The notes beneath the pieces are model-generated. The model was given only the letters and a program-made list of their open reading frames with translations. It did not search any database and was not told where the DNA came from. This document shows positions 1 through 30,553 of a stretch of 30,553 bases of DNA, one piece after another. The position numbers and the translations under genes were made by a program. Each line of letters begins with the position of its first letter. The first letter of the stretch is position 1. This stretch comes from a virus: positions 1 through 30,553 of IMG/VR virus record IMGVR_UViG_3300003690_002535, one strand, 5' to 3'.

Positions 1-359
1 ATTTCGTTTCGCCACTTACTATGCAAATGATGTAATTCTGTAATCATCGTTGGAACAGTTTTCCATGTAGGAGCAACATGTAAACCAACTCGTACATCTA
101 CAGTACGAAATTTTCCTGCATGGTCAGTATCAGCAAATATATGGTTATGTATTTCAAGAAGATTCTTTATAGTAATCTCAAAACAATCTACATTTTTTAA
201 TTGACGAAATTTACTTATTTCATCTAACGTAGACTTCACCCTACTAGGATAATCTTCATGCGGAATATTGATTCTGTCGGCAACTTCGTCTATTGAGTCT
301 ACCCATTCAAATCGTGGGTTAAAAGGAATTATTGTCAGATGTCGAAAATATTGTCCCAT
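1..359 (-). CDS. Fic/DOC-family protein, N-terminal part (runs off window)
   Basis: I translated this by eye. It starts at ATG 359-357 after an AGAGGA ribosome site about 10 bases upstream, and stays open to the window edge (119 codons). Residues near the end read IHNHIFADTDHAGKFRTVDV, followed by VPTMITELHHLHS. This matches the segment of Fic-family enzymes just before the catalytic loop: lH..if, aGkfR..~V and vp.lm..l. Fic proteins transfer AMP or other phosphate-containing groups onto target proteins. The catalytic HPFxxGNGR motif would lie beyond the window, so activity cannot be judged. It is probably a phage protein that modifies host targets or acts like a Doc toxin. The family call is good and the function is open. 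Confidence 0.7.
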   Translation of the reverse strand, partial: MGQYFRHLTIIPFNPRFEWVDSIDEVADRINIPHEDYPSRVKSTLDEISKFRQLKNVDCFEITIKNLLEIHNHIFADTDHAGKFRTVDVRVGLHVAPTWKTVPTMITELHHLHSKWRNE

Positions 360-384
360 TTTTCTATTTCCTCTTATGAATAAT

Positions 385-645
385 TTATGTCAGATTTATC
401 TGAGTTTGCCATGCTTCTTTAGTGCCTTCCATTAATGTTGGCTGTAGTCCGAATGATAGCCAACGTTCTGGTGTGTATCGCTTGGCAACTACTATCGCTT
501 CAAATTCCCGATTACCTTCCTCATGTGTCAAACTGAAGACAGTCCCATCATCATATCGCAACATATCTTTAATATATTCCGACGGTGAGTCGCATCCGAA
601 ATAAGTCTTACCTGTAATTTTGATAGTGTTCATTGTGATCGTCAT
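385..645 (-). CDS. hypothetical protein, 86 aa
   Basis: The start at 645 is supported by a near-perfect AAGGAGAT ribosome site 8 bases upstream and a sigma-70 promoter just before it. The protein is soluble, with no transmembrane segment or cysteine pairs, and is slightly acidic. I do not recognise a family. It is the first gene of an operon that continues into the Fic-like gene 25 bases downstream, so the two may act together, but nothing here proves that. Confidence 0.75.
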   Translation of the reverse strand: MTITMNTIKITGKTYFGCDSPSEYIKDMLRYDDGTVFSLTHEEGNREFEAIVVAKRYTPERWLSFGLQPTLMEGTKEAWQTQINLT

Positions 646-673
646 TTCTTATCTCCTTAAACTTTCTATTAAT

Positions 674-703
674 AGTATACCATAAATCAATTCTTTAAGT
701 CAA
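674..703 (-). promoter_or_regulatory. sigma-70 promoter
   Basis: On the minus strand, -35 TTGACT (703-698) and -10 TATACT (679-674) are separated by 18 bases. It lies just upstream of the 86-aa gene with its strong ribosome site. The same box pair recurs before several other genes in this window. Confidence 0.75.
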
Positions 704-822
704 CTAGCAAATACAGGTTAATTCGTAGCTAAAATAATACAAATCACTCTGAGAGCCACGTACAGCCGTGTTTTGTGTAAAGAGGATGTAGAAGGTGGGA
801 ATATGCGGAAATAAATGACAAA

Positions 823-864
823 ATAATAGTCCCAGCAGCGGTGGGTCACTACTGGGACTATTAT
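823..864 (-). terminator. intrinsic terminator
   Basis: A perfect 13-bp inverted repeat (823-835 with 852-864, core AATAGTCCCAG/CTGGGACTATT) is followed on the minus strand by TTTTG. It sits about 25 bases after the small membrane-protein gene at 890-1051 and so ends that minus-strand operon. From 646 to 822 I see only the promoter at 674-703 and no gene. Confidence 0.75.
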
Positions 865-889
865 CAGGGAGAAATGTGAGAGATGTTAT

Positions 890-1051
890 TTAATAAAATG
901 GTGGGAAACGTTTATCATAGTAGTCTTTATATTTCTTTTGATAGTGATAGTCAATTTTACCTGTGGTAGGATGAGTCAAGCATTTCCATCCTATTAGAAA
1001 ACATATTCCTAATAATACTATGACTCCGATTGTAGAAAGTATTCCTGTCAT
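890..1051 (-). CDS. small membrane protein, 53 aa
   Basis: I translated this by eye. ATG at 1051 follows a GAGG ribosome site about 7 bases upstream. An N-terminal hydrophobic segment (about residues 3-22, ILSTIGVIVLLGICFLIG) is followed by a Lys/Tyr-rich tail ending RFPPFY, so it is a single-pass protein. It follows the HTH/zinc protein by 23 bases and is the last gene before the terminator at 823-864. No family is recognised; lysis, holin-like or superinfection roles are possible but not shown. Confidence 0.65.
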   Translation of the reverse strand: MTGILSTIGVIVLLGICFLIGWKCLTHPTTGKIDYHYQKKYKDYYDKRFPPFY

Positions 1052-1074
1052 ATTTACGCCTCATAAAATATATT

Positions 1075-1482
1075 TTATGAAACGCTAACTGCAAATGGCT
1101 TACGTAGTTTAAGTACAATCCATTTTCCAAAATTCCTGCAACTGATGCTACAGTACATGAATTTATAGCCACGCTTTTTTTGAGCGTTGAACACAGACTG
1201 AAGAACTTCTTTAGTCTGTCCACAATAATCGCATCGAAATGATATTCGGCAATCTGTTGATCGACAAGCATAGGAACAATATGCTTTTCTACCAGACTTT
1301 AAATCTCCACCACAGACTTTGCAATCACCGTAATACGGTTTAACTCTGGTAGGAAATCCTTCTGTCTTAAGTATCTGCCTTACTCGTTCCCTACTAATCG
1401 ATAGAAATTCGGCTATTCGTACAGCTGGTAGATTAGGATTATTGACTCGTAATGTTACGATTAGCTCTCTGGTTGTAGGCAT
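1075..1482 (-). CDS. HTH plus double zinc-finger DNA-binding protein
   Basis: This 135-aa protein has a helix-turn-helix at residues 18-40 (VRIAEFLSISRERVRQIL), similar to sigma region 4 or LuxR-type helices. It is followed by two treble-clef-like cysteine sets: C54/C57 with C69/C73, and C84/C87 with C111/C115. The clusters resemble those of phage HNH homing endonucleases, but there is no catalytic His-Asn-His set, so a DNA-binding regulator or a nuclease-derived protein is more likely. The architecture parallels the 297-aa protein at 17395-18288 (HTH then zinc clusters). A promoter lies at 1719-1747. Confidence 0.7.
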   Translation of the reverse strand: MPTTRELIVTLRVNNPNLPAVRIAEFLSISRERVRQILKTEGFPTRVKPYYGDCKVCGGDLKSGRKAYCSYACRSTDCRISFRCDYCGQTKEVLQSVFNAQKKRGYKFMYCSISCRNFGKWIVLKLRKPFAVSVS

Positions 1483-1691
1483 TGAACAGACTCCTGTGTC
1501 TTCGTGGGTTTTATTAGTCTGCCTCGGCCTCGGCTCCTTTTAGGTCGTTTCACAGATGTTATTTGTGATTCGAATTTATTCCTTTGTCCTTCGCCTAAGT
1601 TATCAGTTAACGCTTCAAATAGTGCCTCATAGACTGCGTAGACTGGATTATCATGAATCGAAGTATTTATATTTGAGTGGGATATTCCTGT
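1461..1691 (-). CDS. open frame without canonical start, possible small basic protein
   Basis: After an in-frame TAG at 1694-1692 the minus strand stays open for 76 codons to TAA at 1463-1461. The translation looks protein-like (DNPVYAVYEALFEALTDNLG, then a KRPKRSRGRGR basic tract). There is no ATG, GTG or TTG before the last third, although AGGA lies at its beginning. It overlaps the start of the HTH/zinc gene by 22 bases. Either it uses an unusual initiation codon, or its start has been lost, or it is not expressed. Confidence 0.3.
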   Translation of the reverse strand, partial: TGISHSNINTSIHDNPVYAVYEALFEALTDNLGEGQRNKFESQITSVKRPKRSRGRGRLIKPTKTQESVQCLQPES

Positions 1692-1718
1692 CTAAATGTT
1701 ATTTAAGCACTTTAGTCT

Positions 1719-1747
1719 ATCATATCATTTTTTAATACTAGAGTCAA
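1719..1747 (-). promoter_or_regulatory. sigma-70 promoter
   Basis: Minus strand -35 TTGACT (1747-1742) and -10 TATGAT (1724-1719), spacer 17. It is placed to transcribe the 1461-1691 frame, the HTH/zinc gene and the small membrane gene down to the terminator at 823-864. Confidence 0.65.
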
Positions 1748-1795
1748 GAGATATTTAAGATTCATGATAGTAGCAAGTAGTATTATTGAAATTTT

Positions 1796-2122
1796 TCATG
1801 GTAGTTGTTTATAGTCTTGTATGTAATTCTTGTCTTGCTTTAAACATTCTAAGCATATGTTTATCTCATTAGGTAGAAAATATTGGCCCCATCTCTCAGA
1901 CTTTCTCATAACTAACCAAGGTTTTTCTTGGTCACATCGATCGCAGAGGGATGTATTTGTAGTTGGTATGGGTTTCTCTGTAGGTTGATATGAAGTACCG
2001 TACTTAACGGACATTTCTTCATCATAGTGTTTTTGGCATAGTGCAACATATGTACCGGGAGCTATGGACATAGAATTAAAATAAACACCACTACATTGTA
2101 TTATTTCACATTTTTGTTTCAT
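1796..2122 (-). CDS. zinc-binding hypothetical protein, 108 aa
   Basis: Cysteine pattern: C5 and C10, then C29 and H32 (CQKH), then CDRC near residue 60 and CLEC near residue 91. The last two pairs form a treble-clef or ribbon-type zinc site, while the first set may form another. No catalytic motif is visible. No clear Shine-Dalgarno precedes the ATG at 2122. The gene sits alone upstream of the promoter at 1719-1747. It is one of many small cysteine-pair proteins in this window; function unknown. Confidence 0.65.
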   Translation of the reverse strand: MKQKCEIIQCSGVYFNSMSIAPGTYVALCQKHYDEEMSVKYGTSYQPTEKPIPTTNTSLCDRCDQEKPWLVMRKSERWGQYFLPNEINICLECLKQDKNYIQDYKQLP

Positions 2123-2181
2123 CAGCTATGTATGTATGTATAGTGTAGATGGAATAAGGTTATGCTACTTTATATTATAGT

Positions 2182-2221
2182 ATATGTCTATAGCTGTAGT
2201 AATATGTCTACAGCTATAGTA
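2182..2221. repeat. 20-base tandem duplication in TA-rich spacer
   Basis: Two adjacent 20-base copies (2182-2201 and 2202-2221) of ATATGTCTAYAGCTRTAGTA differ at two positions. The changes are compensatory within the near-palindromic core TATAGCTGTA / TACAGCTATA. They lie between two minus-strand genes. Confidence 0.7.
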
Positions 2222-2242
2222 ATCGGTACACTACATGATTCT

Positions 2243-2452
2243 TTATTTCTTTATTACTGTGCATAGGTATTTATGTGCTATACACACAGTGACAGCATCA
2301 ATGTACGTCATCGATGCAGTAGATGATGCTATATCATATTGATGTGGTGGATAATGCGCACCACAGCCACGATTGAGTATTGGATGCACCCATGCACCTA
2401 GCACTAGCCATGTGGTCATCAAGCCTATGGCATACAATATATCAATAACCAT
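2243..2452 (-). CDS. small membrane protein, 69 aa (paralogue of 2741-2962)
   Basis: ATG at 2452 follows GGTGAG. Residues 2-24 are hydrophobic (IDILYAIGLMTTWLVLGAWV). The motif GLMTTWLVLGAWVHPIL closely matches GLAMSWLVMGALLHKVL in the next gene (2741-2962), so the two are paralogues from a local duplication. The C-terminal half has two cysteines and ends VIKK. Function unknown. Confidence 0.5.
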   Translation of the reverse strand: MVIDILYAIGLMTTWLVLGAWVHPILNRGCGAHYPPHQYDIASSTASMTYIDAVTVCIAHKYLCTVIKK

Positions 2453-2740
2453 TACATCTCACCATCCATGACATATGTGTATAGCTGTACTGTGCTATAG
2501 CTAGTAGTATGCACTAATGCCTAGGGTCTATGTACCTATGCATACTATATGTGTACTACCCATGCATACTATATGTACATGTAGTAGATATAGACCTCAT
2601 TACATTAATGTAGTGGGTCTATGCATGTAGTACTACACTAGGTCTACTACACGATTCTTTAATTCTTTATTTGCTATATGTGGATGTATATGCACTACAC
2701 ATGTTGATGCATACGTATGCCATCACAGCATCATCCTACA
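2453..2740. other. gene-free TA-rich spacer with many short palindromes
   Basis: I see no convincing gene here. The stretch is built from recurring words (CTACTAC, ATGCAT, TATATG). Examples are ATGCATACTATATGT at 2538-2552 and again at 2562-2576, and the palindromes TACATTAATGTA and TGTAGTACTACA. A motif ACRYGATTCTTTAWTTCTTTA occurs near 2231 and again near 2649, in each case close to the 3' end of one of the two paralogous membrane genes. It may hold promoters or protein-binding sites. Confidence 0.5.
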
Positions 2741-2962
2741 TCAATGATTATGCTCACTATGCCTACGGCCTAGTACTTTGTGTAGTAGTGCACCCATTAC
2801 AAGCCATGACATGGCTAAACCTAGTGCATACATGGCTATCAACGGCAAGGGAGCGAACCTACCTATACTCAAGAGGATGATGTCTTCAAACGTATGGACA
2901 CCTATGAACCCTACCATTGCTCCACTAAACAATGTAGATATATATGCTTTCATGCCATTCAT
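2741..2962 (-). CDS. small membrane protein, 73 aa (paralogue of 2243-2452)
   Basis: ATG at 2962 is preceded by AGGGA about 5 bases upstream. Two hydrophobic segments are visible, roughly residues 8-33 and 37-62, and the protein ends in a charged His-rich tail (RRHSEHNH). The second segment, LGLAMSWLVMGALLHKVL, resembles the 69-aa neighbour. It is likely a two-pass inner-membrane protein of unknown role. Confidence 0.55.
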   Translation of the reverse strand: MNGMKAYISTLFSGAMVGFIGVHTFEDIILLSIGRFAPLPLIAMYALGLAMSWLVMGALLHKVLGRRHSEHNH

Positions 2963-3244
2963 TGTTATCCCTAGACTGCTATTCAGAGTTGTCTCTAGAC
3001 TGATAATTTAAATAATTCAAGGCTTTTCAGGAATCCAGATTTCGGTAGATTCACTCACATATGCCACATGCTCTATTTTTTAGAGGATTCAAAAAAAGAG
3101 ACTCCTTTTTCGGGGGTAAAGGGGTGGAATAAAATGATGATCTTTTTATTTTTTTGTTCTAGGAGTCCCATAGAGACTCCTTTTTAGGGCTAAAGGGGCG
3201 ATATAAAAAATAATTTTTTAAAAAAAATTGTTCTCAATTATTTT
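2963..3244. other. array-flanking AT-rich region with direct repeats
   Basis: No gene is seen. Two copies of AGAGACTCCTTTTT followed by a G-rich stretch and TAAAGGGG lie at 3097-3124 and 3172-3198. The second copy begins inside the hairpin at 3161-3181. A strongly AT-rich run (about 3199-3244) leads directly into the first well-conserved repeat at 3245. The position would suit a leader for the repeat array, but this is inference. Confidence 0.45.
3161..3185 (+). terminator. terminator-like hairpin upstream of the repeat array
   Basis: AGGAGTC (3161-3167) pairs with GACTCCT (3175-3181) around a 7-base loop, followed by a T run to 3185. On the plus strand this has intrinsic-terminator shape, but no plus-strand gene precedes it, so it could instead attenuate or insulate transcription entering the array. 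Confidence 0.4.
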
Positions 3245-3466
3245 GATTCATTCGCTTAATTTGGTACTTTTAGCAGAACTGATTCATTCAATTGGAATGG
3301 TACTTTCTAATGGAGTGATTCATTCTAATTAATTGTAACTTTCCAAGGCTGTGATTTATTCAATCATCGTGGTACTTTCTGATCATCTGATTCATTCGAT
3401 GTGTTTGGTACTTTCGATTTCCTTGATTTATTCTTGTTGAATGGTACTTTCCGTCGCTTCGATTCC
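3245..3466 (+). repeat. TIGR-like array, block A (about 6 units)
   Basis: The period is 36 bases: GATTYATTC, 9 variable, GGTACTTTC, 9 variable. GATTYATTC copies start at 3245, 3281, 3317, 3353, 3389 and 3425, and GGTACTTTC-type copies at 3263, 3299, 3335, 3371, 3407 and 3443, with no spacing error. The base before each conserved block is nearly always T, so the repeats are really TGATTYATTC and TGRTACTTTC. This block has the least degenerate repeats and abuts the AT-rich possible leader. The layout matches published TIGR arrays (36-nt unit, two spacers). The strand given is the one on which I describe the unit; the transcribed strand is unknown. Confidence 0.85.
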
Positions 3467-3955
3467 TTACTTGACGATTACCCGTCCTTCCGAATCAAAA
3501 GGACGCCAAACATTAACCTTGTCACTACCGGGCGGAATGCCTTCAAAGATTTCCTGCATCCGGTAACATTGGGCAACGGTAAGGACAGTCCCATAAGGAA
3601 AAACAGTCACTATGCCATACTCTAACCGTGCCTCGCCGTCTCGGATGTACTGTAAAGCCATCGGCCCGGTAGTACCGTTGCCGAAAATCAGATCGGGAGA
3701 CAATTCCTTAACTGTGATATCAAGCAAAGGCGAAATCCATATTTTCTCTTTGCCCAAATTGGTTTTTTGACCTTTCGGACGTAGGACTGTCTGCCCGCTA
3801 TCCAAAACAACTGGCACCATTACAGTCTGCGTTCGTCCTTTCATCGACGCCGATATGCCCCTTGTTTGTTCGGGCATCCCAATATCTTCTTTCACTTGTA
3901 AAGAACATCGGCGATCTCTCGGCGGGTCAAATCCGGCTTTGGTAATAACTATCAT
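3467..3955 (-). CDS. hypothetical protein, 162 aa, in a GC-richer island inside the array
   Basis: ATG at 3955 follows a GGGG-type ribosome site 17 bases after the stop of the preceding small gene. The protein is soluble, with no cysteine cluster or membrane segment. Recognisable stretches include KEDIGMPEQTRG and VLRPKGQKTNLGKEKIW, but I cannot place the family. About half the bases are G or C in places, clearly above the AT-rich surroundings, which suggests recent transfer. The stop codon lies in a decayed repeat (GATTCCTTA). Block A of the array ends at this gene and block B starts upstream of its partner. Confidence 0.65.
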   Translation of the reverse strand: MIVITKAGFDPPRDRRCSLQVKEDIGMPEQTRGISASMKGRTQTVMVPVVLDSGQTVLRPKGQKTNLGKEKIWISPLLDITVKELSPDLIFGNGTTGPMALQYIRDGEARLEYGIVTVFPYGTVLTVAQCYRMQEIFEGIPPGSDKVNVWRPFDSEGRVIVK

Positions 3956-3972
3956 CTTTACCCCAGAAGGTT

Positions 3973-4125
3973 TTAGATTACGGGTTGCCCGTCATATATC
4001 GCAGTCGTGTGGAAATGCTTGCCAGGCTCAGTGCTATAACGGTGTAAGTCTTTCGGAACGACGCTATATTCAATTAAGTCTCTAATACGCTCGTAGGCGA
4101 ACTCTGGCAGCTTGTGAGTGGTCAC
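3973..4125 (-). CDS. hypothetical small protein, about 50 aa, N-terminus uncertain
   Basis: The frame is open on the minus strand up to 4347, but everything upstream of about 4135 is array sequence. It would encode a meaningless hexapeptide repeat (KVP-x3-NES-x3). I therefore place the start at GTG 4125, giving VTTHKLPEFAYERIRDLIEY and onwards to GQPVI. No strong ribosome site is visible. It is followed after 17 bases by the 162-aa gene and shares its GC-rich composition. It may be the truncated remainder of a longer gene whose front was replaced by array sequence. Confidence 0.45.
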   Translation of the reverse strand: MTTHKLPEFAYERIRDLIEYSVVPKDLHRYSTEPGKHFHTTAIYDGQPVI

Positions 4126-4138
4126 TATCCAAGTAAAT

Positions 4139-4399
4139 GGTACTTTCCGTCGCACTGATTCATTCCAGCATCGTGGTACTTTCGATTCCTTTGATTTATT
4201 CTTGATCCATGGTACTCTTCCTGGCGGTGATTCATTCCAACGGTTTGATACTATAAGTCGTCTTGATTCATTACAAGAATGTGATACTGTAGGTGGTCTT
4301 GATTCATTCCTGAAGTATGGTACTCTCCAAAGAGTTGATTTATTCACACTGTATGGTACTTTCTGGAAACTTGATTTATTTCAAAGACTTGATAATTTT
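4139..4399 (+). repeat. TIGR-like array, block B (about 7 units)
   Basis: GGTACTTTC-type blocks start at 4139, 4175, 4211, 4247, 4283, 4319, 4355 and 4391, alternating every 18 bases with GATTYATTC-type blocks at 4157, 4193, 4229, 4265, 4301, 4337 and 4373. The first 18 bases (AATGGTACTTTCCGTCGC, 4136-4153) repeat exactly the sequence at 3440-3457 at the end of block A, so the island between the two is bracketed by a direct repeat. Confidence 0.85.
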
Positions 4400-4513
4400 T
4401 GGGTTCCCATCTGGTGAAGAGTGGTTTAATTTTATGTGACGTTCCACTCCACTTTTATGCATATAAGGCATATTGCATATAGGACACTGATATCTTATTA
4501 CTAGTGCAGCCAT
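4376..4513 (-). CDS. C2H2 zinc-finger microprotein, 45 aa
   Basis: I translated this by eye. ATG 4513-4511 follows AGGA 6 bases upstream. The protein contains CPICNMPYMHKSGVERHIKL followed by NH, a compact C2H2 finger (C-x2-C-x12-H-x4-H), so DNA or RNA binding is likely. Its last residues (KIIKSLK) and its TAA stop are encoded by repeat units of array block B, so array and gene overlap by about 24 bases. It belongs to a three-gene minus-strand cassette between blocks B and C. Confidence 0.7.
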   Translation of the reverse strand: MAALVIRYQCPICNMPYMHKSGVERHIKLNHSSPDGNPKIIKSLK

Positions 4514-4541
4514 AAATTCCTATTTAGTCCTACCTTTTTTA

Positions 4542-4682
4542 TTAAGGGGGAATCTGGCGCACTGTTAAAGGCATCGTCAGTACTAATTTGCACTTGGAGC
4601 ATACAATCGATCTCCAATCTAAGTGACTGACTTTGAAACGCTTCTGGCAGTGGGGACATTTAATTTGGATTATTGTTGTCAT
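4542..4682 (-). CDS. zinc-ribbon microprotein, 46 aa
   Basis: I translated this by eye. The chosen ATG at 4682 has a GGGGGAA ribosome site 6-7 bases upstream. An in-frame ATG at 4706 would add 8 residues but has no such site. Two cysteine pairs, CPHC (about residues 9-12) and CSKC (about 28-31), form a classic zinc ribbon. Such ribbons in phages often bind nucleic acid or RNA polymerase parts. It is followed 28 bases later by the C2H2 microprotein. Confidence 0.7.
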   Translation of the reverse strand: MTTIIQIKCPHCQKRFKVSHLDWRSIVCSKCKLVLTMPLTVRQIPP

Positions 4683-4723
4683 CGTCCATTCCCCCTGGGT
4701 TCCCATAAGGTCTAACAGAAATA

Positions 4724-5092
4724 TTAACTATTTTCTAAAATCTGACGTTTAAAATCTTCATCCTTAATATTTCCGTTTGGACTCTCTTGCTCTAATTTAC
4801 GTATAGTCTCAAGATAGGATTTAGATTTCACCTTAACATGATGAAAAGTTTCTAGATGTAAGTCCCAGGCGTCATGCATAGCTTCCTGAGTATTGTAGAA
4901 ATTCCAATAGTCAGTCACTTCTAACAATTTTTGACATGTTGGCCGACCATCAAGCCACGAAAATAATTGAACTAGAACGAGCCTAGGTGGTAAATAATCT
5001 AATATATGACCTTGGTAAGTGATATCACCATCTTCTTTATATATGTGGAACCATTTATCCCTTACCATTGTTCCTTGCTCTAACTCCTGCAT
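4724..5092 (-). CDS. hypothetical protein, 122 aa
   Basis: ATG at 5092 follows a GGAAGG ribosome site. The N-terminal half (about residues 10-55) looks like a compact beta domain (WFHIYKEDGDITYQGHILDY), and the rest is helical and charged, ending KRQILENS. No family is recognised. It is the first gene of the cassette between array blocks B and C. It starts just below a copy of AATTTTGGGTTCTCAT (5127-5142) that also occurs, with one C/T change and one extra T, at the other edge of the cassette (4394-4410). Confidence 0.65.
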   Translation of the reverse strand: MQELEQGTMVRDKWFHIYKEDGDITYQGHILDYLPPRLVLVQLFSWLDGRPTCQKLLEVTDYWNFYNTQEAMHDAWDLHLETFHHVKVKSKSYLETIRKLEQESPNGNIKDEDFKRQILENS

Positions 5093-5150
5093 CCTATACC
5101 TTCCTTTATTTAATTACCCCTTAAAAAATTTTGGGTTCTCATGGAGCCAT

Positions 5151-5410
5151 GATTTATTACACTTGATGATTTATTCAGGTGACTTGGTACTTTCTTGTTA
5201 GATGATTCATTCGCCAGGCTTGGTACTATTGATTGGTGTGATTAATTCAAAAAGCTTGGTACTTTCACGGCCTATGATTCATTCACAGTGCTTGGTTCTT
5301 TCATTAGTGATGATTCATTCGATGAATTTGATACTTTCTGGAAATTTGATTCATTCCTTCTAAATGATACTTTTGCCAAATATGATTCATTTGCCAAGCT
5401 TGAAGTTGTT
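5151..5410 (+). repeat. TIGR-like array, block C (about 7 units)
   Basis: Block starts alternate every 18 bases from 5168 (GATTTATTC), 5186 (GGTACTTTC) and 5204 (GATTCATTC) through 5384 (GATTCATTT). The first repeat (5151) is only 17 bases from the next and both are of the GATTTATT type, so a half-unit has been lost. Spacers GCCAGGCTT (5213), GCCAAATAT (5375) and GCCAAGCTT (5393) resemble each other. The block fades at about 5410, just before the stop of the next gene. Confidence 0.85.
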
Positions 5411-5421
5411 TCTCTTGAGCC

Positions 5422-5772
5422 TTATCTGTTCATCCACAGCAACAATGCGAAAACCTCATCGAGATTGTAAACTCGATCCGCCCAATATGTAAGTTTCCCA
5501 TCAGATTGGTTCTTTTTACAGACAGAATAACTAGGATCACCGCCCAAAGGTTGAATTTCTACGAGGAGTTGATTTCCTGCATGCGAAACCCACTCCATAT
5601 CAAGTCCTCCGTTGGGTAGAGGATCTACGGATAATTCCATACCCAGATGGTCAGTAAAAGCCTCAACTGACTCTAATATTAGTCGAGCAGTTGCTGTCGC
5701 TTTTCTCGTTGTCGGAACTCCCCCATCTCCATCCCAATCAATTGGAAGCTGCGGGTAACTTGATATTTTCAC
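5422..5772 (-). CDS. hypothetical protein with N-terminal WDG motif, 116 aa
   Basis: The start is GTG 5772-5770, which lies inside a repeat unit (GATATTTTC at 5762-5770), so the first codons are array-derived. Near the N-terminus is LPIDWDGDGGVPTTRKATAT, resembling a motif of small bacterial proteins (WDG.g..p.s..ai..A) of unknown function. A beta-rich segment follows (LDMEWVSHAGNQLLVEI), with a helical C-terminus. It is bacterial-like rather than typically phage, so it may be accessory cargo between array blocks C and D. Confidence 0.6.
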   Translation of the reverse strand: MKISSYPQLPIDWDGDGGVPTTRKATATARLILESVEAFTDHLGMELSVDPLPNGGLDMEWVSHAGNQLLVEIQPLGGDPSYSVCKKNQSDGKLTYWADRVYNLDEVFALLLWMNR

Positions 5773-6842
5773 GAGCTATGATTCATTCTGGTCCACTTGA
5801 TACTTTCTTGATGCCTGATTCATTCATTCGGAATGGTACTCTTGGTGCTTTTAATTCATTCAAACAGTTTGATACTTTCATTAGTTATGATTCATTCAGG
5901 TGTTGTGGGACTATCTATTTACGTGATTTATTCAGGATATTTGGTACGTTCTAGCTTCCTGATTTATTCAGTATTAGATAATTCATTCTATCCACTTGAT
6001 ACTTTCGCTGGTACTGATTTATTCGATGATTATGCTACTTTCGACTAGGTTGATTAATTCGAATACATTGGTACTGTCCTTCGTGGTGATTCATTCACTT
6101 TTATTGATACTTTAGTCGTAACGCATGCTTCATTCGCAGCACCTGATACTTTCTTGTGTTTTGATTTATTCGCTAAACACGGTACTCATAACATCTCTGA
6201 TTCATTCAAAACATATGGCACTATCCTGGTGCATACTTCATTCTTCTGGCTTGATACTTTCCGGAAATTTGATTTATTCCTTCTGAATGATACTCTCTCC
6301 TGAGATGATTTATTCTAGGCAAATGATACTTTCTCCTGAGATGATTTATTCTGGGTAGATGATACTATCCTGATTCATGATTCATTCATAATATGTGATA
6401 CTTTCACTAGCCATGATTCATTTACGCTCTATGTTACTTTCGGTCATAATGATTAATTCATCAAATCTGGTACTTTCTAACCAGATGATTCATTCTGAGG
6501 CTCTGGTACTCGCAAGTTTCGTGATTTATTCGTCCGATGTGGCACTCTTTCGAAGAATGATTTATTCACGATAGATGATACTGTCTGCATAAATGATTTA
6601 TTCTCAGTCAGTGGTACTCTCCGTTGAACTGATTTATTCAATAAGCATGGTACGTTCCTGATTCTTGATTCATTCCGGCCAATTGGTACTATCGAGATCT
6701 GTGATTCTATCTTATAGATTCTGATTGTTCATTCAAGGACTTTGATACTTTCTTGGTGCTTGATTCATTCTAAGAATGTGATACTGTCATTGTATGTAAT
6801 TCATTCGGGGAAGATGATACTTTCAGTTTGTTTGATTCATTC
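5762..6842 (+). repeat. TIGR-like array, block D (about 30 units, the longest block)
   Basis: The 18-base alternation of GATTYATTC and GRTACTTTC holds almost without error for over 1 kb. Exceptions are a 10-base gap at 5789 and one at 5970 (where two GATTC-type repeats are adjacent), and 3-base insertions near 6115-6126 and 6723-6734. Nearly every spacer ends in T. Spacer TCCTGAGAT occurs twice, at 6298 and 6334, in neighbouring units. The unit CGGAAATTT/CTTCTGAAT (6262-6288) is nearly identical to TGGAAATTT/CTTCTAAAT (5339-5365) in block C. The block runs into the stop codon of the next gene: TGA at 6839-6837 is part of a repeat. Confidence 0.88.
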
Positions 6843-7091
6843 AAAAAATGGTTCTGTTCCTTTTTCTTCTATATGAACAAACCACTGTTCAATTGCTGCT
6901 ACTAAAGTGCATCCATCAGATTTGTAATACGTTTTATTCTTCGCTGGTGCACTTACGCTCCAATATCCATGAGTTTCTAAATCTCTCTCACCAGATGATC
7001 TTATAGTTAAATCATACGTAGCATTAAGTATACGCTGATATGCCTTTATATCAGCATCAGTCAAAGTATAATGACCCTGATCATTCTTCAC
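6837..7091 (-). CDS. hypothetical protein, 84 aa
   Basis: The start is GTG at 7091 with a GAGGATG ribosome site. The protein is soluble: a helical N-terminus (DADIKAYQRILNATYDL), then a beta-rich part (HGYWSVSAPAKNKTYY) and VAAIEQWFVHIEEKG. No family is recognised. Its stop codon is inside the last repeat of block D, and block E begins about 20 bases upstream of its start, so the array closes tightly around the gene. Confidence 0.6.
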   Translation of the reverse strand: MKNDQGHYTLTDADIKAYQRILNATYDLTIRSSGERDLETHGYWSVSAPAKNKTYYKSDGCTLVAAIEQWFVHIEEKGTEPFFE

Positions 7092-7111
7092 GCTACATCC
7101 TCATAGTATGA

Positions 7112-7705
7112 GTTTCATTCGGCAATTGTGATACTTTATACTCTCCTGATTCATTATTATTCTCATTATATGGTACTTTTTCAGTATGTATAATTCATTC
7201 TCGTGGTTTGATACTTTCAGCGATTATAATTTATTTCTCGTCTTTGTTACTGTCTAATCTTCTGATTTAGGCTTACTTAGTGGTACTTTACGGCCTGATA
7301 AGTCATCAGGCCGTATGTTACTATCCTGGCTCAGGATTCATTCTCATAGTTTGTTACTTTCCTAGGATTAGATTCACTTTTCTCTCTTTGATACCTTCAT
7401 TCCTACTGATTTACTCCTCTAACATGATACTTTCTCATATCAAGGCTCACTCGTCAGGGTTGGTACACACTGGATAGATGGTTTACTCCTAGAGTCTAGG
7501 ATGCTCTATATTGTGGGACATTCAGAAACTTTGGTACTTTCTTCTCGTTTGATTTATTCTGTGATTTGGGTACAATCGCTTGGGCTGATTAACTTTGGTA
7601 CCCTGTTACAGTCCAACATCGTGGTTCACACTACAACACCGTGGTACTCTAGCCATCGATGGTTCATTCTGAGTTACTGTTATTATTCTGGTAGATGATT
7701 TCCTA
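7112..7705 (+). repeat. TIGR-like array, block E (about 16 units, degenerate)
   Basis: The same 36-base plan, but with many changed repeats (GATTCACTT, GATTTAGGC, GGTACACAC, GGTTTACTC, GGACATTCA) and irregular gaps (15 bases at 7157, 11 bases at 7181). Good copies persist at 7210, 7335, 7425, 7533 and 7551. Loss of consensus increases from about 7440 to the end at 7705, where it meets the stop of the 41-aa gene. Such decay is what one expects at the old, leader-distal end of a growing array. Confidence 0.8.
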
Positions 7706-7828
7706 ATGTAACGGACAAATAGCAATAAATGCGTCCACGGAATTCTTTTGTATCAGTGGAAATAATGTTCCTATTACTATTATTACGATACTTAAGCCTA
7801 AGAAAGATAACGTAATTATTTTGGGCAT
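7703..7828 (-). CDS. small membrane protein, 41 aa
   Basis: I translated this by eye. ATG at 7828, stop TAG at 7705-7703. The protein is almost entirely one transmembrane helix (about residues 4-26, IITLSFLGLSIVIIVIGTLF) with a short tail ending CPLH. The ribosome site is weak (AAAAGCAG). It lies just downstream of the promoter at 7900-7928 and directly upstream, in minus-strand sense, of array block E. Confidence 0.5.
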   Translation of the reverse strand: MPKIITLSFLGLSIVIIVIGTLFPLIQKNSVDAFIAICPLH

Positions 7829-7899
7829 TCTGCTTTTCTGGTGCTCTTCTATTTAATGATTTGCTTCATGATTAGGTAATCATAGTTACGTCGAGTTAT

Positions 7900-7928
7900 A
7901 TTTTATCAAAAATGATACACTAAGTCAA
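7900..7928 (-). promoter_or_regulatory. sigma-70 promoter
   Basis: Minus strand -35 TTGACT (7928-7923) and -10 TAAAAT (7905-7900), spacer 17. It overlaps the 3' end of the HNH gene and would transcribe the 41-aa membrane gene and then the repeat array on its minus strand. It is therefore one candidate for array transcription. Confidence 0.55.
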
Positions 7929-8240
7929 TGGCAATAATATACGTCGCCAGAGACTACGTTGTTGACGTTTTTGTTTCTTAAAATCTTTCTCACGCTTACG
8001 CCAGTTACAGTTGGCACATAGTAGTTGATATCGTTTTGGTTCTTTAAATACCTGTGTGTATAGCTGTGAGCGTGATAGATGACGTTCTAGATGACCATCT
8101 GCATTTACATGGTCAATCTGTAGAACTTTAGAGTCTTTCATCTTACATTTTTGGCATTTATTACCTAGCAGTTTGTAAACGTGTTGTTTTCGTCTTTGTA
8201 TGTAAGAGACTTTTTTTTTCTTAAATAAATTAAATATCAT
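7920..8240 (-). CDS. HNH endonuclease
   Basis: This 106-aa protein has a complete small HNH fold: C29/C32, then QIDHVNADGH at residues 41-50 (catalytic His 44), then LLCANCNWRKR at 73-83 (C75/C78 with the Asn of the motif). The ends are strongly basic, as in DNA-binding nucleases. Small free-standing HNH proteins of this type in phages act as homing nickases or help terminase. With no terminase nearby, a homing or anti-competitor role is likelier. The start codon overlaps the stop of the preceding gene by 4 bases. Confidence 0.85.
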   Translation of the reverse strand: MIFNLFKKKKVSYIQRRKQHVYKLLGNKCQKCKMKDSKVLQIDHVNADGHLERHLSRSQLYTQVFKEPKRYQLLCANCNWRKREKDFKKQKRQQRSLWRRILLPLT

Positions 8241-8446
8241 TTGTTTTTGGTTCCAAGAATAGGCGTATTCTGAATTTTTCCGGATTTATTATTTAATACT
8301 TTTCGAACTTGTATAGTTTCGTTTACTAAGATTTTACTGACTACTAATAATTCTTCTGATACACGTAGGATTCTCCAATTTACCCATGCTAAAAAACAAG
8401 TAAATGTTATTAATATTATTCCTGCTAATGTGTAAATAATATCCAT
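8237..8446 (-). CDS. small membrane protein, 69 aa
   Basis: The frame is open up to 8491. I choose the second ATG of the in-frame pair, at 8446, because the upstream start would overlap the deaminase by 26 bases. The N-terminus is hydrophobic (DIIYTLAGIILITFTCFLAW), followed by a charged helical region (residues 24-55) and a Lys-rich tail. This single-pass type with a cytoplasmic coiled coil is common for phage spanin or holin-associated and DUF948-like proteins, but no lysis genes are seen nearby. Confidence 0.6.
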   Translation of the reverse strand: MDIIYTLAGIILITFTCFLAWVNWRILRVSEELLVVSKILVNETIQVRKVLNNKSGKIQNTPILGTKNK

Positions 8447-8465
8447 CATTATCTTAGTAACGAGA

Positions 8466-8924
8466 TTATGGCTGACAATCCCACTCTTCACTTCTTACGG
8501 TAGTTGGAACATTTACGACAATACAGGCTTGTTCTAAGATGTCTTTAACCTCAGTTTGTGGATACCACACTGATGCAACTATACGAGTAACATTACTATT
8601 AGCTAATATTTTTGCACAATCAAAACATGGCGTAACTGTTAGATATGCCGTAAGTTCATCTGTAGATTGTAGCTGTAAGAGAGCATTCATTTCTGCATGC
8701 ACTGCTTTACATTCATTTAAACGTGTCCCAGATGGTGCATCGGCACCTTTACAGGGGTAATCAATGCAATGAATAAATCCTTTAGGTACACCATTATATC
8801 CTGTTGCAGCTACATGATTCTTTTTATCTACAAGGATACAGCCGACGGCTCTTCGTTTACATGTACTGCGTAGGGCTACTAGTTTAGCCATCTTAAGAAA
8901 ATAGTCATCTACTTCTAATCTCAT
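8466..8924 (-). CDS. deoxycytidylate (dCMP) deaminase family protein
   Basis: Counted from ATG 8924 (152 aa), the zinc site is complete: HAE at 76-78 and PCFDC at 99-103. An extra Cys/His cluster (FIHCIDYPC) between them is typical of dCMP deaminases. The enzyme converts dCMP to dUMP and supplies thymidylate precursors for phage DNA. I prefer 8924 over the longer frame to 8975 because GAGAGGA lies 8 bases upstream and the longer version would run through the terminator at 8941-8970. Tyr/Asn at TGYNG is also conserved. Confidence 0.9.
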   Translation of the reverse strand: MRLEVDDYFLKMAKLVALRSTCKRRAVGCILVDKKNHVAATGYNGVPKGFIHCIDYPCKGADAPSGTRLNECKAVHAEMNALLQLQSTDELTAYLTVTPCFDCAKILANSNVTRIVASVWYPQTEVKDILEQACIVVNVPTTVRSEEWDCQP

Positions 8925-8940
8925 CAGGATTCCTCTCAAA

Positions 8941-8970
8941 AAGAATCCCTGCCCATTAGCAGGGATTCTT
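8941..8970 (-). terminator. intrinsic terminator
   Basis: A perfect 12-bp stem (AAGAATCCCTGC at 8941-8952 with 8959-8970) around a 6-base loop is followed by a T run on the minus strand. It ends transcription of the 68-aa gene upstream and also places the deaminase start after it. Confidence 0.85.
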
Positions 8971-8981
8971 TCCATTATAAA

Positions 8982-9188
8982 TTATTCTTCTTTTTTTTCT
9001 TGTTTCTGCCTATGAAATTCTTCTAACATTTCTTGTTCGTAATCTTTCAATGGTTTCGGATTGCTCTTTAACCAATTACGAAATTCCTTTATTGTTTCAG
9101 GATGTGGAACTAAGAAATTGGCACAATAATATTCTTCACTCCAGATACTATATAACGCTAAAATTTCTGTATCAGTTATATTTTTCAT
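8982..9188 (-). CDS. hypothetical protein, 68 aa
   Basis: A mostly helical, charged protein (TDTEILALYSIWSEEYY, later LKDYEQEMLEEFHRQKQEKK) with a possible C-terminal coiled coil. No clear ribosome site is visible before ATG 9188. It ends just before the terminator at 8941-8970. No family is recognised. Confidence 0.6.
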   Translation of the reverse strand: MKNITDTEILALYSIWSEEYYCANFLVPHPETIKEFRNWLKSNPKPLKDYEQEMLEEFHRQKQEKKEE

Positions 9189-9212
9189 TATGAAAGGTAG
9201 AATTCTTTATAA

Positions 9213-9254
9213 AATCATTCATTATCTGGTACTCTCACGTCTTCTGATTAGATT
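9213..9254 (+). repeat. orphan TIGR-like repeat unit
   Basis: AATCATTC, 7 bases, GGTACTCTC (9228-9236), 9 bases, GATTAGATT (9246-9254) follow the order and near-spacing of the main array 1.5 kb away. The unit sits in the gap between two minus-strand genes and covers the stop codon of the second, just as array blocks A-D do with their neighbours. Confidence 0.5.
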
Positions 9255-9534
9255 TTAGTTCTTCAGGAGAAACGTTACCTGCTATAATAATATCTCCTGA
9301 ATATGTAGTTATTTCTTCGTTATCAATAACACTTCTTAACATATCTAAGCCCAATAAAACTTTGGATAAAATTTCTCCTTCTTTTGTCCTTTCCCAACAA
9401 TTATTTTCATTTATAATAAAAGATGTATCGTGGACGTTTTCTACTAAGAATCGTAAATATAAGCATTGCTCGTGTAAATATTTTTTTGTAATCCATGTTT
9501 CGTTTGTTGTCTTAAAAGAATAGGAGCTATTCAT
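9235..9534 (-). CDS. hypothetical protein, 99 aa
   Basis: The frame is open up to 9621, but the part above 9534 lies antisense to the ferredoxin gene. I choose ATG 9534-9532 (MNSSYSFKTTNETW), which shares a CATG with the divergent ferredoxin start. No good ribosome site is seen. The protein is soluble with two cysteines and a helical middle (EGEILSKVLLGLDMLRSVID). Family unknown. Confidence 0.5.
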   Translation of the reverse strand: MNSSYSFKTTNETWITKKYLHEQCLYLRFLVENVHDTSFIINENNCWERTKEGEILSKVLLGLDMLRSVIDNEEITTYSGDIIIAGNVSPEELKSNQKT

Positions 9535-9778
9535 GGCATATGTTATTACAGAACCTTGTATTGGGACACAGGATATGTCGTGTGTTAGTGTCTGTCCTGT
9601 TGATTGTATAGATACGGCCAAGGATGAAGAACAATATTTTATTAATCCGTCCGATTGTATTGATTGTAATTATTGTCTTATAGCCTGTCCAGTTGATGCT
9701 ATATTTTATGAATTAAATGTACCTTTCAAATGGAGAAACTATATAGATAAAAATAAGAATTTTTTTAAGTCAACTTAA
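9533..9778 (+). CDS. bacterial-type ferredoxin (7Fe/8Fe)
   Basis: This 81-aa protein carries two iron-sulfur motifs: C9 then CVSVCPVDC (residues 17-25), and CIDCNYCLIACP (residues 42-53). The order and the phrase CIGTQDMSC fit the seven-iron or eight-iron ferredoxins that carry electrons in many bacteria. Bacterial versions are often longer, so this is a short form. AGGAGCT lies 6 bases before the ATG. It is the only plus-strand gene in the left 18 kb. It may support a phage or host redox enzyme during infection, but no partner is seen here. Confidence 0.9.
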   Translation: MAYVITEPCIGTQDMSCVSVCPVDCIDTAKDEEQYFINPSDCIDCNYCLIACPVDAIFYELNVPFKWRNYIDKNKNFFKST

Positions 9779-9792
9779 TAGAGTGCTTAGTA

Positions 9793-10107
9793 CTATTTCT
9801 TATTTGAATATTGTGTAAAATTAATTTTACTTTGTAATTTACTTGCCATTGTTTGACCTAATATACTGTTCTTTGCGTCTGCCTCTAGTACCCACGCATC
9901 TGCTTCTAGGTTGTATTGTTTATATATATTTTTTTCTGCGTTAGAAAATATCAAGTCATAAGGCACAGCTGCTTGTACCTTACCATTTTTATTTTCAATC
10001 AAGAATTTTCCAGATGTAAATCGTCTCAAGATTTTACAATCTTGATGCCAACAAGCACGTTGATTCCCTGTGCATATTAATGCGCATTGACCTTTTAATG
10101 ACGCCAT
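9793..10107 (-). CDS. hypothetical protein, 104 aa
   Basis: ATG at 10107 follows GGAGT. An N-terminal cysteine/histidine group (CALICTGNQRACWHQDC) could bind metal. The rest includes a beta segment (GKFLIENKNGKVQAAVPYD) and a helical C-terminus. It follows the methyltransferase by 4 bases and is probably co-translated with it, so a role in DNA modification or its control is possible. No family is recognised. Confidence 0.6.
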   Translation of the reverse strand: MASLKGQCALICTGNQRACWHQDCKILRRFTSGKFLIENKNGKVQAAVPYDLIFSNAEKNIYKQYNLEADAWVLEADAKNSILGQTMASKLQSKINFTQYSNKK

Positions 10108-10111
10108 ATAA

Positions 10112-11158
10112 TTACTCCATATATTGTAATAATGTTTGTCCCACTACCTTACTTAATACGCATGGTACGGCATTGCCAATTTGACGATATTTTGCTGCAG
10201 TAGTGCCTGTAAAGTTCCAATTGTCTGGAAATCCTTGTATACGAGCGTATTCTCGTATACTAAGAGGACGAGTTTCATCGGGATGACATAGTCCTGTTGC
10301 CTTTTGTACTGGACTAGTCATTAGTGTAGGTGACCATTTATCCCACGATAGCCTTCTCCAAAATCCAACTCGGCCACCAGTAGAATTATATGCTCCACCT
10401 AATATTTTTTGAACATATTCTGGTGTGTAGTTAGGTGAGTCTCTAAAGTATCTCCAATTTCCACCTGAAGGCACTTCACTATATATTTTAGCCCGTGCTT
10501 CACTATAAGACATACATTCTATTTCTTCATTAGGTAAATATGTTAATGCTTCCCATAGAACTTTATAGGGCTTATATGTACCTGGGCCATGTGTTGGAGG
10601 CAGTAATTGTAAGATAGGTAGTTTTGCAGGCCAGGTTCCAAATTCATGGTCACGACTACCAATAATCAAAAATCGTTTTCTATCCTGAGGAATACCATAA
10701 TCTAAAGAACTAACTAATCCTGTAGCTAATTCATATCCTAATGCCATAAATCTAGGAAATATTTCTTCATGAAGTACACTTCCTATTGGTTTATCAGGTA
10801 AATTAGCTGACTCTAGTCCACGTACATTTTCCATTATAAAAAATCGTGGTCTAGTTTCATCTATTATTCTGATAAATTCAAAGATTAGATTTCCTCGTGG
10901 ATCTTCTAATGATTCTCTTTTTCCTGCTGTACTGAATGATTGACATGGTGGCCCTCCAGAGACTAAATCGTATAGTCCCTTAGAGCCTTTATATGTTTTT
11001 ATATCTTCGTGGATATCATTAGTCCATGTAACGTTTTGAGATAAAGTGTCTCTACAAGATTTATCAGCTTCTACATAAGTGATGGTTTCAAATCCTGCTT
11101 GTTCTAATCCAATATCTAGACCACCGGCACCACTAAATAGGGATAAATTAATTGGCAT
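10112..11158 (-). CDS. DNA (cytosine-5-)-methyltransferase
   Basis: From ATG 11158 (348 aa) all main C5-methyltransferase motifs are in order: SAM-binding LFSGAGGLDIG near residues 7-17, GGPPCQSFS with catalytic Cys 72, ENV at 110-112, QDRKRF at 158-163 and GNAVP near residue 328. The enzyme methylates cytosine C5 in a short target. There is no restriction partner nearby, so it is a solitary phage methylase, likely protecting its DNA from host restriction. TTG 11176 is the first possible start. I prefer 11158 because it begins one base after the stop of the preceding gene, a usual coupling arrangement. Confidence 0.95.
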   Translation of the reverse strand: MPINLSLFSGAGGLDIGLEQAGFETITYVEADKSCRDTLSQNVTWTNDIHEDIKTYKGSKGLYDLVSGGPPCQSFSTAGKRESLEDPRGNLIFEFIRIIDETRPRFFIMENVRGLESANLPDKPIGSVLHEEIFPRFMALGYELATGLVSSLDYGIPQDRKRFLIIGSRDHEFGTWPAKLPILQLLPPTHGPGTYKPYKVLWEALTYLPNEEIECMSYSEARAKIYSEVPSGGNWRYFRDSPNYTPEYVQKILGGAYNSTGGRVGFWRRLSWDKWSPTLMTSPVQKATGLCHPDETRPLSIREYARIQGFPDNWNFTGTTAAKYRQIGNAVPCVLSKVVGQTLLQYME

Positions 11159-11159
11159 A

Positions 11160-11489
11160 TTATTGCTTAGGCTCAAACATTACGGGTAATCCCCAAGTAT
11201 CACGCATCACCATCAAAGCAATGACACCTGCATAGTTTGCTAAGTCTTTCCAAGCATCTTCTCGTTCTTCATCAGGTAGTTCACGGAGATTACATTCACC
11301 TAAGAAAAAACAATTTTTATGATCTTCTTTAATCCTAGCTAATTTATCATTGATACGAACAATTAAGCCATGAATTCCCATCCCTCTAATGTTCTCTGGG
11401 CCGTACTTATACTGCCTATCAAGCATTAGTTCTCGCATCTCTACGAGGATGAGATCCATGGCTTCTTCAAAAGTATGTGGTTGTCCCAT
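11160..11489 (-). CDS. DUF1599/Nmad1-like (nucleotide-modification associated, MazG-like) protein
   Basis: This 109-aa protein has the pattern KYGPENIRGMGIHGLIVRIN, then DKLARI, then DAWKDLANYAGVIALMV. The family signature is YG-x-N followed by a helix with R..DKl.R and a final DlanYa helix, as in DUF1599 and related all-alpha NTP-pyrophosphatase-like proteins. Members often sit near base-modification genes. Here it lies directly before the cytosine methyltransferase, with its stop one base from that start. A strong promoter and an AGAGG ribosome site precede it. Confidence 0.75.
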   Translation of the reverse strand: MGQPHTFEEAMDLILVEMRELMLDRQYKYGPENIRGMGIHGLIVRINDKLARIKEDHKNCFFLGECNLRELPDEEREDAWKDLANYAGVIALMVMRDTWGLPVMFEPKQ

Positions 11490-11518
11490 TTTTCTACCTC
11501 TATTTAAAGTATACGTTT

Positions 11519-11548
11519 AGTATACCTTATTTAGATGGTCGAAGTCAA
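11519..11548 (-). promoter_or_regulatory. sigma-70 promoter
   Basis: Minus strand -35 TTGACT (11548-11543) and -10 TATACT (11524-11519), spacer 18. It is placed about 30 bases before the DUF1599-like gene and overlaps the 3' end of the 85-aa gene. It should drive DUF1599-like, methyltransferase and the 104-aa gene. Confidence 0.75.
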
Positions 11549-11788
11549 GGGATATTTATGCGTTTCTGCTAGTTCATTTGCTATATGTTTAACTTGGTCG
11601 ATTACATATCCATAATGTAGAATCTTATCGGTTATCTCATGCAAGGTGTGAATCATTTGTTGTTGTAAAAGATGATTAATTATTTCATCTAATTTTTCTG
11701 GAAAATGTGTAGTTTCTGCATAGTCTTGAATTACCGTCATAGCTTTTAGACGATCAGATGATTTAAGTATGCTAAATTGGGAATCCAT
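11531..11788 (-). CDS. hypothetical alpha-helical protein, 85 aa
   Basis: The start at ATG 11788 is chosen for its GAGGTG ribosome site; the frame extends to 11827 without one. The sequence is wholly helical with heptad-like spacing (KLDEIINHLLQQQMIHTLHE). It may be a small dimeric helical protein. Family unknown. Confidence 0.6.
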   Translation of the reverse strand: MDSQFSILKSSDRLKAMTVIQDYAETTHFPEKLDEIINHLLQQQMIHTLHEITDKILHYGYVIDQVKHIANELAETHKYPLTSTI

Positions 11789-11813
11789 AATCACACCTCG
11801 TTTATGTATTAAT

Positions 11814-12077
11814 TTATATAGGTACACCTAATTCACGTTTAAAATCGACCAAACTCATTACATGAATAGGACAATTTGGATAATCTTGTAGGGCCACTTG
11901 ATAATTCGTATAAATAGGTAAATATGCAGTCATTCCTACCGTTTCAATAGTAATTGTTCCTGAGTGTCCTATTTGTGCATCTCCTGATTTAGACTGCATA
12001 GGTTTTAGAACAATACAAATCTGATCAGGCCATTTTGCTGCATCCATTTCTGTTCGTCTTTTATCATACACTGGCAT
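11814..12077 (-). CDS. hypothetical protein, 87 aa
   Basis: ATG at 12077 follows AGGGG. A beta-rich, MazG-unrelated protein with stretches QICIVLKPMQSKSGD and SGTITIETVGMTAYLPIY. No motif or membrane segment is visible. It is the second gene of the run starting with the serine protease (gap 23 bases). Confidence 0.6.
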   Translation of the reverse strand: MPVYDKRRTEMDAAKWPDQICIVLKPMQSKSGDAQIGHSGTITIETVGMTAYLPIYTNYQVALQDYPNCPIHVMSLVDFKRELGVPI

Positions 12078-12100
12078 ATATTACCCCTTTATAATCGAAA

Positions 12101-12940
12101 TTAGTCTGTTGAAGGTTCTCCTACTCCAGCCCAAGGAGTTTCAAATAAAATGGCACGTAATGCATTCTTTCGTTTTATTTCTCTACGTTCCATAGCTGCA
12201 TGATAATCATCGTTGTCGTCATACAAGAATTGTAATTCTTGATGCTCAAAGAATTCATATAATCTATCGGGATGTGTAGAAAAATTCATCCATGTCTGTA
12301 CATCTAATCCAAAACCTAATTGCGTAATTGTTACTCGACTTGTGAGTCCCAGTAAATATCCCGTATCTCCGTGGAATAGGCCACCACCAGAATTGCCGAA
12401 TATGGCTGGAGCATTAGCCATTAAGTAAGATTTTTGTTCAATCATTTCTCGTAAATAAGTTAAAGTTCCATTATTAGGAAACGGGTCATGTAATAGACTA
12501 CAACCACATGTAACTACTGGATCCGCAATGTTTAGACTTTTAATTTCATCTTTAGGAATTACTGAGGCTGCGTGTGGCATTGGGCGGGGATTATTTAACT
12601 TTACAGCTGCTAAATCGTGATGCTTATCGTAAGCAATAATTTCAGCATTAGTTGCATTACTAGAGATTAATTTAGATCCGTCATAATCAAAAACTTCAAT
12701 CGATACTTCTTCAAAGTAATCGGATTTACGTTGTTGCTTCAGTACAGGATCAAATTCTTCTCTAATCTTAATAGCTGCATCTATAACATGCTGACATGTT
12801 AATGCAATATTAATGTAATGTGATGGATCTTTAGGGTCTGGTTCACTATAAACTAAGACTCCACTACCACCAGCACTTCCACTTCGTACTCTAACTACTG
12901 GATATAGAACCTTATGGTGTACTTCTTGTACAGATAACAT
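12101..12940 (-). CDS. trypsin-like serine protease (S1/Trypsin_2 fold)
   Basis: This 279-aa protein has the full catalytic triad in chymotrypsin-fold context: His 51 in ALTCQHVID, Asp 109 in HHDLAAVKL, and Ser 184 in FGNSGGGLFH. The start ATG at 12940 has GAGGTG 6 bases upstream. There is no signal peptide, so it acts inside the cell, perhaps cleaving host or phage proteins. The fold is common in bacterial Deg-like proteins but less usual in phages. No PDZ domain follows. It is separate from the head protease encoded at 25639-28713. Confidence 0.88.
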   Translation of the reverse strand: MLSVQEVHHKVLYPVVRVRSGSAGGSGVLVYSEPDPKDPSHYINIALTCQHVIDAAIKIREEFDPVLKQQRKSDYFEEVSIEVFDYDGSKLISSNATNAEIIAYDKHHDLAAVKLNNPRPMPHAASVIPKDEIKSLNIADPVVTCGCSLLHDPFPNNGTLTYLREMIEQKSYLMANAPAIFGNSGGGLFHGDTGYLLGLTSRVTITQLGFGLDVQTWMNFSTHPDRLYEFFEHQELQFLYDDNDDYHAAMERREIKRKNALRAILFETPWAGVGEPSTD

Positions 12941-12951
12941 AGATCACCTCA

Positions 12952-13290
12952 TTATATATTGCTATTAGCTAGATCTTCTACTTCTTTTTTATTTTCTCTT
13001 GCTCTTTCTTCGGAGTCGTATTCACGTTGAGCACGGCCATACCAGGTGTATCCCTGTGTTATAGAATTTTCAAAGTTCTTTTTTTCATTACAGTTTTGAC
13101 AATAGCCACTACTGAGATGTCCAGTAGCCGACTCAATTATCCAATGATGTGGAGGACATGGGGATAATTGTGAATGTATTTTTGTTAATAAATGTCTTTT
13201 TAAGCTCTTTCGTTTATGTGTTATAACTATTCCGCATATACAGGTATAGGGTTGTACCACTTTAGTTTTTATCTGTTTATCCGTATCCAT
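12952..13290 (-). CDS. zinc-finger protein, 112 aa
   Basis: Residues about 17-39 form a C2H2-like finger (CICGIVITHKRKSLKRHLLT then KIH). Further on, HHWIIESATGHLSSGYCQNC followed by NEKKNFENS matches a small zinc module (H.W.iE...G..S.G.C..C....~F.ns) found in some bacterial and phage proteins. The C-terminus is charged and helical. It is probably nucleic-acid binding and lies 11 bases upstream of the protease gene. Confidence 0.65.
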   Translation of the reverse strand: MDTDKQIKTKVVQPYTCICGIVITHKRKSLKRHLLTKIHSQLSPCPPHHWIIESATGHLSSGYCQNCNEKKNFENSITQGYTWYGRAQREYDSEERARENKKEVEDLANSNI

Positions 13291-13330
13291 TGAATTTTTT
13301 ACTCCTATTACTTTTCTCCACGGGTATCAT

Positions 13331-13567
13331 CTAAATTCGCTCTTCTTTAGCTGCTTTTTCGGGATTTAAACGAAATGTTCTAGCTCTATTTGTATTACAT
13401 GAGGGACAGAGTCGTGTTTTATTGTTCCCTGAATCCCATGACGATTTCTTTTGCGCCCATCTCTCTTCTAAACAATAGGGGCATTTTACCCATACATATA
13501 ATCGTTTTGCTTTATAGGTTATTTTGTCTAGGTCTTTTCCTCGTATTTCATCACCAATATTTGGCAT
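13331..13567 (-). CDS. zinc-ribbon protein, 78 aa
   Basis: Two pairs, CPYC (about residues 29-32) and CPSC (about 54-57), enclose a short hairpin with RWAQKKSSW, as seen in phage zinc-ribbon domains often joined to HNH nucleases. No nuclease residues are present. The ribosome site is weak (AAGG 14 bases away). Probably a DNA-binding accessory protein. Confidence 0.65.
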   Translation of the reverse strand: MPNIGDEIRGKDLDKITYKAKRLYVWVKCPYCLEERWAQKKSSWDSGNNKTRLCPSCNTNRARTFRLNPEKAAKEERI

Positions 13568-13635
13568 TAGATTAAAGTCTTACCTTTCTCAAATTTATAC
13601 ATACTCGTTCCTATTCGGGGCCATCGATAATGAAA

Positions 13636-13983
13636 TCATTGTTTAAATCCTCTAATCCACTGTTCTACACGATAGCAATGTTCTTCGGCAGTTTCTGTTA
13701 TTCCTCTATCATTTTCAGTTGCTAAACTAGTGGCAAACAAGCCATTATATATCCGTCTTTTTTTATTAGGGGTATAGCAAAGATGTGGCTCAATGTAGAG
13801 ACACTTAGTATTTCTACATTGAGTCCATTCTTCTAAAACACCTGTAGCGGGACGTAATCCATTTTTAATCCAGTATCCTTTACATAGTTTCGTTTCTCTA
13901 TGGATACGTCTAGCTGCTTGTTCAAATGTTAAGGTAGTGCCATCATTAAATTCAATACGTTTCATGTTAAGGACATTAGACAT
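13636..13983 (-). CDS. hypothetical protein, 115 aa
   Basis: ATG at 13983 follows AGGA. Soluble, with scattered cysteines (CKGYW, CRNTKC, EPHLC, EEHC) that could bind metal but form no standard pattern. FNDGTTLTFEQAARRIHRET suggests a small beta-hairpin plus helix. It overlaps the preceding zinc-ribbon gene by 8 bases. Family unknown. Confidence 0.6.
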   Translation of the reverse strand: MSNVLNMKRIEFNDGTTLTFEQAARRIHRETKLCKGYWIKNGLRPATGVLEEWTQCRNTKCLYIEPHLCYTPNKKRRIYNGLFATSLATENDRGITETAEEHCYRVEQWIRGFKQ

Positions 13984-14140
13984 AGTCTTTTTTCCTAGCC
14001 ATGATTGCCTTGAAATATTGTTTAGCTATAACACGTGTGCATAATTTACATGCGATTGTAGTAGAAGCATACTGATTTTTTTTTTGAATTATCCTTATTT
14101 GTTTACAATGAGGACATACTACTTCTACTAGTTTGCCCAT
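13976..14140 (-). CDS. zinc-ribbon microprotein, 54 aa
   Basis: I translated this by eye. ATG 14140 overlaps the TAA of the phosphatase gene (TAATG), a classic translational-coupling junction. The protein has CPHC at about residues 9-12 and CKLC at about 31-34, then a basic tail (KAIMARKKDYV). Likely a nucleic-acid-binding zinc ribbon. Confidence 0.7.
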   Translation of the reverse strand: MGKLVEVVCPHCKQIRIIQKKNQYASTTIACKLCTRVIAKQYFKAIMARKKDYV

Positions 14141-14637
14141 TACAATCTAATCCATTCTCGTCTATCAACTACCACAGGTCTGGCTTTTTGTGCCATTTCA
14201 TAGGCTTCATCAATAGTCTTATCATGATATTTATGTAAATACCATACAACTGTTAAAGGACTACGTTCCATACCCATAGCACAATGAACCACTACTTTAG
14301 TATCATCATTTTTTAGTAATACTTTATTGATAAGCGTGGCTAATTTAGTTAAGTTTTTCTTAACTGTACCTGAACCGGGGTTTATATCAGCTTGTATTTG
14401 TGCAGTTGAATCTAATTCACCTGCAACGTTAATTGTGAAATAGTCGTTTACTACAGCTTCATCACAGCCTTCAAAATCAGTAATACCTACCCGGTCAGTA
14501 ACCCAATGAATATCATCAATGTCAAAGTTGGCAGGTATAGCTCGTCCTTGACGTTCTACTAGGTGTCGTAAGTCGTCTAATCGTTCTCGTGAGGGACTAT
14601 TATCTCGATAGTAGTTTGGAGAAATTTTATACTTCAT
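14140..14637 (-). CDS. dual-specificity / tyrosine phosphatase-like protein
   Basis: This 165-aa protein has the signature P-loop HCAMGMERS at residues 118-126 (Cys 119 nucleophile, Arg 125) after the strand TKVVV, as in dual-specificity phosphatases. Such enzymes remove phosphate from Tyr/Ser/Thr or RNA 5' ends. An Asp-containing loop further upstream would serve as general acid but cannot be fixed by eye. The start overlaps the nuclease gene by 11 bases. A phage version could counter host kinase signalling or act on nucleic-acid ends. Confidence 0.85.
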   Translation of the reverse strand: MKYKISPNYYRDNSPSRERLDDLRHLVERQGRAIPANFDIDDIHWVTDRVGITDFEGCDEAVVNDYFTINVAGELDSTAQIQADINPGSGTVKKNLTKLATLINKVLLKNDDTKVVVHCAMGMERSPLTVVWYLHKYHDKTIDEAYEMAQKARPVVVDRREWIRL

Positions 14638-14998
14638 TAGTTTTTATTATCCACGGTTTCTTTTTACCCCCTTCGTATTCACGGGCATGTCCTTCATCTA
14701 TTAACTGGCTATTGATACTTTTATCATTAACTATTACGTCAGCTAATACACGACCAAATTTTCCTTTTTCTTTTGTACATTGAATGGAAACTTTTTGGCC
14801 CTTTAATAATTCTTTTAATCTAGCTTTTGCAGCTAGTCCTAGAACCTTTTCTGCCTTTCGACGTGTGCGACTTTCAGGTGTATCAATACCTGCCATACGC
14901 ACACGAGCTTTATGCCAGATGTTAAAACCAAGATCAATATTTACATCGATGGTATCTCCATCGATTACACGAGTGACTTTACAGAGATATTCAAACAT
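14627..14998 (-). CDS. SNase-type (thermonuclease) nuclease
   Basis: A 123-aa OB-fold nuclease of the staphylococcal type. Motifs are VIDGDTIDV (residues 11-19), RMAGIDTPE with catalytic Arg 34 and Asp 39 (34-42), and KFGRVLADV (80-88, Arg 83). There is no signal peptide, so it acts in the cytoplasm, possibly in host DNA or RNA breakdown. It shares an operon with the phosphatase and zinc ribbon downstream. Confidence 0.92.
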   Translation of the reverse strand: MFEYLCKVTRVIDGDTIDVNIDLGFNIWHKARVRMAGIDTPESRTRRKAEKVLGLAAKARLKELLKGQKVSIQCTKEKGKFGRVLADVIVNDKSINSQLIDEGHAREYEGGKKKPWIIKTNEV

Positions 14999-15000
14999 GA

Positions 15001-15225
15001 TTAAGTTTGTTTATCTACTTGGTATAAAAAGCTATCAACTTTTTTAAAAGCTTCTAAGGATGACGTTACTATTGAAGTACGTTCATCTTTAGTAGCTCTA
15101 TTTTTAGATTCTAGAATAATAGTTAGTTCTTTTTGAATTCTATGAATTTGTGTCCGTAGTGTGTTGGCATCACTTTTTATAGTTGTTAAGGTATCGTCCT
15201 TTTTCCCACCAAATAAATTAAACAT
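15001..15225 (-). CDS. hypothetical coiled-coil protein, 74 aa
   Basis: After a short N-terminus (FNLFGGKKDD), residues 14-70 form one long helix with heptad leucine/isoleucine spacing (TLRTQIHRIQKELTIILESK). Start ATG 15225 abuts the stop of the preceding membrane gene. A dimeric helper protein is likely. Family unknown. Confidence 0.6.
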   Translation of the reverse strand: MFNLFGGKKDDTLTTIKSDANTLRTQIHRIQKELTIILESKNRATKDERTSIVTSSLEAFKKVDSFLYQVDKQT

Positions 15226-15516
15226 TTATTTACTTCCTTCTTGTTGCCTATAAAAATTAGTTAAATCGTCGTTCTGTTGTTCAACATTTTCATCCGATAT
15301 TTCTATATCGTATCGAAAATACTGACCATTTTGTCCTTTTATCCACATTGCTGACGGTTCTAGTGGTACTGGTATTTCGTTTTTATATGGACTATCGAAC
15401 CACCATCTATAGGGCGTTCCTAATGTTAAGGATATCACGAATTTTACAATTTTCCAAAATAATGACCATGCGATTACTATTAAAACAATTGCCACAGCTA
15501 ATATCATTAGTGACAT
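15226..15516 (-). CDS. membrane-anchored hypothetical protein, 96 aa
   Basis: ATG at 15516 follows AAAGG. Residues 2-32 are hydrophobic (LMILAVAIVLIVIAWSLFW), followed by a polar soluble part with a Trp/Pro-rich segment (PYRWWFDSPYKNEIPVPLEP). A single-pass protein in the inner membrane. No family is recognised. Confidence 0.6.
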   Translation of the reverse strand: MSLMILAVAIVLIVIAWSLFWKIVKFVISLTLGTPYRWWFDSPYKNEIPVPLEPSAMWIKGQNGQYFRYDIEISDENVEQQNDDLTNFYRQQEGSK

Positions 15517-15535
15517 ATATAAACCTTTAATTGTT

Positions 15536-15599
15536 CTCCCCTAGGCGTTGTCATATATTCATTAGTCCCAAAGAAGTATGGGTTTCTGCCTTCGGGGAG
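15536..15599. ncRNA. possible structured RNA or hairpin element between genes
   Basis: CTCCCC (15536-15541) pairs with GGGGAG (15594-15599), GGC (15544-15546) with GCC (15588-15590), and CCCA (15567-15570) with TGGG (15579-15582), giving a long closed stem with an inner hairpin. On the plus strand it is followed by TTATTTTT; on the minus strand there is no T run, so it is not a simple terminator of the Hsp20 gene. It lies in the 89-base gap before the 96-aa membrane gene and might control it. Weak evidence. Confidence 0.3.
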
Positions 15600-15605
15600 T
15601 TATTT

Positions 15606-15929
15606 TTACTTCTTTTCGTTGATTTGTTTAGTATTAATAGGAAGTTTGACTGATTGAGGAGATTTCTCCATACGTGATGTGGTTAACGTCAATATACCAT
15701 TGGTAAGGTCTACTGTAGTTTGTTCCACGTCATAATCAGAAGTCATCTTAAATGTTCGTTGGACTCGTTCAGAGTACACTTGATGCACGAATTTATTGGT
15801 AGTATCTTCTTCGACGTTGATAACAACATTAATTATTGATGCCGATGAATTAACCGATACATCAACTTGTTCTGACGTAACTCCTGGCAAAAACATCTGA
15901 GTTACTGCCGTGTTATTTTCTTCATCCAC
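15606..15929 (-). CDS. small heat shock protein (Hsp20/alpha-crystallin), N-terminus possibly extends to 16028
   Basis: The alpha-crystallin domain is clear: MFLPGVTSEQVDVSV, a beta-rich middle, then FKMTSDYDVEQTTVDLTNGI and LTLTT, corresponding to the F.lp..vd.....a...nGvLtvt signature. It prevents aggregation of unfolded proteins. GTG 15929 is the first standard start (107 aa), but the frame is open for 33 more codons to 16028. That part reads SVFSSLFDEFLSPHYKTY, exactly the kind of N-terminus sHSPs have, yet lacks ATG/GTG/TTG. AAGG and a promoter precede it. Initiation at a non-standard codon or a lost start is possible. Confidence 0.85.
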   Translation of the reverse strand: MDEENNTAVTQMFLPGVTSEQVDVSVNSSASIINVVINVEEDTTNKFVHQVYSERVQRTFKMTSDYDVEQTTVDLTNGILTLTTSRMEKSPQSVKLPINTKQINEKK

Positions 15930-16064
15930 TCTTTGAATTACATCAAATACAGATGGAGTGTTTTGTTGGTACGTTTTATAATGTGGCGAGAGAAACTCAT
16001 CAAATAAGCTAGAAAATACCGATGTAACTTACCTTAATAGGGATTGATATTGGTTTACTCTCTT

Positions 16065-16094
16065 AGTATACCATATTTTATATGTCGAAGTCAA
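16065..16094 (-). promoter_or_regulatory. sigma-70 promoter for Hsp20
   Basis: Minus strand -35 TTGACT (16094-16089) and -10 TATACT (16070-16065), spacer 18. Transcription should begin near 16058, about 25 bases before the AAGG at 16035-16032, which fits translation starting near 16028 better than at 15929. Confidence 0.75.
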
Positions 16095-16150
16095 TAGCTA
16101 TTTAAGAGAGTTTTTACAATGGATATTTTACTGAATCCTAATGGTTATTG

Positions 16151-16181
16151 GGGCTACCCCACCTTTTTGATGAGGTAGCCC
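16151..16181 (-). terminator. hairpin after the Tas-like gene
   Basis: GGGCTACC (16151-16158) pairs with GGTAGCCC (16174-16181). It lies 7 bases after the stop of the Tas-like gene in minus-strand sense. The U tract is absent on that strand (CAATAACC follows), so it may be a weak terminator or a 3' stabilising hairpin. Confidence 0.4.
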
Positions 16182-16188
16182 TATGCAA

Positions 16189-17286
16189 TTACGCCATAGG
16201 CCAATTAGGTGGCGATAGATAGTGAGTATGTCCCTCTTGGTTGAGAATATAGGGCTTAGGAGGAGGAGTACCAAAAGTACTTTCATATGCCACATGGTGC
16301 CAGTGACTCAAGAAGAGTTTGACCGCATATCGCTTTGCCCTAGCATGAATATGTGCAGGAGGCAATATACCTTGTGAATATGCCTTATAGGCATCGGTAG
16401 ACCTGCCTACCCGTTCCAACTTCACCTTGGCTTGTTCTTCGTATTCGCCATTCTCGTTATTCTGTATTTCCAGAAGTTTACGAGCAGCATATACATGTCC
16501 GTAGACATCTTCCGAGTGGTTGCTAACCTTGACGAAAGACTCTCCTGCCTTCCAGCAAATCAGCTTTAGATCAGCATTCCACGGACGTTTGGCAAGAGTT
16601 TTGACGATATTATCTTTAGTAAGATAAGAACCCTTACCGGTTGACTCTGCAAATGCTTGCACTTGAGTCATTAAAGCGTCTGCCTTACGGTTAGCCGCAG
16701 TTGCTATTTCAACAAACTGTGCTTCCGTAGCTTCAGCACCACGACCTACTAGTTCATTAACTAGTTTGGCAGATTTTTCCCTGCCCAACCAATCTAGTGT
16801 GGGGTCTAATCCTGCAAATCGCCAAATATGGCCTACGGTGGGAGCTTTATTGATATCTATGTGAGCAAGTAGTCCCGCAGATATTACTGGCCCAATACCC
16901 CGTATCGACTCAGCCCATCGTCCTATTACTTCCATACTAGAAGCAACGGAGAGGAACTTTAGAATATTCTTCTCAGTAGTCTCAACACCTTGGGAAATAA
17001 AACTGAAGACTGAGGCGGGATCATTTTGTTTGGACAATGCACTAACTCTGTTATTCAAAAGTTTACGCATTTCCTGAATGGCATAGTATGACGAGACAAG
17101 AAAACGAACTTCATCTTTCGACATCTCTGTGGGATTTGCTCCCATCTTAGTGAGAGCATCTTTAGTAATTCGTCGGACTAGTTCAATCTGAAACGATCGT
17201 ACTTTACTGAGGTCTAAGTAATCGTCATTGTCATTGTCATCGCCAAACATACCTAGGTCCGTTGGAGGGGATTTTAGACCAACCAT
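16189..17286 (-). CDS. Tas-like protein (Nop/IS110-like RNA-guided DNA-binding protein)
   Basis: Counted from ATG 17286 (365 aa), which has GGAGAAAGG just upstream; ATG 17301 has none. An acidic stretch (about 16-25) is followed by a long helical region (26-120). Then comes SIRGIGPVISAGLLAHIDIN with GIGP at 130-133 and AGLDP at 158-162, the helix-hairpin-helix-like hallmark of the IS110 transposase C-terminal domain. A helical middle leads to HARAKRYAVKLFLSHWHHVA (about 314-333) and a tail with GHTHYLSPPNWP. The IS110 DEDD RuvC domain is absent, as is a HNH motif, so it is not a transposase. Tas proteins carry a Nop domain related to box C/D proteins and IS110, so with the 36-base array in the same phage this fits a nuclease-less Tas. 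It has its own promoter and is GC-richer than its neighbours. Confidence 0.72.
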   Translation of the reverse strand: MVGLKSPPTDLGMFGDDNDNDDYLDLSKVRSFQIELVRRITKDALTKMGANPTEMSKDEVRFLVSSYYAIQEMRKLLNNRVSALSKQNDPASVFSFISQGVETTEKNILKFLSVASSMEVIGRWAESIRGIGPVISAGLLAHIDINKAPTVGHIWRFAGLDPTLDWLGREKSAKLVNELVGRGAEATEAQFVEIATAANRKADALMTQVQAFAESTGKGSYLTKDNIVKTLAKRPWNADLKLICWKAGESFVKVSNHSEDVYGHVYAARKLLEIQNNENGEYEEQAKVKLERVGRSTDAYKAYSQGILPPAHIHARAKRYAVKLFLSHWHHVAYESTFGTPPPKPYILNQEGHTHYLSPPNWPMA

Positions 17287-17357
17287 ACCCTTTCTCCGCA
17301 TCGTTTATAGTCGGATACAAGACTGTAAAAGTTGCTCTCATTCGAGAACATATTAGT

Positions 17358-17386
17358 AGTATACTCTGTTTAAACTACCAAGTCAA
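17358..17386 (-). promoter_or_regulatory. sigma-70 promoter for the Tas-like gene
   Basis: Minus strand -35 TTGACT (17386-17381) and -10 TATACT (17363-17358), spacer 17, leaving an untranslated leader of about 65 bases before ATG 17286. The near-consensus boxes predict strong host-driven expression. Confidence 0.78.
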
Positions 17387-17394
17387 TAACCAAT

Positions 17395-18288
17395 TTACTC
17401 ATGATTTTTAGGCAAAAGTTCGATAAGCAGCTTATCAGCATATTGCGCAGCTAAAGTTTTATATTGTCGTCCCAATCCATGAATGTTTTTATAATCTTTA
17501 ATTGACTGAACAAATATCTGGCTTGTGAGAGAGGGCGTATTGTAGTGTTGTTTGATGCTTTCTAACCATCGTCCTAGTCCATTAGTTTTACCTATTGTAA
17601 TTTTAATAAATTCTCTAAAACCATTTTCTAATTGATTAGGAACGTATTCTACTTTTGGAGTGTCTATATTATTACGACAAGTTAAACAGGCCCATGTAAC
17701 TCTTAATGGATGCTGATAGTCGGAATGTATTGCTTGAGAATTTGCATTGCCACATTTGTAGCAAGATTCTTTTTGTAAAATTCCACTTTTTAGAGCTTTA
17801 TATACTTGGTAATAAGCTCTTTGGCGTTCTGGATGTTTTTGTAGAAGAGCACGAGTGGCTTTACCGTGACTTTCTTTCCCTTTTCCAGTTCGATAATAAT
17901 TACGTTGCCATTCGGCTCTGCAAGCTAAACATCTAGTTTCATATCCCGAATGAGCTATATTACTTTTAGCAAATTCTTCTAGAACTTTATATGTTTTACA
18001 TGCGATACATTGATAATATTTACCAGGAAATCGTTTGACTATTTTGGCATGTGAACGACAATAAGTAGCATTTTTACTTATATCAATGCCACATGCCTTA
18101 CAACAATTAGCTATTGAAGGTAAGCGATGATGTCTTTGCTCACCCAATTTATCTAATAAATAACAGATTTGTTGACGAGTGATACTGAAGCTACGGCCTA
18201 ATTTTGCTGTATTAATGCGTCCATTAGGGTGCTCTACCAGATATTTTTCTAGGCGTTGTCTAGTGGTTAATTCTGCCAAAATATTCAC
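17395..18288 (-). CDS. HTH plus multi-zinc protein with a degenerate HNH-like end
   Basis: A 297-aa protein. The N-terminal helix-turn-helix (about 25-48, TAKLGRSFSITRQQICYLL) is followed by four zinc pairs: C63/C66 with C77/H80, C94/C97 with C120/C123, and C176/C179 with C201/C204. The last pair encloses IHSDYQHPLRVTWACLTC, the pattern of phage HNH domains (aHHdDY..PL.v.WlC..CH), but the first His of the HH pair is Ile and the final CH is CR, so cleavage is doubtful. The start is GTG 18288, or more likely TTG 18279, which has AAAGG 7 bases before it. It lies directly upstream of the Tas-like gene, with a promoter between them. Confidence 0.75.
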   Translation of the reverse strand: MNILAELTTRQRLEKYLVEHPNGRINTAKLGRSFSITRQQICYLLDKLGEQRHHRLPSIANCCKACGIDISKNATYCRSHAKIVKRFPGKYYQCIACKTYKVLEEFAKSNIAHSGYETRCLACRAEWQRNYYRTGKGKESHGKATRALLQKHPERQRAYYQVYKALKSGILQKESCYKCGNANSQAIHSDYQHPLRVTWACLTCRNNIDTPKVEYVPNQLENGFREFIKITIGKTNGLGRWLESIKQHYNTPSLTSQIFVQSIKDYKNIHGLGRQYKTLAAQYADKLLIELLPKNHE

Positions 18289-18340
18289 CTTTATACACTA
18301 GCCTACTACAATCGTAAGCTAAAAAGGGTACGTTGACATA

Positions 18341-18369
18341 ATTATACCAAGATTAACGTTAACTAGCAA
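18341..18369 (-). promoter_or_regulatory. sigma-70 promoter, leftward arm of divergent region
   Basis: Minus strand -35 TTGCTA (18369-18364) and -10 TATAAT (18346-18341), spacer 17, upstream of the HTH/zinc gene. The spacer includes the palindrome-like GTTAACGTTAA, a possible operator. The rest of 18370-18490 shows no gene. Confidence 0.6.
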
Positions 18370-18494
18370 CCCTTAGCGATGTATGTTTGCTACATATGGA
18401 AGTAATGTTTAATAAGCTTTAGTGAGTACTATTACATCCACCTCACTTTGTAAAATTATCAAGTACATTAAAATATTAATATACTATATTATAT

Positions 18495-18523
18495 TTGTTA
18501 TATTACTAGTATAGGTATATAAT
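18495..18523 (+). promoter_or_regulatory. sigma-70 promoter, rightward arm of divergent region
   Basis: TTGTTA (18495-18500), 17 bases, TATAAT (18518-18523), about 30 bases before the plus-strand zinc-ribbon gene with its GGAGAAGAA ribosome site. It marks the switch from leftward to rightward genes. Confidence 0.65.
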
Positions 18524-18553
18524 ATAGATACAGTCTTCGTTTATGGAGAAGAA

Positions 18554-18769
18554 ATGCCTCATATTTATTTTTCAATTAATGAACATACAGATGGGTCAGA
18601 ACATGAATGTTGTACTCAGTGTGGTTCAGTAGGAGTTATGCATTTTGAGGATTCAACTATGACTCCGTCTATGCCTCATAGATGTTTACGATGTGATTGG
18701 AGATGGGACGGATGTACCTTTTCTACGGGAAGTATTCCGTTAGAACGACTTAATTCAATATTGACTTAG
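18554..18769 (+). CDS. zinc-ribbon protein, 71 aa
   Basis: ATG follows GGAGAAGAA. CTQCG (about residues 20-24) and CLRC (about 44-47) form a zinc ribbon, followed by W.W and a short tail with a further Cys. First gene of the rightward half. It is probably a regulator or RNA-polymerase/DNA-binding protein, with no precise family. Confidence 0.65.
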   Translation: MPHIYFSINEHTDGSEHECCTQCGSVGVMHFEDSTMTPSMPHRCLRCDWRWDGCTFSTGSIPLERLNSILT

Positions 18770-18789
18770 CTATTTAAATTTGGTATACT
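18761..18789 (+). promoter_or_regulatory. sigma-70 promoter for ChrB-like/DnaX operon
   Basis: TTGACT (18761-18766), 17 bases, TATACT (18784-18789). It overlaps the last codons of the zinc-ribbon gene. A start near 18796 leaves room for the AGGAG site that supports GTG 18819. Confidence 0.75.
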
Positions 18790-18818
18790 TATAACAAATG
18801 GTAATAGGAGTCAATATA

Positions 18819-19313
18819 GTGGATTCTAATCTTAAGGAGTGGAGTTTTGTCTTTTTCGACTTGGGAGCAAAGGAAGCCGCCAGAAGGGTGCGGTTGCTTC
18901 GTGGTTTACGACGTGTTGGGGCGGCCTTACGTAACCAAAGCGTGTACTGCATGCCATATTCGACAGGTAGCTTTACGTCCCTTAAACGGTTGGATAAGGA
19001 TATTTTTGTGGTCAAAGCTGCGGTGGAAGAAGATGATATCGAGGAATTAGTCGAAGCGTACAATATGTTCATTATTAATGTAATGGAAGAGGTACATGCG
19101 AAATTAGACGCATTAGAAGATGCTAAAGCTTCAGCTGTGGATGTACAAACTAGACGTGGATATACTAAGCGTCTTAATAAGATGTATGAACGTATAGATC
19201 ATTTAGAATATATAGCTAGATTAGGACAGAATAGTAAGGTAATAGATACGGTTGAAAAATTTAAACTTCAGATAGTTGAGATTGATGATGGTGAGCCAGG
19301 TAAACTTATATAA
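18819..19313 (+). CDS. ChrB N-terminal-like protein
   Basis: Start GTG 18819 is chosen because AGGAG lies 8 bases upstream; ATG 18798 would be almost leaderless. The first 55 residues (EWSFVFFDLGAKEAARRVRL followed by LRGLRRVGAALRNQSVYCMP) match the layout of the ChrB N-terminal domain: a beta strand, then s..R..lwR.Lr..GA..l...vy.lP. That domain is known from chromate-resistance regulators but occurs widely with uncertain role. The rest is helical and charged (EEDDIEELVEAYNMFI). A nucleic-acid-related role is a guess. Confidence 0.55.
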   Translation: MDSNLKEWSFVFFDLGAKEAARRVRLLRGLRRVGAALRNQSVYCMPYSTGSFTSLKRLDKDIFVVKAAVEEDDIEELVEAYNMFIINVMEEVHAKLDALEDAKASAVDVQTRRGYTKRLNKMYERIDHLEYIARLGQNSKVIDTVEKFKLQIVEIDDGEPGKLI

Positions 19314-20409
19314 TAAATATAGACCTCAAAATTTAAATGAAATTGTTGGACAAGATGCCATTTCACGTATTCTTTCTAATGCAGTATTAAAGAATCATAT
19401 TGCTAATGCGTATTTATTACGTGGTCCACGGGGCAGTGGTAAGACATCAATAGCGAGAATTCTTGCAAAAGCGGTTAATTGTGAACAATTAAAGGGATTT
19501 ACAGCGTGTGGTTTTTGTACGGGTTGTAAATTTGCTTTACATGATGCGGTGGAACTAGATGCTGCATCTCATAGGGGTATTGATGCGGTTAAGAATTTAA
19601 TAGATACGCTTTATCTTCGTCCTCAACACGTAGATGTGAAATTTGTCATTATAGATGAAGCTCATCAATTAACATCGGCTGCGTTGAATGCTTTATTAAA
19701 AGTAGTAGAAGAACCACCTAAACATGTTCATTTTGTGTTTTGTACTACAGAAAACCCTTCTTCTATGACAGATACAGATAAGGCGTTTGTGACGTTATCG
19801 TCACGGTGTCAAATTCTTCAGTTTAAAAAGATTAGTCCTAAAGCCATGTTAGATAAATTGGCTAGAATTTGTTTGGCAGAAGATAGGACTATACCACGTG
19901 ATATTTTAGTAAGTATTATAGGAAAAGCCGATGGTTCGTTACGTGATGCTGAAAATATTTTAGATACTATTCTTACTTTATATGATTCCGAGCCACCAGA
20001 ACGAGTAATTCAATTTTTATATGGTGATGTTGAACGTGTAACTCTTGAATTATTTGCACATTGTGGTAATGGTACACTTAATGAGTGTTTTTTAACTGCC
20101 CGAAAGTTATGGGATTTGGGAGCAAATCCTGTTGAAATCGCAGAATTTATGCTTAATTTTGTTACTGATACTGTATATTTGAACTCTCAATTGACAGTTT
20201 ATCGCTCATCTGCTATCGTTGATAAGTTAAAAGAAATTTCTAATAATATTGAACAAAGTAAGTTATCTACAATTGCACTAGCTTTTACTCGTCTACAGAC
20301 ATCAAGACAAGATACTTTACTTGCATTAGAATTGACAATCTGTGATATATTTACTGACCATATCGATACTACAGAAGTTGCAGTAACTTCTGATATAGAG
20401 GTGTGGTAG
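19285..20409 (+). CDS. dnaX: clamp-loader ATPase subunit (DnaX gamma/tau-like)
   Basis: Counted from ATG 19285 (374 aa): YRPQNLNEIVGQD at the start, Walker A GPRGSGKTS (47-55), zinc site C66/C75/C78/C81 (CEQ..CGFCTGC), Walker B FVIIDEAHQ with DEAH at 124-127, sensor-1 CTTEN near 153, and the SRC arginine-finger motif at 173-175. These are the hallmarks of the bacterial DnaX family, which loads the sliding clamp for replication. The length suits gamma without the tau extension. It overlaps the ChrB-like gene by 29 bases. Phages usually use T4 gp44-type loaders, so a DnaX-like one points to a large phage with partly host-like replication. Confidence 0.9.
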   Translation: MMVSQVNLYNKYRPQNLNEIVGQDAISRILSNAVLKNHIANAYLLRGPRGSGKTSIARILAKAVNCEQLKGFTACGFCTGCKFALHDAVELDAASHRGIDAVKNLIDTLYLRPQHVDVKFVIIDEAHQLTSAALNALLKVVEEPPKHVHFVFCTTENPSSMTDTDKAFVTLSSRCQILQFKKISPKAMLDKLARICLAEDRTIPRDILVSIIGKADGSLRDAENILDTILTLYDSEPPERVIQFLYGDVERVTLELFAHCGNGTLNECFLTARKLWDLGANPVEIAEFMLNFVTDTVYLNSQLTVYRSSAIVDKLKEISNNIEQSKLSTIALAFTRLQTSRQDTLLALELTICDIFTDHIDTTEVAVTSDIEVW

Positions 20410-20981
20410 TTATTGAATTAATTAATTTAACAATTGATAGTGAACCAGAATGGAAGAAATGGTATCGTGAGATTGAGAATCGTACTTACATTATTTCTCA
20501 CGATTCTAATAGATGGCATGTAATTAGACGTGGTAATTCATGTAAACTACATTCACGTATTCATAGTAAATTTTTAAAATGGAAAGGATCTAAGTGTTTA
20601 ATTAGACATGATTCTGCAATGCATAAATTATGGGTAACTATTAAATTACCTGATAATTTTTGTAGTTGTGGACGGCGTATTAAAGTTGATAAGTCTTTAT
20701 GTATGCCATGTACCGTCAAAAGAACTAATAATCTTAAACCATTTTATGACCATTATCAGATACGAGAAATTACTGTTTTAACTCAAGATTTTGAACATGT
20801 TTATAGATTGTTTAAATATATGGGAGTTAAAGATAAGTTGATTGTTCACCATTTAGATTGTGATCATTCTAAGCGTTGTGAACATGTCCGCTGGTTTATC
20901 AGCCGTAATAGGAGTACATTACCTAAATATTCTAGTAAAGCTCGTGATACTAGAACTGAGATTGTAAAAATTATAAAATGA
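20403..20981 (+). CDS. zinc and HNH-like protein, 192 aa
   Basis: The start GTG 20403 overlaps the dnaX stop and follows GAGG. C87/C89 with C100/C103 form a zinc site. IVHHLDCDHSKRCEHVRWF (147-165) resembles the core of HNH homing nucleases (vHHid.d..nn...NL), with the final Asn-Leu replaced. It may be a divergent or inactive homing endonuclease. C-terminal end basic. Confidence 0.6.
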   Translation: MVVIELINLTIDSEPEWKKWYREIENRTYIISHDSNRWHVIRRGNSCKLHSRIHSKFLKWKGSKCLIRHDSAMHKLWVTIKLPDNFCSCGRRIKVDKSLCMPCTVKRTNNLKPFYDHYQIREITVLTQDFEHVYRLFKYMGVKDKLIVHHLDCDHSKRCEHVRWFISRNRSTLPKYSSKARDTRTEIVKIIK

Positions 20982-21127
20982 GATGCGTAATTTGTGATGA
21001 TTGGACGACGGATGCTTTTGATTGTGATATTTGTGACGCTTTAGTTTGTGATTCATGTTTTGTGGAGGGTGATTCGGGAGAAGTATTTTGTTCGGAAGAT
21101 TGCCAGTCTGAGATTTACGTGAATTAG
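20978..21127 (+). CDS. cysteine-rich zinc microprotein, 49 aa
   Basis: I translated this by eye. ATG 20978 overlaps the previous stop (ATGA). Eight cysteines are spaced as C3-x2-C6, C16-x2-C19, C24-x2-C27 and C38-x3-C42, fitting two cross-braced zinc sites like a mini treble-clef or RING/B-box fold. Acidic elsewhere. Function unknown. Confidence 0.65.
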   Translation: MRCVICDDWTTDAFDCDICDALVCDSCFVEGDSGEVFCSEDCQSEIYVN

Positions 21128-21168
21128 TTCTTAGAATCTGGTAAAATTGTGTTACATGAGTTAAATTA

Positions 21169-21384
21169 ATGGATGATGATAATACTTGGGAGGATAAGTA
21201 TGATAGAGCAATTTCTACTATAGTTAGAGAAACTTTAACTATTGTTGAAGGATTTTATGTTGATATGGGACAACGTAATGCTTTACGCCGATTAATTCGT
21301 AGATCGATTTATGGCGTTACTGATACTTTGAAACGAGATTTAATAAACGAATTTACTATGGAGAGTAAAGATGTCGGATTTTAA
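21169..21384 (+). CDS. hypothetical helical protein, 71 aa
   Basis: All-helical (KYDRAISTIVRETLTIVEGF, then DMGQRNALRRLIRRSIYGVT). The end overlaps the next gene by 14 bases. It is the first gene of the structural block. It could be a small head or DNA-packaging helper, but nothing proves this. Confidence 0.6.
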   Translation: MDDDNTWEDKYDRAISTIVRETLTIVEGFYVDMGQRNALRRLIRRSIYGVTDTLKRDLINEFTMESKDVGF

Positions 21385-22363
21385 AGGTCGCAAAGATTTT
21401 CCAGAGGTCGCCGACGATAAGATTAAAATTGGTGATTATAGTGGTTGGAATAGACTCTCTGTTGTAGATATTTATTCTCCGAAGGCTGAACCTGAATTGC
21501 GAGATCGAATGATGGAACCTATTAAAGGTAAAACCAATAATTATGATTCTCCGCTTTTGTCTCAACAGCCTGTGATAGTTCTTTCAGATGTTAAAACTGA
21601 AGCTAACATCATCAATGCTATTGATGGTTATTTAGGTAAGGCAGATAAAGATGTATCTAGAGGATTCCCAGATACGCCACCAGTTAAGATAGGTCCTCCA
21701 GCTGGAATGGATTCCCAGACTTTTGAACATTTAAAGACTATGGGTGCAGCGAAACAAGGCCGACAAGCGAATGTGACTCCCGTAGAGAAAGCTATTGCGC
21801 CACCAACACGGGATTCAGGGGAGAGCAGTAAGGATTTTCAAGATAGGACGAAATGGACAGATAAGAAGAACCTAGAAATTGGACGGACTATGCGTGAAGG
21901 TGAAAAGAAGAGTAGGGGTAGTGGGGTTGCAAAAGCTACTCCTGGTGTTCGGCATAAGCGTCAGATGAAAGAATGGGAAAGACAAGAGGTACAAGATAGA
22001 GCTGCTGCACCACCACCTCCGAAGCCAAAGCGTACTGTAGCAAAAGCAGATTCTATTGAGAAGAAGGTAAAGGGTAGCAATCCTGCCTACAGATTCGGTG
22101 CTGGTGCTGGAACTAGTGTCATTCCTGTTGGTGGAACCACCAAGTTAGGTAAAAAGACAACGGGAAAGTCTGGCCCAGTAACGTCTTATATGCCTGGTGA
22201 TCCAGGATATGACGAAAAAAAGGAAGAGAATGAAGCACAGAATAAGTATAGACAACAAGGGCATACGGAGCGACGCCCACTTGTGACTCCATTAGATAAA
22301 GCTCATGTAAAAAAGAGTACGGACTTAGAAGAAGGATTCCGTTCTTGGTCATATCAAGGATAA
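21371..22363 (+). CDS. hypothetical low-complexity protein, 330 aa
   Basis: ATG 21371 follows GGAG. Lys/Pro/Gly-rich and probably disordered, with recurring short words ending in basic pairs (GYLGKADKD, VEKAIAPPT, GVAKATPG, PLDKAHVKK). No catalytic motif is seen. Position suggests a head-assembly or internal protein, and the words may be cleavage sites of the head protease encoded downstream. That is a guess from context. Confidence 0.6.
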   Translation: MSDFKGRKDFPEVADDKIKIGDYSGWNRLSVVDIYSPKAEPELRDRMMEPIKGKTNNYDSPLLSQQPVIVLSDVKTEANIINAIDGYLGKADKDVSRGFPDTPPVKIGPPAGMDSQTFEHLKTMGAAKQGRQANVTPVEKAIAPPTRDSGESSKDFQDRTKWTDKKNLEIGRTMREGEKKSRGSGVAKATPGVRHKRQMKEWERQEVQDRAAAPPPPKPKRTVAKADSIEKKVKGSNPAYRFGAGAGTSVIPVGGTTKLGKKTTGKSGPVTSYMPGDPGYDEKKEENEAQNKYRQQGHTERRPLVTPLDKAHVKKSTDLEEGFRSWSYQG

Positions 22364-22972
22364 ATGCCAGCTATATCTGAAAAACAACGTAGATTTATGG
22401 GTGCTGAGCTTGCTCGTAAGCGTGCTGGAAAAAAGACTAGAACTGGTATGAGTGAGGGTAAGCTTAGCGAATTTGCGTCTAAGTCTATGGATACGATTGA
22501 TGCTTATTTATTTAAGCATGGTCATATATTGCCTTGTGGACACCATGCTGAAGAGGGTTCGGATATAGATAAAGCTTGTTCTATTGGTGGATGTGATGTT
22601 CCCTCTCCTCCTACTTATACAGCTCCTGGTCAAAATATTTTTACCACCACATCAGGGGAGCAAATAGGATCGGGGAGTACAGGTGGAACCACTGGGCAAT
22701 CTGGATTTAAAATTACTGACCCGAATCGCTACAATTCTCAGGCTACCGGAGGAAGTGCTCCTACTCCTACTGGTCAAAATAGAGTGACAAGTGGCGGTGC
22801 AACGGCATCTTGGGGCGGAGGCACGACAGGAGGAATGCGTTTTACTATGTCACGTAAATCAATTGATAGTTCAGGAGATTCTATTAAATTAATTAATAGA
22901 TATTTAGATAAACAATCTCGTTCAAAATGTAAACATAAAAAAGGAGATCCTAATCATTTAGAGGCTGCTTGA
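22364..22972 (+). CDS. DUF3008-like protein, 202 aa
   Basis: ATG follows AAGGAT. The N-terminus MPAISEKQRRFMGAELARKR followed by AGKKTRTGMSEGKLSEFAS is a signature of small phage proteins of the DUF3008 type, which commonly occur near portal and protease genes. A cysteine/histidine group (LPCGHHAEE, CSIGGCD) follows, then a Gly/Thr/Ser-rich linker and a final charged CKHKKGDPNH. Likely a virion-associated protein. Confidence 0.7.
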   Translation: MPAISEKQRRFMGAELARKRAGKKTRTGMSEGKLSEFASKSMDTIDAYLFKHGHILPCGHHAEEGSDIDKACSIGGCDVPSPPTYTAPGQNIFTTTSGEQIGSGSTGGTTGQSGFKITDPNRYNSQATGGSAPTPTGQNRVTSGGATASWGGGTTGGMRFTMSRKSIDSSGDSIKLINRYLDKQSRSKCKHKKGDPNHLEAA

Positions 22973-23010
22973 GGGGGGACTTAACTGCTGTAGGCGGTTA
23001 AAAATAGTAT

Positions 23011-23439
23011 ATGTTAGATGATGGATGGGAGCTTCCTTCGGTAGATAGTTTACCTTTAACGGAAGAAGAACTTCTTTTATTAGATTGGGTAATGTGTTCG
23101 GGGTCTGTGTTGATTCCAAATGCATCTTTAGAAGATTTAGTAACGAATTGGTCTTCTTTTAGGTCTGATGTTTGGAAATGTTTAAGTGTTATTAATAGGC
23201 AAAAGAAAAGAATTCCTGTACAACTTACTACAGAACTTGAGCCGTTAGCTATTGATGAGTTTATAGCGAGAACACTATTAGCCATTGTTCCTACTACCTT
23301 TAGATGGGGGACAGGGGCTGATTGTGGATATGATTTAAAATTAAAACTTTATAGATTTTTATCTAAGGAGGTTGAGCTAGATGCCAGTAGCACCGAAAAT
23401 CAAACCGGTAGTAGTTCCAAAGACGAACCCACGAGTTAA
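23011..23439 (+). CDS. hypothetical acidic protein, 142 aa
   Basis: Strongly acidic N-terminus (VDSLPLTEEELLLLDWVM) and a Ser/Thr-rich tail. Ribosome site weak. It overlaps the next small gene by 59 bases. Family not recognised; context suggests a structural-block gene. Confidence 0.6.
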   Translation: MLDDGWELPSVDSLPLTEEELLLLDWVMCSGSVLIPNASLEDLVTNWSSFRSDVWKCLSVINRQKKRIPVQLTTELEPLAIDEFIARTLLAIVPTTFRWGTGADCGYDLKLKLYRFLSKEVELDASSTENQTGSSSKDEPTS

Positions 23440-23518
23440 ACCGGATAAAGCACCTAATTTTGAGCCTGCTCGGTGGTGTCCGAATCAGATTGAAAAAATT
23501 GCTCCTATCGAGCCATAA
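23381..23518 (+). CDS. small Pro/Lys-rich protein, 45 aa
   Basis: I translated this by eye. ATG 23381 follows a perfect AAGGAGG, 7 bases away, and lies in another frame than the gene it overlaps. Its TAA overlaps the ATG of the next gene (TAATG), a coupling signal. Sequence: VAPKIKPVVVPKTNPRVKP, then FEPARWCPNQIEKIAPIEP. Role unknown. Confidence 0.6.
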   Translation: MPVAPKIKPVVVPKTNPRVKPDKAPNFEPARWCPNQIEKIAPIEP

Positions 23519-23952
23519 TGAAGCGTAATAAGCACCAACCGGGAATCCGATCTAAGCCAGAATTTAGTACATATAATGAGTGGCAAGCTGCATTATGGAA
23601 GGCTTTTGATGATTTTTATCATGCTGATGTAGGTGGATATGCTATGATGCGTATGCCTACACCAGGAAAATCTTTGGAGCCTATCCATTCTTATAATTTA
23701 GATTTTCATAATTGGAAATTACGAGTACAAGAACGCTGGAAGGTTGAAGCAGGTAGAGATAATCAGACTCGTGGGGCGGAGGAATCTGATTTTCCAGAGA
23801 ATCTCTGGTATTATTTATATGAGCGATTTTTAGATGCGACTAATACATATTATAAACCACGTAATACATCAACTACAATTACTCGTAATACTCCTGTAAA
23901 TAGTAGTCCAGATCCTGGATTACAGTCTTTAAATATTAATCAAGGATGTTAG
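23518..23952 (+). CDS. hypothetical protein, 144 aa
   Basis: Trp/Tyr-rich N-terminal two thirds (YNEWQAALWKAFDDFYHADV, later NLWYYLYERFLDATNTYY) and a Ser/Thr/Asn-rich tail. Could be a neck or head-tail joining protein; sequence alone does not decide. Confidence 0.6.
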   Translation: MKRNKHQPGIRSKPEFSTYNEWQAALWKAFDDFYHADVGGYAMMRMPTPGKSLEPIHSYNLDFHNWKLRVQERWKVEAGRDNQTRGAEESDFPENLWYYLYERFLDATNTYYKPRNTSTTITRNTPVNSSPDPGLQSLNINQGC

Positions 23953-23959
23953 GTAGGGT

Positions 23960-24280
23960 ATGGTTTTATCAAAGGTACGAAAGGAGATAGGTAAAGCTAA
24001 GATGAAAGCTGAAGTTGAAATTAATAGATCGTCTAATGTGCAATGGTTAATGGAGAATCAATCGGATTTAGTTGATAACTATCCGAATAGATGGGCAGCT
24101 ATTGGTATAGGTATAGGTGGCCCCGCTGTACAGTATGTTGATATTGAATTATTTGAAGTATTTAAGGTAATGTCGAAAAGAGAAGCTTCATCAGCAACGA
24201 TTTATTATTTGTGTAATACCTATCAACCCCCCGTAATATTGATGGCTCCACCGGAGGTTTGGCAAAATGACACAGTCTAG
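23960..24280 (+). CDS. hypothetical protein, 106 aa
   Basis: A mixed alpha/beta protein with Gly-rich GIGIGGPAVQYVDIELFEVF and a helical front (KVRKEIGKAKMKAEVEINR). ATG 23960 is preceded by AGGTAGGG. The end overlaps the next gene by 14 bases. Family unknown. Confidence 0.6.
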   Translation: MVLSKVRKEIGKAKMKAEVEINRSSNVQWLMENQSDLVDNYPNRWAAIGIGIGGPAVQYVDIELFEVFKVMSKREASSATIYYLCNTYQPPVILMAPPEVWQNDTV

Positions 24281-25439
24281 GTCTGATTTAGATTTTCTAA
24301 ATAGTCTACATCTGATGATTGATTCTATTGAGTCTTCTTATTTGGAGAAGGCTGATGATGATCTTCCAGATAGATTTTCTGATTCTCCTGATGCAATAAA
24401 ACGTGTATCTCATAATGGAGATGAGGAGCATTTACCTGAAGATGAAAGACCATTAGATACATCTATTGTTGGTGGTGGAGATATTAAGCATCAGCGTAAT
24501 ATTCAAAATGCTGGTGAGAATGATTTGCCAGATGCTGACCATTGGTGTCCTGATGTAATGGATTGGCATACATCAGAACATAAACCTGCTAAAGCTCCAT
24601 CTGTTCCTATCAATGTAGGCCAAGATAACGGAAATGATTCTGCCCAATCAGAAAATACGGATATTGAAAAAGTAGGTGTATTGGCTGGGGTTGTTAGGGC
24701 TGCTGCACCTACAATTGGTCAAGCAGTTGGCGAGAAAATAGGATCAAAAATTAAAGGTAATGCTGTAGAAAAAGATTGGGATGAAACTGAATCTGTAATG
24801 GGTGCTTGGGGCGATGCAGGTGAGGTAGAAAAAGGTGAATATGATCAAAATACTAATTTAGAACGTGAAGAACAGGAGAATTCGGAACATAGTATTGCTG
24901 AACCTTTCTTGAATAGATATGCGATTTCTGAAGAGGAAGAAGAAGAGGAAGATAAAGATTTAGAAACGTCTTTCGATAAATCGATTGATATCTTAAAGAT
25001 TTGGGGTTCGGTAGATCGTGTCATACCTAAAACAGATAATATTGATGTAGTCGATGACATTAATATTTTAAAGTCTTTTAATTTAGACAAAACTACTAAT
25101 GTTGAAGAGTTAGTTGAAGGTACTTTAGTCCATAAAATGTTGATAGATCGTTCTAGTCGTCCTACATCTGATTGGTGGTACTCAAGTATGTTGCTTGCTA
25201 AATCTATAGATGCTGTTAGTGAACCAGCTTTTTTCTCTGCCTTTTTATATTATGAGCCAGATACATTTGATATTACTAATTTTATAGAGATAGAGAAAGC
25301 TGAGCTTATACAAGGAAAGCCACAAGATCTTGAAATGATGCCTAATAGCAGTGGCGGCTCCGCTATTGATGGTCTGGGTATGTCCGCAGATGATTTAGAA
25401 CGTAATAATGGTCCTAAGGACGATGAGTGTGAGGATTGA
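24267..25439 (+). CDS. acidic structural-block protein, 390 aa, ending in UGA with open frame beyond
   Basis: ATG follows GGAGG. Acidic and probably elongated: a helical start (LDFLNSLHLMIDSIESSYL), a Cys-Trp segment (DADHWCPDVMDW), an Ala/Gly hydrophobic run (VLAGVVRAAAPTIGQAVGEK), a Glu run near 215-223, and a folded part (about 265-345). The Ala/Gly run resembles that in the 1024-aa protein, so the two may be related. The frame continues in phase past UGA at 25437-25439 for 62 codons. Confidence 0.65.
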   Translation: MTQSRSDLDFLNSLHLMIDSIESSYLEKADDDLPDRFSDSPDAIKRVSHNGDEEHLPEDERPLDTSIVGGGDIKHQRNIQNAGENDLPDADHWCPDVMDWHTSEHKPAKAPSVPINVGQDNGNDSAQSENTDIEKVGVLAGVVRAAAPTIGQAVGEKIGSKIKGNAVEKDWDETESVMGAWGDAGEVEKGEYDQNTNLEREEQENSEHSIAEPFLNRYAISEEEEEEEDKDLETSFDKSIDILKIWGSVDRVIPKTDNIDVVDDINILKSFNLDKTTNVEELVEGTLVHKMLIDRSSRPTSDWWYSSMLLAKSIDAVSEPAFFSAFLYYEPDTFDITNFIEIEKAELIQGKPQDLEMMPNSSGGSAIDGLGMSADDLERNNGPKDDECED

Positions 25440-25628
25440 AAGCGTAAATCTCAGAAGTTGTCTGAGCATGGGGAAGTAGAAAAAGCTACTGATGGTGATA
25501 CTGCTGTTCTTGCTACAATGGGACCAAGGGGTCCTGTTGAAATAGCTGCTTTACCTAGTCATATAAATGAATCTACTGCTGCTAGAAATGCAGGTACACG
25601 TCCTGCTAATTTATTTGGACAACCTTAG
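25440..25628 (+). other. in-frame open extension after UGA
   Basis: Directly after TGA 25437-25439 the same frame stays open for 62 codons to TAG 25626-25628. The translation is protein-like (VEKATDGDTAVLATMGPRGP, NESTAARNAGTRPANLF). No good independent start: a TTG lies near 25458 and an ATG near 25530, neither with a ribosome site. Stop-codon readthrough, or a stop newly gained by mutation, would both explain it. Confidence 0.5.
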
Positions 25629-25638
25629 GAATTAATTA

Positions 25639-28600
25639 ATGCATAATCTTATTCAATTAGATGCTTTAATTAAAGAATTAGAAGATGTAGACGTGATTAG
25701 TCTATATCAAGATAACGCTCATGCGTTGGAACTAGCACATCACAATGATGTGTTTTTTGTGCGTTTAGATGGTAACAATCTTTATGCGGGACCAGATGGA
25801 GATAAAGCTGCATCTGTTTTTTATCATCAAGTAGCTCAAATTCATGATGATGCTGAGACGGGAGCAGATCCATCTTTTGCGGCATTAAGAGAGATTCTAC
25901 AAGCTCGTAATGACCATGTTCGGGATATGTTAGCTTCTATTGGTCATGATCATTTAGCTGCTTCATTAAATGGTATTGAGTTTGCTAAAGAATTTAATTT
26001 TGATGGCTTTTTAGATGTCATTAAACATAATCGTAGTAATTTAGAGGTATTAGGTTTTGTAAATTATAAGCCGTCTTTTAAAGAAGGCGAAGAATGTCAT
26101 ACCTGTATCTTTTTTGCTGCGGGTGGATATTGCACAAAATTAGATCTTCCTGTTAAAGAAGAGATGTATTGTGATCTTTTTAAGCCTCTACCTATGGCGG
26201 AGAAGAACGAAGAGTGGGCAGAAGTTTCTGAACAACCGTGGGAATCTGAAGAGCAGAAAGACGAAAATGAAGTCGAAGGTGTCCAAAAAGACGTTCGTAA
26301 TTTAATTTATACTAGTGATGAAGATTTAGAGAGTCCAGCTAATTATAAAACTGATTCACATAAACCTAATGTTATTATGCGGGAATTCATTCCTGTAGAA
26401 GCTGATGAAGGTTTTGCATTTTTGGTTAAAAATGCAGATGCTGATGGTGTGGAGATTCAATTACTTCAGCAAGAGGGACATTGGTATGCTTTTAGTAAAC
26501 AACGGGACGTTTCTGATTTAGGTGATCCCTTTAGTTCTGTTGGCGATGTCTTCCAACCTAAGAAAGTAAAACTTGACGTTAATGATGATGTAGAAGGCAA
26601 AGAGAAGATTGCTAGAGTACGTGGACAAGAAAATGAAGATTTTGAAAAAATTCTTCCTGCATTAGCAGCTATTCCCGCCGCTATTGGTGCTGCTGTTCCC
26701 GCAGTTGCTGCCACTGTTGGTAAAGTAGCTGGAACTGCTGCTAGAGTAGGCGGTCAAGTGTTAGGGCAAGCTGCTAAAATAGGCACCCAAGCAGTGGGAC
26801 AAGCTGCTAAAGGTGCTGCTAGACAAGCGGGAAGTGGTGGTAGTACTGAGAGTGAGAGTGGGGGCAGTGGTTCTCCTCCTCCTCTTCCGTCATCTGCGGA
26901 AATAGATAGTTTATACAATGCAGAAGATAACGAAGTTAATACAAATAAGAATGATCGTAAACCTAATATAAGTGGAGCTACAGTTCCACGTCGTATTAAA
27001 GTACAGAATGATCAATTTAGAAATTTAGATTATTCTGAGATAGACGAAGGTCGTGTTGAAAAGCAGTCCAATGAAGGTGGATTGGGTGTAGATGACCCAG
27101 AAGCTCTTAATGATGGGACTGCAGCGTCTTCTCAACATTATCGTCGGATGCGAGAAGATGAAGAGAATTCTAAATCTTCTTTAGCTATGAAAGCTTATGC
27201 TAATAATGAGAGGGATGCTCAGAAACCGATAGATCCTGATGAAGACGGACGAGAAGCTCTTTCTAGTGCAGAAACTGGTACCGGAACCCAGGCTTTTTCA
27301 TCTGGTGCTATTATAGATATTTCTCCTGATGAGACTGATGGAGTTAATATTAATACTAAAGCGTCTGGTGGGACGGGTAGTGAAGGCGTTGAGGGTGGCG
27401 GGGACGGTAGTGCCACTATGATTGCTCCACAGGATGCGACAAATATTGGTTTAGAATCGGAGTATGATTCTAATTTGAAGCCTATTAATCGTGAGTTCCG
27501 ACATCCTCATGTCGCTAAAGAAGGTGGGGGAGGTGATGGTGGGGGAGGTGATGGTGGTGGTGTTGGAACTAGTGGTAGTTTTGGGGGTGGTACTGCTTTA
27601 AGTGTTGGTGGTAGTGGTGGAGATGCTGTGCATACGGATACGCACGGGCGTGCCGCTCGTAAGCGTAATTCTAATGGTCAAGAAGGACTAGATAAGGGTT
27701 CTTTAAGTAAAGATAGTATGGATGCGGGTTCATACGAAGGTGTAAATACAACTCCTCTACCGTACCCATCGGATGATGATTCTCGTCCACCTCGTACTGT
27801 AGAACGTCATAAGCCTGGAGATTCTGAAGAAGATGAAGACGAACAACGAGCTTCAGACCAGGAACATGAGATTCCTAAACATCAGCAACCTATTGGTGAA
27901 GATTATGCTAGTAGTTATGTGATTGCGGAAGAAGATAGATATAGTCCTACGGAAGTATCAGAAAAGCCAGAGAATGAGATTGTTAGACGAAAATTCATAG
28001 ATGAGGATCATCATCTAAGAAGTCTTAATGATAATGCAGCAGAGCAGTATACGAATTTATCTATGCTATCAGCTGATTTAAGGAATCATGCTTTAGGTAA
28101 AGGAGATACTCCTGAATCTTTAGGTGAGCTTGATGCTTTTAAAGTATTAACTGCTAATTCTATACAAAAGATGGATACAGGTCGTACTTTGGTAGTTGCG
28201 GGATGGGGAAACTATTATATTGTAGACCGTGAAGGCCATCGTCTTGGATTAGAAGGTATGCGACGGGCAATGAATGCTTTCTTAGGTAAGAAAGAATTTG
28301 CCAATATGAACATTTTCCACTCTGGAATTCAGGTTGGACAAATTCTTAAGAGATTTGTTGATGCTACTGGAAAAGAGTGGGTAACTGAGGTTCGACCTGA
28401 AGGATTGTTTGTTGTTGCAGCTTTTAGAACTGATTTAGAAGTTTCTAGAAAAGCTATGGCAGAGGTGCTAAAAGGTGGATTGAGAGGCTTTTCTATAGCT
28501 GGAAATGCAAAAGATAAGAAAACTATTTGTGAACATGGTAAATGTTGGACTGAAGTGACTGACTTAGAAATTTATGAAGTAACTTTATGTGTTACTCCAA

Positions 28601-28713
28601 TGAATCCTAAGTCATATATAACCAATATCATACAAAAACCTGATCCAATGATTTGTCCAGAATGTTACTCCGTACAACAATTAGAGTTTGATTCAAGTTT
28701 ACGACCTAAATAA
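25639..28713 (+). CDS. large fusion protein with C-terminal head-maturation protease (S78/XkdF-like)
   Basis: 1024 aa, ATG after AGGA 8 bases upstream. Residues 1-190 are a folded domain with a Cys cluster (C153, C156, C165, C178; HTCIFFAAGGYC), possibly metal or iron-sulfur binding. The middle is disordered: an Ala-rich run (about 340-395), acidic stretches and a Gly-rich run (about 630-670). The last 150 residues carry the S78-type protease pattern: FHSGIQVGQIL with His 894, GLRGFSIAG with Ser 952, then DLEIYEVTL (975 on) and CVTPMNPKSY. This enzyme class cleaves scaffold and capsid N-termini during head assembly. Such a long fused protease is unusual; the family is usually 150-400 aa. Confidence 0.8.
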   Translation: MHNLIQLDALIKELEDVDVISLYQDNAHALELAHHNDVFFVRLDGNNLYAGPDGDKAASVFYHQVAQIHDDAETGADPSFAALREILQARNDHVRDMLASIGHDHLAASLNGIEFAKEFNFDGFLDVIKHNRSNLEVLGFVNYKPSFKEGEECHTCIFFAAGGYCTKLDLPVKEEMYCDLFKPLPMAEKNEEWAEVSEQPWESEEQKDENEVEGVQKDVRNLIYTSDEDLESPANYKTDSHKPNVIMREFIPVEADEGFAFLVKNADADGVEIQLLQQEGHWYAFSKQRDVSDLGDPFSSVGDVFQPKKVKLDVNDDVEGKEKIARVRGQENEDFEKILPALAAIPAAIGAAVPAVAATVGKVAGTAARVGGQVLGQAAKIGTQAVGQAAKGAARQAGSGGSTESESGGSGSPPPLPSSAEIDSLYNAEDNEVNTNKNDRKPNISGATVPRRIKVQNDQFRNLDYSEIDEGRVEKQSNEGGLGVDDPEALNDGTAASSQHYRRMREDEENSKSSLAMKAYANNERDAQKPIDPDEDGREALSSAETGTGTQAFSSGAIIDISPDETDGVNINTKASGGTGSEGVEGGGDGSATMIAPQDATNIGLESEYDSNLKPINREFRHPHVAKEGGGGDGGGGDGGGVGTSGSFGGGTALSVGGSGGDAVHTDTHGRAARKRNSNGQEGLDKGSLSKDSMDAGSYEGVNTTPLPYPSDDDSRPPRTVERHKPGDSEEDEDEQRASDQEHEIPKHQQPIGEDYASSYVIAEEDRYSPTEVSEKPENEIVRRKFIDEDHHLRSLNDNAAEQYTNLSMLSADLRNHALGKGDTPESLGELDAFKVLTANSIQKMDTGRTLVVAGWGNYYIVDREGHRLGLEGMRRAMNAFLGKKEFANMNIFHSGIQVGQILKRFVDATGKEWVTEVRPEGLFVVAAFRTDLEVSRKAMAEVLKGGLRGFSIAGNAKDKKTICEHGKCWTEVTDLEIYEVTLCVTPMNPKSYITNIIQKPDPMICPECYSVQQLEFDSSLRPK

Positions 28714-28745
28714 ATTTTAATTATTGCAATTTTTTGGTAAAAATA

Positions 28746-28774
28746 TAGACACTTATCATATTTTCTATTATTAT
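28746..28774 (+). promoter_or_regulatory. sigma-70-like promoter for scaffold/capsid genes
   Basis: TAGACA (28746-28751), 17 bases, TATTAT (28769-28774), in the 91-base gap after the protease gene. A strong AGGAGGGG ribosome site follows before ATG 28805. A separate promoter here would raise capsid expression. Confidence 0.45.
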
Positions 28775-28804
28775 GTAAGTTAGTCCTAATAGGAGGGGCA
28801 AAGT

Positions 28805-29758
28805 ATGGCTTCTACTACTTCAGAGCTTCTACCTATTTTGAAGGCTTTGCGAGAGTATATCGTCAAAGAGTATGGAGTGAATTATCCTCCTCATGTTCGT
28901 GGCGAAGATGCTACTCAGAAAGCATTGCCGGATAAGTGGGTGGACAAATTGAACCCCCTTAGCGGTGGTGATACGGTAGGTCGAGATTCCCACGGTTCTC
29001 AGGGAGCAAAGTCTACTAAAGCTGGTGTTCAAGGAGTTGATCCATACCTCCATAAGAGTGATCTTGAAGCTATTTTGGCTGATTTCGCTAAGCATATGGT
29101 GGATGGACAGAGTGTGCAAGCTGGTGGCGCACGAGCTGATGGCATGCACGGAGCGGGAGGATATTCATATCCTGGCGACTCCAGACGGATTCCTGAAGGT
29201 CTTGCAAAAGATGGTCATGAAGATGACATGGATGATGAAGACATGATGGAAGACGGTGTTGAAGACATCGAAGATGATGTCGATGACGATGAAGAAATGA
29301 TGGACGAAGAAGAAGAAGAAATCGAAGACGAAGATATGGAAAAGAATTATATGGCACGTAGTGCTGATGGTATTAATGAGCTTCTGAAGGACATCAAAGG
29401 TCTACTTTCTTCTCGTGAGCAAGAAAAGAAACATTATACTTCGATGCAAGGCGAGATTAGTGAACTTAAAAAGTCCGTGCAGAAAGATGTCAAAGATGGC
29501 ATCCGTAAGGGATTGAAGAGTTTCAATCTTAATCCTTCTCACGGTGACATGGCTACTCGCACTCCTCTTTATGGAAAGGAGCAAGAGCCACAACAGTTTT
29601 CCACTGACATGCCTGATCAACGTATAGGGGTGGAAGGCGATTCGTTCCAGAAGTCTGATGAAGAGCAAGCTGCTGACCAGTTCGTGGATGGCATCGAGCA
29701 AATTGTTAGACAGACGGATGCGAATGACCTCCGTGGTCACTTCAAACTGGGGAATTGA
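28805..29758 (+). CDS. scaffold-like capsid assembly protein
   Basis: 317 aa, with AGGAGGGG upstream. An N-terminal helical start (ELLPILKALREYIVKEYGV), then a Gly/Asp stretch, then a long Asp/Glu/Met run (about 136-180), and a helical, heptad-like segment (about 190-240: INELLKDIKGLLSS, EISELKKSVQKDVKDGIRKG). Its place between protease and capsid genes and its acidic, coiled shape fit scaffolding proteins. GC content is higher than in the genes before it, as in the capsid gene, consistent with high expression. Confidence 0.7.
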   Translation: MASTTSELLPILKALREYIVKEYGVNYPPHVRGEDATQKALPDKWVDKLNPLSGGDTVGRDSHGSQGAKSTKAGVQGVDPYLHKSDLEAILADFAKHMVDGQSVQAGGARADGMHGAGGYSYPGDSRRIPEGLAKDGHEDDMDDEDMMEDGVEDIEDDVDDDEEMMDEEEEEIEDEDMEKNYMARSADGINELLKDIKGLLSSREQEKKHYTSMQGEISELKKSVQKDVKDGIRKGLKSFNLNPSHGDMATRTPLYGKEQEPQQFSTDMPDQRIGVEGDSFQKSDEEQAADQFVDGIEQIVRQTDANDLRGHFKLGN

Positions 29759-29764
29759 CTCCTC

Positions 29765-29805
29765 AGACCTTGTATTACTACCCACGACCTTCAAATGGGA
29801 GGTCT
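29765..29805 (+). promoter_or_regulatory. stem that can mask the capsid-gene ribosome site
   Basis: AGACCT (29765-29770) and GACCT (29786-29790) can each pair with AGGTCT (29800-29805), part of the GGGAGGTCT Shine-Dalgarno stretch of the capsid gene. Two competing partners for one site suggest a possible translational switch. Stems are short (5-6 bp), so this is tentative. Confidence 0.3.
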
Positions 29806-29810
29806 AACTA

Positions 29811-30553
29811 ATGGCTGATAATCTAAGTATTGCGCAGTACATATCTTCTGCGGAGCGAAATCTGCGTAGCTCACTGATGCCGCCTGGATATTTTGCTAAG
29901 CAAACATATCTTCAGGTATCAGATGTATTCACTGCAACCTATGGTCGTAAGGTCTGGGATGCATTGAACAACCAGACAAGATTCTGGAATATTCTTCGGA
30001 AAGTACAATGGGGACCTACCACTGGTTGGCGTTTGCGGTCTGACCGTGGTTCGGAGCGTTCTCGCCCCGTAACCGAAACTGGTTCGCTTCCCACTGTCGA
30101 TGTCTCTAACTATGTCAATGTGGACTCTGCTCCACGTATCGTAGCTACTGACTTCGGTGTCTCACTTAAGTCTCAAATCATGAGCGGTCTGGAAGGTGGT
30201 ATGGGGGATAACCTCGCTGTAGAGCAAGAAGCTGCTGCGAGGGACCACATTAAAGAGTTGAACCAGGAACTCCTGCTTCGCTCAATGACCATCTGCTCGA
30301 CTGCTGGTGCTTCTGGTACTGGTGAGATAATTTCTGCTGGTAACACTCTTCGTGTTGGTGACACTTTTGGTGGAACCACCATCGGTGACACTGCTCTTAC
30401 ATACTCTGGCCTTGATGCTGCAAATGATGCTACCTGGACGGGTGGCGGATCTGTGACCGACGGCGAGATTATTTATGTAAAGAGCCGTGCTGGCTTCACT
30501 TCTCTTGACGACATTGTCGAACAAGATGCTCGTGTTGTAGCTGGTGTGACTGT
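29811..30553 (+). CDS. major capsid protein (N-terminal 247 residues)
   Basis: Open from ATG 29811, after GGGAGG, to the window edge. The N-terminus reads MADNLSIAQYISSAERNLRS followed by FTATYGRKVWDALNNQTRFW. The segment TGWRLRSDRGSERSRPV and then ATDFGVSLKSQIMSGLEGG is like phage capsid proteins with an HK97-type fold (N-arm, E-loop, then spine helix), followed by an A/G/T-rich region. Position after protease and scaffold agrees. Codon use is GC-richer than upstream genes, as expected for an abundant protein. The C-terminal domains are outside the window. Confidence 0.8.
   Translation, partial: MADNLSIAQYISSAERNLRSSLMPPGYFAKQTYLQVSDVFTATYGRKVWDALNNQTRFWNILRKVQWGPTTGWRLRSDRGSERSRPVTETGSLPTVDVSNYVNVDSAPRIVATDFGVSLKSQIMSGLEGGMGDNLAVEQEAAARDHIKELNQELLLRSMTICSTAGASGTGEIISAGNTLRVGDTFGGTTIGDTALTYSGLDAANDATWTGGGSVTDGEIIYVKSRAGFTSLDDIVEQDARVVAGVT

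Follow-up and report, generated by a model that had tools for sequence, protein, structure and literature searches.

The window analysed here, a virus contig of 30,553 nt (30.6 kb) taken whole from IMG/VR record IMGVR_UViG_3300003690_002535, carries a long array of short repeats and, 8.5 kb away from it, tasA, a gene for a Tas protein, on the same strand by homology (Table 1). Read on the + strand, the array is made of two repeats of 10 bases each, TGATTYATTC (the edge repeat) and TGRTACTTTC (the loop repeat), which alternate at 18 bp with 8-base slots between them. This alternation was already part of the original prediction, and it is borne out by 111 edge/loop neighbours exactly 18 bp apart (each repeat matched at 8/10 positions or better), against a mean of 0.4 and a maximum of 2 in a Markov-1 control. 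At the same threshold, no such neighbours were found on the opposite strand or in the rest of the window. Similarly, the composite repeat pattern gave 52 matches with three mismatches or fewer, all on the + strand, and the control gave none.

Table 1. Positions of the array blocks, of the reading frames between them and of other genes in the window.
Feature	Coordinates	Strand	Remarks
TIGR block 5	3244..3469	-	3' end of the array in the predicted direction of transcription; final repeat, at 3244, is an edge repeat
162-aa ORF, between blocks 4 and 5	3467..3955	-	no family match
TIGR block 4	4138..4399	-	15 repeats
122-aa ORF, between blocks 3 and 4	4724..5092	-	88% identity over 86 aa to the G001 gene directly downstream of the G001 array
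TIGR block 3	5150..5392	-	13 repeats (5167-5392) and one decayed repeat
116-aa ORF, between blocks 2 and 3	5422..5772	-	no family match
TIGR block 2	5761..6858	-	largest block; 59 repeats
84-aa ORF, between blocks 1 and 2	6837..7091	-	stop codon inside an edge repeat; no family match
TIGR block 1	7111..7705	-	5' end of the array in the predicted direction of transcription; repeats decayed (7111-7669, then decayed to about 7705)
Small HNH protein	7920-8240	same as array	weak PtuB-like match; directly upstream of the array
dCMP deaminase	8466-8975		
C5 cytosine methyltransferase	10112-11176		
Staphylococcal-nuclease-like protein	14627-14998		
tasA	16189..17301	-	370-aa Nop-domain Tas protein without N-terminal nuclease
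Endonuclease-VII/HNH-like gene	17395..18288	-	directly upstream of tasA, same strand
Clamp-loader ATPase	19276-20409		

When repeats matching at 7/10 positions or more are counted, the array holds 65 edge and 63 loop repeats, although two of them, at 5051-5078, look like chance, and 114 spacers, nearly all of 8 nt. This corresponds to about 60 units, 51 of which are fully intact, that is, with an uninterrupted edge-A-loop-B-edge order. The coordinates and the period first given for the array were right, while the figure of about 66 units was slightly high. The summed length of repeats and spacers, about 2.3 kb, agrees with the 2.4 kb or so first noted, and is spread over positions 3244 to about 7705. 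The array as it was described earlier is real; it is, however, not one run, being divided into five blocks with four small minus-strand ORFs between them. The repeats decay increasingly toward 7705 (Spearman 0.30, p 5e-4), and some units of block 1, with its decayed repeats, may be dead. A search of Rfam gave no match, and a scan of the array region for sigma-70 promoters and terminators found such sites to be no more numerous than in shuffled sequence. Arrays of the dual-repeat TIGR type end in a truncated edge repeat and an intrinsic terminator; in the window, the final edge repeat has an AT-rich stem and a T-run beyond it, but these fold no better than shuffles and give no firm terminator.

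Some further features of the array region may be recorded here. Between blocks 4 and 5, the DNA that holds the ORF has the same 18-bp sequence on either side, as a direct repeat (3440-3457 and 4136-4153). This sequence is composed of one loop repeat with portions of the adjoining spacers, as if the ORF-bearing DNA had been inserted into, or recombined within, one unit. A palindromic motif, TGGGAACCCA, is found at 4400-4409, 4696-4705 and 5132-5141, between genes near the array, and has five copies in the sister phage G001; it is possibly a regulatory site.

The product of tasA is matched by the Pfam family Transposase_20 in its C-terminal region only (residues 130-206). In a phmmer comparison with the sequences of solved structures, it was related to TasR (1.2e-14) and TasH (1.5e-6), and a profile of 19 relatives run against the PDB gave TasR at 2.5e-26, TasH at 5e-16 and IS621 at 9e-4. 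The AlphaFold model of the protein (pLDDT 82, with residues 1-42 of low confidence) resembles TasH (Z 18.5) and TasR (Z 16.9) more closely than IS621, an IS110-family recombinase (Z 12.9). In the fold matches to TasR and TasH, the aligned part starts at residues 57-60, past the nuclease domains of both, and the alignment to IS621 starts only at IS621 residue 125. A protein-family search found no nuclease family on the tasA product; the N-terminal RuvC or HNH domain by which TasR and TasH are recognised is absent, as is the N-terminal DEDD (RuvC-like) catalytic domain of the IS110 family. Since it lacks an N-terminal nuclease, the protein is classed as a TasA, and, as judged from its sequence and modelled fold, it is a real Tas protein. 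By alignment, it has an insertion of about 70 residues between GLDPTxxWLG and KRPWN, which among the aligned relatives is otherwise present only in G001 and G002. The endonuclease-VII/HNH-like gene next to tasA is kept in G001 but is absent near other tas genes, and it is therefore left outside the system.

The association of such proteins with such arrays was examined in 2.9 million viral contigs, by protein and by repeat. The protein search gave 26 Tas relatives, most of which are accompanied, usually directly downstream, by a 36-bp or 34-bp array on the strand of tas. With the repeat pattern of the window alone, searched at the DNA level, ten contigs were matched; six of these encode a Tas relative, all six with the same orientation of array to tas, and the remaining four are short or partial. 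No close relative was found by tblastn with the window protein in phage and plasmid collections. When tas itself, ORFs that are array sequence and ORFs overlapping tas on the other strand were left out of the count, only two gene families were seen to recur near tas as possible conserved partners, and the three contigs concerned are the same for both (G015, L016 and L021). It had been stated beforehand that a TIGR array would be contradicted if, in related phages, the repeats bore no relation to Nop/Tas proteins; such a relation was looked for and was found in both directions of search, with a Tas protein in the same record besides. The 36-base period, the repeat length, the 8+8 spacers and the matched repeat ends also fit published arrays, which have two distinct alternating repeats of 8-12 nt and spacers of about 8-9 nt, as well as the array of Salicola phage CGphi29.

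The strand of the guide is suggested by the relatives. Repeats of the form GA......CA, such as GAACGAGTCA and GAGAGAACCA, are found in them on the tas strand. For CGphi29 (HQ634153), Faure et al. (2025, PMC12045711) sequenced the 36-nt RNAs of the array. The tas strand of this array gives the edge repeat AAGCGAGYCA and the loop repeat AAGACAACCA, both ending in YCA, and a GC hairpin and a T-run come after the edge repeat with which the array closes. Since the arrays of the checked relatives and of CGphi29 have the orientation of tas, and their repeats end in YCA, the guide RNA of the window is, by homology, the minus strand, with the edge GAATRAATCA and the loop GAAAGTAYCA. Transcription of the + strand, on which the repeats were first quoted, was considered and rejected in view of the tas-strand arrays of the checked relatives and of the RNA-sequenced Salicola phage. 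On the minus strand, edge and loop both start with GA and end with CA, in line with the matching box D/box C ends and closing pair of dual-repeat TIGR arrays, and positions 1 and 9 pair in 85% of edge and 76% of loop repeats. An extra A2-U8 pair is present in 88% of edge repeats versus 38% of loop repeats; an additional pair in edge repeats has been reported for TasR (Faure et al. 2025, PMC12045711). The 8+8 bases of the window also agree with the total spacer length of 16 nt in the Salicola system (Faure et al. 2025, PMC12045711).

On the model of homologous TIGR systems that have been characterised, it is proposed that the array would be transcribed from the minus (tas) strand and that the transcript would be cut in the middle of the edge repeat into 36-nt tigRNAs. 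Each of these would consist of half an edge, the 8-nt spacer A, the loop, the 8-nt spacer B and another half edge. One tigRNA would be bound by a TasA dimer through the GA...CA ends that edge and loop have in common. The DNA site would be about 16 adjacent bp, with one spacer pairing to one strand and the second spacer to the other. Without a nuclease, TasA would bind and bend its targets and not cut them. The outcome could be a block of transcription or replication, or the guidance of another factor. It is very probable, taking the evidence together, that the locus is a genuine dual-repeat TIGR-TasA system of a tailed phage. Points that speak against this reading are the 8.5 kb between array and tas, the want of a firm terminator, the targets sought and not found in the own and related contigs, and the decay of block 1.

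Such a system is of a kind already known, and what is unusual is the length and the splitting of the array. As in the dual-repeat TIGR-TasA systems described by Faure et al. (2025, PMC12045711), there is a Nop-only protein, two alternating 10-nt repeats in a 36-nt unit, matching ends of edge and loop repeats, and a tailed phage as host of the locus. Unlike those, the window has about 60 units instead of the usual 5-15, its array lies in five ORF-split blocks at a distance from tas, where the published arrays are beside it, and the Nop C-terminal region of its TasA carries the insertion. SpTIGR-TasH of CGphi29 shares the 8+8-nt spacers, the YCA-ending repeats and the array on the tas strand; TasH, however, has an HNH nuclease and cuts DNA, and its array is short and beside tas.

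In most Tas relatives, too, the array is directly beside tas. The sister phage G001 shares synteny with the window, its proteins being about 30-88% identical, and its array, about 7.6 kb from tas, is in the corresponding position; in a second sister phage, G031 (141 kb), an array of 108 repeats lies about 10 kb from tas. The long distance is thus a trait of the phage group and not an accident of assembly. Long arrays are likewise present among the relatives, with 48 intact units in G031, 40 in L030 and 35 each in G010 and G019. Only a single unit can be recognised in both the window and G031; it lies close to the 5' end (TCGATGGC / CGGTGYTG, near 7634-7669), and 15 of its 16 spacer bases are the same.

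Possible targets were sought with the published geometry (PMC12045711), in which A lies on one strand and B on the other with a gap of 0-2, and re-paired spacers served as controls. One possibility is a regulatory role, with guides directed at the genome or transcripts of the phage itself and not at other DNA. As TasA lacks a nuclease, binding to self would presumably be non-lethal, which speaks for this option. It is nevertheless unlikely: against the own contig, which would be about a fifth of the genome if the 141-kb G031 is a guide to its size, the true pairs did no better than re-paired ones (W: observed mean 0.797, permuted 0.789, sd 0.006) and gave no full match, and in the G031 genome no spacer pair stood out. 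The sisters and other related contigs, about 0.9 Mb in all, also gave nothing above re-paired spacers. For the G031 array, an apparent excess of two-mismatch sites in sister contigs was set aside, as it was largely due to a few sites present in homologous copies. The idea that the array targets competing elements, which belonged to the original prediction, and with it a role in defence, is therefore unsupported, as no target stood out in the own or related contigs; true targets may lie in other DNA.

The array might alternatively be a decaying relic of TIGR origin, from which working guides are no longer made. The decayed repeats of block 1 and the four ORFs that interrupt the array would fit this. 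Against it stand the 51 fully intact units, the invariance of loop C9 (63/63 repeats) and of edge A6A7 (65/65), and an intact tas frame whose product is 79% identical to that of the sister G031, and a relic is quite improbable.

The array resembles CRISPR in being long and in having repeats with variable spacers; it differs in its two alternating 10-nt repeats, in place of a single repeat of 25-36 nt, and in its 8-nt spacers. IS621 and other IS110-family bridge-RNA recombinases share the Nop-like RNA-binding fold, but they have the DEDD catalytic domain and use a single bridge RNA, whereas the guides of the window form an array. That the repeats are a CRISPR-like or other array unrelated to Tas, and the protein a coincidental IS110-like transposase, as the 8.5 kb between them and the transposase calls of Pfam and PHROG might suggest, is highly improbable and already largely refuted, given that the two are connected in many unrelated contigs, whether the search starts from the protein or from the array, that the IS110 catalytic domain is missing and the fold is nearer to TasH and TasR, and that no Cas family is among the PADLOC matches listed for ten window proteins.

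With the TIGR-TasA reading retained, the related arrays give some indication of how such arrays change. Six of them (L016, L018, L021, L022, L023 and L027) have many spacers in common. For a spacer shared among these six, the partner across the loop was the same in 158 of 167 comparisons and the neighbour across the edge in 85 of 161 (Fisher p 2e-19, the comparisons not being independent). In this group, 48 A and 49 B spacers make up 52 different A-loop-B combinations, whereas 76 different combinations occur across edges. A second group (L030, L031 and L033) shows a weaker contrast, with 15/23 for the loop and 11/21 for the edge. In related arrays, A-loop-B is thus inherited as one unit. L022 and L023, whose Tas proteins differ at one residue, are distinguished by one extra unit and one duplicated two-unit stretch. 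As A-loop-B is kept while the order turns over, gain, loss and duplication affect the whole unit that lies between edge repeats, with an occasional exchange of half units. Polarised growth of the array was also considered and rejected: decay increases toward the 5' end of the array in the window, but a gradient is missing from most of the other arrays, and both ends are retained in the L016 group.

The role of the nuclease-free TasA and the mode of array growth were both called open by Faure et al. (2025, PMC12045711). It may tentatively be suggested, as a possible though rather doubtful answer, that the locus is a nuclease-free guide library borne by a phage, with about 60 guides of two parts each, whose silencing would need binding alone, and that it changes through gain, loss and duplication of whole units, with breaks in the edge repeats and without an adaptation enzyme such as Cas1-Cas2. 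The locus and its relatives form a natural series of long phage TasA arrays, in which sister phages allow the turnover of units to be traced. The loop-joined spacer pair, as an inherited unit, supports the tandem use of spacers independently of biochemistry.

A few observations concern the Tas relatives themselves. L013 (G015) encodes one, with no dual-repeat array detected nearby, and may use the stem-loop type of array. In L026 (8237-10372), tas is a frame of 711 aa with an insertion inside the conserved VLCW motif, which starts with CCHPDT and ends with VHN before CWKLG; by sequence, it appears to be an intein of several hundred residues. Tas relatives are also found in bacterial assemblies (L098-L104, from Halomonas, Acidobacteriota, a Gemmatimonadetes MAG and others), and these are possibly proviruses. 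Lastly, the PHROG family phrog_4285, labelled 'transposase' (integration and excision), is matched by TasA over nearly its full length (2.5e-47), and is probably the TasA family under a wrong name.
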